Positions 1 to 63,328 of a DNA stretch of 63,328 nt are shown here, one piece after another; the first letter of the stretch is position 1, and each line of letters begins with the position of its first letter. This stretch comes from Verrucomicrobiota bacterium (GTDB lineage Bacteria; Verrucomicrobiota; Verrucomicrobiia; Limisphaerales; VHCN01). The notes beneath the pieces were generated by a model. The model searched no databases, was not told the origin of the DNA, and worked only from the letters and a program-made list of their open reading frames with translations. A program made the position numbers and the translations under genes. Location: NCBI GenBank assembly GCA_016871675.1, contig VHCN01000015.1, positions 1 to 63,328 of the forward strand, read 5' to 3'.

Positions 1-148
1 GCGCCACCGGCTCTTTAAGCCCAAACGGATTGCGTTCAAGGATGACCTTGAACTGCTCCTTGTTGTCCGCGCCCGAAGCCGCAACGCCGAGCATGAGCGC
101 GAGAGCCACGCTGGTGCCGGGGCAGCGAAGGTTGCGGGCGAGTGTCAT
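1..148 (-). CDS. Exported protein, N-terminal part, runs off the left edge
   Basis: An open frame starts at ATG (148-146) and stays open to the window edge, giving 49 residues. It opens with a basic segment (MTLARNLRC) and a hydrophobic stretch ([13 protein letters not shown]) that looks like a signal peptide with cleavage near ASGA-D. The mature start contains [14 protein letters not shown]. From memory, 'RNPFGL' segments recur in small exported proteins of Verrucomicrobiota, some near type II secretion genes, but I cannot assign a function. It is divergent from the ThuA gene, with 113 bases between the two starts. Confidence rests on the signal peptide and the matching reading frame; the rest of the protein is not visible. 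Confidence 0.55.
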
Positions 149-225
149 GGGGCGAATGTAGCCGACGGTGGAAAGAACACCACTCAAAAGTCCGGGTTGC
201 GCCGGCGCGGGAGCCGTGGATTTGC

Positions 226-255
226 TTGGCTTGCGCAATCGCGGTGTGGCTAGAT
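226..255 (+). promoter_or_regulatory. Possible promoter of the ThuA gene
   Basis: TTGGCT (226-231), 18 bases, then CTAGAT (250-255), six bases before the ATG at 262. The -10 match is modest. The very short distance to the start codon would give a leaderless mRNA, as at several other genes here. Confidence 0.3.
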
Positions 256-261
256 GCGTGC

Positions 262-1128
262 ATGAACCGATTCCTCTCCGCGCTGGTGCTGTCAGCCGTT
301 GCCGCCGCGACTTCCAACGCGGCCCCGCTCAAGGCGCTGATCATTGACGGACAGAACAATCACGACTGGAAAAACACCACGCCCGTCATCCGGCGCATTT
401 TGGAGACGACCGGTCGGTTCACGGTCGAGGTCGCGACGAGCCCGGCGAAGGGAGGCGAGATGGCGGGCTTCAAGCCGCGGTTCGCGGGGAACGACGTGCT
501 TGTGTCCAATTACAACGGCGAGCCGTGGAGCGAGGAGACCCAAAAGGCGTTCGTCGAATACGTCCGCGGCGGAGGCGGATTTGTGACCGTGCACGCGGCG
601 AACAACTCCTTCCCCGATTGGCCCGAATACAACGCGATGATCGGCGTCGGCGGCTGGGGCGGGCGCACCGAGAAGAGCGGTCCTTACATCCGGCTGCGCG
701 ACGGCAAGTTCGTGAACGACACCACGGCCGGTCGCGGCGGAAGCCACGGCAAGCAGCATGACTTCCTGGTCGAGGTGCGCGACTCCACGCATCCGATCAC
801 CGCCGGACTGCCGACCAAGTGGATGCACGTGAAGGATGAACTTTACGACCGCCTCCGCGGTCCCGCGGCAAACGTAACGGTGCTCGCGACCGCGTTCGCC
901 GACCCCGCGCAAGGCGGCTCCGGCGAGCACGAGCCGATGCTCATGGTCATCCCGTTCGGCAAGGGCCGCGTGTTCCACACCACGCTCGGCCACGGCGTGG
1001 ACGCGCTCAAGTGCGTCGGCGCCGCGAGCACGCTCGCGCGAGGCGCGGAGTGGGCGGCGACGGGCAAGGTCACGCTGAAGCCGCTCGAGAATTTCCCGAC
1101 CGCCGAGAAAACGAGCAAGCTCGACTGA
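262..1128 (+). CDS. Secreted ThuA domain protein
   Basis: 288 residues from the ATG at 262. The frame is open further upstream to 142, but this ATG begins a clear signal peptide ([13 protein letters not shown], cleavage near SNA-AP). The mature protein starts with the ThuA strand [14 protein letters not shown] and has the class I glutamine-amidotransferase-like features of the family: a [10 protein letters not shown] nucleophile-elbow-like region, then HDFLVEV and a late [12 protein letters not shown] segment. ThuA proteins are linked to trehalose and other disaccharide use, often via 3-keto sugars; the exact reaction is unsettled. Three bases separate it from the pectate lyase gene, so the two are probably cotranscribed and act on plant polysaccharide outside the cytoplasm. 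Confidence 0.85.
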
Positions 1129-1131
1129 TCC

Positions 1132-2625
1132 ATGAACAACCGCGCTACTGGCTTCGCCGCGCTGCTCGCCTTCTCGCTGGGCGCGGCCACGGGCGCCGAG
1201 CCTTCGCCGCTCGTCGCGCAGGCGCGCGCTTCGCTGGAGAAGGCCACGGCATACCTGCGCACCATCTCGACGGAGGGCGGCTACTTGTGGCGCTACTCGC
1301 CAGACCTCACCGAACGCGCCGGGGAGGTGAAAGCCACGGCGACGCAGGTGTGGATTCAGCCGCCCGGCACGCCCGCGGTCGGCGCGGCCTTTCTCGAAGC
1401 CTTCGCCGCGACGAAAGACGCCCGCCATCTCGACGCCGCGCGCGCCGCTGCCGTCGCCCTTGCGACGGGGCAGCTCGAATCCGGCGGATGGGATTATCTC
1501 ATCGAGTTCGATTCTGAAAAGTCGCGCGCGTGGTTCCGGCGCACCGACGCCGGCAAGCTTCAGCCCGCCGAAGCCGCCGCGAGGAAGAACATCTCGACCT
1601 ACGACGACGACAATTCGCAGAGCGCGGTGCGATTCCTGCTCGACTACTGCGACGTCGCGAAATCATCGGCCGACCCGCGTGATGGCGGCGTCCGCGCCGC
1701 GCTCGACTACGGATTGAAGAAGCTCATGGAGGCGCAGTATCCGAACGGAGCGTGGCCGCAGCGGTTCGACGGCAAGCCGCGGAACGCCGCCGATTATCCG
1801 ATCTTGAAGGCCACCCTGCCGAAGGAGTATCCGCGCGAATACACGCGCGAGAACTACTTCCGCCATTACACGCTCAACGACAACACGCAGCGTGACTGCG
1901 TCCGCACCGCGCTCGACGCCTTCCACCGCACCGGGCGGCGGGAATTCCTCGAGGCGGCGAAGCGAGGCGGTGATTTCCTGATCCTCGCGCAACTGCCCGA
2001 GCCGCAGCCCGTGTGGGCGCAGCAATACAACGCGAGGATGGAGCCCGCATGGGCGCGCGCGTTCGAGCCGCCCGCGGCGTGCGGCAACGAGAGCATCGGC
2101 GCGATGCGCACGCTCGTGGAAATCTTCCTCGAGACCGGCGACGCAAAGTATCTCGCCCCCATTCCGGCGGCGCTCGAGTGGTTCAAGCGCTCGGAAATCG
2201 CGCCGAATGTGTGGGCCCGCTACTACGAATTGCACACCAACAAGCAGCTCTTCGGCGACCGCGATGGGAAGATCTATTACCGCATCGAGGACATCAGCGC
2301 CGAGCGCCGGGGTGGCTACAGTTGGCGCGGCGAATACGGCGTGAACAGCTTCCGCAACTACTTTGAGAACGTGCAGCGCGTCGGCCGCGAGGAATGGAAC
2401 GCGCGCCGCGCGCCCAAGCCGCGCACACCGCGCCGCGCGGCCGAGCACGCTCAATCCCTCGAACCGCGCGTGAAGTCCATCCTCGCCGCGCAGGACGCGC
2501 AGGGCCGGTGGATCACCCGGCGGCGCGGGACGCGCGCCGAGTTCACGAGCACGGACTTGATCGAGACCAGCGCGTTCATCGCGAACATGGCCGTGCTCAG
2601 CGAGTTCATCGAGGCGTCGCAGTGA
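1132..2625 (+). CDS. Secreted pectate lyase, PL10-like
   Basis: 497 residues with a signal peptide (ALLAFSLGAATGA, cleavage near GAE). The architecture matches family PL10 (Pec_lyase, an alpha/alpha-toroid cutting polygalacturonate by beta-elimination): PPGTPAVGAAFLEAF early, STYDDDNSQSAVRFLLDYCD from about residue 156, QYPNGAWPQRFDG next, then a YTLNDNTQRDC segment and a C-terminal YYRIEDISAERRGGYSW region. This whole signature is familiar from PL10-like proteins of Verrucomicrobiota and Planctomycetota. The last about 70 residues (PRTPRRAAEHAQS onward) form a low-complexity linker and a short domain. It sits directly behind the ThuA gene and ahead of DUF1501, suggesting a polysaccharide-use unit. 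Activity on pectin is inferred from the family only. Confidence 0.8.
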   Translation: MNNRATGFAALLAFSLGAATGAEPSPLVAQARASLEKATAYLRTISTEGGYLWRYSPDLTERAGEVKATATQVWIQPPGTPAVGAAFLEAFAATKDARHLDAARAAAVALATGQLESGGWDYLIEFDSEKSRAWFRRTDAGKLQPAEAAARKNISTYDDDNSQSAVRFLLDYCDVAKSSADPRDGGVRAALDYGLKKLMEAQYPNGAWPQRFDGKPRNAADYPILKATLPKEYPREYTRENYFRHYTLNDNTQRDCVRTALDAFHRTGRREFLEAAKRGGDFLILAQLPEPQPVWAQQYNARMEPAWARAFEPPAACGNESIGAMRTLVEIFLETGDAKYLAPIPAALEWFKRSEIAPNVWARYYELHTNKQLFGDRDGKIYYRIEDISAERRGGYSWRGEYGVNSFRNYFENVQRVGREEWNARRAPKPRTPRRAAEHAQSLEPRVKSILAAQDAQGRWITRRRGTRAEFTSTDLIETSAFIANMAVLSEFIEASQ

Positions 2626-2661
2626 GTCTGGTCAACACGTCCGCGCGGCGGTTCGGCGAGC

Positions 2662-4074
2662 TTGAATCCCCGCGCGGGTGAGCGTAACCATTCATCAGTA
2701 GCTGTGAGACCAACCTGCACCGAGAGCACCGGCACGCGACCGCCGATTCAGAGCAGGCTCGCGGATTCCGCCCGCTGTGACGGCGTTTCGCGCCGGGACT
2801 TTCTCCACCTCGGCGTGCTCAGTTCGTTCGGGCTGAGCTTGCCGGACTTGTTCCGACTTCAAGCCGCGCAGCATTCGCCGAAGCCGCAGGTGCGCTCGAC
2901 ATCGTGCATCCTCATCTGGCTCGATGGCGGGCCGAGTCATCTCGAGATGTTCGATCTCAAGCCCGACGCGCCGGTCGAGGTCCGCGGAGAATTCAAGCCC
3001 ATCGGCACGAGCGTGCCGGGCGTGCGCATCTGCGAGCATCTGCCGCGCACGGCAATGTTGATGCACGAGGTCGCGCTGATCCGATCGCTGACGCACGAGC
3101 TTGGCAACCACGACACCGGCAGTCACTACCTGCTCACCGGCCATCGGCCAACGCCCGTGGTCGAGTATCCGAGCCTCGGCAGCATCGTCGCCCGCGAGAC
3201 GGGCTTTGGCGCGGCGCTGCCGCCGTTCGTTGCGATTCCCGAGCCGGTGGCGGCATTGCGCGCGGGTTATTTGCCGGCGTCGTTCGGGCCGTTCGCGGTC
3301 GGCGGCGACCCGTCGAAGCCCGACTTCCGCGTGCGCGATCTCGAACCGCCCGCTGGCGTGAGCTTCGATCGCGTCGAACATCGCCGCGCGATGCAGCAGG
3401 CGCTCGACGGCTTCTCGCGCCACGTCGAGGAAGGCGCCGCGACAAGGAGCCGCGACACGTTTTACGAGCAGGCGTTTCGATTGCTCACGTCGCCGCAGGC
3501 GAAGGCGGCGTTCGACTTGAACGCGGAAAAACCCGGCGCGCGCGAACGTTACGGGCGGTCGCGACTTGGCACGGGCTGTCTGCTTGCGCGGCGGCTTGTC
3601 GAGTCGGGCGCGAGGTTCGTGTCCGTGGTGGACACGGGCTGGGACATGCACCAGCAGATTTTCAAGGCGATGCCCGACGCGCTTTTCCCCGGCAGCGGCA
3701 AGCTGCCCGCGCTCGACCGCGCTTACTCGTCGCTTCTCGCTGATTTGCGCGAGCGCGGACTGCTTGACTCCACGCTCGTGGTGCTGATGGGTGAATTCGG
3801 CCGCACGCCGAAGCTCAACTCGCTCGGCGGCCGCGATCATTGGCCGCGCGCGGGCTTCGTGTGCCTCGCGGGCGGCGGCGTCAAGGGCGGGCAGGTCATC
3901 GGCGCCACGGACGCATACGGTGAAGTGCCAGCAGAACGGCCGGTGCGACCGGAGGACCTCGCGTTCACGATCCTGAAACTGCTGGGCGTGGACCCGGCGA
4001 AGGAATACCAGACGAGCGCGGGACGGCCGCTGAGAATCCTGGGCGAGGGAAGTTTCGTCTCGGAACTCGTGTGA
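2662..4074 (+). CDS. DUF1501 exported protein (sulfatase-like fold)
   Basis: Up to 470 residues. A Tat-type signal begins near residue 42 (SRRDFLHLGVLSSFGLSL). The body carries DUF1501 hallmarks: ILIWLDGGPSHLEMFDLKP, GNHDTGSHYLLTGH, SVVDTGWDMHQQIF, VVLMGEFGRTPKLN and GRDHWPRAGFVCLAGGG. DUF1501 proteins have an alkaline-phosphatase/sulfatase-like fold and are very common in Planctomycetota and Verrucomicrobiota, usually beside DUF1549/DUF1553 cytochrome-like proteins; their substrate is not known. That partner is absent here, and a WD40 gene overlaps the stop by four bases instead. The start is uncertain: no ATG precedes the twin-arginine motif, so TTG 2662 or GTG 2704 must serve. Confidence 0.82.
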   Translation: MNPRAGERNHSSVAVRPTCTESTGTRPPIQSRLADSARCDGVSRRDFLHLGVLSSFGLSLPDLFRLQAAQHSPKPQVRSTSCILIWLDGGPSHLEMFDLKPDAPVEVRGEFKPIGTSVPGVRICEHLPRTAMLMHEVALIRSLTHELGNHDTGSHYLLTGHRPTPVVEYPSLGSIVARETGFGAALPPFVAIPEPVAALRAGYLPASFGPFAVGGDPSKPDFRVRDLEPPAGVSFDRVEHRRAMQQALDGFSRHVEEGAATRSRDTFYEQAFRLLTSPQAKAAFDLNAEKPGARERYGRSRLGTGCLLARRLVESGARFVSVVDTGWDMHQQIFKAMPDALFPGSGKLPALDRAYSSLLADLRERGLLDSTLVVLMGEFGRTPKLNSLGGRDHWPRAGFVCLAGGGVKGGQVIGATDAYGEVPAERPVRPEDLAFTILKLLGVDPAKEYQTSAGRPLRILGEGSFVSELV

Positions 4075-5132
4075 GAGCGACAAGACGCAGCGGGATGCGC
4101 GGCTCGAGACCGGACGGCGCGAGATTTCAGCGGGTGGCGAATCCGTTCGGCGCGCGTTTCATCACCACAATCCTCCTTCTTGGCTGTGCAATCACATCGC
4201 AGTCGTTCGCTGCGCCGGGAACTCCGGTCACCGCGCTCGCGTTCTCGCCGGATGGAGAAAGCGTCGTCGCATCAGCACACAAGTCCATCGTGGTGCGCGC
4301 GGTGAAGGACGGGAAAGTGCATCGCTCGATCGGCTGCGAGTTTCCGAGAGTGTCGTCGCTTGCGTTCGACCGCGACGGTTCGTTGCTCGCCGTGGCGGGC
4401 GGGACTCCCGGCGAGCGCGGTTCGATGACTCTGCTGGACTGGAAGAGTTCGAAGGTGCTTGCGCGACTCGATGGCTTCGATGACCTCGTGACGAGCGTCG
4501 CGTTCTCGCCGGACAACGCGCGGGTGGCAGTCGCGAGCGCGGACCATTCTGCGAAAGTCGCTCGGCTCGAAGGCCGGTCGCTCAAGGCCGGCTTCGCGCT
4601 CGCGGGTCACTCCGGACCGGTGCTTGGCGTGGCGTTCAGCACGGACGGGACGATGATCGTGACGGCGAGCGGGGACCGCACGGTGCGCGTGTGGGATGGG
4701 CGCGATGGGAAGTTGCTGCGGACGTTCAGCCATCACACGGCGACGGTTCACGCAGTGGCGTTCCGTCCGCCCGCGCCCGCCGGCGCGGCTGGAGTCGCGG
4801 CGTTCTGCGCGACGGCGAGCGATGACAAAACGGTGCGCGTCTGGCAGCCGGACATCGGGCGCATGGTGCGCATCATCCGCGGTCACGAAGGTCCGGTGCA
4901 CTCGCTCGCGTGGAGCCCCGACGGCGCGAGGTTGTTCACCGCGGGCAGCGACGGGATGGTTCGCGCCTTCGACGGCGGGAGCGACCAACGCTTGCAAGAG
5001 TGGCGCGCGAGCGACGATTGGATTTACTCCGTGGCAGTGCACGCGAAGGCCGACACGATGGCCACGGGCGACTGGAGCGGCAGCGTGCGGCTGTGGTCAA
5101 TCTTGGAGGGCGCGGCGAAACGCGTGTGGTGA
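4071..5132 (+). CDS. WD40-repeat beta-propeller, probably exported
   Basis: 353 residues from a GTG overlapping the DUF1501 stop (GTGA), with an ATG at 4095 as alternative. A hydrophobic segment FITTILLLGCAITSQSFA acts as signal peptide or anchor. Six or so WD40 blades follow, each ending in patterns such as VRVWDGRDGKLLRTF, VRVWQPDIGRMVRII and VRLWSILEG, and each beginning with ALAFSPDGESV or LAWSPDGARL style strands. In planctomycete and verrucomicrobial genomes WD40 domains are often fused or adjacent to DUF1501/DUF1549 modules, so it probably scaffolds the same exported complex. No enzymatic residues are expected. Translational coupling to the upstream gene is likely from the overlap. Confidence 0.8.
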   Translation: MRATRRSGMRGSRPDGARFQRVANPFGARFITTILLLGCAITSQSFAAPGTPVTALAFSPDGESVVASAHKSIVVRAVKDGKVHRSIGCEFPRVSSLAFDRDGSLLAVAGGTPGERGSMTLLDWKSSKVLARLDGFDDLVTSVAFSPDNARVAVASADHSAKVARLEGRSLKAGFALAGHSGPVLGVAFSTDGTMIVTASGDRTVRVWDGRDGKLLRTFSHHTATVHAVAFRPPAPAGAAGVAAFCATASDDKTVRVWQPDIGRMVRIIRGHEGPVHSLAWSPDGARLFTAGSDGMVRAFDGGSDQRLQEWRASDDWIYSVAVHAKADTMATGDWSGSVRLWSILEGAAKRVW

Positions 5133-5232
5133 AGGGCTGAATTAAGCCTTGAACCGAACCGCGCCCGTGCGGTTCAGTTTCCACACCCATTTGACCGGGG
5201 CATCGACCGCACGCGGAGCCCGGGATTCGAGG

Positions 5233-6120
5233 ATGAGCGACGAAGTCCAATTCACGTGTGCCTGCGGCGTTTGCTCGGGGCACATTTCCTTTCCGCCGGA
5301 TTACGCCGGGACGGCCGTGACGTGCCCGCATTGCAGCGAGGCGACGATGTTGCCGACACTCGACCAACTGGCGCCCGCCGAGGCGCTGCAACCGGCCGAA
5401 CCCGAACCCGCCCCCGAGCCGGAGCCTCCAGCGCAGCCGCGCCGCGCCGAGGCCAGGCCCGTTCCCCGCGCGCAAGCTCGAGCCGCGGCTTCCGCCTACA
5501 AGGCTGCCGCCGCGCGTGCGAAACTGGAACCCGCGAAGGGGCCGGCGAAGCAACCACCTCCGAAGAAACCGGCCGGGCAACGGCCGCTGCCCGTTCTGGA
5601 CGATCCGTTGCAGGATGAACTCACGCGGATGGCAAACACCGTGCGTTGTTCCGAGTGCGGCGCAAAGATCGAGAAGGGTTCGAGGGTCTGTCCGAAGTGC
5701 GGCGCGGTGCTCTCAACGGCCGTGAAGTTTGTGCGCCGGTTCGGCGGCCTCGTGATGCTCGGGCTGGCCGCGTGGCTTCTCGTGACGTGGCCTTACCAGT
5801 GGCCCGCGTTCCTCGCCAAGCACGCGTTGCGCCCCCCCGAGGTGCGCATCCAGGCGGAAGTGCTCAAGTTCGGGATCCAAAACGAGGCCGACAACAACCT
5901 GCGATTTGTTCGCGGCGTGGTGACGAACCACGCGCCCGTCCAGTTGTTCGACGTGAAGCTGGAGTTCACACTCGTGGACCGCAACAACGGGACGCTGAGC
6001 ACGATCGCGATGGACCAGATCAAAGTGCTTGAGCCACGCAAGACTTGGAACTTCAAGGCGCTCGTGCTCGATCCTGACGCCGTGTCGGTGAAGACCAACC
6101 AGATCACGTGGATCCGGTGA
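5233..6120 (+). CDS. Zinc-ribbon membrane protein with FxLYD-like domain
   Basis: About 295 residues from the ATG at 5233; the frame is open to 5149, but the zinc ribbon begins right after 5233. The order is: an N-terminal four-cysteine ribbon (CACGVC ... CPHC), a Pro/Ala/Glu-rich linker of about 100 residues, a second ribbon (CSECGAKI ... CPKCG), one transmembrane helix (GLVMLGLAAWLLVTWPY) and a C-terminal domain with NNLRFVRGVVTNHA and PVQLFDVKLEFTLVD, which resembles FxLYD extracytoplasmic domains. The likely topology is zinc ribbons inside and FxLYD outside. The function is unknown; such proteins are widespread and may sense or scaffold. The next gene starts 94 bases downstream with its own promoter. 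Confidence 0.6.
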   Translation: MSDEVQFTCACGVCSGHISFPPDYAGTAVTCPHCSEATMLPTLDQLAPAEALQPAEPEPAPEPEPPAQPRRAEARPVPRAQARAAASAYKAAAARAKLEPAKGPAKQPPPKKPAGQRPLPVLDDPLQDELTRMANTVRCSECGAKIEKGSRVCPKCGAVLSTAVKFVRRFGGLVMLGLAAWLLVTWPYQWPAFLAKHALRPPEVRIQAEVLKFGIQNEADNNLRFVRGVVTNHAPVQLFDVKLEFTLVDRNNGTLSTIAMDQIKVLEPRKTWNFKALVLDPDAVSVKTNQITWIR

Positions 6121-6181
6121 ACCGGCGGCGCGGGGCGGGGCGGGCGTCCGATGGAAACAACGGGGCGGTGCCCGCGGACTT

Positions 6182-6209
6182 TGTTTCAACGTCGAATTCT
6201 GCTAGGATC
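6182..6209 (+). promoter_or_regulatory. Promoter of the COG0523 gene, leaderless
   Basis: TTGTTT (6182-6187), 16 bases, then an extended -10 TGCTAGGAT whose core TAGGAT is 6204-6209. The ATG at 6215 lies five bases after the -10, so transcription should begin on or next to it. No Shine-Dalgarno sequence is possible. Confidence 0.45.
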
Positions 6210-6214
6210 AGCCT

Positions 6215-7264
6215 ATGAAAGACACGGCACCGGTCCCGGTCACAGTGCTCACAGGCTTCCTCGGCGCGGGGAAGACGACGCTGCTCAATCACATTCTCAC
6301 CCAGCCGCACGGTCGCAAGTGCGCGGTCATCATCAATGAGTTCGGAGCCGTTTCGATCGACCACCAGCTCGTGGTGAACGCAGACGAGGAGATCGTGGAG
6401 TTGAACAACGGCTGCCTGTGCTGCCGCATGCGCGGCGATTTGGTGAAGAGCATCGCCGGACTTTTCCAAAGGCAAAAGCGGTTCGATTACATCCTCGTCG
6501 AGACGACCGGGCTGGCGGACCCAAGTCCGATCGCGCATACGTTTTTCCTTCCCGAGCTCGCGGGCAAGCTGCGGCTCGACGCGATCGTGACGGTGGCGGA
6601 CGCGAAGCATCTCGAAAAGGAACTCGCCGACGCGCCGGAGGCGTCGGCGCAGATTGCGTTTGCCGACGTGGTGCTGCTGAACAAGACGGATCTGGTATCC
6701 GCCACGGACCTGGATCGCGTCGAGTCGCGCATCCGCCGGATGAACCGGCTTGCCCGGTTGCACCGCACGCGGGACTCGCGCGTGGAACTCGAAAAGATCC
6801 TCGGCATCCAGGCGCGCGAACTGGCGGCGCCGATCGAAGTCGAGGAGGCGGAACACCGGCACGATCACCACGGGCACACGTCGGAATGCGCCCCAGACTG
6901 CGATCACGACCACGGCCCTGGCGGACATCACCACGAGCCCGGTGGGCATGAACACGCGCACGACGATAAGGTGACGTCATTCCTCATCGCCGAGGAACGC
7001 GCATTGGACTTGAAGCGGACGGAAAAGTGGCTCTCGGAACTGCTCGTGGGCAAGGGCGGCGACCTTTACCGCTCGAAAGGCATCCTGCACATCAAGGGAC
7101 AGCCCAAGCGCGTCGTCTTCCAGGGCGTGCAGATGATGTTCGATGCGAAGCCGGAGCGATTCTGGAATCCCGACGAGAAGCGAAAGAGCCAGGTCGTGTT
7201 CATCGGGAAGGAACTCGACGAGGCGGCGATCCGGGCGGGATTCGCCGGCTGTCTGGCGGAGTGA
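6215..7264 (+). CDS. COG0523 G3E-family GTPase, His-rich metallochaperone
   Basis: 349 residues. Walker A is GFLGAGKTTLLNH near residue 12, and the COG0523 metal motif CLCC is at 67-70 (NGCLCCRMRGDLV). Other GTPase signatures are ETTGLADPSPI, VVTVADAKH-like and LLNKTDLV. A histidine-rich insert at roughly 207-250 (HRHDHHGH, CDHDHG, HHHEPGGHEHAHDD) is typical of zinc-handling members. The C-terminal CobW_C domain ends with FIGKELDEAAIRAGFAGCL. The family delivers Zn, Co or Ni to client enzymes using GTP. Zinc is the best guess here from the His loop and from the zinc-ribbon gene 29 bases downstream. No Zur-like operator was recognised by eye, so zinc control is only a hypothesis. Confidence 0.88.
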   Translation: MKDTAPVPVTVLTGFLGAGKTTLLNHILTQPHGRKCAVIINEFGAVSIDHQLVVNADEEIVELNNGCLCCRMRGDLVKSIAGLFQRQKRFDYILVETTGLADPSPIAHTFFLPELAGKLRLDAIVTVADAKHLEKELADAPEASAQIAFADVVLLNKTDLVSATDLDRVESRIRRMNRLARLHRTRDSRVELEKILGIQARELAAPIEVEEAEHRHDHHGHTSECAPDCDHDHGPGGHHHEPGGHEHAHDDKVTSFLIAEERALDLKRTEKWLSELLVGKGGDLYRSKGILHIKGQPKRVVFQGVQMMFDAKPERFWNPDEKRKSQVVFIGKELDEAAIRAGFAGCLAE

Positions 7265-7293
7265 GGCGGCCCCAACCACTGTCACCTCACCCG

Positions 7294-7539
7294 ATGCCCC
7301 TCTACGAATACGAACTGTGCGACGGCACGTGCGCGGCGTGCGGCGGGCGCTTCACGCTGCGACGCCCGCTGGATGCCGCGCCGTTGGAGAAGTGCCCGGC
7401 CTGCCGCAAGCCCGTTCGGAAAATCATCTCCAGCTTCAACACGCCGAAGATCATCAAGCCCGCGTCCATCTCGGACGCCAAGAAGGCGGGGTTCACCGTG
7501 CTCAAGCGCACGGGCAAGGGGGAATACGAGAAGCAGTAG
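7294..7539 (+). CDS. FmdB-type zinc-ribbon regulatory protein
   Basis: 81 residues, ATG at 7294, no clear Shine-Dalgarno. It starts with MPLYEYELCDGTCAACGGRF and has a second pair CPAC, giving the four-cysteine ribbon of the FmdB/CxxC_CXXC_SSSS family. The typical member begins MPxYEYxC. The tail ISDAKKAGFTVLKRTGKGEY is also characteristic of the Verrucomicrobiota versions. The role is unknown; FmdB was named as a putative regulator of the formamidase operon. It follows the COG0523 gene after 29 bases and is probably cotranscribed, which makes a metal-related role attractive but unproven. Confidence 0.75.
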   Translation: MPLYEYELCDGTCAACGGRFTLRRPLDAAPLEKCPACRKPVRKIISSFNTPKIIKPASISDAKKAGFTVLKRTGKGEYEKQ

Positions 7540-7643
7540 CGAATCATCAGGCTGGCCAGCCGCGGGCCGTTCGTGGTTTTTCCGTATTGGTGGCGAGGCG
7601 CGGGGTGGTAACCTGCAAGCGATTCAGGTGGGCATCGCGAGGT

Positions 7644-7671
7644 TTGACTTTGACGCGGTCATCACTACGAT
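7644..7671 (+). promoter_or_regulatory. Promoter of the pilus/secretion ATPase operon
   Basis: TTGACT (7644-7649), 16 bases, TACGAT (7666-7671). It lies in the 174-base gap before the first ATPase, leaving about 42 bases to the GTG at 7714. It is the best promoter-like match in this gap. Confidence 0.4.
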
Positions 7672-7713
7672 GAGGCAGAGTTTCCAATCGAACCCGTCCA
7701 CGCAAGAACCGAC

Positions 7714-9435
7714 GTGCCAGTCAAAGACGACAATCTGATCGAAATCCTGTCGGACATGGGCGTCGTCACGGACGAGCAATTGTCCGAGGCGCGAGCCGGG
7801 GAGGCCGAGGCTGCGGAGCGGGGTGAGGGAGTGGTCGACCTGCTGGTGTCGAAGAAATACCTCGCCCCGATCGACATCACCCGCGCGCGCGCGATCCAGT
7901 TCGGCGCGGAATTCATCGACCTGGACGACGTGCGGCTCGACGACGAGGTGATCACCGCCGTCCCGCGCAACATCGCCAAGAAATACAACGTGGTGCCCGT
8001 GTTCGCCGACGCGAACAGCATCACCGTGGCGTTGAGCGACCCTTCGGACCTGGACAAGATCGACACGCTCCAGCACCTGCTGAAGAAGGAGCAGTTCGAC
8101 TATCGCGTCGCGCCGGAGGACCAGATCGAGTCGGCGATCAACCGCTACTACGGCGCGGGCGACGATCAAGTGGCGGAGATGCTCACGCATTTCACGCAGG
8201 GCGACATTGATCTCGGCAACATCGGCACCGGGGAGAATTCGTTCTCCAGCGAGGACGAAGTGGATTCCGACGCGCCCCTGATCAAGCTTGTCAACACGAT
8301 CATCATCGAGGCGTTCAAGATGCGGGCATCGGACATTCACATCGAGCCCATGGAGAAGCGGTTGCGCATCCGATACCGGATCGATGGCTGCTTGCAGGAA
8401 GTTCAGTCCCCGCCCAAGCGGCTTCAAAACGCGATCGTCAGCCGGCTCAAGATTCAATCCGGCATGTCGATCGCCGAGAAGCGCATCCCGCAGGACGGAC
8501 GCATCCAGCTCACGGTCACCAACAAGCCGCTGGACTTCCGCGTCAACTGCCTTCCGTGCAGCCACGGCGAAAGCATCGTCATGCGTATTCTCGACAAGAC
8601 CGGCATCCGGCTGGGATTGTCGGAACTGGGCTTCCTCACGGATGACCAGCAGACCTTCGAGCGGCTCATCGGGTTGCCGGACGGCATCCTCCTCGTCACC
8701 GGCCCCACGGGCTCGGGCAAGACGACCACACTTTACTCCTGCCTCAATTACATCAACCGGCCCGACCGCAAGATCATCACCGTTGAAGACCCCGTCGAGT
8801 ATCAGCTCGCGGGCATCAACCAGGTGCAAGTCAGCGAGACCATCGGGCTGACGTTTGCGACAGCGCTGCGCGCCATGCTGCGGCAGGCGCCCAACGTCGT
8901 CATGCTGGGTGAGATTCGCGACCTTGAGACGGCTTCCATCGCGATCAACGCCTCGCTGACGGGCCACCTGGTCTTCTCGACGCTTCACACGAACGACGCG
9001 CCCAGCGCCGTGACCCGTCTCATTGACATCGGCGTGAAGCCCTTCCTCGTGGCGTCCTCAGCGCGTTCGATGATGGCGCAGCGCCTCGTTCGCAAGATTT
9101 GCAAGAAGTGCATGATGTCCTCCGTCCCCTCCGAGGAGGAACTCAAAGCGCTCGGCATCGACATGACCAAACTGACCGGCGCGAACTTCATGAAGGGGGC
9201 CGGATGCAAGGACTGCAACAAGTCCGGCCACCGAGGCCGGTTTGGGATTTTCGAGATCTTCCTCATCGACGACCACGCCCGGAAGTTAATCTATGAACGT
9301 GTGCCCGCGTCCGTGCTCCGCGCGCGCGCGTTGGAAATGGGCATGCGCAGTTTGCGCGACGACGGGGCGCGCAAGGTCGTCGCCGGCCTCACCACGGCCG
9401 ACGAAGTCATCAAGGCCACCACCTCGGATCATTGA
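7714..9435 (+). CDS. GspE/PilB-type assembly ATPase (first copy)
   Basis: 573 residues from GTG 7714. It has an N-terminal MshEN/T2SSE_N domain (about 1-150), then the hexameric secretion ATPase core: SDIHIEPMEKRLRIRYRIDG (Asp/His box), Walker A GPTGSGKTT near residue 330, Walker B VVMLGEIRDLET, and the His box [16 protein letters not shown] four-cysteine zinc motif (CKKC and CKDC, about 464-500) is present. The protein powers pilin or pseudopilin polymerisation from the inner membrane. It is followed by pilT, a second copy and pilC, so all four likely form one operon. Whether this copy serves a true pilus or a type II secretion pseudopilus cannot be told from sequence. Confidence 0.92.
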   Translation: MPVKDDNLIEILSDMGVVTDEQLSEARAGEAEAAERGEGVVDLLVSKKYLAPIDITRARAIQFGAEFIDLDDVRLDDEVITAVPRNIAKKYNVVPVFADANSITVALSDPSDLDKIDTLQHLLKKEQFDYRVAPEDQIESAINRYYGAGDDQVAEMLTHFTQGDIDLGNIGTGENSFSSEDEVDSDAPLIKLVNTIIIEAFKMRASDIHIEPMEKRLRIRYRIDGCLQEVQSPPKRLQNAIVSRLKIQSGMSIAEKRIPQDGRIQLTVTNKPLDFRVNCLPCSHGESIVMRILDKTGIRLGLSELGFLTDDQQTFERLIGLPDGILLVTGPTGSGKTTTLYSCLNYINRPDRKIITVEDPVEYQLAGINQVQVSETIGLTFATALRAMLRQAPNVVMLGEIRDLETASIAINASLTGHLVFSTLHTNDAPSAVTRLIDIGVKPFLVASSARSMMAQRLVRKICKKCMMSSVPSEEELKALGIDMTKLTGANFMKGAGCKDCNKSGHRGRFGIFEIFLIDDHARKLIYERVPASVLRARALEMGMRSLRDDGARKVVAGLTTADEVIKATTSDH

Positions 9436-9461
9436 CCAGCGCAGCGCGAGACTCACACACC

Positions 9462-10556
9462 ATGTCCTACTCGATGTCAGACCTGCTGCAGCTCGTGGTG
9501 AGCGAGGGCGCCTCGGACCTTCACATCCGCGTCGGCATCCCGCCCGCCATCCGGACGCACGGCGAGCTCGAGCGCGTGCAGGGGCCGATGCTCACACCCG
9601 AGGACACCGAGGAACTGATGAACAGCATCACCGGCGAGGACCACATCCAGGCGGTGCGCACGAAGGGCGGGGCGGACTTCGGTTTTGCGTTTGGCGAACT
9701 CGCCCGGTTCCGCGTGAGCGTGTTCAAGGAGCGCGGCAACTTTGCGCTCGTTTTGCGGCAGATTCCGACGCGCCTGCTGACGATCGACCAGATCGGCCTG
9801 TCGCGGGACTTGGTGAACACCTTGCTCAACAAGCCGCGCGGGCTGATCCTCGTGACGGGGCCGACTGGCTCGGGCAAGTCCACCACGCTCGCCTCGATGA
9901 TCAACATCATGAATGAAACGCGCACCGACGCGCACATCATCACCATCGAGGACCCGATCGAATTCTACCACAAGCACAAGAAGGCGGTCATCACGCAGCG
10001 CGAGGTGCACATCGACGTGCCGAGCTTCGCCGAGGCCCTCCGGCGCGCGTTGCGGCAGGACCCCGACGTGGTGCTCGTCGGCGAGTTGCGCGACTTGGAG
10101 ACGATCGAGGCGGCGGTGACCGCGGCCGAGACGGGCCACCTGGTCTTCGGCACGCTGCACACGAATTCCGCGGCGAAGACCATCGACCGCATCGTGAACG
10201 CGTTCCCAATGCAGCAACAGGAAACCATCCGCATCCAGCTATCCACTGTGCTCCAGGCCGTCATCGCGCAGATCCTCGTGCCCACCTGCGACAAGCCCGG
10301 CCGCGTGGCGGTCCACGACATCATGATCAACACGCCGTCCATCAACGCGCTGATTCGCGACAACAAGACGTTTCGCATCGCCTCCGACCAGCAGACCGGC
10401 GCCAAGTATGGCATGATCACCCTCGACCAGAACCTGCTCGACAAATACAAAGCCGGCCGGATTTCGCGCGAGGACTGCATCAACCGGTGCAACGACTCGC
10501 AGACCATCCTGCAGAAGCTCCAGGAAATCGACGCCGAGAAGGCGTCCAAACAATAG
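9462..10556 (+). CDS. pilT: PilT-type retraction ATPase
   Basis: 364 residues from the ATG at 9462 ([11 protein letters not shown]). A TTG at 9432 would overlap the previous gene, but family members start at the equivalent of this ATG. It shows the PilT pattern: [20 protein letters not shown], Walker [10 protein letters not shown] at about 133, an Asp box [10 protein letters not shown], Walker [33 protein letters not shown], and the PilT-specific R-x5-Q region near [20 protein letters not shown]. There is no zinc motif and no MshEN domain, as expected for PilT. PilT disassembles type IV pili. Its presence argues that the machine built here can retract, which is unusual for a dedicated type II system. 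Confidence 0.9.
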
Positions 10557-10561
10557 GCGCC

Positions 10562-12280
10562 ATGTCCGCCAACGTCACCGACCCGCTGCTCGCGCTCATC
10601 CGCGACCAGGCGCTGATCGACGACCTTCAAATCGAGGAAGTCATTCAGGAGAACACCCGGTCGGGCAAGAGCATCAGCTCGATTCTCATCGAGCGGCAGA
10701 TTCTCGACCTCGACGGGCAGCTCCAGATGATGGCCGAACACCTCGCCACCGAGGTGGTCCGAAACGTCCACGAACTGGAGATTGCGCCCGATGTCCTCAA
10801 GGCCATGCCGCCCGCGACGGCGCGCATGTATCAGTGCCTTCCGTTGGAAATGACCGGTGACACGCTCAAGGTCGCGTTCGCCGACCCGATGAACCCGTCG
10901 CAGATCGACCAGGTCAGCTTCATCGTCCACAAGGAGATCATCCCGGTCGTCGCCGACCCGGCGCAGGTTGTCACGGCACTCACCAAGCACTACGCGGAGC
11001 AGGCCGAGAGCTTCGATGAAATCCTGCTGGAACTTGGCGGCGGCGGCGAGGAGCTGGTCAAGGAGGTTGAATCGACCGCAACCTCGGCGCAGCAAACCGA
11101 GCAGGCCATCGAGGCGATGGCCAATGAGACACCGATCATCCGGTTTGTGAACCTCGTCCTGTTTCAAGCCGTGCAGGACCGCGCGAGCGACATCCACTTT
11201 GAGCCGTTTGAGGACGAGTTCAAGATTCGCTACCGCGTGGACGGCGCGCTGTATGAGATGGCCCCGCCGCCCAAGTATCTTGGCCTGCCGGTCACATCGC
11301 GCATCAAGATTCTGGCGAACATGAACATCTCGGAGCGGCGCCTGCCGCAGGACGGGCGCATTTCGATGTCGCTCGGCGGGAAGAAAATCGACCTGCGTGT
11401 CTCGACCCTTCCGACCCGGTTCGGAGAATCGGTGGTGCTCCGCGTTTTGGACCGTTCCTCCGTGAACCTGGAACTGGAGAGCATCGGGCTGCCCGATCCC
11501 ATCTACCGGCCGGTGGTTGAGATAATCAGCCAGCCCAACGGCATTTTCATCGTCACGGGGCCGACCGGTTGCGGGAAGACGACGACGCTTTACTCGTGCC
11601 TGAAAAAGGTCAACGTGATCGACACCAAGCTGCTCACATCCGAAGACCCCGTGGAATATGACCTCGAGGGCGTGATGCAGGTGCAGGTGAACGAGGCGCA
11701 GGGGCTCACGTTTGCCAAGGCGCTGCGCGCCTTCCTCCGGCAGGACCCGGACATCATCATGCTCGGGGAAATGCGCGACCTGGAAACGGCGCAGATCGCG
11801 GTGCAATCCTCGCTCACCGGTCACTTGGTGCTCACGACGCTTCACACGAACGACGCGCCCGGCGCCGTCACCCGCATGGTCGACATGGGCGTGGAACCGT
11901 TCCTCATTTCGTCCACGCTGCTCGGCGCCATCGGGCAGCGGCTCGTCCGCAAGATTTGCGCGAAGTGCCGCGCGCCCTTTGAACCGACCGAAAGCCAGCT
12001 TTCGCAACTGAACCTGTCCGCCTACGATGTCGGCGACAAGACGTTCTACTACGGGCGCGGCTGCGCCGAGTGCAACGACACCGGTTACAAGGGACGAAAG
12101 GGCATCTTCGAGCTGCTCGTCGTCTCCGAGGCCATCCGGACGATGATCAACGACCGCGCGCCCGCCGTCGTCCTGCGGCAGAAGGCGGTTGAGCTTGGAA
12201 TGAGCACGCTGCGCGAAGACGGATTGCGGTGCATTTTCGACGGCAGCACGACGGTTGAAGAAGTGATCAAATACACCTAA
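10562..12280 (+). CDS. pilB: GspE/PilB-type assembly ATPase (second copy)
   Basis: 572 residues, ATG at 10562, five bases after pilT. It has an MshEN N-domain, an [21 protein letters not shown] box, Walker [10 protein letters not shown] near 332, Walker [28 protein letters not shown], and a zinc motif CAKC/CAEC. It differs throughout from the copy at 7714 (for example GCGK against GSGK in Walker A), so it is an old paralogue and not a recent duplication. It is directly followed by pilC, the normal arrangement for PilB-PilC, which makes it the more likely partner of that platform protein. The gene symbol is assigned on synteny. Confidence 0.9.
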
Positions 12281-12292
12281 CCCAAGCCTCCC

Positions 12293-13648
12293 ATGCCCAG
12301 CTACAACTACACCGCCCTTGACCAAAAGGGAAAGGAAACCAAGGGCACCCTCGAAGTCTCCACACAGAGCGAGGCGCTCAGCCGCCTCAAGGAGATGGGC
12401 TACTTCCCCACCAAGGTCACCGAGTCCGAGAAGAAGAAGGATGATGAGAAGGACAAGAAACAGGATTCCAAGGCAGCCAAGAAACCCGCGCCAGGGAAGA
12501 AGGGCGCGAAGAAGGGGATCGACCTCAACTTCAACATCAAGATTCCCGGTCTTTACGGGAAGGTGAAGTCCAAGACGCTCTGCACGTTCACCCGCCAGCT
12601 CGCGACGCTCATCGATGCCGGTTTGCCACTGCTCCGCGGCCTTCTCGTGCTTCAGAAGCAGGAGCGCGATGCGACGCTAAAGGACATCCTCGGACAGCTC
12701 GCGACCTCGATCGAGGGCGGCAGCACCTTCTCGGAGGCTCTCGCGCAGCATCCCAAGGCCTTCAACCGCCTGTTCGTGAACATGGTCAAGGCCGGTGAAC
12801 TTGGCGGCGTGCTCGAAGTCGTCCTCAACCGTCTGGCCGAGTTCCAGGAAAAGGCGCAGAAGATCAAGGGCAAGGTCGTCGCTGCGATGTTCTATCCCGT
12901 CGCCGTGCTCGTCGTGGCCGTCGCGATCGTAGGCGTGCTGATGGTGTTCGTCGTGCCGAAGTTCGAGGAAATCTTCAAGGACCTGCTGAACGGCCAGCCC
13001 ATGCCTGGATTCACCACGCTCGTGCTGAGCATTGCGCACATGATCAGGGACAACATTATGGGCACGCTGGGCATCGTCGCGGGCGTTGTGATCGTCTTCA
13101 AGCTGTTCGTCCGCACCAAGATTGGCCGGCGCCTGTTCGACCGCTTCAAGCTAATCATGCCCGTGATGGGACCCGTCATCAGCAAGGTCGCCATCTCCCG
13201 CTTCACCCGCACGCTCGGCACCCTCGTGAGTTCTGGCGTGCCCATTCTCCAGGCGCTGAGCATCGTCAAGGAAACCTCCGGCAATGTCTGCGTCGCCAAC
13301 GCTGTCGCATCCGTCCACGAAAGCGTGAAGGAAGGCGAAACGATCACCGCGCCGCTCGAGGCCTCGCGCATCTTCCCCCCCATGGTCATCAGCATGGTGG
13401 ACGTCGGCGAACAAACCGGCGCACTGCCTGAAATGCTCATGAAGATTGCCGACAACTTCGACGAAGAAGTCGACAACGCCGTCTCCGCGATGACCTCGTT
13501 GCTCGAGCCGATCATGATCGTGTTCCTCGCCGTGATCGTCGGCTCCATCGTCATCGCGATGTTCCTTCCTCTGATCGCGATCATGGACAGCATCGGCGAC
13601 GATTCTGGCCCGGCGCCTGCGCAGAAGCAGGGCGTGAAGGGCGACTGA
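12293..13648 (+). CDS. pilC: PilC/GspF-type inner-membrane platform protein
   Basis: 451 residues. It begins with the family start PSYNYTALDQKGKETKG, then a lysine-rich charged linker (about 45-80: EKKKDDEKDKKQ, KKPAPGKKGAKKG) that is longer than in most PilC proteins. Two GspF repeats follow: FTRQLATLIDAGLPLLRGL with its TM pair near 195-215, and SRFTRTLGTLVSSGVPILQAL with the final helix LEPIMIVFLAVIVGSIVIAM. PilC couples the cytoplasmic ATPases to the growing pilus. It closes the ATPase block and is followed by a strong terminator-like hairpin, so the block is probably one transcript. Confidence 0.92.
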   Translation: MPSYNYTALDQKGKETKGTLEVSTQSEALSRLKEMGYFPTKVTESEKKKDDEKDKKQDSKAAKKPAPGKKGAKKGIDLNFNIKIPGLYGKVKSKTLCTFTRQLATLIDAGLPLLRGLLVLQKQERDATLKDILGQLATSIEGGSTFSEALAQHPKAFNRLFVNMVKAGELGGVLEVVLNRLAEFQEKAQKIKGKVVAAMFYPVAVLVVAVAIVGVLMVFVVPKFEEIFKDLLNGQPMPGFTTLVLSIAHMIRDNIMGTLGIVAGVVIVFKLFVRTKIGRRLFDRFKLIMPVMGPVISKVAISRFTRTLGTLVSSGVPILQALSIVKETSGNVCVANAVASVHESVKEGETITAPLEASRIFPPMVISMVDVGEQTGALPEMLMKIADNFDEEVDNAVSAMTSLLEPIMIVFLAVIVGSIVIAMFLPLIAIMDSIGDDSGPAPAQKQGVKGD

Positions 13649-13677
13649 TCCTAAGGCTCGGGCAAGTGTTCACCGCG

Positions 13678-13704
13678 ACAGCCGCCGGCGATGCCGGCGG
13701 CTGT
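13678..13704 (+). terminator. Strong hairpin terminator after pilC
   Basis: A perfect 12-bp stem (ACAGCCGCCGGC / GCCGGCGGCTGT) with a GAT loop, followed by TTTCGTT. It separates the ATPase block from the toxin-antitoxin and prepilin genes. A second small hairpin, ATCGGGT-GAAG-ACCCGAT, lies at 13720-13737. Confidence 0.65.
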
Positions 13705-13736
13705 TTCGTTCGCGTCATCATCGGGTGAAGACCCGA

Positions 13737-13765
13737 TTGCACCGCTCGGCGCGCGCTGGTAAATA
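13737..13765 (+). promoter_or_regulatory. Promoter of the BrnT/BrnA-like operon
   Basis: TTGCAC (13737-13742), exactly 17 bases, TAAATA (13760-13765). It sits just after the pilC terminator and about 45 bases before the toxin start. The region is AT-richer than its surroundings. Confidence 0.5.
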
Positions 13766-13772
13766 CATTGTA
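13764..13772 (+). promoter_or_regulatory. Candidate operator for the antitoxin
   Basis: TACATTGTA is a palindrome (TACA-T-TGTA) overlapping the -10 and the transcription start. ACATTG recurs 11 bases downstream (ACATTGTAATC then ACATTG). Autorepression by a ribbon-helix-helix antitoxin would be expected at such a site. This is inference from position and symmetry. Confidence 0.35.
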
Positions 13773-13810
13773 ATCACATTGCATTGGCGATGGACTGACG
13801 CGGAGATCAC

Positions 13811-14104
13811 ATGGAATTCGATTGGGCCAACCGGCAGTTTGAACTCGAGGGCAACTTGACCACCCTCACGATCGAGGAGTCGTTCGAGGACCCGTTCGTC
13901 GTCCGGCTTCTGCCCGACTCGGGCCCCTATTCCGGGCAGGCACGGTTTTTCAGCCTCGGCAAGTCTTCCAACGGCACCGGCGTGTTCAGCGTCTACCGCA
14001 CGAATGGCAAGCAGGTCCGCGTGCTGAGCGCGCGCGAATTCGAGCCCGAGGACCTCTTCTTCTATCAGCGGCGGCAAAACCAACTGCTCGCGGCAAAGGA
14101 CTGA
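13811..14104 (+). CDS. BrnT-like toxin
   Basis: 97 residues, ATG at 13811 with a GGAG seven bases upstream. It aligns by eye with BrnT (RelE-fold ribonuclease toxins): FDWANRQFELEGN in place of the usual FxWDxxKxxxN, then TIEESFEDPFVVRLLPD, ARFFSLGKSSNG, and the end QVRVLSAREFEPEDLFFYQRR, matching the family's RIISARxAxxxE segment. The KHG of typical BrnT is missing, so catalytic competence is uncertain. It overlaps the next gene by one base (TGATG), in the toxin-first order of brnTA. The toxin normally cleaves RNA and is neutralised by the downstream partner. A divergent or domesticated member is possible, given its place inside a secretion locus. Confidence 0.6.
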   Translation: MEFDWANRQFELEGNLTTLTIEESFEDPFVVRLLPDSGPYSGQARFFSLGKSSNGTGVFSVYRTNGKQVRVLSAREFEPEDLFFYQRRQNQLLAAKD

Positions 14105-14457
14105 TGCGCACTCTTCTTCCAACCGGTGACCGCACCGGGAACGCGGCGGCCCTGCCCGCAACCAAGCCAGCCGCCGAAGCCCTCGTCGTGCTCTCGCGGT
14201 GGGAGGACGTCCCCGTGTTCGAGTCCGAAGCCGAGGAAGCCGCCTTCTGGCAGCGCACCCGGCTGGACCTTCGACTGATGGACGCCTCCGTGGCGGACGC
14301 TGCCGAAGTTTCCGAATCCGTCACCATCACGCTGCGCATCGACCCGCGGATGCTCTCGCGCATCAAGCGCCTCGCGCGGTCGCGCTTCCTGAACTACCAG
14401 AGCATGATCAAGCAATGGCTCAGCGAAAGGATGGAGCAGGAACTCAGGGAACGATGA
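14104..14457 (+). CDS. BrnA/CopG-type antitoxin
   Basis: 117 residues, start overlapping the toxin stop. The first 35 residues are a disordered Ala/Pro/Thr-rich extension. Next comes VPVFESEAEEAAFWQRTRLDLRLMD, which matches the 'F.SeeEaaeFW.th' toxin-binding region of CopG antitoxins (PF12441), and then VTITLRIDPRMLSRIKRLARSRFLNYQSMIKQWLSERM, a ribbon-helix-helix with the classic 'lRldp.ll.riK.lA...g..YQsli..wl' pattern. It should bind the toxin and repress the shared promoter. The next gene starts inside its stop (ATGA), so the prepilin genes can be read on the same mRNA. Confidence 0.72.
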   Translation: MRTLLPTGDRTGNAAALPATKPAAEALVVLSRWEDVPVFESEAEEAAFWQRTRLDLRLMDASVADAAEVSESVTITLRIDPRMLSRIKRLARSRFLNYQSMIKQWLSERMEQELRER

Positions 14458-15116
14458 ACATGAACGCCGCCGCGACACGAAGATCACCCGCGCTTCCGCG
14501 CACGATGCGCGGCTTCACGCTTGTCGAGATGCTCGTCGTCCTCGGCATCATCGGCATTCTTTCCGCGATCGTCGTCGGGGCCGTCTCCCAAGTCGGTCCC
14601 AAGAAGATGATCTCTGTCACCAAGGCGAAGCGCTTCGAACTCGCCACGTTCATCGAGCTCTACAAGACCGACCTCGGTTCTTACCCGCGCGACAACCCCG
14701 CCAATCCCGGCACCAACACGCTCTTTTACGAGCTGACGGGCGTCCTCTTCACCAACAACCTTGTCACGCCTGCCAACGCCACCTTCACTTCGCCGCTCGA
14801 CTCGACGAACAACCTCACCTCCGCGCAGCTCAACGCGGTGTTTGGGACGGTCGGCATCCAGAACGTCGCCCGTCCCGGCAGCCGGCCGAAGTCCTACATC
14901 AAGAACCCCGTCGAGGGCCACGATTACAGGCCGGTGCGAGTCGGCGTGAACACCGTGATGCTCCTCACCCCGCCGCCCGCGGCGCAGAAGAACCCCGCGG
15001 CGACAGTCACCTGGAACTACGACGCGTCCTCGACCCGCCGGCGCAACATGGCCGGATTCGACCTTTGGGTTGAACTCGTCGTCAAAGGCACGACCAACCG
15101 CTACGGAAACTGGTAA
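14454..15116 (+). CDS. Prepilin-like protein, GspG/H type
   Basis: 220 residues, ATG overlapping the antitoxin stop. A short basic leader ends in the class III prepilin peptidase site TMRG-FTLVEML, followed by the hydrophobic helix LVVLGIIGILSAIVVGAVSQ. The glutamate at +5 is present. The body begins with a GspG-like KRFELATFIELYKTDLGSYPRDNPANPGT and continues with Asn/Thr-rich sequence. It should be cleaved by a PilD-type peptidase, not seen in this window, and packed into a pseudopilus. Immediate neighbours are four more prepilin-like genes, so this is a minor or major subunit of the same assembly. Confidence 0.8.
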   Translation: MNMNAAATRRSPALPRTMRGFTLVEMLVVLGIIGILSAIVVGAVSQVGPKKMISVTKAKRFELATFIELYKTDLGSYPRDNPANPGTNTLFYELTGVLFTNNLVTPANATFTSPLDSTNNLTSAQLNAVFGTVGIQNVARPGSRPKSYIKNPVEGHDYRPVRVGVNTVMLLTPPPAAQKNPAATVTWNYDASSTRRRNMAGFDLWVELVVKGTTNRYGNW

Positions 15117-15127
15117 CCATCCACGCC

Positions 15128-15853
15128 ATGAACCCCAAGACCCAACCCCTGCACTCCGCTCGACTCCGCGCCTTCACGCTCATCGAGCTGCTCGTCGTCA
15201 TCAGCATCATCGCGGTTCTCGCCGGCCTCCTGCTTCCTGCGGTATCGGCGGCCAAGACGAAAGCCAAGGCCGCGCTTGTGAAGAAGGATCTTGCGGACAT
15301 CAACAATGCCATCCACTCCTACAAGGCGGAATACGGCGGCCGGGTTCCGATTGGCTTCTCGACGAACGCCGACGTCACATTTGGCTCGGCCGCATTCGGC
15401 ACGGGCATCTCCAACAGCCATCCCATCGGCATCCTCCTCGCCGTCACGAATTCCGCCAACGGCGTCGCCAACGCCAACACCGTCCACCGCTACAACCCGC
15501 GCAAGGTCGCGTTCCTCAACGCGAAGATGCTCGATGCCGCCGAGGTGCGGAAGCAGGGCATCGGCGGCGACGGCACGTTCCGCGACCCGTGGGAAAATCC
15601 CTACATCATCAGCATTGACGCCGACCAGGACGGGTGGTGCACCGACGGCTTCTACTCGCTCGCCGCCGTCTCGCGGAAGTCCACCACCATCGGCCACGAC
15701 GGCTGGACGGAGAACAACCCCGTGGGAACGCCCAACGTGTTCCGGCTGCGCACCGAATCGCTCGCGTGGTCGTTCGGTCCCGACGGCAGGGCCGATGCGG
15801 CGGCACCGGCCGGCACGGGCGACAACAAGGACAACATCGTGAGCTGGAAGTGA
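15128..15853 (+). CDS. Prepilin-like protein, GspG type
   Basis: 241 residues. The leader ends RLRA-FTLIELLVVISIIAVLAGLLLPA, so the residue before the cut is Ala where most prepilins have Gly; Ala is tolerated. After the helix, AKTKAKAALVKKDLADINNAI and KAEYGG resemble the GspG start. Later, DPWENPYIISIDADQDGW is the 'DPWGnPY' feature of major pseudopilins, and SFGPDGRAD matches the calcium-site region 'SlGaDG'. It is therefore the best candidate for the major pseudopilin of a type II-like system. The gap to the previous gene is 11 bases and to the next four. Confidence 0.82.
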   Translation: MNPKTQPLHSARLRAFTLIELLVVISIIAVLAGLLLPAVSAAKTKAKAALVKKDLADINNAIHSYKAEYGGRVPIGFSTNADVTFGSAAFGTGISNSHPIGILLAVTNSANGVANANTVHRYNPRKVAFLNAKMLDAAEVRKQGIGGDGTFRDPWENPYIISIDADQDGWCTDGFYSLAAVSRKSTTIGHDGWTENNPVGTPNVFRLRTESLAWSFGPDGRADAAAPAGTGDNKDNIVSWK

Positions 15854-15857
15854 GTTC

Positions 15858-16700
15858 ATGAACGGACTTTGCACAACGCCGGGCAGGGCAGGGGACCGCC
15901 GCGCCTTGCGGCCGGCCCGCCGGCCGGCCGTGTTTCGCGAGGCCGCGTTCACCTTGCTGGAAATGCTCGTCGTCATCGGCATCATCGGCATCGTCACGGC
16001 GCTCGCGCTCCCATCGCTCCGGATGAACAAGGGCAACGTGATGACCGCCGCAAGCCGGCAGGTGCTTGAAGACCTCCAGATTGCGCGGCTCCGCGCCATC
16101 AGCGGGCGCACCACCGTCTTCGTCGTGTTCTTTCCGCACCAAGGCGCGGTCTGGAACGGCGTGTCCTACGGCATCGCTGTCAACGCGGCGCAGAGCAACT
16201 ACTTCACAACCAACCGCGCCGGGAACGCGCTGCTCAACGGCCAGCTCGCCTCCTACGCGCTCTACACCAAGCACAGCGTCGGCGACCAGCCCGGCTCCGA
16301 CAACCCGCGCTACATCACCGAGTGGAAGACCCTTCCCGACGGCACGTTCTTCCCGCCGGCCATCTTCATCAACACCACCATCGCACCCGCCATCTTCTTC
16401 AACATCACCAACACCACCGAGACGTTTCCCGTTCCCGACACGGCCAGCGCCATCCGGTATCCGCTGCCCTACATCGCCTTCGACGCCAACGGCCGGTTGC
16501 TCGGCCGCACGGCGGACATCGGGATTCCGCTCACGCTCGGGAGCGTGTTCCTGTTCAAGGATCCCACGGGCGAGACAAACCAGGTCATCGACCCCGACGT
16601 GATCGAGACGCCGCCGGGAAACTGGACGAACAACTTCGTGCGGCTGCGCATCAACTGGATCACCGGCCGCGCCAAGGTCGAGCGGCCCGAACTGCCATGA
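15858..16700 (+). CDS. Prepilin-like protein, GspH type (Verru_Chthon D-like)
   Basis: 280 residues with a longer leader (about 30 residues) ending in FREAA-FTLLEMLVVIGIIGIVTALALPSL. The pattern KGNVMTAASRQVLEDLQIARLRAISGRTTVFVVFF is the GspH arrangement, in which a strand follows the long N-terminal helix. Position and order match what I recall of the four-gene 'Verru_Chthon cassette' (D, B, C, A) described by protein-family models from Verrucomicrobium and Chthoniobacter; that identification is from memory and not from a search. The stop overlaps the next start (ATGA), so expression is coupled. Confidence 0.72.
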   Translation: MNGLCTTPGRAGDRRALRPARRPAVFREAAFTLLEMLVVIGIIGIVTALALPSLRMNKGNVMTAASRQVLEDLQIARLRAISGRTTVFVVFFPHQGAVWNGVSYGIAVNAAQSNYFTTNRAGNALLNGQLASYALYTKHSVGDQPGSDNPRYITEWKTLPDGTFFPPAIFINTTIAPAIFFNITNTTETFPVPDTASAIRYPLPYIAFDANGRLLGRTADIGIPLTLGSVFLFKDPTGETNQVIDPDVIETPPGNWTNNFVRLRINWITGRAKVERPELP

Positions 16701-17398
16701 CCACCCGCACGACCCCATGCCGCCGCCGGGCGCACGACGCGTTCACGATGATCGAGGTTGCGATCAGCATCGCCATCGTCGCCTTCGCGCTCGTCGCCAT
16801 CATCGGCGTGCTGCCCACCGGGTTGAGCGTCCAGCGCGAAAACCGCGAGGACACCATCATCACCCACGACGCGAACTTCTTCCTCGAGGCGATGCTCAGC
16901 GGTTCCAACAGCGCGAGCTTCGCCATCCTCGCCACGAACATGGACTTCATGGACGTCTACATTTCGGGCGTCCACCAAGGCACTCAAACGCCGTCGTTCA
17001 CCAACGGCAACCTCCCCGTGGATCGCATCGTGAGCTTCCTCTCGATGCCGCAAGCGGGCGGCAACTCGGCGGTCGGCCGGTTCCGGTCGCTGAGTTCCTC
17101 CCTCTCCGACCGCGCCGCGGGGACCAACGGGCTCGCGTTCACGTATCTCGTGACCTCGGAAATCGTGCCGATCACGGATTACACCGCCACGCTCACGGCC
17201 TACACGAACTACGCGCGCTACCTGACGCAAAACCTGTTCGAGGTGCGGCTCAACTTCCGGTGGCCGGTCTTTGGCGAAGGCACCAACTACACGCTCGGCG
17301 CGGGCAAGCTCACCGTGCGCCGTCTGGTTGCCGGGGCGCTCACGCAGGACACCAACGCGCTCTACTACTTCCAGCCGGGAAGTTACTTCGGCCCATGA
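16697..17398 (+). CDS. Prepilin-like protein, GspI/PilV type (Verru_Chthon B-like)
   Basis: 233 residues. The leader RRRAHDA-FTMIEVAISIAIVAFALVAIIG is followed by VLPTGLSVQRENRED, the 'IGvLPtGL' feature typical of this cassette. The glutamate at +5 is present. The body is Asn/Thr/Ser rich with no recognisable enzymatic domain. Both ends overlap their neighbours by four bases. In a type II-like tip complex the GspI position nucleates assembly with GspJ and GspK. By order here, this protein would be I, the next J, and the 1345-residue protein K, an inference worth testing by structure prediction. Confidence 0.72.
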   Translation: MTTRTTPCRRRAHDAFTMIEVAISIAIVAFALVAIIGVLPTGLSVQRENREDTIITHDANFFLEAMLSGSNSASFAILATNMDFMDVYISGVHQGTQTPSFTNGNLPVDRIVSFLSMPQAGGNSAVGRFRSLSSSLSDRAAGTNGLAFTYLVTSEIVPITDYTATLTAYTNYARYLTQNLFEVRLNFRWPVFGEGTNYTLGAGKLTVRRLVAGALTQDTNALYYFQPGSYFGP

Positions 17399-18222
17399 AC
17401 CGCGCGACAAACCCACGCCGGACGCTGCACGCGGTGACGCTGCTGGAACTGCTCATCTCGGTGAGCCTGACCATGCTGATCATCCTCGCGCTCTACCAGA
17501 TGTTCGCGCGCACACAGAAGGCGATGCACGGCAGCATCGTGGCCGGCGACCTCACGGAGAACGGCCGCGCCTGCCTCGACATGATCCGGCGCGAAGTCGA
17601 GACGCTCACGCCCGCCGGCACGCCGCTGAACCCCTCGCCGTTCGTGACCAACCTGTGGATCGACACCGCGACCTACGGGACCAACGCGCTCCGGTTCGGG
17701 GGTGGCGGCCCGCTGCTCAACAGCGAATTGCACGACTTCTTCTTCCTCGGCTTCGACCCGAGCGCGCTCGCCACGCCGAAGAACTGGACCGCCGTCGGGT
17801 ATCGCGTCGCCGACCCGAACAACGCGCTCCTGCCCGTGGCCAACGGCGTCGGCACGCTCTACCGGTTCTACACCAATGCCACGCGCGCGAGTTCCAACAT
17901 GGCGTTCCTGCGTGACTACATCAGCCCGCCCTCGATGGCGGTCACGAACTACTTCCAGCGCGTCGCCGACGGCGTCGTGCACCTGACCCTCCGCGTGGTG
18001 ACCAACGGTGTGCCCGTGGCGCCGCTCGGCGGCACGAACATCACCTTCACCGGCACGAACGCGCCGTCGCTCGTCGAGCTGGAAATCGGGTTCCTCGAAT
18101 CGCCCATCTTCGCGCAGGCGCGCGGCATGCCCTACGTGACGGCGACGAACTACCTCTCCAGCCGCGGCAATCACGTCCACTTCTTCCGCACGCTCATCCC
18201 CGTGCGCGCCACACCGCAATGA
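17395..18222 (+). CDS. Prepilin-like protein, GspJ/PilW type (Verru_Chthon C-like)
   Basis: 275 residues. A short leader RRTLHA-VTLLELLISVSLTMLIILALYQMFART shows the prepilin helix, although the residue after the cut is Val where Phe is normal. TENGRACLDMIRREVETLTPAG matches the GspJ/PilW 'qmgR.aLd.i.rdle.a' region. The rest is strand-rich and Asn-rich, ending NHVHFFRTLIPVRATPQ. It overlaps both neighbours (ATGA), which fits a stoichiometric tip subunit. Confidence 0.7.
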   Translation: MNRATNPRRTLHAVTLLELLISVSLTMLIILALYQMFARTQKAMHGSIVAGDLTENGRACLDMIRREVETLTPAGTPLNPSPFVTNLWIDTATYGTNALRFGGGGPLLNSELHDFFFLGFDPSALATPKNWTAVGYRVADPNNALLPVANGVGTLYRFYTNATRASSNMAFLRDYISPPSMAVTNYFQRVADGVVHLTLRVVTNGVPVAPLGGTNITFTGTNAPSLVELEIGFLESPIFAQARGMPYVTATNYLSSRGNHVHFFRTLIPVRATPQ

Positions 18223-21200
18223 GAACGCGCCCCCCATCCTCGCGGCGCGCCGTCGCCCTCATCGTCACGCTTATCATGCTCTCGGTGGTCACGTTTCTGG
18301 CCATCGCGTTCCTCGCCATCTCGCGGCGCGAACGCACGTCGGTGATCATCCAGGGCGCGTCGCAGGACGCGTATCACATGGGCGTGACCGGCTACAACCG
18401 CGCGCTCGCCGAGGTCATCTCCAAGATCCTCGCCACGGGCGACAAGGCGAACTACGGGCTCGTGGTCTCGACGAACTTCATCAACCTGCTTCAAGGCAGC
18501 CCGTTCACGCCGGGCAACTACACGAGCGTGAACTATTACGCCGTGGCCAATGGCGCCGACCAGCTTACGAACCTCGCCAACCTGCTCTACAGCCCGCGGC
18601 CGCCCGTTTACGTCGTCACCAACTTCGCCACGGGCGCGAGCGAGTTCCGGTTCTACCTCGATTTCAACCGCAACCGCCGTTACGAGAGCAACGGCGTGCT
18701 GTGGGAACTCAACGACCTCGGCACCACCAACGGCTTCGGCACGGCGCGGTTCTTCGTCGGCGACCCGGAATGGATCGGCCTCCTGCTGTATCCCGGCGTT
18801 CCCCACGGGCCGACCAATCCGTTCGTCGGGCGCTTCGCGTTCATGGTGCTGCCGGCGAGCAAGTCGCTCGACCTGAACTTCATTCACAACCGCGCCAAGC
18901 GCCCCGTCGGCGTGGGCGGCGCGACGCGCGAGGGTTTCTGGCGCAACCAGGGCGTCGGCTCGTGGGAGATCAACCTGGCGGGCATGCTCGTGGACTTGAA
19001 CACGAACGTGTGGCTGCCCGGCGGCTACGGTTACACGCTCGGGCCGGGCTTCTCGGTCGGGGGCGCGTTCGGCGACGCCAACGGGCTGCTCACCTACCGG
19101 CTGCAAAACTGGGCGTTCCTCGACTCGATGGCCGGCATGTATGGCGCACTGGGCGCGAGTGGTTGCACGAACGCGGGCACGGATCTCTACACGGACGGCG
19201 ACACCGCCGGCACGCTGATGCTCAGCCCGTCGCCCGCGCCGAACTACGAGGTGTCGCCCAAGCAGAATGCCAACTGGCCCGGCGGCGACAACACCAACGC
19301 CAACGCGCGGCCCTACCTCGACTTCCAGGAACTCTTCAACACGACTCGCCCGTCGTATGCGCTGTTCGTCACGAACTTCCTGAACCTCGGCGGCAGCAAC
19401 AGCACTTACAATCGCTACACCGCGTATCGGCTCCTGGAGCAACTGGGCGTGGACTCCGACGTGCCGCGCGGCAAGCTCAACCTCAACTGGACCAATGCCC
19501 TTGCTGGGCCGCCCGAGACGGTGACGGCCTACCAGAACTGGAACGGCACCAACTTCTTCCTCGCGGCCGCGCACCAGATGATCCGCGCGAGCCTCGTCAC
19601 CCAATACGTCACCGTCCCCGTGCCCGGCACGAATTACTACTTCGGCACCAACCTGCTCAGCACCAATCTCCCGCCGGTCCTTTCCTCCACGAACATCACG
19701 ATCTGGCCGTATTCCGAGTATTCGCCCGAGGTGCACCGGCTCCTGCAAGTTGCGGCAAACATTTACGACTCGACCACGAACCGCCCGCTCGGCGCGCTGC
19801 CCGCCAATGCCTACGGCCCCTTCTTCCCCACCGTGCTGCGGCCTTACTTCGACACGGTTGTCGCCGGTGGCCTCACCAACATCATCGTCGCGGGCTACGT
19901 GCAGGAATCGGCGACCAACTTCCTTTCCTACACGAACCTCGACCTCTCGATCTCCAACCACGTGGACGCCATCCTCACCAACGGCACCTACGTGGACACG
20001 GTGAGCGGGGCGACGCTCTCGTTCCGATCGCAGAGCCTGGTGAACGGCCAGCCCGTCATCATCGGCGCGAAGAAGGGCTTCCCGAACTTCAACGAGTTCG
20101 TGATGCAGACCGTGGTGCAGGGCACGCGCAAGCTTGAGTTCGTGAAGTCCAACGCCGTGGACCGGTTCCCGTGGCAGACCAACCAGATGCTCATCCTCGG
20201 CATCTCCAACCGGTTCGGCGTCGAGTGCTGGAATTCCTACGCGCTCGCCTACCCGCGCCGGCTTGCGGTGATGGTCACGAACCGCTTCACCTACGTGCTC
20301 ACGAACGAGTTCGGCCTCGTGCTTTCCAACTCCATCGTCGTGAGTTCCAACAAGACGCTCGCCGCGGGCGCGTGGACCGGCACCGGCACGCCGCTCACGT
20401 TCCAGCTCCCGCTCTTCAACACCGCGATCCTCCTGACCAATTCCGCCTACAGCACGAGCTACCCGAGCGCGTTTCCGGCGACCAACCTTGGCGGCTTCAC
20501 GCTCGTCACCTCGAATTCCTTCGACCGTGGCAACGGCTTCCAGGTTCCGCAATTCGGCCTGCTCGTCACCAACCACCTGCGCTACACGCTGGTGGACCTG
20601 GACGCCGTGCCGCCGCGCGTGGTGGACTACGTGAACCTCACGAACCTCAACGGGTTCGTGGACGTGATGCGCTCGCTCGGCGTCACCACCGGGCCGTGGG
20701 ATTCCGTGACCGTGTATCAATCCGGCGATGTCGTCATCACGAACGGCTTCTACTACACGTCCATCCGGCCGAGCACGAACATCCCGCCCATCGGCAGCCC
20801 GCTCAGCGTCGGCTACTGGCAGGTGCAGACCCGCCCCTCGACGAACTACAATGCCGGGAGCTTCTGGAACAACCTGCGCGTCGGAGGCGCGGCCTCGACC
20901 AATACGGCGGCGCCGACCGTCGGCATCACGAACCAGATCTGGGTCGGCCTCAACACCAATCTCGCCATCGTGGCCAACTGGCGGCAATGGAGTTCCGACA
21001 CGCCCATCACGCGCGAAATCCAGCGCTTCCAGTATTTCATGAACACCACGGCGACGAACTTCGGTTCGTTCACCAACCGACTCGGCCCGTTGCAGGCGCG
21101 GATGCAATGCCCCTTCAGCCCCACGCGCAAGATCGTCCAAAACCTGAGCTGGGAGGTGAACGACCCGTTCGTCCACTACACCACGCGCGACATCACGCCG

Positions 21201-22256
21201 TTCTCGCGGACCAACCTCGCGCAGCAGATCAACTACATCATCCCGCCGTTTGCCTCCGTGCTGCCGCCGATGAGCTTCGGCCTCACCAACACCACGTATC
21301 GCCCGTGGGGGGGCAACCCGAATTCAACCGTGCAAGACGGGACCGAGTTCGCATTGTGGCTCAAGGACCCGGGCATCTGGCGTTCCGACGACTGGGATTT
21401 CCCGTCCGCGAAGTTCCCGAACATCGGCTGGCTCGGCCGGGTGCACCGCGGAACGCCGTGGCAGACGATTTACATGAAGTCCACCGTGATGAACGTGAGC
21501 AACTGGAACCAGTGGGGCCGCAGCCCGGAGACGCACCCGACGAACGACTGGAAACTGTTCGACCTCTTCAGCGCGTGGCCGAACAACAACGCCGCCCGCA
21601 GCCTGCTCTCCATCAACCAGACCAACCTCGCCGCGTGGTCCGCGGTGCTCTCGGCGGCCATCGTCCTCTCCAACAACGTCACCGCCGCCACCGGCCCGTT
21701 CACCCCGCCCAGCGCGAGCGCGATCGTCGCCAACCCCGCCGGCGTGGACACCAACGTCCATTACATCTTCCACGGCATCCAGCAGCGCCGGATGCAGATG
21801 ACGAACTTCTCGCGCCTCGGCGACGTCCTCTCCGTGCCCGAGCTCACCACGATTTCACCCTACCTCAACCTCTTCAACGGGGACATCAACCGCACGTTCG
21901 GCTCGCTCACGAACGTGCGGCCGCAGCTCATCAACTCGCTGACCTACGAGCAGATGTATTCGCTCACGGACGCCATCTACGAACGCATCCCGCAGCAGAT
22001 TCTCGGATTGCTCACGGTCGAGGACTCGCCGCGGTTTGTCATTTACGCGTGGGGGCAATCGCTCCGGCCCGCGGACCGTTCGGCGGTGGTCGCGCCGGGG
22101 CCGTTCTTCGGGATGATCACCAACTACACGATTTCCGCCGAGTATGCGTTGCGCGCCGTGGTGCGCGTCGAAAACCTCCCGACGCTCCGCATGGCGCCGC
22201 CCATCGGTGGCCCGCGGGTGATCGTCGAGAGCTTCCGGCAGTTGCCAAACGAATAG
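18219..22256 (+). CDS. Giant protein with pilin-like N-terminus (Verru_Chthon A-like)
   Basis: 1345 residues. A short basic leader precedes one long hydrophobic helix, RRAVALIVTLIMLSVVTFLAIAFLAISRRERTSV, like the N-terminus of PilX/GspK proteins (which have xGxAL and lack Glu+5). Everything after residue 45 is predicted outside: extremely rich in Asn, Thr and aromatic residues, with repeated TNxxxYxxT-like strands and no cysteine-rich or catalytic motif I recognise. Length far exceeds GspK (about 330). It is the last gene of the overlapping series, after the I- and J-like proteins, the position of gspK. A tip-capping or adhesive role is an inference. About 190 bases separate it from the giant protease. 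Confidence 0.65.
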   Translation: MRTRPPSSRRAVALIVTLIMLSVVTFLAIAFLAISRRERTSVIIQGASQDAYHMGVTGYNRALAEVISKILATGDKANYGLVVSTNFINLLQGSPFTPGNYTSVNYYAVANGADQLTNLANLLYSPRPPVYVVTNFATGASEFRFYLDFNRNRRYESNGVLWELNDLGTTNGFGTARFFVGDPEWIGLLLYPGVPHGPTNPFVGRFAFMVLPASKSLDLNFIHNRAKRPVGVGGATREGFWRNQGVGSWEINLAGMLVDLNTNVWLPGGYGYTLGPGFSVGGAFGDANGLLTYRLQNWAFLDSMAGMYGALGASGCTNAGTDLYTDGDTAGTLMLSPSPAPNYEVSPKQNANWPGGDNTNANARPYLDFQELFNTTRPSYALFVTNFLNLGGSNSTYNRYTAYRLLEQLGVDSDVPRGKLNLNWTNALAGPPETVTAYQNWNGTNFFLAAAHQMIRASLVTQYVTVPVPGTNYYFGTNLLSTNLPPVLSSTNITIWPYSEYSPEVHRLLQVAANIYDSTTNRPLGALPANAYGPFFPTVLRPYFDTVVAGGLTNIIVAGYVQESATNFLSYTNLDLSISNHVDAILTNGTYVDTVSGATLSFRSQSLVNGQPVIIGAKKGFPNFNEFVMQTVVQGTRKLEFVKSNAVDRFPWQTNQMLILGISNRFGVECWNSYALAYPRRLAVMVTNRFTYVLTNEFGLVLSNSIVVSSNKTLAAGAWTGTGTPLTFQLPLFNTAILLTNSAYSTSYPSAFPATNLGGFTLVTSNSFDRGNGFQVPQFGLLVTNHLRYTLVDLDAVPPRVVDYVNLTNLNGFVDVMRSLGVTTGPWDSVTVYQSGDVVITNGFYYTSIRPSTNIPPIGSPLSVGYWQVQTRPSTNYNAGSFWNNLRVGGAASTNTAAPTVGITNQIWVGLNTNLAIVANWRQWSSDTPITREIQRFQYFMNTTATNFGSFTNRLGPLQARMQCPFSPTRKIVQNLSWEVNDPFVHYTTRDITPFSRTNLAQQINYIIPPFASVLPPMSFGLTNTTYRPWGGNPNSTVQDGTEFALWLKDPGIWRSDDWDFPSAKFPNIGWLGRVHRGTPWQTIYMKSTVMNVSNWNQWGRSPETHPTNDWKLFDLFSAWPNNNAARSLLSINQTNLAAWSAVLSAAIVLSNNVTAATGPFTPPSASAIVANPAGVDTNVHYIFHGIQQRRMQMTNFSRLGDVLSVPELTTISPYLNLFNGDINRTFGSLTNVRPQLINSLTYEQMYSLTDAIYERIPQQILGLLTVEDSPRFVIYAWGQSLRPADRSAVVAPGPFFGMITNYTISAEYALRAVVRVENLPTLRMAPPIGGPRVIVESFRQLPNE

Positions 22257-22442
22257 CGCGGGAAGACTTGCGAATGGGCACGATGCGCAAAGCGATGATG
22301 ACGCGGGACACCGGGAAGGGAGACCGCGCGGCAGCGGCGTCGCCGTGCTTTTGCCCAGACCGCTCCGGAATCGCCTGTATTGGCGCGGTCCAACAAAACT
22401 CCCAAACTGTGAACAGCCTCCGGCCAACCGCTTGAGCCGCGT

Positions 22443-25400
22443 ATGAACTGGCGCCCACGAACCTGGATGATCATCAGCCTGCTGTGCTTCGCGGCGGCGT
22501 GGGTCTTCTGGCACCTCGGCGAGCGGCGGCGCGCGGGCGGTTCGCCCCCACCGGCCACCGCGCCCAAGTCCGAGTCCACGCCTTCGCGCTGGTCCTCGTG
22601 GCTGCCGGGCACGCGCAGCTTCAAATCCGCCCCCGCCGATCCCCGCCACAAGCCGTTCGCGCTCATCGCCTCGGGCGCCGATCCGCGCTTCCCGTTCCGG
22701 CTTTCGAACACGACCCGGCAGGGCGACGCCATCTTTCGCAGCGAAACCGCAATCCTCCTGCGGCACGCGCACTACGACACCGCGGACGGCCCGCTGCCCG
22801 CGATTCCGGCGCACCTCCGCGCCGGCCCGAACCCGGGCAGTTACATTGTGCAGGTTCGCGGCGTGATCGACGTTCCCTTCCGCGATGCCCTCCACGCCTC
22901 GGGCGCGGCCATCGTCAGCTACATTCCGAACAACGCGTATCTCGTCGTCGCCACGCCCGACAGCGCGGCGCAGATCGCGCGGGACCCGCGCACGCAGGCG
23001 GTGCTGCCGTTCGAGCCCTACTACAAGCTCAGCAGCAGCCTCATCGGCGACGCCGTCAACCGCGTCTCGCAGGCGCCCGACCGCGAATTGAACATCGTGC
23101 TTTTTCCCGGCGGGCGGCCGCGCGTCGACGCGCAGCTTGCCGCGCTTGGCGCCGAGACGCTGGCCGAGCAGCGGTCGCCGTTCGGCCCCGTGTTGACGGT
23201 CCGCGCCGGCGGCGAGAGCTTCATCACGCTCGCGCAGATGCCGGAAGTGCAGTTGGTCGAGCTGAGCAAGCGGCGCGTGCTGATGAACGACCTCGCGCGC
23301 ACGCGCGTCGGCGTGTCGAGCAACTCCATCGCGCCCGCAAACTTCCTCGGCCTCACCGGCACGGGCATCCGGATTGCGATCAATGATTCAGGCGTTCAGG
23401 GAACGCATGGAGATTTGGCGGGCCGGATCATCATTGACGGAGGCAACCCCGGCGCAAACGCGGACGGGACCGGCCACGGCACGCACGTGGCGGGAACCGT
23501 CGCCGGTTCGGGTGCTGGTTCCGGGGGCGTCACCGTCACGAATGGCACTATTCTCGCAGCCCAAGTCCGCGGCATGGCGCACGCGGCGCGGCTGTATCCG
23601 CAGAACATCCTTGGCCTCATCACCGACGAGCAGCTCCAGACCAACGCGGCGCGGACCAACATCATCATTTCCTGCAATGCGTGGGGCCGGACCATCTACG
23701 AATACGACATCAGCTCGGCGAGCTGGGACGCCGCGACGCGCGACGCGTGGCAGCAGTTGCCGGGCGACCAGCAGACGACCTACGTCTTCTCGGCGGGCAA
23801 CGATGGCAATGGCAACGCCGGCGGCTTCGGAGGCGTGCAGTCGTCGATCACCTCTCCCGGCAACGCCAAAAACGTGATCACGGTCGGCGCCATCGAGCAG
23901 GAGCGGCTGATCATTTCGACCAACGGCTTCCTCGACGGCGGCGCCGACTCGCGCGATCAGGTGGCTGACTTTTCGAGCCGCGGCAATGTCGGTCCCGGCG
24001 TCGAGGGCCCGTTCGGGCGGTTCAAGCCGGACGTGGTCGCGCCCGGCACGTTCGTCCTTTCCTGCAAGGAGAGCTCGTTCGTGAATCCGTTCCCGCAGCT
24101 CGCCGCGCTCGACGCGGCCATGAACCCCTCGGGCACCTACCGCTTCGAGTCGGGCACGAGCATGGCCGCGGCCGTGGTGTCCGGCATGCTCGCGCTCATG
24201 CAGCAGTATTTTACGGCCGCACCGTATTCGCGGACGAACAGCCCCGCGCTGAACAAGGCGCTGCTGATCAACGGCACCCGGTCCGTGAACGGTTCCTACA
24301 ACCGGCAGGTGAACAACCAGCTCAACTATCAGGGCTGGGGTCTCGTGCAGTTCACCAACAGCATCCCGAGCAACAACGTCGCTTCGAGCGCGATTCAGTT
24401 CGTGGACCAAAGCCCGACGAACGCCGTTGCGACGGGCGACGTGCGCGTCTACCGCGTCACGATAAACAATCCGACAGCATCGCTTCAGACCAACTTCCCG
24501 CTCCGGGTCTCGCTTGTCTGGACCGACCCGCCGGGCAATCCGGCCGCCGGACCGAAGCTGGTCAACGACCTGGACCTCGTGGTTTCCAACTCGGTCTCCG
24601 GCACGAACATCTTCGTTTACGAGGGCAACAACATCGCGGGGAGCGACTTCACCTCGGTTTCGACGCCGGGATCGGCCCGCGTGAGCGACATTCTCAACAA
24701 CGTCGAGAACGTGTTCATCCAGGCGCCGCTTCCGGCGAACGTTTTCGACATCTACGTCATCGGCCGCCGCGTCAACGTGAACGCCGTCACCGGCAACACC
24801 AACGGCATCGTGCAGGACTTCGCCCTCGTGGTCTCGACGGATTATCCGAACAGCATCGCGCTCGCGCAGCAGCTGTCCTTCGTGACCAACACCACGCTGC
24901 TCAATGTCACCAACGGGCTGCCGCTCATCGACCAGCGCGTGGGGGCCAACTTCCAGACGTCCAATGTTCCAAACGGACTCTTCACGAGCGTCGGCTCCAC
25001 CAACCAGTGGCGGTTCTACGTGTTCAGCAACCTGTTCATCCCGGCGTTCACCAACATCACCACCAACTTCTTCGTCGGCACGACCAATTTCTTCACCAAC
25101 GTCGTGCGCGTCCCGATCACCAACGGCTCGAACGTCGCCTTCTCCCTCGTCCTCCCCCCGAACCTCTCCCGGCCGCGGCGCAGCGCCGAGGCGGACATTG
25201 ACCTTTACGTGACCCGCGGCGACCCGACGCTCACGAACCTCTCGCCGACCGTCATCAGCAACTGCCTCCGTGGCGCGCCCGGCTACTTTGCCTCCACCAA
25301 CCGCGGCGGCAGCGAGTCGATCATCTTCAGCCCCGCGACTCCCGCCGACGTGTTCTACATTGGCGTGAAATCGGAGGACCAGCAGGGCGCCTCGTTCGCC

Positions 25401-28400
25401 CTCAGTGTCATCTCGACCGACCAGCCCTTCGCGAGCACCAACGCAAACGGGGGCATCACCGTGAACTTCTTCCCCGTGCCGATGGACATCCCCGACGGCT
25501 CGCCGGACTCGCCGAGCGGCATCACGCTCTTCGGCATCTGCCCGACCGCCACGAACATCAGTTCCATTCGGATTACGAATGTGCTCGTCCACGAAAACCT
25601 TGGCGACCTCGTGGGGCGGCTCGGGCACAACGGCATCTACGTCACGCTCAACAACCATTCCATCGGTTTGAACACCGCGGGCGGTTACGTCACGAACACG
25701 CTCGTTTACGACGACTACCTGAACCCCACCGACGGGCCGGAGTTCATCACCGACTTCGTGGGGCAGAACGCCATCGGGCTGTGGACGCTGACCTTTGTGG
25801 ACAGCGCGCTGGAGCACACCGGGCGCGTGGACCGCGTGAACTTCACGCTCAGTCCCAGCACGAACCAGTTCACCAACACCGTCACGCTCTTCTCCAACCA
25901 GTGCACGGTTCAATTCGTGGACGTCCCGGTCGGTGCCACCAACCTCATCATCAACGTGCAGCAGGTCAGCTCGTCCGGGACGAGCGTGGACTTCTTCGTC
26001 GGCTACGGCTACACGCCGACGGCGCAAAGCAATGACTTCAGCCGCCTCGGCGTCACGACGAACTTCACCTACAACATCAACACTCTCAGTTCACCGCCGC
26101 TCCGGCCGGGGGTTTGGTTTGTCCAAATCTGCAATACCACGCCAAACACCAATCAGGTCACGATCAGCTTTACCCTGGAGTTCGACTATTCCACGACCAC
26201 GACCATCACCTACGACGCCCGCGCGCCAACCGTCCTGCTGGACGACTACCGCACGAATGTCTACATCACCAATCTCGACAATCGCGTCATTACCGGCGTC
26301 GAGGTCGGCATGGAGATTGATACCCCGATGGGTTCGGACTACGCCGTGTATTTGGTGAGCCCGGCGCTGCGCAAGGTCCTGCTCTTCGAGAATCGCGGCG
26401 GCACCAACGGCGGCATCTTCGCCAACTTCACCGAGGACACCAACAAGGTGACCGTCGTCATCACCAACCTCGCGCCCGTCGGCTACCAGACGTTTCCGAC
26501 GATCGTGCCGATCAAATGGATCCGGCCGCCGTTCACGAACCTCCTCTCGCCGCCGCAGTTCGTGAACAGCAACCTGCACAGCTACGGGCTCTCATCGAGC
26601 GACAGCGCCTTCGGCATGGCGTTCCTTGGAAACCAGCTTGTCATCGCCGGCCAGCTCACCAACGGCCAGCCTTACAGCGACGGCCAGTATGTCGCCTACC
26701 GGACGCCGGTGACGAACAACGCGGTGTCGCGCCTCTCGTTCACCAACTGGCCCGGCCCGCTCGGCGGCCTGCGCAACGGCGATTCGTCGTTCGGGTCCGC
26801 CGCCATCACCACCGAGGGGATGTTCCTCGCCGGAGTCACGCGGGATTATTTCCCGACGCCGCAGACACCGAGCGGCGGCGCCAGCCCGGACATCTACGAC
26901 CTCGACACCGGGTGCACCAACGGCACGCTCACCATCACCTACCAGTTCTTCACCGTGCCCGACCAGATGACGGTCTATTACCAGGGCGTGCTGCTCACGA
27001 ACACGGGCTTTGTCAGCAACGGGCCGGCCAGTGGGCCGTTCCCGCCGCAGACGTTCAGCATCAACTACGCGGGCTCGAACTCGTTCGTCCGCATCATCAT
27101 GAACGAGTTCAGCGGCAACACCGGGACCGCGTGGAACTACAGCGTGTCCGTGAGTTGCGCCACGTTCCCGCTGTATTCGTGGGCGACGGTCGCCGGCTTG
27201 AACGGCTCTCCCGGCTACGTGGACGCCGCGGGAGCGGCGGCGCGGTTCACGAGCCCCGGCGGCGTCGCGCTGGACACCACGGGGCTCGCCTACATCGCCG
27301 ACACACTCAACCACCGGCTCCGCAACATGACCACCGTCGGCAACGTCACTTTTCTCGCGGGCACGGGCGTGCCGGGATTCTTCGATGGCCCGGTGGGCGT
27401 CGCGATGTTCAACACGCCGCGCGGTCTGGTGGTCAGCAACAACGCCGCGGTGTTCGTGGCCGACGAACTCAACCACCGCATCCGTCGCGTCTCGGGCGGC
27501 GCGGTCTCGACCTTCGCGGGTTCGACCGCTGGCTTTGCGAACGGACCGGCAGCGGCGGCACAATTCCAAAGTCCCTACGACGTGAAGTTTGACGCCGCGG
27601 GCAATGCCTACGTCGCCGACTCCGGCAACCGGCGCATCCGGATGATCGACACCGCCGGCAACGTGACCACCTACGCGGGCACCGGCGCCGCGGGTTCCGC
27701 GAACGGCCCGCGCCTGACCGCGACCTTCACGACGCCGCGCGCCATTGCCATCGACGTAGCGGGCAACATGTATGTGGCCGACACCGTGGCGAACAATGTC
27801 CGGCGCATCAGCGCGGCGGGCATCGTGACCACGCTTGCCGGCGGCTTCAACTCGCCCGAGGGAATCACCGTGGACCTCACGGGCACGGTCTTCGTGTCCG
27901 ACACCGGGGGGCACGTCATCAAGAAAGTCACGCCGGGCGGCCTCGTCTCGATCATCGGCGGCAGCGGCGTGCCGGGCGATGCGCCGGGCGTGGGGACCGC
28001 GGCCACGTTCAACCTGCCGCGCGGGATCGCCATCCGCCCGGACGGCAACCTCGTCATCGCAAACTCCGGCGCCCACACCATCCGCGAGTCCGTGAACACC
28101 GTCAGCCCCAACCGCGAGAAGGCGGTGGTGCTGAACTATCCGAACTCCGGTCCCGTCGTCGGTGGCGCGGCCGGCAACGGCGGTGCCTGGGTGAGCCGCA
28201 TCGTCACCAACAACGTCTTCGGCGTCGACCGCGACGACCGGTTCAACGCCGTGCTCACGCAGAACGAGAACGGGACGAACTACATTTATGTGACCGGCGC
28301 CTCCGGCAACATTCCCGGCACGAACAAGTTCTTCATGTCCAAGGCGCGCACGAACGGCGCCGGAATCTGGATCGCGCAGGACAACCCCGCGGCGTTGCCG

Positions 28401-30512
28401 CAGTTCTCGGCCACGAACCGCTTCCACAGTTTCGGCATGGCGCTCGCGAGCCTTTACACCACGAACATCGTCGCCGTGGGTTACACCAACGGCGCTCTCA
28501 GCGTGGACTTCCCGTATCTCGTGATCGTCTCGACCAACGGCACCGTGAACCTCGGCCGCACCAACCCGGCCGCCGGCCGCTACCACGGCGTCACCGTTCT
28601 GAATTCCAACATCTTCGCGGTCGGCACGTCCTCGACCAACACGGGCGGCTCGAACATCGTGGACAAATACACGCTCAACGGCACCTTCGTCGACCGCCTC
28701 TCCGTCAAACTCTCCCCGCTTCAGAACGACACGCTCTTCGGCGTGACCGGCGCGGGCTGCTCCGGCCGGCTCTACGCCGTCGGCGTGCGGTCCAACGCGG
28801 TCGGCACTTCGGACGGCATCCTGCTCGAGATCAACCCCGGCCTGACGGCGACTGCGGGAACAATGTCCATCCTTACGACGAACATCGTGAGCGTGACCGG
28901 CAATCCCGCAAACGCAGCCACCGCGGTCACGACCGATGGCAACGACCTTTACGTGACCGGCCACACTTACAACGGCAGCGAGCGCGACATGTTCCTGTTC
29001 CGTTACCGCATCAAGAACTGGTATCAACCCGAGGAGTCCCTGCGGCAGTTCATCGGCGACACGACGCGCGTCACCAACGGCGCCGTCATCAACGGCGCGT
29101 GGTCGCTGGAGATTTGGGACAACCGCATCAGCAACGCGCTGCCGGTTCCGCCGCGCGTGATGTGCTGGAATCTCACCTTCAGCTACGCGCCTGTCGGCAC
29201 ACCCGCGGGTTTGGTCGTCTCGGGCGGCGTCATCACCCCGCTGCTGCTTTCCACGGGGCCGCAATATCTCTCGGTGCAGACTCCGGGCGTGGCGTCGCGC
29301 GCGACAAACACCATCACCGCGAGCGGCCCGGTGACGGTCGTTTACAATCTCAACGGCGTTCCAGTGCCCGGTGCGAACGGCAACGTGACGCTGCAAACCT
29401 TCACGAACGGCGGGACATTCGTGCTCGGGACGGGAGGCGTGGCATCCTTCAAGGCCGGGCAGCGTTACTACCTCGGGATTCTCCCCGGCGAAGGCGCGTC
29501 GACCGGAACGATCAAGGTGAACTTCGACCAGGAAGGGCTGCCGCCCGTGCCCTCGCTCGGCAACGGGATCTTGACTTCCGGTTCGCTCGTGAACGGGGCG
29601 GGCATGGATTACTGGCAATTCAACGTCCCTCCGGGCGCGTCGGCCACGCTGTTCGAACTCACGCCGGCGGGCGGGAACCTGGACCTCTACGTGCGCAAGG
29701 CCAACACGGGCTTCCCACCCTCCGCGCAACTCGACACGACGCAGTTTGACTACCGCAGCATCAACCTCGGAACCCGCACCGACCAGATCCTGCTCGTGCC
29801 AGGCACGGGCTTCGTCCCGCTCTCCTCCGGTGTCTGGTATGTCGGCGTCGGCAACGCGGACTCGCGGCCCGTCGCCTACAACCTGCGCGCGACAAGTTAC
29901 GGCGGCACACCCTACAGTGTGGTGCCGGTGGTCACCGGCGTTGCTTCCGCGGGCACCACGCCGCCGGGCAACGCGCCAAGCACGATGTTCAAGCTCACGG
30001 TTCCCGCCGGCACGCCATCAGCGCTCTTCCAAGTCACCAGCCTGACTGGCGGCGGCGATCTGATCGTCCGGCGCGGTGCGTATCCCACGCGATCGACGAA
30101 CGACTTTTTCAGCACGTTGCCCGGCACGGCGCTCGAGACGGTCGTCGTCCGGACGAATGCAACCGTGGCGGGCCTCGGCGGCGACTGGTTCTTCGGCGTC
30201 CTGAACAACGACCCGTATCACATCAACTACTCCGTGCTCGCGCGGCTGCCAACGAACGGACTGCTTGTAAGCGCTGCGCCCATCGTGCTGCCGAACGCCG
30301 CCCCGCCGCCCGTGCTGTTGACGAACCGCCACTTCGGCCTCGATGTCGGCACGTTGCCCGGTGAGAAATACCGCGTCGAATACACCACCAACTTCATCAA
30401 CTGGATTGCGCTTGGCACTTACGTTTCCCCGGCGAACGGTTCGCTCTCCTTCGTCCACACCAACGCCCTGACCAACCGCACCCTCTACTACCGCATCCTG
30501 CAGGTGCCGTAA
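22443..30512 (+). CDS. Giant subtilisin-like (S8) secreted protease, 2689 residues
   Basis: It begins with one hydrophobic helix (WMIISLLCFAAAWVFWHL, 8-25), an anchor or uncleaved signal. A propeptide-like region runs to about 300. The S8 domain has an intact triad: Asp315 (INDSGV), His345 (GHGTHVAG), Ser573 (SGTSMAAAVVSG), with oxyanion Asn453 (SAGND). Beyond the protease are strand-rich modules: convertase P-domain-like segments near 1020-1140 and 1280-1350, an NHL beta-propeller of about six blades from about 1580 to 1890 (VADSGNRRIRMID type), another P-like segment near 2200, a PPC-like domain near 2360-2480, and a C-terminal GEKYRVEYTTNFINW domain seen at the ends of many exported verrucomicrobial proteins. 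The location right after the pseudopilin cassette makes it a candidate substrate of that machine. Domain borders are approximate. Confidence 0.85.
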   Translation: MNWRPRTWMIISLLCFAAAWVFWHLGERRRAGGSPPPATAPKSESTPSRWSSWLPGTRSFKSAPADPRHKPFALIASGADPRFPFRLSNTTRQGDAIFRSETAILLRHAHYDTADGPLPAIPAHLRAGPNPGSYIVQVRGVIDVPFRDALHASGAAIVSYIPNNAYLVVATPDSAAQIARDPRTQAVLPFEPYYKLSSSLIGDAVNRVSQAPDRELNIVLFPGGRPRVDAQLAALGAETLAEQRSPFGPVLTVRAGGESFITLAQMPEVQLVELSKRRVLMNDLARTRVGVSSNSIAPANFLGLTGTGIRIAINDSGVQGTHGDLAGRIIIDGGNPGANADGTGHGTHVAGTVAGSGAGSGGVTVTNGTILAAQVRGMAHAARLYPQNILGLITDEQLQTNAARTNIIISCNAWGRTIYEYDISSASWDAATRDAWQQLPGDQQTTYVFSAGNDGNGNAGGFGGVQSSITSPGNAKNVITVGAIEQERLIISTNGFLDGGADSRDQVADFSSRGNVGPGVEGPFGRFKPDVVAPGTFVLSCKESSFVNPFPQLAALDAAMNPSGTYRFESGTSMAAAVVSGMLALMQQYFTAAPYSRTNSPALNKALLINGTRSVNGSYNRQVNNQLNYQGWGLVQFTNSIPSNNVASSAIQFVDQSPTNAVATGDVRVYRVTINNPTASLQTNFPLRVSLVWTDPPGNPAAGPKLVNDLDLVVSNSVSGTNIFVYEGNNIAGSDFTSVSTPGSARVSDILNNVENVFIQAPLPANVFDIYVIGRRVNVNAVTGNTNGIVQDFALVVSTDYPNSIALAQQLSFVTNTTLLNVTNGLPLIDQRVGANFQTSNVPNGLFTSVGSTNQWRFYVFSNLFIPAFTNITTNFFVGTTNFFTNVVRVPITNGSNVAFSLVLPPNLSRPRRSAEADIDLYVTRGDPTLTNLSPTVISNCLRGAPGYFASTNRGGSESIIFSPATPADVFYIGVKSEDQQGASFALSVISTDQPFASTNANGGITVNFFPVPMDIPDGSPDSPSGITLFGICPTATNISSIRITNVLVHENLGDLVGRLGHNGIYVTLNNHSIGLNTAGGYVTNTLVYDDYLNPTDGPEFITDFVGQNAIGLWTLTFVDSALEHTGRVDRVNFTLSPSTNQFTNTVTLFSNQCTVQFVDVPVGATNLIINVQQVSSSGTSVDFFVGYGYTPTAQSNDFSRLGVTTNFTYNINTLSSPPLRPGVWFVQICNTTPNTNQVTISFTLEFDYSTTTTITYDARAPTVLLDDYRTNVYITNLDNRVITGVEVGMEIDTPMGSDYAVYLVSPALRKVLLFENRGGTNGGIFANFTEDTNKVTVVITNLAPVGYQTFPTIVPIKWIRPPFTNLLSPPQFVNSNLHSYGLSSSDSAFGMAFLGNQLVIAGQLTNGQPYSDGQYVAYRTPVTNNAVSRLSFTNWPGPLGGLRNGDSSFGSAAITTEGMFLAGVTRDYFPTPQTPSGGASPDIYDLDTGCTNGTLTITYQFFTVPDQMTVYYQGVLLTNTGFVSNGPASGPFPPQTFSINYAGSNSFVRIIMNEFSGNTGTAWNYSVSVSCATFPLYSWATVAGLNGSPGYVDAAGAAARFTSPGGVALDTTGLAYIADTLNHRLRNMTTVGNVTFLAGTGVPGFFDGPVGVAMFNTPRGLVVSNNAAVFVADELNHRIRRVSGGAVSTFAGSTAGFANGPAAAAQFQSPYDVKFDAAGNAYVADSGNRRIRMIDTAGNVTTYAGTGAAGSANGPRLTATFTTPRAIAIDVAGNMYVADTVANNVRRISAAGIVTTLAGGFNSPEGITVDLTGTVFVSDTGGHVIKKVTPGGLVSIIGGSGVPGDAPGVGTAATFNLPRGIAIRPDGNLVIANSGAHTIRESVNTVSPNREKAVVLNYPNSGPVVGGAAGNGGAWVSRIVTNNVFGVDRDDRFNAVLTQNENGTNYIYVTGASGNIPGTNKFFMSKARTNGAGIWIAQDNPAALPQFSATNRFHSFGMALASLYTTNIVAVGYTNGALSVDFPYLVIVSTNGTVNLGRTNPAAGRYHGVTVLNSNIFAVGTSSTNTGGSNIVDKYTLNGTFVDRLSVKLSPLQNDTLFGVTGAGCSGRLYAVGVRSNAVGTSDGILLEINPGLTATAGTMSILTTNIVSVTGNPANAATAVTTDGNDLYVTGHTYNGSERDMFLFRYRIKNWYQPEESLRQFIGDTTRVTNGAVINGAWSLEIWDNRISNALPVPPRVMCWNLTFSYAPVGTPAGLVVSGGVITPLLLSTGPQYLSVQTPGVASRATNTITASGPVTVVYNLNGVPVPGANGNVTLQTFTNGGTFVLGTGGVASFKAGQRYYLGILPGEGASTGTIKVNFDQEGLPPVPSLGNGILTSGSLVNGAGMDYWQFNVPPGASATLFELTPAGGNLDLYVRKANTGFPPSAQLDTTQFDYRSINLGTRTDQILLVPGTGFVPLSSGVWYVGVGNADSRPVAYNLRATSYGGTPYSVVPVVTGVASAGTTPPGNAPSTMFKLTVPAGTPSALFQVTSLTGGGDLIVRRGAYPTRSTNDFFSTLPGTALETVVVRTNATVAGLGGDWFFGVLNNDPYHINYSVLARLPTNGLLVSAAPIVLPNAAPPPVLLTNRHFGLDVGTLPGEKYRVEYTTNFINWIALGTYVSPANGSLSFVHTNALTNRTLYYRILQVP

Positions 30513-30536
30513 CCCCGGTTGTTCCGCGGTGAACCC

Positions 30537-30565
30537 TTGCCGACGCGGAGAGCTTCCGATAGCTT
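30537..30565 (+). promoter_or_regulatory. Promoter of sppA, leaderless
   Basis: TTGCCG (30537-30542), 17 bases, TAGCTT (30560-30565), then seven bases to the ATG at 30573. Transcription should start at or within a base or two of the ATG. Confidence 0.42.
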
Positions 30566-30572
30566 CCCGCGC

Positions 30573-31706
30573 ATGGACAACCCGCTGCCCCAATTGCCAC
30601 CGCAGATTCCCACGCCGCCCCCCTCCGCGCCTGCCGCGCCGCCCCGCGCGACTACTCCCGCCCCGCCGCCGCGCAAGGGTGGCCGCGGCTGGATGATCCT
30701 CTCGCTGTTCCTCGGCGCGATCCTGCTGCTGACCTGGATCGCCAGCCTCCTCAGCATGTTCACGGGCATGGGCGGCGGCATCGCGCAGGTCGAGAACAAG
30801 ATTTATGAGGTCCACGTCGTAAAGCCCTCGAAGGACCGCACGGACGACAAGATTGCGCTCATCGAGATCAACGGCGTCATCATGAGCCTCGGCGGCGGTG
30901 CGCATGACCCCGTCACGCTCATCAAGGACCAGCTCCGCCTCGCCTCAAAGGATGACGATGTGAAGGCCGTGATCCTGAAAGTGGACTCGCCCGGTGGCGA
31001 AGTGCTCGCATCCGACGACATCTACCGCGCGATCCGCGAGTTTCAGAAGGAGCACAAGAAGCCCGTCATCGCGTGCATGGGGTCGCTCGCGGCGTCCGGC
31101 GGCTACTACGTCAGCGCGCCGTGCCGCTGGATCGTCGCGAACGAACTCACGCTCACCGGCAGCATCGGCGTCATCATGCAAAGCATCAACTTCCGCGGCC
31201 TCATGGACAAGGTGGGCGTCGAACCGATGACGTTCAAAAGCGGCAAATTCAAGGACATGCTCAGCAGCACCAAAAAGCCCGAGGAAATCCTCCCCGAGGA
31301 AAAACGGATGCTTCAGACGCTCATCGACGAGGTTTACGGCAAGTTTCAGTCCATCGTCGAACAGGGCAGGGGCGAGGCGAAGACCGCGAACGGCTCCGAC
31401 GGTCGCGCGCTCGTCGCCAACTGGAAGGATTTTGCCGACGGCCGCATCTTCTCCGGCAAGCAGGCCCTCGAACTCGGTTACGTCGACGAATTGGGCACGC
31501 TCGACACCGCGCTCGCCCGCGCCAGGAAAATCGCGGGCATCTCCGACGCCACGCTCATCAAGTATCAACCCCCGTTCGATTTCGGAAGCCTGTTCCGCCT
31601 GCTCGGCCAGAGCGAGGCCAAGTCCGTGAAAATCGACATCGGCATGGACGTTCCACGGCTCCAGCTCGGCCGCCTCTACTTCATTTCCACCTCGGTGATT
31701 CCGTGA
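30573..31706 (+). CDS. sppA: Signal peptide peptidase SppA, 36K-like
   Basis: 377 residues from the ATG at 30573; the frame extends upstream but overlaps the promoter. A proline-rich cytoplasmic tail (1-35) precedes a transmembrane helix at about 40-60, then the S49 domain outside. The catalytic dyad can be placed: Ser175 in SLAASGGYYVS and Lys227 in SGKFKDML, 52 residues apart as in the Bacillus enzyme. Other landmarks are KAVILKVDSPGGEV and TGSIGVIMQ. It degrades residual signal peptides and membrane fragments. It follows the giant protease gene by 60 bases but has its own promoter. upp starts one base after its stop. Confidence 0.92.
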   Translation: MDNPLPQLPPQIPTPPPSAPAAPPRATTPAPPPRKGGRGWMILSLFLGAILLLTWIASLLSMFTGMGGGIAQVENKIYEVHVVKPSKDRTDDKIALIEINGVIMSLGGGAHDPVTLIKDQLRLASKDDDVKAVILKVDSPGGEVLASDDIYRAIREFQKEHKKPVIACMGSLAASGGYYVSAPCRWIVANELTLTGSIGVIMQSINFRGLMDKVGVEPMTFKSGKFKDMLSSTKKPEEILPEEKRMLQTLIDEVYGKFQSIVEQGRGEAKTANGSDGRALVANWKDFADGRIFSGKQALELGYVDELGTLDTALARARKIAGISDATLIKYQPPFDFGSLFRLLGQSEAKSVKIDIGMDVPRLQLGRLYFISTSVIP

Positions 31707-31707
31707 G

Positions 31708-32331
31708 ATGAAGGGCGTCACCGTCATCCACCACCCGCTCATCCGGCAAAATCTCTCTCGCCTTCGCGACGAGCGCACCGGGCCGCAGGAGTTCCGCCGG
31801 TTGCTCGGCGAGGTCGCGGCGCTGATGGTCTACGAGGCGACGCGCTCCTTCGCGCTGCGGGAAACCACCGTGCGCACGCCGCTCGCGCGGACCCGCGGCC
31901 ACGAGCTCGAGCGCGAAGTGCTGCTCGTGCCCGTCTTGCGCGCGGGGCTCGGGATGCTCGAACCCATTCTGCAACTCATTCCGCACGCGCGCGTCGGGTT
32001 CATCGGTCTCAAGCGCGAAGAAACCACGCTTCACGCCGTCACCTACCACAAAAGTCTTCCGCGCCGGCTCGGCAATTTCGAGGTCATCCTTATGGACCCG
32101 ATGCTCGCCACCGGTGGCAGCGCCGTCAGCGCCATGCAATTGCTTGCCGAGCGAGGGGCCCGCCACGCGCGGATGGTGAACCTGCTCGCGGCGCCCGAGG
32201 GCATCCGGGCCGTGCGGCGTCACTGCCCAAATCTGCCGATCTTCACGGCCGCCATTGACGAGCGATTGAACGAGCGCGGTTTCATCGTCCCCGGCCTTGG
32301 CGACGCCGGTGACCGGTTGTTTGGCGTGTAA
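31708..32331 (+). CDS. upp: Uracil phosphoribosyltransferase
   Basis: 207 residues, normal for Upp. It converts uracil and PRPP to UMP in pyrimidine salvage. The PRPP-binding loop is ILMDPMLATGGSAVSAM, and the uracil-binding C-terminus reads ERGFIVPGLGDAGDRLFG. The N-terminus GVTVIHHPLIRQNLSRLRDE and LVPVLRAGLGMLEPIL are standard. It starts one base after the sppA stop, so it is carried on that transcript. Confidence 0.95.
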   Translation: MKGVTVIHHPLIRQNLSRLRDERTGPQEFRRLLGEVAALMVYEATRSFALRETTVRTPLARTRGHELEREVLLVPVLRAGLGMLEPILQLIPHARVGFIGLKREETTLHAVTYHKSLPRRLGNFEVILMDPMLATGGSAVSAMQLLAERGARHARMVNLLAAPEGIRAVRRHCPNLPIFTAAIDERLNERGFIVPGLGDAGDRLFGV

Positions 32332-32406
32332 GTCCGCCGCCCGCGGCGTGGCGATGCGGGATCTGAAGGGCGTTTCGACTTTGCCGGCGCGTTTCCAATC
32401 TCTCGC

Positions 32407-32434
32407 TTGCCAAACCACTCGCGAGGTCTAATCT
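32407..32434 (+). promoter_or_regulatory. Promoter of the M24 peptidase gene, leaderless
   Basis: TTGCCA (32407-32412), 16 bases, TAATCT (32429-32434), then eight bases to the GTG at 32443. The arrangement favours GTG 32443 over ATG 32464 as the start. Confidence 0.42.
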
Positions 32435-32442
32435 CCGAACCC

Positions 32443-33573
32443 GTGCCCCGAGAGAATTTCCTGATGGTTTCAGACAGCGAGCGTGACGCGGACATGCTCT
32501 ATGCCGTTGGGATGTTCGTGCCGGACGCCTTCATTTGCCTTCGCATCAACGGCCGCTGCCACATCGTGATGAGCGACCTGGAGATCGACCGCGCGCGCCG
32601 TGAAGCTCCGCATTGCCGCGTGCTCTCGTGGACGCACTACTCGAACCACCTTCACAAGGCGGGTGTTCGGAATGTCACCCATGCGCAGGTGATCAATGCC
32701 ATCCTCCGCGAGCGCGGCCTGCGCAGCATTCAAGTGCCGGAGCAATTCCCCGTCGGCCTTGTGCGACGGCTGCGCGACCTCGGGCTGCGCGTCGGATTGA
32801 TGAAAGGCCCCTGCTTCCCCGAGCGCCAGCACAAGCGCGCCGACGAGGTGAAGAAAATCTCCGCCGCGCTCATGATGGCCGAGGTGGGCCTGTCCGAGGC
32901 GCATCAAGCGTTGAAGAACGCCAAGGTCGGCCGCAACCGGCGGCTCCTCTACCACAACGTCCCGCTGACATCGGAGAAGCTCCGCTCGATCATCGACACG
33001 GCCATCATCCAGTCCGGCGGGTTGGCGGCCCACACCATCGTCGCGGGCGGACGCCAGTCCTGCGACCCGCACGAGCGGGGCCACGGCCCGCTCCGGGCCA
33101 ACGAGCCCATCGTGGTGGACGTGTTTCCGCGATCGCAAAAAACGGGATACTTCGGCGACATCACCCGAACCTTCGTGAAGGGCCGTGCCGCGGAGCCGCT
33201 TCGGAAGCTGTATCACACGGTCGCGCTCGGTCAGGCGCTCGCGTTCAAGCAATTCAAAGCCGGCGCGCGCGGTGTCGAGGTCCACAAGTCGATCGAAGAC
33301 TTTTTCACCCAGCAGGGCTACAAGACTTGCAGACACAACGGCCGGATGGAGGGATTCTTCCACGGCACCGGCCACGGGCTCGGCATGGAAATCCACGAGG
33401 CGCCGCGCGTCGCGCCGAACTCGCGGGACATCCTGTGCCGCGGGCACGTCGTCACGGTTGAGCCGGGGCTCTACTACCCCGAACTCGGCGGCGTGCGGTT
33501 GGAGGATGTCGCCCTCGTGACCGCGAATGGCGCGCGCAACCTGACGAAGTTCGAGAAAGTGCTCGAAGTGTGA
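32443..33573 (+). CDS. M24 metallopeptidase, Xaa-Pro aminopeptidase-like
   Basis: 376 residues from GTG 32443; ATG 32464 is the alternative, but it would remove the first strand (ENFLMVSDS). The creatinase-type N-domain spans about 1-140 and the pita-bread domain follows. Metal ligands are visible: Asp226 (VVDVFP), Asp239 (GDITRTF), His in FFHGTGHGLGMEIHE, Glu in VTVEPGLYYPE, and Glu in GVRLEDV. It removes N-terminal residues ahead of proline, or acts on dipeptides, in the cytoplasm. It has a private promoter and about 200 bases follow before the next large gene, so it is probably monocistronic. Confidence 0.85.
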   Translation: MPRENFLMVSDSERDADMLYAVGMFVPDAFICLRINGRCHIVMSDLEIDRARREAPHCRVLSWTHYSNHLHKAGVRNVTHAQVINAILRERGLRSIQVPEQFPVGLVRRLRDLGLRVGLMKGPCFPERQHKRADEVKKISAALMMAEVGLSEAHQALKNAKVGRNRRLLYHNVPLTSEKLRSIIDTAIIQSGGLAAHTIVAGGRQSCDPHERGHGPLRANEPIVVDVFPRSQKTGYFGDITRTFVKGRAAEPLRKLYHTVALGQALAFKQFKAGARGVEVHKSIEDFFTQQGYKTCRHNGRMEGFFHGTGHGLGMEIHEAPRVAPNSRDILCRGHVVTVEPGLYYPELGGVRLEDVALVTANGARNLTKFEKVLEV

Positions 33574-33653
33574 CGCGGCGTGTGCCGTGGCACGGGGCGA
33601 CGGGCGTGCGGGTCGCATCAGCGGGCTTCCGCGGTTTGTTTCCGATGGATTTG

Positions 33654-33683
33654 TTTACGCGCCGGCTGGCATCCTGATAGCTT
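33654..33683 (+). promoter_or_regulatory. Possible promoter of the leader ORF and zinc peptidase
   Basis: TTTACG (33654-33659), 18 bases, TAGCTT (33678-33683), one base before an ATG at 33685. The -10 is the same TAGCTT as at sppA. Such a tight distance would place the transcription start inside the small ORF, so the promoter may serve the peptidase directly. Confidence 0.28.
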
Positions 33684-33684
33684 G

Positions 33685-33780
33685 ATGGCCCGTGCGGCGG
33701 CGGGTTCGAGATCAAGAAGAAGCCGGTTTGCCGGAGATGGGCGAAACAAACCAGAATACAATTCCATTATACAGACATGA
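33685..33780 (+). CDS. Possible 31-residue leader peptide
   Basis: A short frame (MARAAAGSRSRRSRFAGD ... IIQT) whose stop overlaps the start of the membrane zinc peptidase by four bases (ATGA). It is Arg/Ser rich in the first half and AT-richer and Asn/Tyr/Ile-containing at the end. It may be a translational coupler or an accident of composition. Nothing similar is known to me. Confidence 0.25.
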   Translation: MARAAAGSRSRRSRFAGDGRNKPEYNSIIQT

Positions 33781-34454
33781 CTTACATCCTGTTCATCCTC
33801 CCCGCACTGCTGCTCGCGCTCTACGCGCAATACAAGCTCTCGTCCACCTACGGCCGATACTCGAAAATCGGCTCGGCGGGCGGCATCACCGGTGCCGAGG
33901 CCGCAAGGGAAATCCTCGACCGCGCCGGGCTGTCAAGCGTGCCCGTTGAGGAAGTCCCCGGCCACCTGACGGACCACTACGATCCTTCGAAGAAGGCGCT
34001 GCGCCTCTCCTCCGAGAACTACCACGGCTCGTCGATCGCGGCGATTGGCGTTGCGGCGCACGAAGCCGGGCATGCGCTTCAGCACAAGCAGGCCTACTCG
34101 CTGTTCGAAGTCCGCATGGCGCTTGTGCCCGTGACGCAGTTCGCCACGCTGGCCTCGTTCGGCCTCTTCCTCGTCGGCATGTTCATCCAGATGTCCAACC
34201 TCATTCTCCTGGGCATCGTGATCTACGGCATCCTGTTCGCCTTCCAACTGGTCACGCTCCCCGTCGAGTATGACGCCAGCAGCCGTGCCAAGGCCGAACT
34301 CATCCGGCTCGGCCTCGTCCGCGACCACGAGCGCGCGGGGGTCAGTTCGGTGCTCAGTGCCGCGGCGCTCACTTACGTCGCCGCGATGGTGATGGCATTG
34401 ATGCAGTTGCTTCACTGGGTGCTCATCTTTACGCACTCGCGCGACCGGGATTGA
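33777..34454 (+). CDS. Membrane zinc metallopeptidase, YugP-like
   Basis: 225 residues, PF04298 (Zn_peptidase_2). An N-terminal helix (YILFILPALLLALYA) is followed by the cytoplasmic zinc motif HEAGH (His95, Glu96, His99) with the family's preceding 'S..aiGvAAHE' and following LQHKQAY. Helices near 120-140, 140-165 and 195-215 complete the membrane part. A family-typical phrase, PVEYDASSRAKAEL, supplies the third ligand region. The substrate is unknown. An ATTATACAGAC stretch just ahead of the ATG could act as an additional AT-rich -10. Confidence 0.82.
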   Translation: MTYILFILPALLLALYAQYKLSSTYGRYSKIGSAGGITGAEAAREILDRAGLSSVPVEEVPGHLTDHYDPSKKALRLSSENYHGSSIAAIGVAAHEAGHALQHKQAYSLFEVRMALVPVTQFATLASFGLFLVGMFIQMSNLILLGIVIYGILFAFQLVTLPVEYDASSRAKAELIRLGLVRDHERAGVSSVLSAAALTYVAAMVMALMQLLHWVLIFTHSRDRD

Positions 34455-34498
34455 CGTGGCACTCACTTCTGCGCGGCGCGCCCGCCGGATTACAAGCC

Positions 34499-35488
<990 letters not shown>

Positions 35489-35512
35489 TGGTATCGCTCC
35501 CGCCGCCTTTTC

Positions 35513-36049
35513 ATGAGCGAATCCCGCGTCACGTCCGCCGAATTGGAGCGCGCCATCCGCAACGTCCCGGACTTCCCCAAGCCGGGAATCCAGTTCAAGG
35601 ACATCACGCCCGTCCTCGAAAACGCCCGCCTTTTTGCCGGGTGCATTGACCTGCTCACCGACCGCATCCGCCCCGGCACGGTGGACACCGTGGTCGGCAT
35701 CGACGCCCGGGGCTTCATCTTCGCCGCCGCCGCCGCCCTCAAACTTGGCGCGGGCTTCGTCCCCGTCCGCAAGAAGGGCAAGCTCCCCTACGCCACCTTC
35801 GAGCAAAGCTACGATCTCGAATACGGCAGCGCGACCGTGGCCATCCACACGGATGCGGTGAAGTCCGGCGCGCGCGTGTTGCTCGTGGACGACTTGCTCG
35901 CCACGGGCGGAACCGCTGCGGCCGCGGCTGCGCTGCTCCAGCGGGTGGGCGCGCAAATCGTTGCGATCAACTTCTTCATCGAACTCGCCGGACTCAACGG
36001 CCGCGAGAAGCTCAAGGGCCTGCCCGTCCACTCGCTCGTGACGTATTAG
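35513..36049 (+). CDS. apt: Adenine phosphoribosyltransferase
   Basis: 178 residues. It makes AMP from adenine and PRPP. FPKPGIQFKDITPVLEN near the N-terminus and the PRPP loop RVLLVDDLLATGGTAAAAA are diagnostic, with the flexible loop FVPVRKKGKLPY between. It lies 24 bases after the sigma factor stop and is probably cotranscribed. Together with upp it gives two salvage transferases within 4 kb. Confidence 0.95.
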   Translation: MSESRVTSAELERAIRNVPDFPKPGIQFKDITPVLENARLFAGCIDLLTDRIRPGTVDTVVGIDARGFIFAAAAALKLGAGFVPVRKKGKLPYATFEQSYDLEYGSATVAIHTDAVKSGARVLLVDDLLATGGTAAAAAALLQRVGAQIVAINFFIELAGLNGREKLKGLPVHSLVTY

Positions 36050-36169
36050 CGCGCGGCGATTCCGGTGCTCGCTCCGAAACCCGCGAGTTGTTCGGGCGCC
36101 CCGAACCGATTGGACCAGCACGGAGTGTGGATTGCAGCCGACGGCAGTGGTTCGATCAGGTGTAGCGTT

Positions 36170-36203
36170 GGCGCTGTGCGCCAGCATGCCGGTTCACAGC
36201 GCC
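36170..36203. repeat. Inverted repeat in the apt-DUF1080 gap
   Basis: GGCGCTGTG (36170-36178) and CACAGCGCC (36195-36203) are exact 9-base arms around a 16-base loop. No T-run follows, so it is a weak terminator at best. It may belong to a dispersed intergenic repeat. The gap also has TTGACA at 36248-36253, a possible -35 with a poor -10 (CAGCCT, 36271-36276). Confidence 0.4.
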
Positions 36204-36305
36204 GACTCAGCGTCTCAAAATGAGCCGTGACCGGGCCGACGCGATTCTTGACACCTCTTCGCCTTTTCAACAGCCTGACCGCGACCTTTGAACCACTCGT
36301 TTCAC

Positions 36306-37637
36306 ATGATAGCCGCTGCGCTCAAACGCCACCGTGCCACCGCCGCAACCTTCTCCGTTTCGACGGCGCTCGCCCTGTTCGCAGGCTGCGCCACCACGGA
36401 CCGCGACGCGGGCTTCGTCGACCTTTTCAACGGGCGCAATCTTGACGGCTGGCAGCACGTCGGCAAAGGCTCCGGCTACGTCGTGAAGGATGGCATGCTC
36501 ATCTGCCCGAAAGGCGGCGGCGGAAAACTCTTCTCCGAGAAACAATACGCCGACTTCGTGCTGCGACTCGACTTCCGCCTCGAGGCCGGCGGCAACAACG
36601 GCATCGCCATCCGCTGCCCGCTTTCCGACAACGCACCGCACCTGCTTGGCACGGAAATCCAGATTCTCGACGACAACGACCCGAAGTATTCGAAGCTCAA
36701 GCCCGCGCAGTATTGCGGATCGATTTACGACGTCATCCCCCCGAAACGCGGCGCCGTCGCCGCGGCGGGACAATGGAATTCCTACGAGATCACCTATCGC
36801 GGCCGTCGTGCCCGTGTGGTGCTCAACGGCAAGGTCATCGTGAACGCCAATCTTAACGACGTCACCGACGCCGAGACGCTCACCAAACATCCCGGCCTTC
36901 TGCGCGACAAGGGCCACGTCGGGTTCCTCGGCCACGGCGACCAGGTGGAGTTCCGAAACATCCGCATCAAGGAACTGCCGGTCATCGCGCTGCACAACGT
37001 GCCGCCCGAGGGATTCGAGCGCCTCTACACCGGCCGCGACCTCGAAGGCTGGCGCGGCGCGCTCAAGGGCAAGGCAGGCAGCCCGCCCGGCCGCGCCGCG
37101 CTGCCGAAGGACGAACTCGGAAAGCTCCAGAAGGAGGCCGACGATAACATGCGCGCCCACTGGCATCCCGTCGCCGGCGGCGACCTCATTTTCGACGGCA
37201 AAGGCCGCAACCTCGTCACCGCGCGCGACTACGCGGACTACGAATTGCTCGTGGACTGGAAGATTGCGCCGCTCGGCGACAGCGGCATCTACCTGCGCGG
37301 CCAGCCGCAGGTGCAGATTTGGGACCGCGAAGACAAGCGCGGCAACCCGAAGCGCCTCGGCTCCGGCGGCCTTTACAACAACCAGAAAAACCCGACCGAC
37401 CCGCTCGTCTTCGCCGACCACGCGCCCGGCGACTGGAACCGTTTCCGCATCCTGATGATCGGCGAGAAAGTGCACGTGTTCCTCAACAGCGAGCTCGTCG
37501 TGAACAACACAACGCTGGAAAACTACTTCGAGCGCGGCAAGCCGCTGCCGGCGACGGGCCCCATCGAGCTGCAAAACCACGGCAACACGCTCTGGTTCCG
37601 CAACGTCTTCATCCGGGAGATCAAGCGGGGGAAGTAG
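36306..37637 (+). CDS. Tandem DUF1080 lipoprotein (3-keto-disaccharide hydrolase-like)
   Basis: 443 residues from the ATG at 36306, with a TTG at 36288 also in frame. A signal peptide ends in the lipobox LFAG-C. Two DUF1080 domains of the concanavalin-like fold follow: about 35-225 (FVDLFNGRNLDGWQHVGKG ... LRLDFRLEAGGNNGIAIRCP) and about 235-443 (GFERLYTGRDLEGWRG ... LLVDWKIAPLGDSGIYLRGQ). Some DUF1080 proteins hydrolyse 3-keto-glucosides in the same pathways in which ThuA proteins occur, and a ThuA gene is present at the left of this window. The second copy carries an insert of about 40 residues after GWRGALKG. The tail overlaps a convergent pseudogene by 17 bases. Confidence 0.85.
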   Translation: MIAAALKRHRATAATFSVSTALALFAGCATTDRDAGFVDLFNGRNLDGWQHVGKGSGYVVKDGMLICPKGGGGKLFSEKQYADFVLRLDFRLEAGGNNGIAIRCPLSDNAPHLLGTEIQILDDNDPKYSKLKPAQYCGSIYDVIPPKRGAVAAAGQWNSYEITYRGRRARVVLNGKVIVNANLNDVTDAETLTKHPGLLRDKGHVGFLGHGDQVEFRNIRIKELPVIALHNVPPEGFERLYTGRDLEGWRGALKGKAGSPPGRAALPKDELGKLQKEADDNMRAHWHPVAGGDLIFDGKGRNLVTARDYADYELLVDWKIAPLGDSGIYLRGQPQVQIWDREDKRGNPKRLGSGGLYNNQKNPTDPLVFADHAPGDWNRFRILMIGEKVHVFLNSELVVNNTTLENYFERGKPLPATGPIELQNHGNTLWFRNVFIREIKRGK

Positions 37638-38027
37638 GAGCTGTCGGACCTCGTTCCCCGCCCAGCGCTTCACGAGCAGCTTGGGCCCACACGCTCGCTG
37701 ACACCTGGTCCGGGGCGTCGTTTGGGTAGGTGTCGGTGATGGGGCCGCCGGCGAGCCGAACTTGCTCCAGATAATCCAAACAGCGCTATCCATCGTTGCT
37801 TCCGCAGCTTCGAGCGCCCCTTGAGTATCGGCCTGACGCAGCGCTTCAGCCACAGATTTTGCACTATAGTAATTCGAATACTCAGAAAACAGTTGATGTG
37901 CAACTAGCCGGGATTCAGTTCGCTTACTTGCCTTTGTTGCAGAAATCCATGCCACAATTATGCAGCATCCGATGCTGACTGATATCGTGATGAACTGTGA
38001 TTTTATCGCATTCTTGAATGAACACAT
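37621..38027 (-). pseudogene. Small membrane protein with a frameshift
   Basis: The gene starts at ATG 38027-38025, preceded on its strand by AAGGAG four bases upstream, one of the best ribosome sites in the window. MCSFKNAIKSQF leads into one transmembrane helix (ITISVSIGCCIIVAWISA) and a soluble helix with SAKSVAEALRQADTQGALEA and ATMDSAV. The frame then drifts into nonsense, while the adjacent frame reads sensibly from about 37785: LDYLEQVRLAGGPITDTYPN, DAPDQVSASVWAQAAREALGG, ending at TGA 37623-37621. A one-base shift near 37785 therefore splits it. The first 240 bases are clearly poorer in GC than the neighbours. It is either a decaying acquired gene or a sequencing error. The function is unknown; similar exported helix proteins occur as orphans in Verrucomicrobiota. 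Confidence 0.55.
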
Positions 38028-38454
38028 AACACTCCTTGCGTAAGAGTTTGTCGTTGAGGAAGAAAAAGGCGTCCGGGGTGGGCGGACGGGTTTTGGGCGA
38101 GGAAGAAATGGCGTCCGGGATGGCGGGATGGGTTTTCCCGGAAAGGAAGAGCAGCGTTCGGGCAAGGGGAACGGCTTTTTTGTCTCGTCGCAGATGCGTC
38201 CTGCGCGGCGGACGTGTTCGACTCGGGGGTGAGAAAGCCTCCGCCTATCGGGCGAGAGGGCGAGAGTATATGAGCCCCACCTTCATCTGGATCGTAGATA
38301 CGCCTACCAGCAGGACTCCTCCAGGTGCAAGCCTCTTCTTCAATCGGTCGGCTCACAGAGCCGACGCTACACCGGACAGGGCTCCTTCAAGCCGTCGCGT
38401 CCCCTCCGGCAAAGAGCCGTGTGCTGCCGGAGTGGCGGCTTGGGCGCGTTCGGT
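38028..38454. other. Gene-free stretch before the kinase gene
   Basis: No credible coding frame. From left it holds the ribosome site of the frameshifted gene, a degenerate tandem repeat (38056 to about 38225), a GAGAGGGCGAGAG stretch near 38250-38270, and a small perfect hairpin GTCGGCT-CACAG-AGCCGAC (38347-38365). The hairpin lies downstream of the kinase stop on the minus strand and could be its terminator, although no T-run accompanies it. Confidence 0.5.
38056..38225. repeat. Degenerate tandem repeat, unit about 43 bases
   Basis: Unit 1 (38056-38098) starts GAGGAAGAAAAAGGCGTCCG and ends GGGTTTTGGGC. Unit 2 (38099-38140) starts GAGGAAGAAATGGCGTCCGG and ends GGGTTTTCCCG. A third, poorer copy (about 38141-38180) reads GAAAGGAAGAGCAGCGTTCG and ends GGCTTTT. 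A fourth may run to about 38225. Copies decay from left to right. The unit is not a multiple of three, so it is not a coding repeat. Confidence 0.55.
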
Positions 38455-40881
38455 CTACTGCTTTCCGTTCTTCGCCTCCAACTCTTTCCAGAACGCATCC
38501 GCGGTCTGGACCGAGTCCCAGTTGGTGCCCTTCGGTTCGCGGCCGATGCGCTTGAGGGCCGGAAGGTCGCGAAGGGCCTCGATGTTCTTGTATCTGGGCG
38601 GGAGCGAAAGGTGCTCGAGACGCGTGCACTCGGCAAGCGGCGCGAGATCGAGCACCGCCACGATGCCGTCGAGACGCAAGGTTCCGAGCGGCAGGCCACG
38701 CAGGGGCGCAAGGTCGGTCACCGGCGTGCGGTGCAAGTTGAGGTTTGTCAGTTGCAGTTCGCGAAGCGGCCGCAGGTCGGAGACGCCGGTGGCGGAAAGG
38801 TCCAGTTTGCCGAGCGGGCCCACCTGCAGCGGCGAAAGGTCGCGGATGCGCAGGTTGTTGGACAGGTTGAGGTCCTCGATCGGCGCGCGCGTGAGCGGGG
38901 TGAGATCGTCCACGCGCGTCCCCGAGAGGTCGAGCCAGGCGAGCGGCATGCCGCGGAGAGCGGCGATATTGGTCACGGCGGTGCGCGCGAGATTCAGGCT
39001 CGTCAACGGCATGTCCCGCAACGCAGAGATGTCGGAGAGACGCGTGTTTCCGGGCCGGGCGCCGGACAGGTCGAGCTGGAGAAAGCCATCGGCGTTGCGG
39101 GTGAGCTCCCCGTGGAGGCCCGCCTTGCGGAGGACGGCCTTCCAGGAGTCGTGAATCTGCTGCGCGCCGCGCCCAAAGCGCGGCATCAGCGCGGTGAGCT
39201 CCGCGTCGCGCCCCTGATTGCGCATGGCGACGAACAACTCGCTGAAGCTCTCCGCGGACAACGTCTCGCGGCTGGGATTGTCGCGGAGGATTTTCTCGCA
39301 GACTTCAAGGTTGTCGCGGGCGAGCAGGTGGGCGGGTGAAAGCTGGAGTGCGCTCGCAAAATCGTCCCGGGCGTCCGCGAAGCGCATCTGGCTCTGGTAA
39401 AGCTGGCCGCGCAGCACGTAGTAATCGGCTTCCTTGGGATCGAGCGAGATGGCGTAGGAGATTTTCTGGATCGCGCGCGCGAACTTGCGCTCGCCCATGA
39501 GCAGCCGCGCCTCGGCGTAGATGCTCGGTGCCGTCGCACGCAGTTCCTCGAGCGTCCGGGTGACGTTGATGAACGTCGCGATGCCGAGCGAGAGCAGGAG
39601 GATTCCCGCGATGCCCACGAGCGTGAACTCCGTGCGGCGCCGCTTGAGGGCGAGCAGGAAGAGCGTCACCGTGGTCGCCTTCTCGGCGCTGGTCGCGTAG
39701 CCGTTTTGGAACGCGGTGATGTCGCGCTGCAAATCCGCGACGGTCTGGTATCGCCGTTCGGGCAGTCGCTCCATGGCCTTCATGGTGACGGCGGACATCG
39801 CGGCGGGGATGCGGCGGTCCGGGCAGTGCACGAGCGGCGGGATGACGTCCCCGAAGACCTTGAGCGCATCGCGGTCCTGCACCGACGTGCGGGTGTTGAA
39901 CTGGGTGGGGGGCAGGATCCTGCCGGCCGCGACGTTCTCGAGCACTTCGCGGACGTCGTCGCCTGTGACCGGCGGGTGCAGCGTCAGGATCGTGTAGAGG
40001 ATCGCGCCGAGCGCGTAGATGTCGGTCTGGACGTCGATGGCATCGGTGCGCGCCTCGGCTTGCTCGGGCGCCATGTAGCGGGGCGTGCCTTTGACCTGTC
40101 CGTCGAGGGTGCGGAAGGAGTCCCGGCCGGCGAGCTCGGAGGGCAGCATCGGCGCGGCGGGCGTCGCGCCGGCGTTGGCGAGGCCCGTCGGGAGCACCTT
40201 CGCCAATCCCCAGTCCATCACGAGCACTTCGCCGTAATCGCCGACCATGATGTTGTCGGGTTTCAGGTCGCGGTGAATGACGCCGCGGGAGTGGGCGTAG
40301 GCGACGCCGTCGCAGACCTTCTGAAAAATCGTGAGCAACTGGCCGAGCGGAAACTTGGCGACTGTGTCCGTGTCGTTGTTGCGAATGTCGGTGAGGATCT
40401 GGCTCAAGGTGCGGCCCCCGACCATGCGCATGGTGTAGAACAGCGTGCCGTCGGCGGTGACGGCCATCTCGTAAAGCGGGACGATGTTCGGGTGCTCCAA
40501 CTGCCCGGTGATGCGCGCCTCGGTCACAAATCGCTGCACTTTTTCCTCGGACAGCGCCGCGCCCGGCAACATGACTTTCAGCGCGACTGTGCGCAGCACA
40601 TTCTTGTCTTCCGCGCTCAGCACCGCGCCCATGCCGCCGAGTGCGATGACGTTCTTGATTTCGAAGAAGCCGCTGTCGTTTACGGGGCGCGGGACGACCA
40701 CAAGCGCGGTTGCCCCGCCCGTGCCGGAGCTGGTCTTGGATCGCGCGGTGAGATACCGCGAAACGGTCACATTCCCGCGGCCGGTCTCCGTCTCAAGCAG
40801 CGGCCTGAGGCGGGCGAGGAGCGCATCCGCGGAGATTTCCTCGGACTCCTGCTGGTCTGGGTTGCCTGTCCCGTTTGCCAT
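38455..40881 (-). CDS. Ser/Thr protein kinase with TPR-like and LRR regions
   Basis: 808 residues from the ATG at 40881. The Hanks-type kinase domain spans about 70-345: glycine loop ALGGMGAVLSAED, Lys102 (VALKV), Glu122, HRDLKPDN (His203-Asp205), and DWG (223-225) where DFG is usual; DWG is common in bacterial kinases of this group. An activation segment PRYMAPEQAEARTDAIDVQTD follows. One transmembrane helix lies near 418-440 (LVGIAGILLLSLGIATFI). The outside part has a TPR-like helical pair (YYVLRGQLYQSQMRFADARD) and about seven leucine-rich repeats at 607-790 (SLNLARTAVTNIAALRGMPL type). The ending QTADAFWKELEAK is familiar in verrucomicrobial kinases. It is likely an envelope sensor kinase. 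It starts leaderless and appears monocistronic. Confidence 0.88.
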   Translation of the reverse strand: MANGTGNPDQQESEEISADALLARLRPLLETETGRGNVTVSRYLTARSKTSSGTGGATALVVVPRPVNDSGFFEIKNVIALGGMGAVLSAEDKNVLRTVALKVMLPGAALSEEKVQRFVTEARITGQLEHPNIVPLYEMAVTADGTLFYTMRMVGGRTLSQILTDIRNNDTDTVAKFPLGQLLTIFQKVCDGVAYAHSRGVIHRDLKPDNIMVGDYGEVLVMDWGLAKVLPTGLANAGATPAAPMLPSELAGRDSFRTLDGQVKGTPRYMAPEQAEARTDAIDVQTDIYALGAILYTILTLHPPVTGDDVREVLENVAAGRILPPTQFNTRTSVQDRDALKVFGDVIPPLVHCPDRRIPAAMSAVTMKAMERLPERRYQTVADLQRDITAFQNGYATSAEKATTVTLFLLALKRRRTEFTLVGIAGILLLSLGIATFINVTRTLEELRATAPSIYAEARLLMGERKFARAIQKISYAISLDPKEADYYVLRGQLYQSQMRFADARDDFASALQLSPAHLLARDNLEVCEKILRDNPSRETLSAESFSELFVAMRNQGRDAELTALMPRFGRGAQQIHDSWKAVLRKAGLHGELTRNADGFLQLDLSGARPGNTRLSDISALRDMPLTSLNLARTAVTNIAALRGMPLAWLDLSGTRVDDLTPLTRAPIEDLNLSNNLRIRDLSPLQVGPLGKLDLSATGVSDLRPLRELQLTNLNLHRTPVTDLAPLRGLPLGTLRLDGIVAVLDLAPLAECTRLEHLSLPPRYKNIEALRDLPALKRIGREPKGTNWDSVQTADAFWKELEAKNGKQ

Positions 40882-40889
40882 TGTTGAGG

Positions 40890-40918
40890 AGGCTACGGGC
40901 ACTCACGCCCGGCTGCAA
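40890..40918 (-). promoter_or_regulatory. Promoter of the kinase gene, leaderless
   Basis: On the minus strand TTGCAG (40918-40913), 17 bases, TAGCCT (40895-40890), then eight bases to the ATG at 40881. The upstream in-frame GTG at 40902 lies inside the promoter, which supports the ATG. Confidence 0.45.
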
Positions 40919-40988
40919 CCTCCCGCTCCCGCGCACCGTAACTGGTGTGATGACGCCCGAGAATACAGGAAACTACGTGGAAGCCCGC

Positions 40989-42479
40989 TCAAGCGGACTG
41001 GGAGGCGAGCTGGCGCAGCGAAGTCTTCAACACCTTTCCCGTGGCGTTTCGGGGCAGGGCCGAAAGGAACCTCGCATGGCGCGGCACCTTGTAGTCGGCA
41101 AGTTTCTCGCGGACGAATTGCAACAGCGCCTTCTCGTCGATCGTCACGCCCTCGGCGGGCACGACGAACGCGAGCGGTTGCTCGCCTTTGCGCGCGTCGG
41201 GGATGCCGATGACCGCGGCTTCCTTCACTCCGGGAAACTTGTAGAGAATCTCCTCGATCTCGCGCGGGTAGACGTTGATGCCGTTGACCAGGAGCATGTC
41301 CTTCTTGCGGTCGGTGATGTGGAAGTAGCCGTCGCTCGCGCGATGCCCGATGTCGCCGGTCAGCAGCCACCCGTTGCGGATGGCGTTCGCCGTTTCCTCC
41401 GGTTTGTTCCAATATCCGGCCATCACGTTTCCGCCGCGGACGCAAATCTCGCCGGTCTGATCGTCCCCGAGCATCGCGCCCGCCTCGTCCTGCACGCTCA
41501 TCTCGACATTCGGGATCGGCAGTCCGATCGAGCCGGCCTTCCACGGGCCGCGCAGCGGATTGAGGCTCACCACGGGACTCGCCTCGCTCAACCCGTAGCC
41601 CTCGATCAACGGCACCGGCATCTTCGCGTTGAACTCGTTCAGGATCTCCATCGGCAGCGGCGCGCCCCCGCTGACACACACACGCAACGGGCTGTTCGCC
41701 GGCATCCCGGCGTGCGCCAGCGTGCGGAAGAACTGCGGCACCGCGGGCAGCAACGTGGCCTGCCGGTGGAGAATCTCGGCGAGAATGTTCTTCGGCGGAT
41801 GCAACGAACGGATGATGACCATCGAACCGCCGATGAGCATCGGGAGCAGCATCCCCACCGTCATCATGAAGCTGTGGAACAGCGGCAGCAGCACGACGAA
41901 TCGGTCGTGCGGCACGGCTTCCAGCACGCGCCGGCAACTGTCGATGTTGTGAAGCAGGTTCCCGTGGGTGAGCATCGCGCCCTTCGGATGGCCGGTGGTC
42001 CCGCTTGTGTAAATCAGCACGGCAAGATCATCGCGCGCCCGCGCCGGGAGTGGCAGGGCAGGGGACGTCCCGGCTGCGTCCGCACCGAACGACTCCACGG
42101 ACCACACGCGCAGCGACGGCCGGGTCGCGGTGAGCTTCGCGATCGACTCCGCCATCGACCCGTCACTGATGAGGACGTCCACGCCGGCATCCTCGAGCAT
42201 GAACCGCACTTCGTCCGGCTTGAGGAAGTTGTTGATCGGCACCGCGACCGCACCCGCGAACTGGATTGCAAACCACGCCGGAATGAACTCCGGGCAGTTC
42301 TTCAGCCACAACGCAACCCGGTCGCCGGGCTTCACACCGAGCGGACCCGCCAGGGTCCCGGCAAGCGAAACCGTCTGGCGCAGGACCGTCGCGTAGGTGA
42401 TCTCGATGTCGCCGTAGAAAAGGGCCGTGCGCTCAGCGTGCTTGTCCGCCGACTCCGCGAATGCGCGTGCGAGGTTCAT
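40989..42479 (-). CDS. AMP-forming acyl-CoA ligase
   Basis: 496 residues from the ATG at 42479 (MNLARAFAES). The ANL-superfamily motifs are all present: VLIYTSGTTGHPKGAMLTHGN near 155-175, the A5 motif EGYGLSEASPVVS, the A7 segment GWLLTGDIGHRASDGYFHITDR, hinge KKDMLLVNGINVYPREIE, and the A10 catalytic lysine in RNATGKVLKTSLR. It most resembles long-chain fatty-acid-CoA ligases (FadD family), activating a carboxylate to the acyl-AMP and then the CoA thioester. Substrate chain length cannot be read from sequence. It stands alone between two divergent promoters. Confidence 0.88.
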   Translation of the reverse strand: MNLARAFAESADKHAERTALFYGDIEITYATVLRQTVSLAGTLAGPLGVKPGDRVALWLKNCPEFIPAWFAIQFAGAVAVPINNFLKPDEVRFMLEDAGVDVLISDGSMAESIAKLTATRPSLRVWSVESFGADAAGTSPALPLPARARDDLAVLIYTSGTTGHPKGAMLTHGNLLHNIDSCRRVLEAVPHDRFVVLLPLFHSFMMTVGMLLPMLIGGSMVIIRSLHPPKNILAEILHRQATLLPAVPQFFRTLAHAGMPANSPLRVCVSGGAPLPMEILNEFNAKMPVPLIEGYGLSEASPVVSLNPLRGPWKAGSIGLPIPNVEMSVQDEAGAMLGDDQTGEICVRGGNVMAGYWNKPEETANAIRNGWLLTGDIGHRASDGYFHITDRKKDMLLVNGINVYPREIEEILYKFPGVKEAAVIGIPDARKGEQPLAFVVPAEGVTIDEKALLQFVREKLADYKVPRHARFLSALPRNATGKVLKTSLRQLASQSA

Positions 42480-42485
42480 GACGCG

Positions 42486-42514
42486 AGCGTAGTGCGGCCG
42501 AACACGGCCGAGAA
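42486..42514 (-). promoter_or_regulatory. Possible promoter of the acyl-CoA ligase gene
   Basis: On the minus strand TTCTCG, 17 bases, TACGCT (42491-42486), then six bases to the ATG at 42479. The -35 is poor. The -10 spacing repeats the leaderless arrangement seen at other first genes. Confidence 0.28.
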
Positions 42515-42607
42515 GCGGGAATTGCAATCGAAGCGTGCGGCCCTAGAATGCTGCGTCCTCCGGGTCGCACGACAGTTTGCGCGCCGGGGTCTTGTTGACT
42601 CCGCCAG

Positions 42608-42636
42608 TTGCCACAACCGCCGCGTCACGCCAGAAT
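42608..42636 (+). promoter_or_regulatory. Possible promoter of the CBS/MgtE gene
   Basis: TTGCCA (42608-42613), 17 bases, CAGAAT (42631-42636), then seven bases to the ATG at 42644. Confidence 0.35.
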
Positions 42637-42643
42637 TCAGGCC

Positions 42644-43627
42644 ATGGAATCCAAGCCCGACCCGCTGGTGCAGCCCGTCACGAGTCTCGCGCGTCGGGAC
42701 TTCACCGCGCTGCCGCAGGAACTCACCGTCGCGCAGGCGCTCGACCACATCCGCACCCAGGGCGTCGGCGAGAAGATCATCTATTTCTACGTCGTGGACG
42801 CCGACGGCTGTCTCGCGGGGGTGCTCCCGACGCGCCGCCTGCTCACCGGCGTGCTCGACCAGCGCATCCGCGACCTCATGATCGAGCGTGTCATCGCCAT
42901 CCCGCACACGGCCACGGTCATGGACGCCTGCGAGCTCTTCCTCTGCCACAAGTTCCTCGCGTTTCCCGTGGTGGATGCGGAGCGCAAACTCGTCGGCGTC
43001 GTGGATGTTGGCCTCTTCACCGAGGAAGTCGTGGATGTCTCCGAACGCGAGCGCATGGATGACGTGTTTCAAACGATCGGCTTCCGCGTGGCCGAAGTGC
43101 AGAACGCCTCGCCCGCAACGGCGTTCCGCTTCCGCTTCCCGTGGCTGCTCGCGACCATCGCGAGCGGAACGGTCTGCGCGATGCTGGCCGGGGCTTACGA
43201 AACGACGCTGGCGGGAAGCCTCGTGCTCGCGTTCTTCCTCACGCTTGTGCTCGGCCTCGGCGAAAGCGTGAGCGCGCAGTCGGTGACGGTGACGGTGCAG
43301 GCAATCCACGGGTTGAAGCACACGTGGGCGTGGTTCTGGAGCGCGTTCCGGCGCGAACTCGGGACCGCGTCGCTGCTCGGCGGCACGTGCGGCGCGGCGG
43401 TGGTCGCGGTCGTGTGGTTGTGGCGCGGCGAGGCCGCTCCCGCGCTCGTGATCGGCGGCAGCGTGTGCGCGAGCGTGGTGACGGCGAGCCTGCTCGGGGT
43501 GGCAATCCCGGCGTTGCTGCACGGGCTCAAGCTCGATCCGAAGATCGCCGCCGGCCCGGTCACGCTCGCGGTGGTGGACATCTTCACGTTGCTCTTTTAC
43601 TTCAACCTCGCGAGGGTGGCGCTGTAG
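42644..43627 (+). CDS. CBS-domain MgtE-like divalent cation transporter
   Basis: 327 residues from the ATG at 42644. Two CBS motifs cover about 15-135 (QALDHIRTQGVGEKIIYFYVVDADG, then RVIAIPHTATVMDACELFLCHKFLAFPVVDAERKLVGVVD with breaks). The MgtE membrane domain follows: FPWLLATIASGTVCAMLAGAYE, LAFFLTLVLGLGESVSAQSVTV, and helices to the end. GESVSAQ sits where MgtE has its GGNxGxQ selectivity segment, so the ion-binding region is altered. The N-terminal MgtE helical domain is missing, making the protein shorter than classical MgtE (about 450). Mg or another divalent metal is the probable cargo. pabB starts four bases downstream. Confidence 0.8.
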   Translation: MESKPDPLVQPVTSLARRDFTALPQELTVAQALDHIRTQGVGEKIIYFYVVDADGCLAGVLPTRRLLTGVLDQRIRDLMIERVIAIPHTATVMDACELFLCHKFLAFPVVDAERKLVGVVDVGLFTEEVVDVSERERMDDVFQTIGFRVAEVQNASPATAFRFRFPWLLATIASGTVCAMLAGAYETTLAGSLVLAFFLTLVLGLGESVSAQSVTVTVQAIHGLKHTWAWFWSAFRRELGTASLLGGTCGAAVVAVVWLWRGEAAPALVIGGSVCASVVTASLLGVAIPALLHGLKLDPKIAAGPVTLAVVDIFTLLFYFNLARVAL

Positions 43628-43631
43628 TCCG

Positions 43632-45197
43632 ATGCACCCGCTGATCCACGAAGCCGCCACGTCACACACGCCCGAGTCGCTCGTTGCGCGACTCGCGGGC
43701 GAGCCGGGTGTCGTGCTGCTTCGCAGTCACGGGTCTGACCCGGGACAATCGCGTTACTCGTTCGTCACCGCGCGGCCGATGCTGACGTTCCGCTCGTTCG
43801 CGTCGCGCTGCGAGATCACCACCTCGCGGACGCCTGACGCGAGACCGCAAACCCAGTTCGGCAACCCGTGGCGCGTGCTCGACTCGCTGATGTCGCGTTA
43901 CGAGTTGCTCGACGCCCCCGACTTGCCCTTCCCGCTCGGAGGGTGCTTCGGCTATTGGGGCTACGATCTCAAGAACTTCGTCGAGCCCAAGCTGTCGCGC
44001 CGCGCCGTGGACGACCTCGAATTGCCCGACAGTCACGTGGGGTTTCACGACAGCCTCGTCGTGTTCGATCATCGACTCGGAAAGACCTGGATCATCGCGA
44101 CCGGCCTCGGCGTGGACGGCTCGCGCTCGGAGGAACGGACGAAGCGGCAGTTTGAATTCTGGGAGGAGATACTGGGGCATGAAGACCTTTCCAACTCCCC
44201 CTCACCCGCGCTTCCGGCACGCCCACCCCTCACCCCATCCCTCTCCCCCCGTCCGGCGAGGGGAGAGGGTGCCCGAAGGGCGGGTGAGGGGTGCGCGGAT
44301 GACGGGTTCACGGCCACGGATGGCGCGGTCCGTGTCCGTTCCAACCTCACCCGCGCCGCGTTCCTCGCCCGCGTCGAGCGCGCGCAGCATTACATCCGGC
44401 ACGGCCACATTTATCAGGTGAACCTGTCGCAGCGGCTCTCGACGCCGAGCGTCCTCGGTGGATGGGAGTTGTTTGAGCGGCTCTGTGACGTTTCGCCCGC
44501 GCCGTTCGCGTCGTTTCTGGACTGCGGAGATTTCCAAATCGCGTCGTCGTCGCCTGAGTTGTTCCTGCGGCTGAGCGGCGCGCTCATCGCCACGCGGCCG
44601 ATCAAGGGCACGCGCCCGCGCTCGACCGACGCGACTCGCGATGCGCAGCTTACCTACGAGTTGCAAACGAGCGCGAAGGAAATGGCCGAACTGGTGATGA
44701 TCACCGACCTGTTGCGGAACGACCTCGGGCGCGTGTGCGAGTTTGGCAGCGTGCAGGTGCCGGAACTGGTTCGACTGGAGCGGTTCGCGCAGGTGCAGCA
44801 TCTCGTGAGCACGGTCGAGGGGCGGCTGCGCGCGGGTGTGACGCACTTCGCCGCGCTGGCGTCGTGCTTTCCCGGCGGCAGCATCACGGGCGCGCCGAAA
44901 TTCCGAGCGATGGAAATCATCGATGAGCTGGAGCCCGTCGCGCGCGGGCCTTACACGGGATGCCACGGCTACCTCGGCTTCAACCGCGAGAGTCAGCTCA
45001 GCATCACCATCCGCACGGCGGTGCGCACGACGGACGCCACGCATTTCAACGTCGGCGCCGGCATCGTGGCGGACTCGGTGCCGGAGACGGAATACGAGGA
45101 GACGCTTGCGAAGGCTCGCGGCTTCCTCGCCGCGCTCGCGCTGGATGTGCCGCTCAATCCTGCGCCGGCGTTGCGCCGGACTCAATCTCCCGCCTGA
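43632..45197 (+). CDS. pabB: Aminodeoxychorismate synthase component I
   Basis: 521 residues. The N-terminal lobe (PLGGCFGYWGYDLKNFVEPK) and the chorismate-binding domain from about residue 235 (FLARVERAQHYIRHGHIYQVNLSQRL with breaks; SSSPELFLRL; LLRNDLGRVCEFGSV; SCFPGGSITGAPKFRAMEII) are complete. Lys325 in RPIKGTRPR is the lysine that marks PabB; TrpE has Ala there. It makes 4-amino-4-deoxychorismate for folate. The linker between lobes contains an inserted palindromic repeat of about 24 codons, read in frame. The partner amidotransferase is not in the window. The 3' end overlaps an SRPBCC remnant on the other strand by 44 bases. Confidence 0.9.
   Translation: MHPLIHEAATSHTPESLVARLAGEPGVVLLRSHGSDPGQSRYSFVTARPMLTFRSFASRCEITTSRTPDARPQTQFGNPWRVLDSLMSRYELLDAPDLPFPLGGCFGYWGYDLKNFVEPKLSRRAVDDLELPDSHVGFHDSLVVFDHRLGKTWIIATGLGVDGSRSEERTKRQFEFWEEILGHEDLSNSPSPALPARPPLTPSLSPRPARGEGARRAGEGCADDGFTATDGAVRVRSNLTRAAFLARVERAQHYIRHGHIYQVNLSQRLSTPSVLGGWELFERLCDVSPAPFASFLDCGDFQIASSSPELFLRLSGALIATRPIKGTRPRSTDATRDAQLTYELQTSAKEMAELVMITDLLRNDLGRVCEFGSVQVPELVRLERFAQVQHLVSTVEGRLRAGVTHFAALASCFPGGSITGAPKFRAMEIIDELEPVARGPYTGCHGYLGFNRESQLSITIRTAVRTTDATHFNVGAGIVADSVPETEYEETLAKARGFLAALALDVPLNPAPALRRTQSPA
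44224..44293. repeat. Palindromic repeat inserted inside pabB
   Basis: Outer arms CACCCCTCACCC (44224-44235) and GGGTGAGGGGTG (44282-44293), and inner arms CCCTCTCCCC (44239-44248) and GGGGAGAGGG (44260-44269), are exact inverted repeats. Translated in frame it gives PLTPSLSPRPARGEGARR and AGEG. This type of 'SPLPRRGEG' palindrome is common in intergenic DNA of many high-GC bacteria; inside a gene it is unusual. Confidence 0.75.
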
Positions 45198-45414
45198 GGT
45201 CTTCGAGGTCGCCGAGCAGGCACTTCTTCATCGGTCCCATCATCAGCGCGCCCAGCGGGGACATCAGCCTCGCGAAGAACGTGAGCGGCTTCACGACCCT
45301 CGTCACGGTAACCCTCGTGCCGCCGTTTTCCGGGATGAAGTCGAACGTCGTCTTGTATTCCGCGCCGCAGGACTCGCAGCCGGCCGTGTCGGCAATGGGG
45401 GTTGCTGCGAAACC
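45154..45414 (-). pseudogene. SRPBCC-family C-terminal remnant
   Basis: Eighty-six codons, in the same frame as tsaB and starting directly after its TAG (45417-45415). The translation contains GCESCGAEYKTTFDFIPENG, GTRVTVTRVVKPLTFFARLM, SPLGALMMGPMKKCLLGDLE and DLRREIESG, the last two strands and the long C-terminal helix of a polyketide-cyclase/START-like SRPBCC protein. The first half of the fold is missing and no plausible ATG, GTG or TTG with a ribosome site lies at its head. It ends at TGA 45156-45154 within the antisense of pabB. It is most simply a deletion remnant; low-level readthrough of the tsaB stop would fuse it to TsaB. Confidence 0.6.
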
Positions 45415-46116
45415 CTAATCAGCCGCGCGCGGAAGTGGCGAGCGCAAGTTGCCGGTGGCAGGAAGTTTCCTCGGCGCGGCCGCCTTTACGAAAGACACTT
45501 GACGCAGGTTGATCGGCTCAAGTTGCTCGATCGTGGACAACACGTTTCGTCCGCCGGCCAATCGCGCCAGCGCGGACGCGTCCGGAAACATCGGCCGGCC
45601 TTTCGCGCCGAGGCGCCCGGCCCCGGGGCCGACGCAAACTGCGCTTCCCACCATCGAGCCGGCCTCGTTCGCGCTCATGAGCCGAAGCGGATAAGTCGCG
45701 CGCCAGCCCGTGTCGTCGATCTCGTATCCGGCGGCGTAGAAGTCACCGCGTTGCGCGTCGAGCACCGCATGGATCACACCGCGAAGTCCGGCCTCGTGCG
45801 CTTGCGCGGCGAGACACTCCACACTGCTCACGCCCTGCACGGAAACGCCGTGCGCGAGTTGCCAGCCCTGGGCCAGTGCGATGGCGGAGCGGATGCCCGT
45901 CAACGAGCCGGGCCCGAGGCCAATTGCGATGCACTCCACGGCCTCGCGCTCAACGTGTGCCGCAGTCAACGCTGACGCAACCAGCGCGAGGGAGTGAATG
46001 TGCCTCGCGCCTTGCTCGTGGGCTTCGCCCAGCACCACGGGCGGTTTGCCCATCGCGCAGCGGGCGATCGCGACGCTGTGGCGGTCCGATGAAAACTCAA
46101 GCGCGAGGATGATCAT
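45415..46116 (-). CDS. tsaB: tRNA t6A biosynthesis protein TsaB
   Basis: 233 residues, usual for TsaB. The ASKHA-fold N-domain starts MIILALEFSSDRHSVAIA, followed by HEQGARHIHSLALVASAL and the family signature GLGPGSLTGIRSAIALAQGW. TsaB forms a complex with TsaD and TsaE that transfers threonylcarbamoyl to A37 of ANN-reading tRNAs. It overlaps tsaE by 20 bases. The last 17 residues (LPATGNLRSPLPRAAD) look like a non-family tail ending at the stop that borders the SRPBCC remnant. Confidence 0.92.
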   Translation of the reverse strand: MIILALEFSSDRHSVAIARCAMGKPPVVLGEAHEQGARHIHSLALVASALTAAHVEREAVECIAIGLGPGSLTGIRSAIALAQGWQLAHGVSVQGVSSVECLAAQAHEAGLRGVIHAVLDAQRGDFYAAGYEIDDTGWRATYPLRLMSANEAGSMVGSAVCVGPGAGRLGAKGRPMFPDASALARLAGGRNVLSTIEQLEPINLRQVSFVKAAAPRKLPATGNLRSPLPRAAD

Positions 46117-46552
46117 GAGTGATTTGGCGCACGGAGTCCGAAATGACTTCGAGCCGGGCGGTCATGAGTTGCGGTGGACGTGGCGCGTGGTGCGTGGGGC
46201 ATGAAAGGTCCGTGAACCAGCGCTCGGCCCACTCCACCACGGTGATGCCGCAGGGGCCGAAGAGGAATTCGTCGAGACCCGCAGCGGCAACTTGCGCGGG
46301 CGTGTCCAGCCGGTAGAGATCGATATGAAACAGCGGCAATCGCCCGCCGCGATATTCGTTGAGGAGCGCGAACGTCGGCGAGTGCACGCGCGCCGTGATG
46401 CCGAGCCCGCGCGCGAGGCCCTTCACAAGCTGGGTCTTGCCCGCGCCGAGATCGCCGCACAGCGCGATCACGAGCCCTTGCTGTGCCTCGCGGCCCCACT
46501 GCTCGCCGAGCGCGAGCGTCTCCTCGGGTGAATGCGTCTGGACGGTTGTCAT
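46097..46552 (-). CDS. tsaE: tRNA t6A biosynthesis ATPase TsaE
   Basis: 151 residues. Walker A is GDLGAGKT (33-40), followed by QLVKGLARGLGITARVHSPTFALL, the HSPTF switch, FHIDLYRLD and GITVVEWAERW, all family hallmarks. It hydrolyses ATP to reset the TsaBD complex. It overlaps thiL by four bases and tsaB by 20, so the three are translationally linked. The C-terminal 25 residues (CPTHHAPRPPQ onward) are variable. Confidence 0.93.
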   Translation of the reverse strand: MTTVQTHSPEETLALGEQWGREAQQGLVIALCGDLGAGKTQLVKGLARGLGITARVHSPTFALLNEYRGGRLPLFHIDLYRLDTPAQVAAAGLDEFLFGPCGITVVEWAERWFTDLSCPTHHAPRPPQLMTARLEVISDSVRQITHDHPRA

Positions 46553-47502
46553 GCGGCTCCGTTCCCGTCGGATGCGAAATGCTCGAAACTGCGTGCGGCC
46601 AGGCTCCGCACACCGCGCTCATCACGAAGCCGCAGCCCCGGTTCGGCGGTGACTTTGCCGATGCACGTGAGCCGCACGTCGGTGAACTCCCGCTTCCACG
46701 CGTCCGTCAGCGGGACGGCATCGGCGCCGGCGACGGTGAACAGCAGTTCGAAGTCCTCGCCGTCCGTGAGTGCTGCGACGATCGGCGGCTTGGCGCGCGA
46801 GGACGACTTGGCGCGCAACTTTGCTTCGCGGCTGACCGGGATCGAGGCCGCGCGCAGTTCGGCGCCCACTCCGCTGGAATTGAGGATGTGGCCGAGGTCG
46901 CCCGCAAGCCCGTCGCTTACGTCGATCATCGCGTGGATGTGGAAACTGGCCGCGAGCCATCGGGCTTCAGTGAGGCGCGGCTCGAAGTCGAGGTGACGCC
47001 CCCCTAGCGAGCCTCCGAGCGTGCCGGTGACAAAGATCGCATCGCCGGGTTTCGCGCCGGAGCGTAGGAGGCATTTGTCCTTCGGCACGGTGCCAAGCAG
47101 GGCGACGGAGAGGATCAACCCGGCTGGATTCGAGGTCGTTTCGCCGCCGACGATTGCGACGTTGTGCTGCTCCGCGAGCGCGCGGAGGCCGCCATAGATG
47201 GCCTCCACCCGGGCCGGGTCGAAGTGCGGTGGGAGCCCGAGCGTAACGAGCGCGTGGGCAGGCGTGCCGGCCATCGCGGCGATGTCGCTGAGGCATCGCG
47301 CGAGCGCCTTGCGGCCGATTTTCCCGGGCGGGGTTCGAGCCTCGAAGTGGACGCCCTCGACTACGGCGTCGGTCTTGAACAGCACCCACGAGCCGGTCAA
47401 GCCGAGGTCGAGCACCGCGCAGTCGTCGCCCACGCCGCGCACGACGGACGCGGGCGCCGGCAGGCCGCGGGTGAGCTTCGCGATGAGCTCAAACTCAGTC
47501 AT
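46549..47502 (-). CDS. thiL: Thiamine-monophosphate kinase
   Basis: 317 residues from the ATG at 47502. It phosphorylates thiamine monophosphate to the pyrophosphate, the last step of thiamine cofactor synthesis. ThiL/PurM-fold motifs are visible: GVGDDCAVLDLG, FKTDAVVEGVHF, KALARCLSDIAAMAGTP, NVAIVGGETTSNPAG, MIDVSDGLAGDLGHIL and LTDGEDFELLFT. It overlaps the CPBP gene and tsaE by four bases each. The association of thiL with tsaE/tsaB in one operon has no known functional link beyond being housekeeping. Confidence 0.93.
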   Translation of the reverse strand: MTEFELIAKLTRGLPAPASVVRGVGDDCAVLDLGLTGSWVLFKTDAVVEGVHFEARTPPGKIGRKALARCLSDIAAMAGTPAHALVTLGLPPHFDPARVEAIYGGLRALAEQHNVAIVGGETTSNPAGLILSVALLGTVPKDKCLLRSGAKPGDAIFVTGTLGGSLGGRHLDFEPRLTEARWLAASFHIHAMIDVSDGLAGDLGHILNSSGVGAELRAASIPVSREAKLRAKSSSRAKPPIVAALTDGEDFELLFTVAGADAVPLTDAWKREFTDVRLTCIGKVTAEPGLRLRDERGVRSLAARSFEHFASDGNGAA

Positions 47503-48239
47503 GGATGCGTTGGAAAGGCGCGCGACAACTCCGGTTGAAACGTGAGCAGGAGGTAATTGGCGAGGTTGAAGAGCATGTGCGTGGAGAGGGGCGCGAGCAA
47601 ATTGCCGGTGCGTTCGTAGAGGAGCGTGAGCAGCAGCGACAAAACAAGGAGCGGGAGGAACGTCATCGCGTTCGCGTGAATGATGGCGAAGAAGAATGAA
47701 GTTCCCCAGAGCGCGAGTCGCGGATGACCGAGTTGCTTCACGGCCGGGTAGAGGATTCCGCGGAAGAGCATCTCCTCGACCACGGGTGCGAGCACCAGCG
47801 CGGCGAAGGCGGCGTAAGCCTGCTGGTCCGGCGCGACGATGCTCTGGATGGCCTGAACTGTGAACTGCGGCGCGGGAGCTTGCTTGAAATGCGTCATCAA
47901 CCACGCCGAGAACTCACCGAGGGCCCAGCACACGGGCAGGATGAGCACGCCCGCGAGCAATCCGAATCCAATCGACCGCATGGCATTGCCCGAATCGAAT
48001 CCAAATGCCTCCCGCGCCTTCATCCCATGGGCGCGAACAAACAGCGCGATGAAGAGCAGCGCAGCCCAGTGGAACCCCACCGTCCCGCCGAGCAGTTGAA
48101 GGAATCGGCCCGAACCTGTCTCGTGCAATCCCGGCGGCAGCAGTGCGGCCATCGCGAGTGATACCACCGACATGCTGACCACCACCGCGAGCATCAGGCG
48201 GAGGACCAATTCGGGACGCCAGGGTTTTGTTGCGAGCAT
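47499..48239 (-). CDS. CPBP-family intramembrane metalloprotease
   Basis: 246 residues from the ATG at 48239. About seven hydrophobic helices. The CPBP (Rce1/Abi) motifs are EEMLFRGILYP near 150-165, with the glutamate pair and arginine, then SFFFAIIHANAMTFLPLLVL (motif 2 histidine) and HMLFNLANYLL (motif 3). The family includes prenyl-protein proteases and bacteriocin-immunity proteins; a specific substrate cannot be assigned. The gene lies 49 bases after glgA and overlaps thiL by four bases, in the middle of the minus-strand operon. Confidence 0.85.
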   Translation of the reverse strand: MLATKPWRPELVLRLMLAVVVSMSVVSLAMAALLPPGLHETGSGRFLQLLGGTVGFHWAALLFIALFVRAHGMKAREAFGFDSGNAMRSIGFGLLAGVLILPVCWALGEFSAWLMTHFKQAPAPQFTVQAIQSIVAPDQQAYAAFAALVLAPVVEEMLFRGILYPAVKQLGHPRLALWGTSFFFAIIHANAMTFLPLLVLSLLLTLLYERTGNLLAPLSTHMLFNLANYLLLTFQPELSRAFPTHP

Positions 48240-48288
48240 GGAACAAAGGTATGTCGAATGGCCAATGAGGCAATGCCGCAATCGCGCG

Positions 48289-49722
48289 TCACGCCGTTGC
48301 AAACACTTCCAGATACTTCGCGGTGGTCTGGCCCCACGAAAAATCCGCGGCCATGCCGTGCCGGCGATATTCGCGCATGATGTGCGGGTGATACCACAGC
48401 ACGAGCGCCTTGCGGATGGCCTTGGTGAGGGCGCGCGCGCTGAACTCGTGCAGCTTGATCGCGTCGGCGCGCGCGGGGTCCTCGGTGGCGTCCACGGTCG
48501 AGTCGTCAAGCCCGCCGACGGCGCGCACGATCGGCACCGCGCCGTAGCGCAGCGAATACATCTGGTTCAATCCGCACGGCTCAAAGCGCGACGGCATCAG
48601 GAAGAAATCGCTCGCGGCCTCGATGCGGTGCGAAAGGCCGTGGTCGTAGCCAATCTTCACGGCGACCTTCTGCGGGAAGCGCCGGGCAAGCTGCTGATAC
48701 GCCTTCTCGAACGCCGGCGCGCCGGTGCCGAGCAGCACGAACTGAAAGTCCGCGGGCAGCATCTCCTCGAGCGCGCCGAGCTGGATGTCCACGCCCTTCT
48801 GGTCCACGAGCCGCGTGATGCTGGCGAAGAGCGGGATGTCGTCGCGGATGGGCAGGCCGAGCTCGCGCTGGAGGTCGAGCTTGCAGTCGAGTTTGCCCGC
48901 GAGGCGGCGGGGCGTGTAAGCGTGCTTGAGGTGCGGGTTTTTCGAGGTGCGCCATTCATCGTAGTCCACGCCGTTCAGGATGCCGGTCAGTTTGTGCTGC
49001 CGCGCGCGCAGCACGGGGTCGAGCCCGCAGCCGAATTCCTCCGTGGTGATCTCCCGCGCGTATCGCGGACTCACCGTCGTGACTTGGTCGGCATACACGA
49101 TTGCGGCCTTGAGGCAGTTGAGTCCGCCGTGGAATTCCACGCCCTCGGGTGTGAAGTATTCCCACGGCAGGCTCGTGAGTTCGTGGGTCTCGCGGCTGAA
49201 GTGGCCCTGATACGCGAGGTTGTGAATCGTGAGAACCGTGCGCGGCGCGCGCGAACCGTCGCGCATCGAGAGGTCGCGCAACAGCGCGGGGACGAGGCCG
49301 ACCTGCCAGTCGTGGATGTGCACGACCTCGGGCTTGAGCGGCAGTGTGCGCGCGAGATGCGCGACGCACTTCGCGAGGAACGTGAACCGCTCCGCGTTGT
49401 CGGGATAGTCCACGTTGTTTTCGGCATACAGGGCGGGCCGGTCGAAGAATCCCGGCTGGTCCACGAAGTAAATCGTGAGCCGCGGGTGCGGCTGGAGCGT
49501 GAGGATGCGGCCCTGCACGCGCGCCGCGCCAAGCGGGAGGTTCACGACGAGGTCCGTCTGCTGCAAAGGGAACCTGCCGTGGATGCCGCGATACAGCGGC
49601 GTGACGACGCCGACGTCGTGGCCTTCATGCGCAAGCGCCTTGGCGAGCGCGCCGACCATGTCCGCGAGGCCGCCCGTCTTGGAATACGGGAAGACTTCGC
49701 CGCTGGCCTGGAGAATTCTCAC
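48289..49722 (-). CDS. glgA: Glycogen synthase
   Basis: 477 residues from a GTG at 49722 that overlaps the carbonic anhydrase stop (GTGA). GT5 family: ADP-glucose-binding KTGGLADMVGAL (Lys15), HIHDWQVGLVPALL, TIHNLAYQGHF, TVSPRYAREITTEEFG, LNGVDYDEW, ASITRLVDQKGVD, and the catalytic FFLMPSRFEPCGLNQMYSLRYG with AVPIVRAVGGLDDSTVD. It adds glucose from ADP-glucose to the growing chain. No other glg gene is in the window, so it is separated from the rest of the pathway. Confidence 0.93.
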   Translation of the reverse strand: MRILQASGEVFPYSKTGGLADMVGALAKALAHEGHDVGVVTPLYRGIHGRFPLQQTDLVVNLPLGAARVQGRILTLQPHPRLTIYFVDQPGFFDRPALYAENNVDYPDNAERFTFLAKCVAHLARTLPLKPEVVHIHDWQVGLVPALLRDLSMRDGSRAPRTVLTIHNLAYQGHFSRETHELTSLPWEYFTPEGVEFHGGLNCLKAAIVYADQVTTVSPRYAREITTEEFGCGLDPVLRARQHKLTGILNGVDYDEWRTSKNPHLKHAYTPRRLAGKLDCKLDLQRELGLPIRDDIPLFASITRLVDQKGVDIQLGALEEMLPADFQFVLLGTGAPAFEKAYQQLARRFPQKVAVKIGYDHGLSHRIEAASDFFLMPSRFEPCGLNQMYSLRYGAVPIVRAVGGLDDSTVDATEDPARADAIKLHEFSARALTKAIRKALVLWYHPHIMREYRRHGMAADFSWGQTTAKYLEVFATA

Positions 49723-50390
49723 GCGGCGGTCTCCGGTCGGAGGCCGCGGGCGAGCGCGTCGGCGGCGGTGTCGTAACTGGCGAGTGCCGCGGCCTCGCTC
49801 TGGGCGTGGAAGCGCACGTCGCGCAGCAAGCCGTCGCGCAAGCTGTAAATCCAGCCGTGCACGTCGAGCGGATGGCCTTGCTGCCACGCTTCGGAAACCA
49901 CGGAGGTGAGGCACACGTTCATCGCCTGCTCGATCACGTTGAGCTCGCAAAGCCGGTCGGCGCGGGCGTCGTCATCCGCAAGCTCCGCGAGCGTGCGGGC
50001 GTTGCGCCGTCGGACGTCCTCGACATGGCGCAGCCAGTTTTCACTGACGCCGACCTGTGTGCCGTTCAATGCGGCGCGCACGCCGCCGCAGCCGTAATGG
50101 CCGCACACGATGATGTGCCGCACGCGCAGCACGGCCACCGCAAAGTGGATCACCGAGAGGCAGTTCAGGTCCGTGTGCACAACGACGTTTGCCACGTTGC
50201 GGTGGACGAAGAGTTCGCCCGGCAGCAAACCGACGATCTCGTTCGCAGGCACGCGGCTGTCGGCGCAACCGATCCACAGATACTTCGGAGCTTGAAGCTG
50301 CGAGAGGTTCTCGAAGAACTTCGGGTTGGCGGCGCGCATCCGGTCCGCCCAGCGGCGATTGTTGGCCAAGAGGTGTGGGAGCTGGCTCAT
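49719..50390 (-). CDS. can: Beta-carbonic anhydrase
   Basis: 223 residues. Zinc ligands are Cys42 (in CADSR, with Asp44/Arg46 dyad), His98 and Cys101 (CGHYGCGGV). It interconverts CO2 and bicarbonate in the cytoplasm. The 'clade B' pattern (VHRNVANVVVHTDLN, DVHGWIYSLRDG) matches E. coli Can. It is 35 bases after serS and overlaps glgA by four. The carboxylation link to glycogen or tRNA charging is not obvious, and the operon is probably a housekeeping one. Confidence 0.93.
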   Translation of the reverse strand: MSQLPHLLANNRRWADRMRAANPKFFENLSQLQAPKYLWIGCADSRVPANEIVGLLPGELFVHRNVANVVVHTDLNCLSVIHFAVAVLRVRHIIVCGHYGCGGVRAALNGTQVGVSENWLRHVEDVRRRNARTLAELADDDARADRLCELNVIEQAMNVCLTSVVSEAWQQGHPLDVHGWIYSLRDGLLRDVRFHAQSEAAALASYDTAADALARGLRPETAA

Positions 50391-50425
50391 TCGGCTTGAT
50401 CGGGGGTTGGATTCTCAGCCGCGCG

Positions 50426-51733
50426 TCATGCGGGCGCGATGTGGTCGGCTTTGATGAACGCGCGAAGCGGTTCCGGGATCGCAATGCCCCCGTCCGCCTG
50501 CTGGTGTGTCTCGATGAGCGCGACAAACAGCCGCGCGAGCGCGGTCCCGCTCCCGTTGAGCAGATGCGGGAAGACATTCTGCCCGTCGGCCTCGCGCTTG
50601 AAGCGAAGGTTCATGCGGCGGGGCTGGAAGTCCTCGCAGTTGGAGCAGCTCGAGACTTCGAGCCACGCGTCCTGTCCGGGCGCCCACACCTCGATGTCGT
50701 AGGTCTTCGCGCTCGCGAAGCCCATGTCGCCGGTGCAGAGTTGCACGACGCGATAATGCAGGCCGAGCAACTGCAGCACTTTCTCCGCGTCCGCAACCAT
50801 CGCGTCGAGTTCGGCTTCGCCGCGCGCGGGCGCGACGATTTTGATGAGCTCGACCTTGTCGAACTGGTGCACGCGGATCATGCCGCGCGTGCCGACGCCC
50901 GCGGCACCCGCCTCGGCCCGAAAGCACGGTGAGTAGGCGCAATAGTAAGTCGGAAGCTGGCTTTCCTTCAGGATCTCCTCGCGATGAATGTTCGCCACGG
51001 GCGCCTCGGCGGTGGGCACGAGGTAGAGCTTGCCAAGCGTCGAGGCGTCCGCGCCTTCCTGCACGGCGTAAGCCTGGTCGGTGAACTTTGGGAACTGCCC
51101 GACGCCGACCATGCAGTCACGCGTGACGACGAACGGCGGTGAAATCTCGGTGTAACCGTGCTGCGTGGTGTGCAGGTCGAGCAGGAACTGAATGAGCGCG
51201 CGCTCGAGGCGCGCGCCCCAGCCGGTGTAGAGCAGGAAGCCGCTGCCGGAAATTTTCGCGCCGCGCGCGAAGTCCACGAGCTTGAGCGATTCGCACAACT
51301 CGACGTGCGACCTCAATGTGAACGCGGGCGCGGGCTTCGTGCCGTGGACGCGGATGACGGGATTGTCCGCCGCGTGTTTGCCGATGGCGACACTCGGGTG
51401 CGGCAGGTTCGGCAGGCGGATGAGCACGGCGTCGCGCGCGGCCTCGGCTTCCGAGGCGGATTTGTCGAGCGCGTTGATGCGGTCGCCAAGTTCGCGGGTT
51501 TCCTTCTTGCGGGCCTCGGCTTCGTCGAACTTTTTCTGGGCCATGAGCGCGCCGATTTCCTTCGAAGCCTTGTTGCGCTGCGACTTGAGCTGCTCGACCT
51601 CGGCAAGCGCCTTGCGGAGGGTTCCGTCGAGCCCGAGCAATTCGTCCACGCGGGCCTCGTCGCCGGCATGGCGCGAGGCGAGGCGTTCGCGGACGAATTC
51701 GGGTTTGTCGCGGATCAGTTTGATGTCGAGCAC
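50426..51733 (-). CDS. serS: Seryl-tRNA synthetase
   Basis: 435 residues from GTG 51733. The N-terminal coiled-coil arm for tRNA (RKALAEVEQLKSQRNKASKE and following, about 28-100) and the class II core are complete: motif 1 around GFLLYTGWGARLERALIQF, motif 2 SPCFRAEAGAAGVGTRGMIR with HQFDKVE, and motif 3 NGSGTALARLFVALIE. It charges tRNA-Ser and also feeds selenocysteine synthesis where present. It is the first gene of the minus-strand operon leading through can, glgA, the CPBP gene, thiL, tsaE and tsaB. Confidence 0.96.
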   Translation of the reverse strand: MLDIKLIRDKPEFVRERLASRHAGDEARVDELLGLDGTLRKALAEVEQLKSQRNKASKEIGALMAQKKFDEAEARKKETRELGDRINALDKSASEAEAARDAVLIRLPNLPHPSVAIGKHAADNPVIRVHGTKPAPAFTLRSHVELCESLKLVDFARGAKISGSGFLLYTGWGARLERALIQFLLDLHTTQHGYTEISPPFVVTRDCMVGVGQFPKFTDQAYAVQEGADASTLGKLYLVPTAEAPVANIHREEILKESQLPTYYCAYSPCFRAEAGAAGVGTRGMIRVHQFDKVELIKIVAPARGEAELDAMVADAEKVLQLLGLHYRVVQLCTGDMGFASAKTYDIEVWAPGQDAWLEVSSCSNCEDFQPRRMNLRFKREADGQNVFPHLLNGSGTALARLFVALIETHQQADGGIAIPEPLRAFIKADHIAPA

Positions 51734-51739
51734 GCGGGA

Positions 51740-51768
51740 GTTTTAGTGGGGAGGAGGGGAATTGCCAA
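51740..51768 (-). promoter_or_regulatory. Promoter of the serS operon, leaderless
   Basis: On the minus strand TTGGCA (51768-51763), 17 bases, TAAAAC (51745-51740), then six bases to the GTG at 51733. No ribosome site is possible between them. Confidence 0.42.
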
Positions 51769-51857
51769 TGCCCGAGTGCCGCAGCTCGACCTTCCGACGT
51801 GGTGCCTGGTCTGTGTGAAACCGAGGCGGACCTCGACATTGAAATGTCGAGCCGCGG

Positions 51858-52310
51858 TCACGCCGACTTGGTCACGATGCCGAGGCGCGACTTGAGGGCA
51901 AACATGATGGCCTTGACAGCGAGTGCGATGGGGAAAATGGGCTTCGCGACGAGGTCGTTGCCGCCGCTGGGGGCGGCGCGCGCGCAGCGCTCGAAGCCGG
52001 AGAGGCTGGTGACAAACACAATGGGCGTGCGCGCCCGCGAGGGGATGGCGCGGAGCTTCACGCAAAGTTCGTGGCCGTCCATCCGCGGCATGTTCACGTC
52101 GAGGATGAGGAGGTCGAACGGCTGTTTCTCGATGGTGCGGAGCGCCTCCACGGGATGCTCGATGCCGGTGGCGATCATCCCGGCCTTCCCGGCGAGCCCG
52201 TGCGCGACGTCGAACATCTCCTTGAGGCACTTGTTGGCGCCGGCCGCCCACGCCTGTTGCCCGAGGTTTCCGAGGCAGGAGTTGGTGAAGACGACGACCG
52301 GCACATCCAT
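51858..52310 (-). pseudogene. Truncated response-regulator fusion of two REC fragments
   Basis: 150 residues from ATG 52310, with an earlier ATG at 52370. The first part, VPVVVFTNSCLGNLGQQAWA and AGANKCLKEMF, is the end of one receiver domain (strand 4 with the 'VVVFTNS' switch, then strand 5 'GAxkcL'). It runs into GIEHPVEALRTIEKQPFDLL, ILDVNMPRMDGHELCVKL, RTPIVFVTSLSGFERC and DLVAKPIF, the phospho-acceptor Asp and second half of another receiver. The N-terminal acidic pair of both domains is missing, so magnesium binding and phosphorylation should fail. It looks like a deletion product of a dual-REC protein, a type common in Verrucomicrobiota. Expression is possible. Confidence 0.55.
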
Positions 52311-52505
52311 TGTCGTGGGTTGCGCCCGTGGTCGACGGTAGTTTGCGCGGCGGGTTCTTACGGAAGTCATTCGAGCACCGCAGGGTCAATGCGCGGGGCA
52401 GTCAGTTCCGCGGTGGGCGCACTCTTGCGTAGGCGGCCGATAACTCTCGCCTTGCAACCCCGCGAGGGACATGGTGTTGAATTGCAGCAACTCAGCGAGC
52501 CTCCC

Positions 52506-55500
52506 ATGAATGCCAGAATTCTGTCCGCACTCTTGTTGCCCGTCGTCGCCACCTTCAGCGCCGTCGCGCAGGGCGGTTTCCCGCAACGCGGGCCCGGCGG
52601 AACCACCGGGTCCAGCGACGCTTCGCCGCCGATGCGGATGTTGCCGGGCGATTGGACCTCGAAGCTCCGGTGGCGCACCATCGGTCCGAGCGTCACGGGC
52701 GGCCGCATCGTGGACCTCGCGGTCAACGAGTCCGACCCCGCCAATTATTACATCGCCTCCGCGTCCGGCGGCTTGTGGAAGACCACCAACAACGGCGTGA
52801 CGGTCGAGCCCGTGTTCGAGAAGGAAAACACGGTGTCGCTCGGCGACGCCGCGGTCGCGCCTTCGGATCCGAGGATCGTCTGGGTCGGCACCGGCGAACA
52901 CAACGCGCGCAACTCCGCCTCGTGGGGCGACGGTGTTTACAAGTCCACCGACGCCGGCAAGACATGGAAGAACATGGGCCTCGAGAGAATCTTTCAAACC
53001 GGCCGCATCGCCATCCATCCGAAGAATCCAGACATCGTGTATGTCGGCGCGCTCGGCCGCTTGTGGGGGCCGAATCCGGAACGCGGCGTCTATCGCACGA
53101 AGGACGGCGGCAAGACGTGGGACCGCGTGCTGTTCGTGGACGACAAGACGGGCTGCATTGACCTCGTGATGAATCCGGCGAACCCCAACGAACTCTTCGC
53201 CGCGATGTATGAGCGCTTGCGCGACCCGTTCGACGGCAACGACCCGGTGAAGCGTCATGCTCCAGGCTCCGGCCTCTACAAAACCACCGACGGCGGCGCG
53301 ACATGGAAGAAATGCACCAACGGCCTGCCCACCGTGAACTTGGGCCGCATCGGCCTCACCTATTTCCGGAAGAATCCCAGGACGCTCTTCGCCGTCGTCG
53401 AGTCCGAGAAGATCGGCACCGGTCCCACGAACGCCACGCGCACCGGCACGGCCTACATGGGACTCACAGGCGAAAACGCCGACGGCGGCGCGAAACTCCT
53501 CACGGTCATCCCCGAAGGTCCCGCGGATTCCGGCGGGCTCAGGCCCGGCGACATCATCACCACGCTCGACGGAAAGAAGATCGAGTCCTACGAGGCGTTG
53601 CTCGACCGCATCCGCGACCAGAAACCGCAGGACAAGGTGAAGTTCATCGTCAAGCGCGACGACAAGCCTCAGACCATCGAAGTCACGCTCGGGCAGCGGC
53701 CGCAGGGTTTTGGCGGCGGCGGTGGCGGTGGAGGCGGTGGGAACAACGCCTTCGCCGCGCAGCTCGGCGGTCAAAATGCCAACGTGCAGGAGCGGCAGGG
53801 CAAGGAGGGCTTCCAGACCGGCGGCGTTTACAAGTCCACCGACGGCGGCGAGAAGTGGGAGCGCATCAACAGCCTCAACCCGCGCCCGTTCTACTTCAGC
53901 AAAATCCACGTGGACCCGAACGACGACAAGTTCATCTTCGTGCTCGGCATCTCGCTGCACATGTCCACCGACGGCGGCAAGACCTTCCGTTCCGACGCGG
54001 GCCGGAGCGTCCACGCCGACCATCACGCGATGTGGATCAATCCGCGCGACGGCCGTCACATCATCCTTGGCGGCGACGGCGGCTTTTACGAGACGCACGA
54101 CCGCGCGAAGACGTGGGAGTTCGTGAACACGCTGCCCCTTGCGCAGTTCTATCACGTGGCCGTGGACTCCCGCAGGCTCTACCGAGTTTACGGAGGTTTG
54201 CAGGACAATGGCACGTGGGCGGGCCCGAGCATGTTGCGCTCGCGCACCGGCCCGACCGCCGAAGACTGGCTGCCCATCGGCGGTGGCGACGGCTTCATGT
54301 GCGCCGTGGACCGCGACGACCCCGACCTCGTTTACTTCGAATCCCAAAACGGCGTCATGGGCCGCGTGAACATCCGCACCGGCGAGCGCGGGCGCATCCG
54401 GCCCGAGGCACCACGCGGCTCGACGCTCCGGTTCAACTGGAAGACGCCCTTCACGTTATCGGCTCACAACGCGAAAGTCTTCTACTGCGGCGCCCAGTTC
54501 GTCTACCGCTCGCTGGATCGCGGCGAAAAGCTCCGCCAGATTTCGCCCGAGCTCACCCGGACGCGCCGCGGCACCCTGAGCGCGCTGTCCGAGTCGCCCT
54601 TGAATCCCGACGTGCTTTGGGCCGGCACCGACGACGGCTGGCTCTGGATCACCAAGGACGGCGGCCACACTTGGAACAACCTCACCGCGAACCTCAAGGA
54701 CATCCCCGGCCCGCGATGGGTCAGCACCATCGAAGCCTCGCGCTTCAAGGAAGGCCGCTGTTACGTCACGTTTGACGGGCACCGCTCCGATGACGACAAG
54801 CCGTGGATTTTCGCCACTGAAGATTTCGGCGCCACGTGGAGGCCGCTCATGGCCAACCTCCCCGAGCATACCACCCGCTGTCTCCGCGAGGACATCGAGA
54901 ATCCCAACCTGCTCTTCCTCGGCACCGAGTTCGGCGTGTGGACCAGCGTGGACCGCGGCCAGTCATGGTCCAGCCTCAAGTGCAATATGCCCACCGTCGC
55001 CGTGCATGACTTCGCCATCTCCGCGAAGGCCGGCGAACTCGTCGCCGCCTCGCACGGGCGCGGACTGTGGATTCACGACCTCGCGCTGCTCCGCCAAGTC
55101 ACGAAGGACACTTCGCTCGCCGACGTGCAGCTCTTCAAACCCCAGCCCGCCACGCTCTGGGCCGGCAGCATCACCCGCCGCTACTATGGCGAGCAGTTTT
55201 TCACCGGCCAGAATCCCGCCGCGGGCGCGAACATCTTCCTCTCGCTGCCAAAGGACGCCAAGCAAGCCGCGCTCAAGATCACCGACACCGACGGGAAACT
55301 CGTGCGCGACCTGCCCGTCCGCACCAACGCCGGACTCCAAGTCATCACGTGGGACCTCCGCCGCGCCCGCACCGGCGGTGGCCCTGGCGGCGGCTTTGGT
55401 GGACTTGCTGGTGGCGGCGGCGGACGCGGCCCCGGCGCGGGGGCCGAAGGTGCCGGCCCGCAAGCCACACCGCAGCGACCCGCCGGCGGCCCCGGCGGCA

Positions 55501-55979
55501 GCGGACAAGGCAAAGGCCGTCCCGGAGGCGCCCAAGCAGGCCAAGCCCGCGGCACCAACGCGCCACCGGCGGGCGCGGCCGGCGGCCTCGGCGGGCTCTT
55601 TAGCGGACGCGGCCCCGGCGACTTGTTCGACCGGCTCGACACCGACAAGAACGGCACCCTCACTCCAGACGAAATCAACACCGACCCGGTGGCAGCCGAG
55701 ACCCTCCAGCGCTTCGGCCTCGACCCCACGCAATCCATCGCCAGAGACGCGATGGAACGCGCCGTGCAAGAGACGATGGGCCGCCTCGCCGGCGGCGCGT
55801 TTGGACGCCCCGTGGAGACCGGCCGCTACCGCCTCGAGCTTGCCGTGGACGGCGTCGTGAAGATCGCCGACCTCCACGTCCATGCCGACCCCGACTACCC
55901 CGAAGCCACCACCATGCTCCAGATGCAGGAGGAGGAATTCTTCCTCTGGCTCCGCAAGCGCGGCAAAACGGCGGACTGA
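52506..55979 (+). CDS. Exported VPS10/BNR-like propeller protein with PDZ and EF-hand
   Basis: 1157 residues from the ATG at 52506, with a signal peptide (LLPVVATFSAVA-QGG). Sortilin/VPS10-type propeller repeats dominate: ASASGGLWKTTNNGVTVEPV, GVYKSTDAGKTWKNMGL, GVYRTKDGGKTWDRV, GVYKSTDGGEKWERIN, WLWITKDGGHTWNNL, GVWTSVDRGQSWSSL. A PDZ domain is inserted at about 311-398 (VIPEGPADSGGLRPGDIITT), followed by a poly-Gly run. A Gly/Pro/Ala-rich linker at about 958-1036 precedes an EF-hand near 1043-1056 (DTDKNGTLTPDEI). The end has a strand-rich RYRLELAVDGVVKIADLHV. Such proteins are often annotated as glycosyl hydrolase or sialidase-like, but no catalytic residues are evident. A calcium-dependent extracellular binding role is inferred. 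Confidence 0.78.
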   Translation: MNARILSALLLPVVATFSAVAQGGFPQRGPGGTTGSSDASPPMRMLPGDWTSKLRWRTIGPSVTGGRIVDLAVNESDPANYYIASASGGLWKTTNNGVTVEPVFEKENTVSLGDAAVAPSDPRIVWVGTGEHNARNSASWGDGVYKSTDAGKTWKNMGLERIFQTGRIAIHPKNPDIVYVGALGRLWGPNPERGVYRTKDGGKTWDRVLFVDDKTGCIDLVMNPANPNELFAAMYERLRDPFDGNDPVKRHAPGSGLYKTTDGGATWKKCTNGLPTVNLGRIGLTYFRKNPRTLFAVVESEKIGTGPTNATRTGTAYMGLTGENADGGAKLLTVIPEGPADSGGLRPGDIITTLDGKKIESYEALLDRIRDQKPQDKVKFIVKRDDKPQTIEVTLGQRPQGFGGGGGGGGGGNNAFAAQLGGQNANVQERQGKEGFQTGGVYKSTDGGEKWERINSLNPRPFYFSKIHVDPNDDKFIFVLGISLHMSTDGGKTFRSDAGRSVHADHHAMWINPRDGRHIILGGDGGFYETHDRAKTWEFVNTLPLAQFYHVAVDSRRLYRVYGGLQDNGTWAGPSMLRSRTGPTAEDWLPIGGGDGFMCAVDRDDPDLVYFESQNGVMGRVNIRTGERGRIRPEAPRGSTLRFNWKTPFTLSAHNAKVFYCGAQFVYRSLDRGEKLRQISPELTRTRRGTLSALSESPLNPDVLWAGTDDGWLWITKDGGHTWNNLTANLKDIPGPRWVSTIEASRFKEGRCYVTFDGHRSDDDKPWIFATEDFGATWRPLMANLPEHTTRCLREDIENPNLLFLGTEFGVWTSVDRGQSWSSLKCNMPTVAVHDFAISAKAGELVAASHGRGLWIHDLALLRQVTKDTSLADVQLFKPQPATLWAGSITRRYYGEQFFTGQNPAAGANIFLSLPKDAKQAALKITDTDGKLVRDLPVRTNAGLQVITWDLRRARTGGGPGGGFGGLAGGGGGRGPGAGAEGAGPQATPQRPAGGPGGSGQGKGRPGGAQAGQARGTNAPPAGAAGGLGGLFSGRGPGDLFDRLDTDKNGTLTPDEINTDPVAAETLQRFGLDPTQSIARDAMERAVQETMGRLAGGAFGRPVETGRYRLELAVDGVVKIADLHVHADPDYPEATTMLQMQEEEFFLWLRKRGKTAD

Positions 55980-56064
55980 CAATGGCGCTCCGGCATCCCG
56001 GTGCCCCTCCAGCGGCAAGCGGTGTCGCGCCATACTTTCCCACCACACTCCGAAAGGCCGCGAT

Positions 56065-56874
56065 TCACGCGGGTTCGATCGGAACCACTTCGCTTTGGCG
56101 TCGGGTGAATCGCAGGCTCGTGGTGTAGCCGACGCCGCGCGCGAGTTCGACGGCGTCGCCGAGATTCAGCCCGACTTCGGCCGCCGCGTGCGCATCCGAG
56201 CCGAAGGTGACGGGCACGCCGAGGCGGAAGGCGACTTCGAGCAGCGCGCGGTTGGGATAAACCTCGCGACAATCCTTGCGCAGGCCCGCGGTGTTGAGCT
56301 CGATTGCGGTGCCGGTCTGCCTTGCGACGGCGAGGAAGCGTTCGTAGAGCGGCGTGCAATCGCGCTGCGGCCGATGGCCGAACTTCTTCGGGAGGTCCGC
56401 GTGGCCGATGATCTCGAATAGCCCGGTCGCAGCCGCCATCGTGAGCCTGTCGAAATAGACGGACCACACTTCCCACGCGTCGCGGTGCTTCCACTCGGAG
56501 AGTTTGTTGGGGTTGTCCACGGCCCAAGAGTCGGAGACGTAGTGAACGGAGCCGATGAAGTAATCCCACGGGTGGCGCGCGGCGAGGTCGCGAATCCAAT
56601 CCTCGTGGCCCGGCAGGTAATCTACTTCGAGGGCGAGCTTGATGGTGAGGCGCGGGTGGTCCCGGCGGGCCTTGCAGACCTTGTCAACGTAGTCGTCGAG
56701 CTGGTCGTTGCGCATGCGCCAGTCGTCGAAGTCGTCCCGCAACATCGGCGAGTGATCGGTGAAGCCAATCTCGGTGAGGCCAAGTTCCAGCGCGCGCGCG
56801 GCGTATTCCGTGGGCTCGCCGGTCGCGTGACGGCACAGCGGCGTGTGCATGTGGTAATCGGCGGGCAGGCGCAC
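56065..56874 (-). CDS. PHP-family histidinol-phosphatase
   Basis: 269 residues from GTG 56874. HisJ/HisK-type PHP phosphatase (about 270 residues is normal). Metal ligands are seen in DYHMHTPLCRH, GFTDHSPM, ALEVDYLPGHE, FIGSVHYV, IIGHADLPKKFG and TFGSDAHAAAEVG. It removes phosphate from histidinol phosphate in the histidine pathway, or serves as a related phosphatase. No other his genes are nearby, so the assignment is from the family. Confidence 0.85.
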   Translation of the reverse strand: MRLPADYHMHTPLCRHATGEPTEYAARALELGLTEIGFTDHSPMLRDDFDDWRMRNDQLDDYVDKVCKARRDHPRLTIKLALEVDYLPGHEDWIRDLAARHPWDYFIGSVHYVSDSWAVDNPNKLSEWKHRDAWEVWSVYFDRLTMAAATGLFEIIGHADLPKKFGHRPQRDCTPLYERFLAVARQTGTAIELNTAGLRKDCREVYPNRALLEVAFRLGVPVTFGSDAHAAAEVGLNLGDAVELARGVGYTTSLRFTRRQSEVVPIEPA

Positions 56875-56880
56875 GGCGGA

Positions 56881-56909
56881 GACTTAGCGGGGAAGCCCGC
56901 GGGGTGAAA
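56881..56909 (-). promoter_or_regulatory. Promoter of the PHP phosphatase gene, leaderless
   Basis: On the minus strand TTTCAC (56909-56904), 17 bases, TAAGTC (56886-56881), then six bases to the GTG at 56874. The match to serS (TAAAAC, six bases, GTG) is close. Confidence 0.35.
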
Positions 56910-56922
56910 GGGGAAAAGGCGT

Positions 56923-57273
56923 CTACCGCGCGAGCCCGCGGGAGAAGTCCCCGAGGTGCGCGCGCAACGGCGGGGCGCCGGTGCCGCGACGGAGGGATTC
57001 GGCGCCGGACTCATTGAGCGGGAATTGGGCGATGACTTGCGTGCCCTCGCGAGGCGCGGAGATGACGCGGACACGGCCGCCGAGGGGGTGGGCGCGTTCG
57101 CCATGCCGATGAGTCCCGCGCCGTGGAGGCGGTTGGGCTTGCGAGCCGGGTCGAACCCCGCGCCATCCCTCGGTCTTCAAAAGGGCCTGGAGCAGAAAGG
57201 TGAGGTTGGCTTCATCGTCCACCACCAAGACCCGGCGGGGAGATGCCGAAACCGCGAACGTCAATTTGCCCAT
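56923..57273 (-). pseudogene. Fused remnant of a response regulator and a NarX-type kinase
   Basis: From ATG 57273 the frame gives MGKLTFAVSASPRR and VLVVDDEANLTFLLQALLKT, the first strand, acidic pair and helix of a receiver domain, then turns to nonsense. In the neighbouring frame the following DNA encodes GAGFDPARKPNRLHGAGLIG and M, the G-boxes of a histidine-kinase ATPase. One base later the original frame resumes sense with ERAHPLGGRVRVISAPREGT and QVIAQFPLNE, the ATPase end. A deletion therefore joined a receiver N-terminus to a kinase C-terminus, and a one-base loss then broke the kinase part. No function is expected. Confidence 0.65.
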
Positions 57274-57350
57274 GCAGCGCGGCAGGACTCTGGCGACGCT
57301 TGCGACACGCAAGCTTGCGCACACGCGAATTCAAACAGGGGAATGCAAGA

Positions 57351-57379
57351 TTGACTTCGACCAGGTCGCCTCCTAGCGT
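57351..57379 (+). promoter_or_regulatory. Promoter of purA
   Basis: TTGACT (57351-57356), 17 bases, TAGCGT (57374-57379). Transcription would start near 57386, giving a leader of about 68 bases. Confidence 0.48.
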
Positions 57380-57402
57380 CTGCGCGTAAATAGCGCGGCG
57401 TG

Positions 57403-57429
57403 CCCCGAGTTTACACTTCGGGGTTTTTT
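57403..57429 (+). terminator. Intrinsic terminator or attenuator in the purA leader
   Basis: CCCCGA (57403-57408) pairs with TCGGGG (57418-57423), extended by GT/AC across a one-base bulge, and is followed by six Ts (57424-57429). It lies between the purA promoter and the purA start, so it must be read through. Just after it TGCCCGCGCGGGCA (57432-57445) is a perfect palindrome touching the ribosome site GAGGA. Confidence 0.6.
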
Positions 57430-57453
57430 CTTGCCCGCGCGGGCAGAGGACTT

Positions 57454-58728
57454 ATGGCGAATACGATTCTCGTCGGCGCCCAGTGGGGCGACGAAGGCAA
57501 GGGCAAGATCATTGACGTGCTCACCGAGCGCGCGGACATCGTCGTCCGCACGCAGGGCGGCAACAACGCCGGCCACACGGTCTTTCTCGGGCCGAAGAAA
57601 TACGTGCTGCACCTCATCCCCTCGGGCATCCTGCGCGCCGGCAAGCAGTGTGTGATCGGCAACGGCGTCGTGGTGGACCCGGTGGGACTCGTCACGGAAA
57701 TGGACGGCCTGCACCGGCTCGGCATCAAGGTCACGCCGCGCAATCTCGTGCTGAGCGAGACCGCGCACGTTGTCTTCCCCTACCACCGCGAGCTGGACGG
57801 GGCGCGCGAAGCCGCCAAGGGTCGCAACAAGATTGGCACAACCAAGCGCGGCATCGGCCCCACCTACGGCGACAAGGCCGCGCGCGTCGGCTTGCGAATG
57901 ATCGACCTGATCAATCCGGCGCGCTTCGAGGAGAAACTCCGCGCGCGGGTCGCGGAGAACAACGCGGTGCTCAAGGCCATGGGCGCTGCGCCGCTGTCGT
58001 TCAAACAGGTTCACGCCGCGTATCGGGCGGCGGGCGACCGGCTTGCTCCCTACGTGGCGAACACGGTCGTGCTCCTGCACGATGCGATACGGCGCGGCCG
58101 CGACATCCTGTTCGAAGGCGCACAAGGGACATTCCTGGACATCGACCACGGCACGTATCCATTCGTGACCTCGTCGAACACCACGGCGGGCGGCGCTTGC
58201 ACCGGCTCGGGCGTGCCGCCACACCGCATGGATGTGGTCTATGGCGTGATGAAGGCCTACACGACGCGCGTCGGCGAAGGGCCGCTTCCCACCGAGAACG
58301 CGGAGATCGCCGACATGCTGCACGCGATGGGCCGCGAGTTCGGCGCGACAACGGGCCGGGCGAGGCGCTGCGGGTGGTTTGATTCAGTGGCGACTCGCCA
58401 CGCGACGATGGTCAACGGCATCGACCGGCTCGCGGTCACCAATCTGGACGGCCTGGACACCCTTGACACGATCAAGGTCTGCGTCGCGTATCGCGTCGGC
58501 ACCAAGCGCTTTGATTACGTGCCGAACGATGTCGAGCTCCTCGCGAAGTGCGAACCGGTCTATCAAGAATTCCCCGGCTGGGGCACACCCACCGACAAGG
58601 CGAGCACTTGGAAACAATTGCCCGAAAAGGCGCGCAGCTACTTGAAGTCACTCGCGGCACTGACCGGCGCGAAGCTCGCCATCGCCTCGGTCGGACCCGC
58701 GCGGGAGCAGACGATTTTCGTCCAGTAA
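57454..58728 (+). CDS. purA: Adenylosuccinate synthetase
   Basis: 424 residues from the ATG at 57454 with AGAGGA five bases upstream. The P-loop-like start is ILVGAQWGDEGKGKIIDVL, then the IMP-binding GNGVVVDP, the TTKRGIGPTYGDKAAR segment, LFEGAQGTFLDIDHGTYPFV, the second GTP site region RVGEGPLPTE and TTGRARRCGWFD. It makes adenylosuccinate from IMP, aspartate and GTP on the way to AMP. uppS begins 29 bases downstream. The short leader with a terminator hints at regulation. Confidence 0.96.
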   Translation: MANTILVGAQWGDEGKGKIIDVLTERADIVVRTQGGNNAGHTVFLGPKKYVLHLIPSGILRAGKQCVIGNGVVVDPVGLVTEMDGLHRLGIKVTPRNLVLSETAHVVFPYHRELDGAREAAKGRNKIGTTKRGIGPTYGDKAARVGLRMIDLINPARFEEKLRARVAENNAVLKAMGAAPLSFKQVHAAYRAAGDRLAPYVANTVVLLHDAIRRGRDILFEGAQGTFLDIDHGTYPFVTSSNTTAGGACTGSGVPPHRMDVVYGVMKAYTTRVGEGPLPTENAEIADMLHAMGREFGATTGRARRCGWFDSVATRHATMVNGIDRLAVTNLDGLDTLDTIKVCVAYRVGTKRFDYVPNDVELLAKCEPVYQEFPGWGTPTDKASTWKQLPEKARSYLKSLAALTGAKLAIASVGPAREQTIFVQ

Positions 58729-58757
58729 AGCGACCCGAACCCGAGACTCGTTCGCGT

Positions 58758-59495
58758 GTGAGCAGCCACTCGCCCCAACTCAGCCCGCAAGCCAAGGCCG
58801 CCGTCCCTACGCACGTCGCCATCATCATGGATGGGAACGGCCGCTGGGCGAAGCAACGCATGCTGCCGCGCGTGGAAGGCCACCGGCAGGGCGTCGAGGC
58901 GGTGTGCGCGACCGTCCGCGCATGCGGCGAGCTTGGCATCAAGTATCTCACGCTCTACGCCTTCTCCGTCGAAAACTGGAACCGCCCGAAGGACGAAGTG
59001 GCCATGCTCATGTCGCTGCTCCTTCGCTTCATCAAGTCGGAGATCACCGAGTTGCAGAAGCACAACGTGCGGCTCGAAGTCATCGGCCAGATCTACCGGC
59101 TGCCCGAGCCCGTGCAGGAGCAGATTCGCAAGGCCCAGGCGTCGCTCGCGAAGAACACCGGCCTCACGCTCATCCTCGCGCTGAGCTACGGCGGGCGTCA
59201 GGAGATCATCGAGGGCGTTCGTGCCATCGCGGAGAAGGCCCGCCGCGGCACCATCGATCCCGCCGAGATCAATGAGCAGGTGATTTCGCAACACCTCGAC
59301 ACGCGCCACTGGCCCGACCCGGACCTGCTCATCCGCACAAGCGGCGAGATGCGCGTGAGCAACTTCCTCCTCTGGCAGATTTCCTACACCGAGCTCGTCG
59401 TGACTCCGACCCTGTGGCCGGACTTCCGCAAGCAGCACCTGTTCGAGGCGCTCGAGGAATTCACCCGGCGCCACCGGCGCTTTGGCGGCGTGTGA
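58758..59495 (+). CDS. uppS: Undecaprenyl diphosphate synthase (cis-prenyltransferase)
   Basis: 245 residues from GTG 58758. Catalytic Asp25 in VAIIMDGNGRWAKQR, then HRQGVEAV, LTLYAFSVENWNRPKDEV and the C-terminal PDLLIRTSGEMRVSNFLLWQ with YTELVVTPTLWPDF are diagnostic. It extends farnesyl diphosphate with cis isoprene units to the lipid carrier for peptidoglycan and other envelope polymers. It heads the conserved uppS-cdsA-dxr-rseP order. Confidence 0.95.
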   Translation: MSSHSPQLSPQAKAAVPTHVAIIMDGNGRWAKQRMLPRVEGHRQGVEAVCATVRACGELGIKYLTLYAFSVENWNRPKDEVAMLMSLLLRFIKSEITELQKHNVRLEVIGQIYRLPEPVQEQIRKAQASLAKNTGLTLILALSYGGRQEIIEGVRAIAEKARRGTIDPAEINEQVISQHLDTRHWPDPDLLIRTSGEMRVSNFLLWQISYTELVVTPTLWPDFRKQHLFEALEEFTRRHRRFGGV

Positions 59496-59563
59496 GACCG
59501 GGAAACACGCTCGGCAACCCGGGGCAACCCGTGTAACGATTCCACCCAAGCAACCGCCGCCCC

Positions 59564-60490
59564 GTGGACCCCGCCCCAACAACCCAGCCGGCACCGACGC
59601 CTTCGAAGGGCAAGACCTTCCTGCGCCGGCTCGCGAGTTCGCTGGTGCTCTGGGCGGTCATGCTCGGTGCGATGTTCTCCGGCAACGCGTTCATCTCGAA
59701 CACGGTCTTCCTGCTTCTGATGCTCGCGCTCGCCGGACTCGGGCTGATCGAATTCTACAGCCTCGTCGAGAAGCGCGGCCTCGTGTGCTTCAAGAAATGG
59801 GGCGTCTTCGGCGGCTTGCTGCTGATGGCCGGGACATTCCTCCATTGCGCCGGCAAGCTCGGCATCCACAACACGCCGTCGCGCGTGAACGACTTCGAGA
59901 CGAGCTTTCTCATCCTGTTCGTGCTCGGGTTGTGCATCCGGCAGTTCCTCTCGAAGACCAACGCGGCCGGCCTGCTCGCGATCTCGACGACGCTCTTCGG
60001 CCTCATGTATGTGCCGTGGCTGCTGAACTTCATCCAGAAGATCAATTACTTCCCGGGCATCGGCGGGCACGGTCCCTACTACGTGCTCTACTTCATTCTC
60101 GTCACGAAGTTCAGCGACACCGGTGCCTACGCCGCCGGCTCGCTCTTCGGCCGGCACAAGATGATCCCGCGCATCAGTCCGGGGAAAACGTGGGAAGGGT
60201 TCGGCGGCGCGCTGCTGGTCAGCACCGGCGCAAGCGTCCTCTTCGCGCACCTTGCCGGGGCGCGGTTGCCCGGCATGACCACCACGCACGCCGTCGTGCT
60301 CGGCTTGATCCTCGCGACCGCCGCGGTCATCGGCGACCTCATCGAGTCGCTCTTCAAGCGCGAGGCCGGCGTGAAGGATTCCGGCGGGTTCTTTCCCGGC
60401 ATCGGCGGCATCCTCGACTTGCTCGACAGCCTGCTGTTCAATGCGCCGCTGATGTATCTGTATCTGCGGCATGTGCTGACTCACGGATGA
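59564..60490 (+). CDS. cdsA: Phosphatidate cytidylyltransferase
   Basis: 308 residues from GTG 59564. A proline/threonine-rich tail leads to about eight membrane helices. The CDS signature is present: SPGKTWEGFGGALLV and then GDLIESLFKREAGVKDSG with DSLLFNAP. It makes CDP-diacylglycerol from phosphatidate and CTP, the branch point for phospholipids. The start is 68 bases after uppS. Its stop overlaps dxr by four bases. Confidence 0.94.
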   Translation: MDPAPTTQPAPTPSKGKTFLRRLASSLVLWAVMLGAMFSGNAFISNTVFLLLMLALAGLGLIEFYSLVEKRGLVCFKKWGVFGGLLLMAGTFLHCAGKLGIHNTPSRVNDFETSFLILFVLGLCIRQFLSKTNAAGLLAISTTLFGLMYVPWLLNFIQKINYFPGIGGHGPYYVLYFILVTKFSDTGAYAAGSLFGRHKMIPRISPGKTWEGFGGALLVSTGASVLFAHLAGARLPGMTTTHAVVLGLILATAAVIGDLIESLFKREAGVKDSGGFFPGIGGILDLLDSLLFNAPLMYLYLRHVLTHG

Positions 60491-61632
60491 AGAACGTCGT
60501 TTTGCTCGGCAGCACCGGCTCCATCGGCACCAGCACGGTCAAGGTGGCCATGGACCTGCCGGACCGCATCCGCCTGCTCGGGTTCGCGGCGGGCAACAAT
60601 GCCGAACTGCTCCTCGAACAGACGAGGCAGCACAAACCGGAGGCCATTAGCATCACCGACCCGGCAAAGGCGGCAGAGTTGCAGGCGCTGCTCGGCACGA
60701 CGACCCGCGTATGCAGCGGTGACGCGGGCCTGATCGAACTCGCGACCCTGCCCGGCGCGGACATCGTGCTCATTGCCATCGTGGGCACCGCGGGATTGAA
60801 ACCCGCGCTCGCGGCCATCCGTGCCGGGAAGGACATCGCCGTCGCGTCGAAGGAGATCCTCGTGATGGCCGGCGAAATCGTGATGAGCGAGGCGCGCAAG
60901 CACGATGTCCGTGTGCTCGCCGTGGACAGCGAGCACTCGGCGATCTTCCAGTGCCTCGACGGCAAGCCGCCCGAGTCCGTGCGCAATCTCTGGCTCACCG
61001 CCAGCGGCGGGCCGTTCCGCGACAAGGCGCTCTGGCCGAAGGAGAAGTTTGCCGGGATCACCGTCGAACGCGCGTTGCAGCATCCCTCGTGGGTCATGGG
61101 CCGCAAGATCACGATTGATTCCGCGACGCTGTTCAACAAGGGCCTCGAGATGATCGAGGCGCGATGGCTGTTTGACATCGGCATGGACCGCGTGCGCATG
61201 GTCGTGCATCCGCAGAGCGTGATCCACTCGATGGTGGAGTTCGTGGACGGCTCGATGCTCGCGCAACTGTCCACGCCCGACATGTGCCTGCCCATCCAGT
61301 ATGCGCTCACGTATCCCGAGCGCGCGCCGAGCGGACGCGTGCAGACAAGCCTCGCGGGTTACGGCAGTCTGACCTTCGAGGAACCCGACTTGGAGCGCTT
61401 CCCCTCGCTGAATCTCGCGCGTCGCGCCGGCGAAACCGGCGGCACGCTGCCCGCGGTGATGAATGCTGCGAACGAGGTTGCGGTTGATGCCTTCTGCAAT
61501 CGCAAGCTCACCTTCGTAGGCATCACCGAAACGGTTGCGCGGGTAATGGACCGCCACCGTCCGGTGGAGCACCCGACACTCGCGCAGATTCTCGCCGCCG
61601 ATGCGTGGGCGCGCGCCGAGGCCGCGGCGTGA
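60487..61632 (+). CDS. dxr: 1-deoxy-D-xylulose 5-phosphate reductoisomerase
   Basis: 381 residues, ATG overlapping the cdsA stop. The NADPH site is LLGSTGSIGTSTV, followed by ASKEILVMAGE, the metal site VDSEHSAIFQCL, ASGGPFRD, HPSWVMGRKITIDSATLFNKGLE (two segments), and VVHPQSVIHSMVEF. It catalyses the first committed step of the MEP isoprenoid pathway. ispG of the same pathway starts at 63160, so this run supplies both early and late MEP enzymes near uppS, which uses the product. Confidence 0.96.
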   Translation: MKNVVLLGSTGSIGTSTVKVAMDLPDRIRLLGFAAGNNAELLLEQTRQHKPEAISITDPAKAAELQALLGTTTRVCSGDAGLIELATLPGADIVLIAIVGTAGLKPALAAIRAGKDIAVASKEILVMAGEIVMSEARKHDVRVLAVDSEHSAIFQCLDGKPPESVRNLWLTASGGPFRDKALWPKEKFAGITVERALQHPSWVMGRKITIDSATLFNKGLEMIEARWLFDIGMDRVRMVVHPQSVIHSMVEFVDGSMLAQLSTPDMCLPIQYALTYPERAPSGRVQTSLAGYGSLTFEEPDLERFPSLNLARRAGETGGTLPAVMNAANEVAVDAFCNRKLTFVGITETVARVMDRHRPVEHPTLAQILAADAWARAEAAA

Positions 61633-61673
61633 GACGCGACCTCGGCGGAGATTGAACGGAACCCCTTCGCAAG

Positions 61674-61702
61674 TTGCCTTATGGCAGGGCAGCCGATACA
61701 TT
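61674..61702 (+). promoter_or_regulatory. Promoter of rseP and ispG
   Basis: TTGCCT (61674-61679), 17 bases, TACATT (61697-61702), 30 bases before the rseP start. This separates rseP-ispG from the uppS-cdsA-dxr unit, at least in part. Confidence 0.45.
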
Positions 61703-61732
61703 CGCGCCCCTGCCGGATAACCGGCGCCCATC

Positions 61733-63151
61733 ATGACACTTGCCGCCCTGTTCAACTTCCTCTACATCGTCGCGGCAGTAGTGGTGCTGTTCGGCGCGGC
61801 GATCTTTGTCCATGAGTGGGGCCATTACTGGGTCGCGCGCAAGCGCGGGCTGAAGGTCGAGGCGTTCGCCGTCGGCTTCGGGCCGAAAATCTACGCGTGG
61901 ACCCGCGACGGCATCGAGTATTCCGTCCGGTGGATTCCCGCGGGCGGGTTCGTCAAGCTGCCGCAGATGGTCACGAGCGAGACACTCGAGGGCCAGCACG
62001 ACAAGCAGGAGCCGCTGCCCCCGGTCACGCCGCTCTCCAAAATCCTCGTCGCCTTCGCCGGGCCGTTCATGAATGTCGTCCTCGGCTTCGCCCTCGCCAC
62101 GGTTCTCTATTTCACAGGGCTGCCTGTCCGCATCAATCCCTCCATTATCGGCCACGTGTCGCCTGATTCCGACGAAGCCCGCCTCGGCATCAAGGCCGGC
62201 GATCGCGTGGTGCGCGTCAACGGCCGTGTGGTGAAATCGTGGGAAGATGTGTTCATGCACACCGTCTTCGCGCGGACGAATGTGATCCCGGTCGTCATCG
62301 AGCGCGCGGGTGTGGAGACGACCTACCAGCTTCCCGTCAAGACGCAGAAGGACATCGGCTTGAAGATGCTCAATCTCGACCCTCGCGATCACCCGATGAT
62401 CAAGCGCGTGATCGAAGGCGGAGCCGCCGAGCGCGCGGGTCTCAAGGCCGGGGATGAAGTCATCGAGTTCGCGGGCCAGCCGATCATGGGCCAGAAACAG
62501 TTGATCGAGCACATCAACAAGCGGCCCGGGCAGGAGTGTTCGATCGTAGTCAAGCGCGGCGGCGAACGCGTCGAGCTCAAGGTCACGCCGGTGCTCAACC
62601 CCGCCACCAATGACGGCCGCATCGGCATTGAAGTCGGCAGCAGCGGGGTCGAGGCCTACCAGCTCGTCAAGCCCGGACCGAAACCGTGGGAACTCGTCGC
62701 CGACGTCCTCGACCAGATGGCGACGACCATCGGCGCGCTCGTTCACTCCAAGGAAACCGGGGTCGGCGCGAAGGACTTGAGCGGCCCGGTTGGCATCCTC
62801 GGCATGCTCGGCGCGCAGGTCGCCACGGACTACCGGCTCGCGTTGAAGTTCCTCGTGCTCCTCAACATCAACCTTGCCATCCTGAATCTCCTCCCCATCC
62901 CCGTGCTCGACGGCGGGCACATCGTGCTTTCAGTCATCGAGCGCATCCGCCGAAAGCCCGTGAGCGCGCGCATTCAGGAATACGTAACCACCGCGTTCGC
63001 GGTGCTGCTCATCTCGTTCATGCTCTATGTCACGTTCTTTGACATCAAGCGCCTGCCGCTCATCAAGTCCTTGTATGAGCAGGAGACCGTCGTCGAGCCC
63101 GCGAACCGCCCGGCGGAGGTTCCGCAGCCCGAGCCCGCGCCGGCGAAGTGA
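61733..63151 (+). CDS. rseP: Site-2 intramembrane protease RseP
   Basis: 472 residues. The M50 zinc motif HEWGH (His27, Glu28, His31) lies in the first helix. Two PDZ domains follow (about 130-215: PDSDEARLGIKAGDRVVRVN; about 220-300: GGAAERAGLKAGDEVIEF). The second metal motif NLLPIPVLDGGHI is at about 385-397, and the protein ends with helix and a Pro/Glu tail. In other bacteria RseP cuts anti-sigma factors and cleared signal peptides. The location between dxr and ispG is common across bacteria. Confidence 0.95.
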   Translation: MTLAALFNFLYIVAAVVVLFGAAIFVHEWGHYWVARKRGLKVEAFAVGFGPKIYAWTRDGIEYSVRWIPAGGFVKLPQMVTSETLEGQHDKQEPLPPVTPLSKILVAFAGPFMNVVLGFALATVLYFTGLPVRINPSIIGHVSPDSDEARLGIKAGDRVVRVNGRVVKSWEDVFMHTVFARTNVIPVVIERAGVETTYQLPVKTQKDIGLKMLNLDPRDHPMIKRVIEGGAAERAGLKAGDEVIEFAGQPIMGQKQLIEHINKRPGQECSIVVKRGGERVELKVTPVLNPATNDGRIGIEVGSSGVEAYQLVKPGPKPWELVADVLDQMATTIGALVHSKETGVGAKDLSGPVGILGMLGAQVATDYRLALKFLVLLNINLAILNLLPIPVLDGGHIVLSVIERIRRKPVSARIQEYVTTAFAVLLISFMLYVTFFDIKRLPLIKSLYEQETVVEPANRPAEVPQPEPAPAK

Positions 63152-63159
63152 TTGTTCCG

Positions 63160-63328
63160 ATGCAGTATTGCGCCTCACCGTACCTGTTCCAGCACCGCAA
63201 GTCGCGTGAAGTCACCATCGGCGACCCCGCGCGCGGCGGAGTCGTCCTCGGCGGCGGGCATCCGGTCGTCACGCAGTCCATGCTGACCTGCGACACGATG
63301 GACACCGCCGAGTGCGTGAAGCAGACGC
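63160..63328 (+). CDS. ispG: 4-hydroxy-3-methylbut-2-enyl diphosphate synthase, N-terminus
   Basis: 56 residues before the right edge, from the ATG at 63160, eight bases after the rseP stop. MQYCASPYLFQHRKSREVTI, then GDPARGGVVLGGGHPVVTQS and MLTCDTMDTAECVKQT, match the IspG (GcpE) start 'R.v.vG.v.iGg..Pv.vQSM'. The extended N-terminus and 'CDTMDT' in place of 'TTDT' fit the long-form IspG of Chlamydiae, Verrucomicrobia and plants. It is an iron-sulfur enzyme of the MEP pathway. Confidence 0.88.
   Translation, partial: MQYCASPYLFQHRKSREVTIGDPARGGVVLGGGHPVVTQSMLTCDTMDTAECVKQT

Follow-up and report, generated by a model that had tools for sequence, protein, structure and literature searches.

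An in-frame palindromic repeat in the inter-lobe linker of a PabB-type gene and its relatives in other genes of a Verrucomicrobiota genome

The PabB-type gene of the window (the whole stretch of 63,328 nucleotides that was analysed) contains a palindrome that is translated within the linker between the two lobes of the protein and is very likely one copy of a mobile, non-autonomous repeat of palindromic type, fixed in this linker because the site is permissive. Copies of the same repeat reside in many other genes of the genome, and unrelated palindromic families occupy the same PabB linker elsewhere in the order. The features concerned are as follows.

43632-45197, plus strand: PabB-type gene (aminodeoxychorismate synthase component I-like), 521 aa plus stop codon (open reading frame 43632-45194 plus stop)
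43662-44090, plus strand: N-lobe, Anth_synt_I_N, Pfam PF04715, aa 11-153
44198-44209, plus strand: additional arm CCCCTCACCCGC, pairing with 44280-44291
44224-44293, no strand assigned: palindromic element, 70-bp core, encoding about aa 198-221; the genome has at least 37 such places
44224-44235, plus strand: left terminal arm CACCCCTCACCC, perfect 12-mer with the right arm
44239-44248, plus strand: inner arm CCCTCTCCCC, perfect 10-mer
44260-44269, plus strand: inner arm GGGGAGAGGG, perfect 10-mer
44272-44281, plus strand: side hairpin CCCGAAGGGC; the 79-bp copies have a version 9 bp longer instead
44282-44293, plus strand: right terminal arm GGGTGAGGGGTG, perfect 12-mer with the left arm
44352-45113, plus strand: C-lobe, Chorismate_bind, Pfam PF00425, aa 241-494

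The initial annotation had described the palindrome at 44224-44293 as nested and exact, and the outer and inner arms are indeed perfect over 12 of 12 and 10 of 10 bases, respectively. Translated in frame it reads PPLTPSLSPRPARGEGARRAGEGC, and it lies, as had likewise been stated, in the linker between two intact lobes, with Anth_synt_I_N ending at aa 153 and Chorismate_bind starting at aa 241. The accompanying statement that its length keeps the frame was mistaken: at 70 bp (3n+1), the palindrome by itself would shift the frame. Since the linker of the window gene comprises 59 aa, which is 33 codons above the commonest length among 48 PabB genes (26 aa), the net insertion must include bases beside the palindrome. 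The arm CCCCTCACCCGC at 44198-44209 may indicate how far the inserted DNA extends on its 5' side. The predicted RNA fold of 44200-44310 has an energy of -68.9 kcal/mol (z = -4.29) that was equalled by 0 of 200 dinucleotide shuffles, and this value together with the 37 genome places rules out a chance palindrome. A known RNA family was likewise rejected, the only Rfam match being mir-4433 at an E value of 0.25 and 22 bits compared with a gathering score of 77. Elsewhere in the window, other perfect inverted arms of 12-13 bp are present at 60758-60911, 13678-13704 and 6575-6724, the last falling in a predicted gene; these arms may be due to chance.

The window protein scores 321.2 bits against NCBIfam TIGR00553 (pabB), slightly below the cut-off of 328.4 which two orthologues pass (L010, 342.4; L013, 337.6), and it contains the PIKGT motif, which we take to be diagnostic of PabB. 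Across 90 of 90 PabB sequences, that of the window included, 66 columns are invariant. Compared with five genes of family f27, the window gene is 83-85% identical at the second and 54-61% at the third codon position, a pattern which, as far as sequence comparison can tell, would be that of a functional gene. An AlphaFold model based on 90 PabB sequences (used in place of one from 15 sequences with a pLDDT of 54.8) reached a pLDDT of 89.0 and a pTM of 0.88; in this model residues 183-235 have no secondary structure, and residues 198-229 are the sole segment with a pLDDT below 50. According to the model, aa 198-229 or thereabouts probably lengthen the inter-lobe linker by a disordered stretch, although the low pLDDT of an insert shared by few of the aligned sequences may be due to missing alignment in addition to disorder.

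As had been anticipated from the sequence, the genome (G000; 3.61 Mb, 149 contigs, 96.87% complete) contains further copies. BLAST with the palindrome region gave 50 matches, both strands counted, which resolve to the 37 places (27 fetched stretches), two of them being arm fragments of only 19-20 nt; this number is a lower bound, resting on one search (a first look scored 40 of 42 candidates) and on BLAST of the fetched stretches. Twenty-eight copies are delimited by arms: 14 measure 70 bp, 4 measure 79 bp by virtue of nine extra side-hairpin bases, and the remainder 49-75 bp, some being delimited loosely. Both 12-bp terminal arms are perfect in 12 of the 18 copies of 70 or 79 bp. The consensus, CACCCCTCACCCCATCCCTCTCCCCTCGTCCGACGAGGGGAGAGGGTGCCCGAAGGGCGGGTGAGGGGTG, ends in CACCCC/GGGGTG, contains CGTC in its central loop only and is stop-free in four of six frames. 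The flanks of 24 copies show no general conservation; outer arms TGAACC/GGTTCA occur in a subset (an uncontrolled count). In the same order, the pattern CCCTCWCCC-N(4-26)-GGGGWGAGGG was found in 36 of 58 genomes, the own genome included, with up to 171 forward matches per genome, compared with 0 matches of a reversed control pattern in 55 of the 58. In some relatives the CCCTC hairpin occurs in inverted, REPIN-like pairs with a spacing of about 100 bp. Searches with the encoded peptides and with CCCTCACCC yielded only unrelated publications among the matches listed, and neither the element nor repeat insertions in PabB were described in the open-licence literature among the matches listed. We regard the repeat as a new family.

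Thirteen of the 37 places lie in genes, whereas 16 are intergenic, three overlap a gene end by 3-20 nt and five are located at doubtful gene starts; the earlier characterization as a repeat usually found between genes was therefore too strong. In-gene calls relied on our own codon-usage model, for which the fetched sequence served as training set, and on inspection of both sides; the five copies at doubtful starts (L123 with two places, L132, L137, L139) were left out of the count because of that position. Besides PabB of the window, the hosts are a DUF7133 protein (L119), a PSCyt2/PSD1 protein (L122), Ham1 (L125, 4406-4475), Methyltransf_28 (L128), UvrD (L130), UvrB (L131, 2001-2066), an ABC protein (L133), an aldehyde dehydrogenase (L135), a Meth_synt_2 protein (L136), a GFO/IDH/MocA oxidoreductase (L140), a HEAT/cytochrome protein (L144) and an FG-GAP/DUF7133 protein (L145). 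In 12 of the 13, Pfam domains flank the insert, or one domain is matched in two pieces or across it; in L119 a domain was found at one side only. Pfam support is weakest for L144, with a right-hand match at E 2.7e-4, and for L136, whose second matched piece has no position assigned. Both orientations occur among the in-gene copies. Those of 70 or 79 bp, seven in all, are read only in the two stop-free phases, and the third phase is used by two 69-bp in-gene copies only.

Empty sites were sought in alignments of four hosts with 24 relatives each. In the aldehyde dehydrogenase, a 33-aa insertion is missing from 23 of the 23 aligned relatives that have residues at the site, some of which carry up to four extra residues there; about nine of these rows are close orthologues (at least 62% identity) and many are distant (about 40%). 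The Ham1 insert is present in 0 of 24 relatives, in a region of variable length where two rows are poorly aligned. The Methyltransf_28 insert is missing from 23 of 24, and the remaining relative, L260, has an insert of its own (FSLSPSEGERG...). The UvrB loop is short in 18 of 24 relatives, five others are longer, and L190 (G025) carries PLTPSLSPSDGERVAESRARG at this position. In a UvrB tree computed without the loop, in which most branches are weak, the seven long-loop rows require five changes and form one clade in 0 of 200 bootstrap trees. Two families of the order (L131 and L190) have one and the same repeat family at this UvrB loop.

For PabB itself, the expectation of an insertion relative to related proteins was borne out. 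A tree from which the linker was excluded places the window gene as sister to L020 (99/90), whose linker lacks the segment and comprises 26 aa compared with 59, which makes a gain in the window lineage the best reading. The inserted residues are also missing from the other aligned PabB linkers, except for a related repeat in L010, which belongs to the same repeat family and is placed elsewhere on a tree with mostly weak branches. The family that holds L020, f27, contributes five PabB linkers of 26, 39, 31, 26 and 26 aa, and the median linker length in the set of 48 genes is 29 aa. Among the matches listed there was no genome of the same genus or family, and the empty site in pabB is hence visible across families only. 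The short linkers of L020, L338, L339, L027 and L038 seemingly consist of heptad-like tandem units (for example TCAGTGT or CATCACG), a further type of repeat at this site, and that of L338 matches one locus, L142, of the genome to which the window belongs.

The wider comparison comprised 92 PabB rows, namely 48 from a 58-genome set (window included), 38 from across the order and six named Verrucomicrobia loci. They represent 91 different genes, as L041 is identical to L301 over the first 600 bases of the C-lobe; neither of these two has arms of 12 bp. Perfect inverted arms of at least 12 bp are present in 11 of the 92 linkers, the window included, compared with 3 of 552 windows of the same length from the same genes. 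By set, they occur in 3 of the 48 (less biased), in 8 of the 38 order-wide genes, whose selection at E <= 1e-150 biases towards long, alignable linkers, and in none of the six named loci. All three control matches are palindromes of a second PabB loop, located before QFGNPW, in L324 and L293. Ten perfect arms of at least 14 bp were detected in the 92 genes, eight at residues 184-235 (the linker) and two at residues 66-74 in window numbering; only one of seven arms of 12-13 bp lies outside these two regions. At residues 66-74, in-frame palindromes are found in L324, L293 and L329, of which L324 (25-bp arms) and L329 (12-bp arms) apparently share one family.

The linker inserts are of differing sequence. 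One family, CCCTCACCCC, unites the window, L010, L285, L287, L288, L294, L301 and L303; the other inserts are GGTCGGGACGCG... (L013), CCCCCGGCTTCAGCCGGGGG (L016), GAGACTGTCTCAAAA... (L324), TGGGGCGAGGCTCC (L284), CAACGTGCTGCCGTGC (L290) and ATGTAGGGCAG (L323). The CCCTC family is firmly confirmed as a repeat outside pabB. Firm evidence was also obtained for the L013 element, with four further places in G017 (partial matches of 26-49 nt), and for the L324 element, which recurs clearly at three more sites of G233 (E values near 1e-18 or below), with weaker matches in both G233 and G176. The L016 element gave one weak match (27 nt, E 6e-5), located about 90 bp from a Y1 transposase gene of another genome. 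When linkers were compared by BLAST with other loci, 16 of 92 found a match as opposed to 4 of 276 controls; this count excludes L045-L118, because in a first run 119 of 276 controls had matched owing to other PabB/TrpE-type loci (L045-L118) in the database. The PabB linker is a recurrent landing site for unrelated palindromic repeat families of the order.

Taking these data together, we propose that an element whose core measures 70 or 79 bp, with terminal inverted repeats of 12 bp and a hairpin inside, spreads by means of some enzyme, and that it would have entered pabB once the lineage of the window had diverged from the closest sister sampled. Because four of the six frames of the core are stop-free and the number of bases gained is a multiple of three, pabB would have stayed open, and because the new peptide is distant from conserved motifs, it would have been spared by purifying selection. 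Insertions that break genes would be lost, while those that keep the frame, enter in a stop-free phase and fall in tolerant linkers would persist; the PabB linker would be such a permissive site, where unrelated palindromic families became fixed in different lineages. After insertion, DNA pairing would decay and the peptide would drift as an ordinary linker. Mobility by some enzyme, neutrality of the inserts and decay of the old ones are what we infer, and the window insertion and the other linker inserts are most likely selfish and tolerated. Pieces of mobile DNA seem in this way to have become harmless, flexible protein sequence, and the linkers form a natural series that can be counted, ranging from recent palindromes to linkers that look decayed, in which to study how mobile DNA becomes protein sequence.

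Beyond mere tolerance, the PabB linker DNA might be preferred by the insertion machinery, for instance as a single-stranded or hairpin-bearing target. The convergence of unrelated palindromic families on one linker, the second recurrent loop at residues 66-74 and the family-type insert in the UvrB loop of two lineages (the own one and L190) would all be compatible with such targeting. We nevertheless consider it unlikely, since families with different ends at one site fit tolerance better than a single target sequence, the flanks of the 24 own-genome copies reveal no strong common target, and none of the relatives compared (23 and 24, respectively) reuses the aldehyde dehydrogenase or the Ham1 site. 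Different families in one linker within one order favour repeated independent landing in a permissive site. It is tempting to go further and to speculate that the linker and the loop before QFGNPW are true hot spots where a hairpin or flexible extension is useful and the segment is repeatedly rebuilt from mobile DNA, a scenario to which we accord little probability.

That the insert has been selected in pabB, be it as an mRNA hairpin or as a new peptide causing an inter-lobe translational pause, altered mRNA stability or altered regulation, is improbable. The hairpin is strong and located between two lobes, and REP hairpins have been hypothesized to stabilize mRNAs in other bacteria (available text of PMC3733652). 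However, most sampled relatives manage with short linkers, 81 of 92 linkers are devoid of perfect 12-bp arms, the families differ between linkers with several of them appearing decayed, and inserts are found in unrelated genes as well.

Vertical inheritance of an old linker sequence, instead of insertion, is very improbable for the window gene, because L020 and four more PabB genes of its family (L020 alone being in the tree) lack the segment and the same core recurs at other places in the genome. It draws on observations from families f42 and f62, in which, judged by their sequences, several linkers look like one REPIN-like insert at different states of decay and the L293 linker looks like an internal deletion of it; as this segment is apparently common to several members, some linker inserts would be old. 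Misjoining of a repeat into pabB during assembly, conceivable for a metagenome-type genome of 149 contigs with several copies close to contig ends, is hardly credible for a copy that lies mid-contig in a gene that is open and in frame on either side, that has mutations of its own and that has similar counterparts in the same linker in independent assemblies.

The first palindromes reported from within genes were those of Rickettsia. The resemblance to these elements (RPEs), proposed in the initial annotation, stands insofar as the insert is in frame and works alike. With 13 of 37 places in genes and with empty sites in relatives, the repeat belongs to the RPE-like functional class of protein-coding palindromic elements. 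As in RPEs and Wolbachia palindromic elements (WPEs), both covered in the available parts of PMC2229807, PMC10969869 and PMC3767692, palindromic repeats are found in frame in protein genes of varied function, and for RPEs terminal inverted repeats of 12 bp are listed, along with reading frames that stay open across the element (PMC2229807, available part). RPEs are elements of the Rickettsiales with a cited length of 100-150 bp, whereas the core described here measures 70 or 79 bp, is very rich in G+C and belongs to the Verrucomicrobiota. Different RPE groups occupy the same loci in some orthologues, for which the accessible text of PMC3767692 leaves open whether a hot spot or a diverged ancestor is responsible, leaning towards common origin; inserts of several unrelated families in one linker set the present case apart, as compared with descriptions of RPEs alone.

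Closer in phylogenetic terms are the GTAG/CGTC REPs, many of which are intragenic in Opitutus terrae (Verrucomicrobia) (Di Nocera et al. 2013, PMC3733652, available text). The same source describes intragenic REPs in excision-repair genes (uvrA, uvrB and UvrD/Rep helicase) and approximate site reuse in recB of two Xanthomonas species. Short palindromes, often dimers, that lie wholly inside ORFs are common to both systems, as are the phylum and, here, the hosts uvrB and uvrD. By contrast, our consensus core (the consensus being judged, rather than single copies) ends in neither GTAG nor CGTC, and the genome yielded no RAYT match. Given the published intragenic repeats, including those of Opitutus terrae, the in-gene habit as such is already known, also in this phylum. 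The inverted CCCTC hairpin pairs of relatives recall REPINs/BIMEs. MITEs and the enterobacterial RU/ERIC elements also occur intragenically (Delihas 2007, PMC2759123, and PMC2229807, in their available parts; for Coxiella MITEs, PMC5896051, likewise in part). The element shares with them short length, non-autonomy, terminal inverted repeats as in several of them, contiguous open frames and in-frame fusions, and it differs in having no target-site duplication.

A direct repeat of at least 4 nt within 6 nt of the ends was present in 1 of 24 copies, compared with 5.0 expected. Although the terminal inverted repeats of a MITE are present, a MITE that duplicates its target was rejected on this count. 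The idea that lengths of 70 and 79 bp are tuned to a 2-bp duplication was also discarded, as there is no duplication and copies of 66, 68, 69 and 75 bp are found in genes, too. With regard to the mobilizing enzyme, Pfam PF01797 (Y1/RAYT) had 0 matches in the own genome and matches in 5 of 14 control genomes; Y1 matches were obtained in 49 of the 58 genomes searched, a set that includes the own genome. Unlike RAYT-linked REPINs/BIMEs, the repeat is not enriched near 30 fetched Y1 loci of relatives (5 motif matches compared with 3.4 expected), and together with the absence of a Y1 match from the own genome these chance numbers led us to reject a RAYT-mobilized REP. The terminal repeats of TIRYT transposases share the motif GGGGWSAS (PMC3733652, available text), which fits the inner arm GGGGAGAG; this single 8-mer match is a lead only, and it contrasts with the lack of a Y1 transposase match in the own genome. 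Of the 30 Y1 loci (L146-L175), 21 are flanked on both sides by other exact inverted repeats, 13-36 bp in length (an uncontrolled count), in a REPtron-like arrangement.
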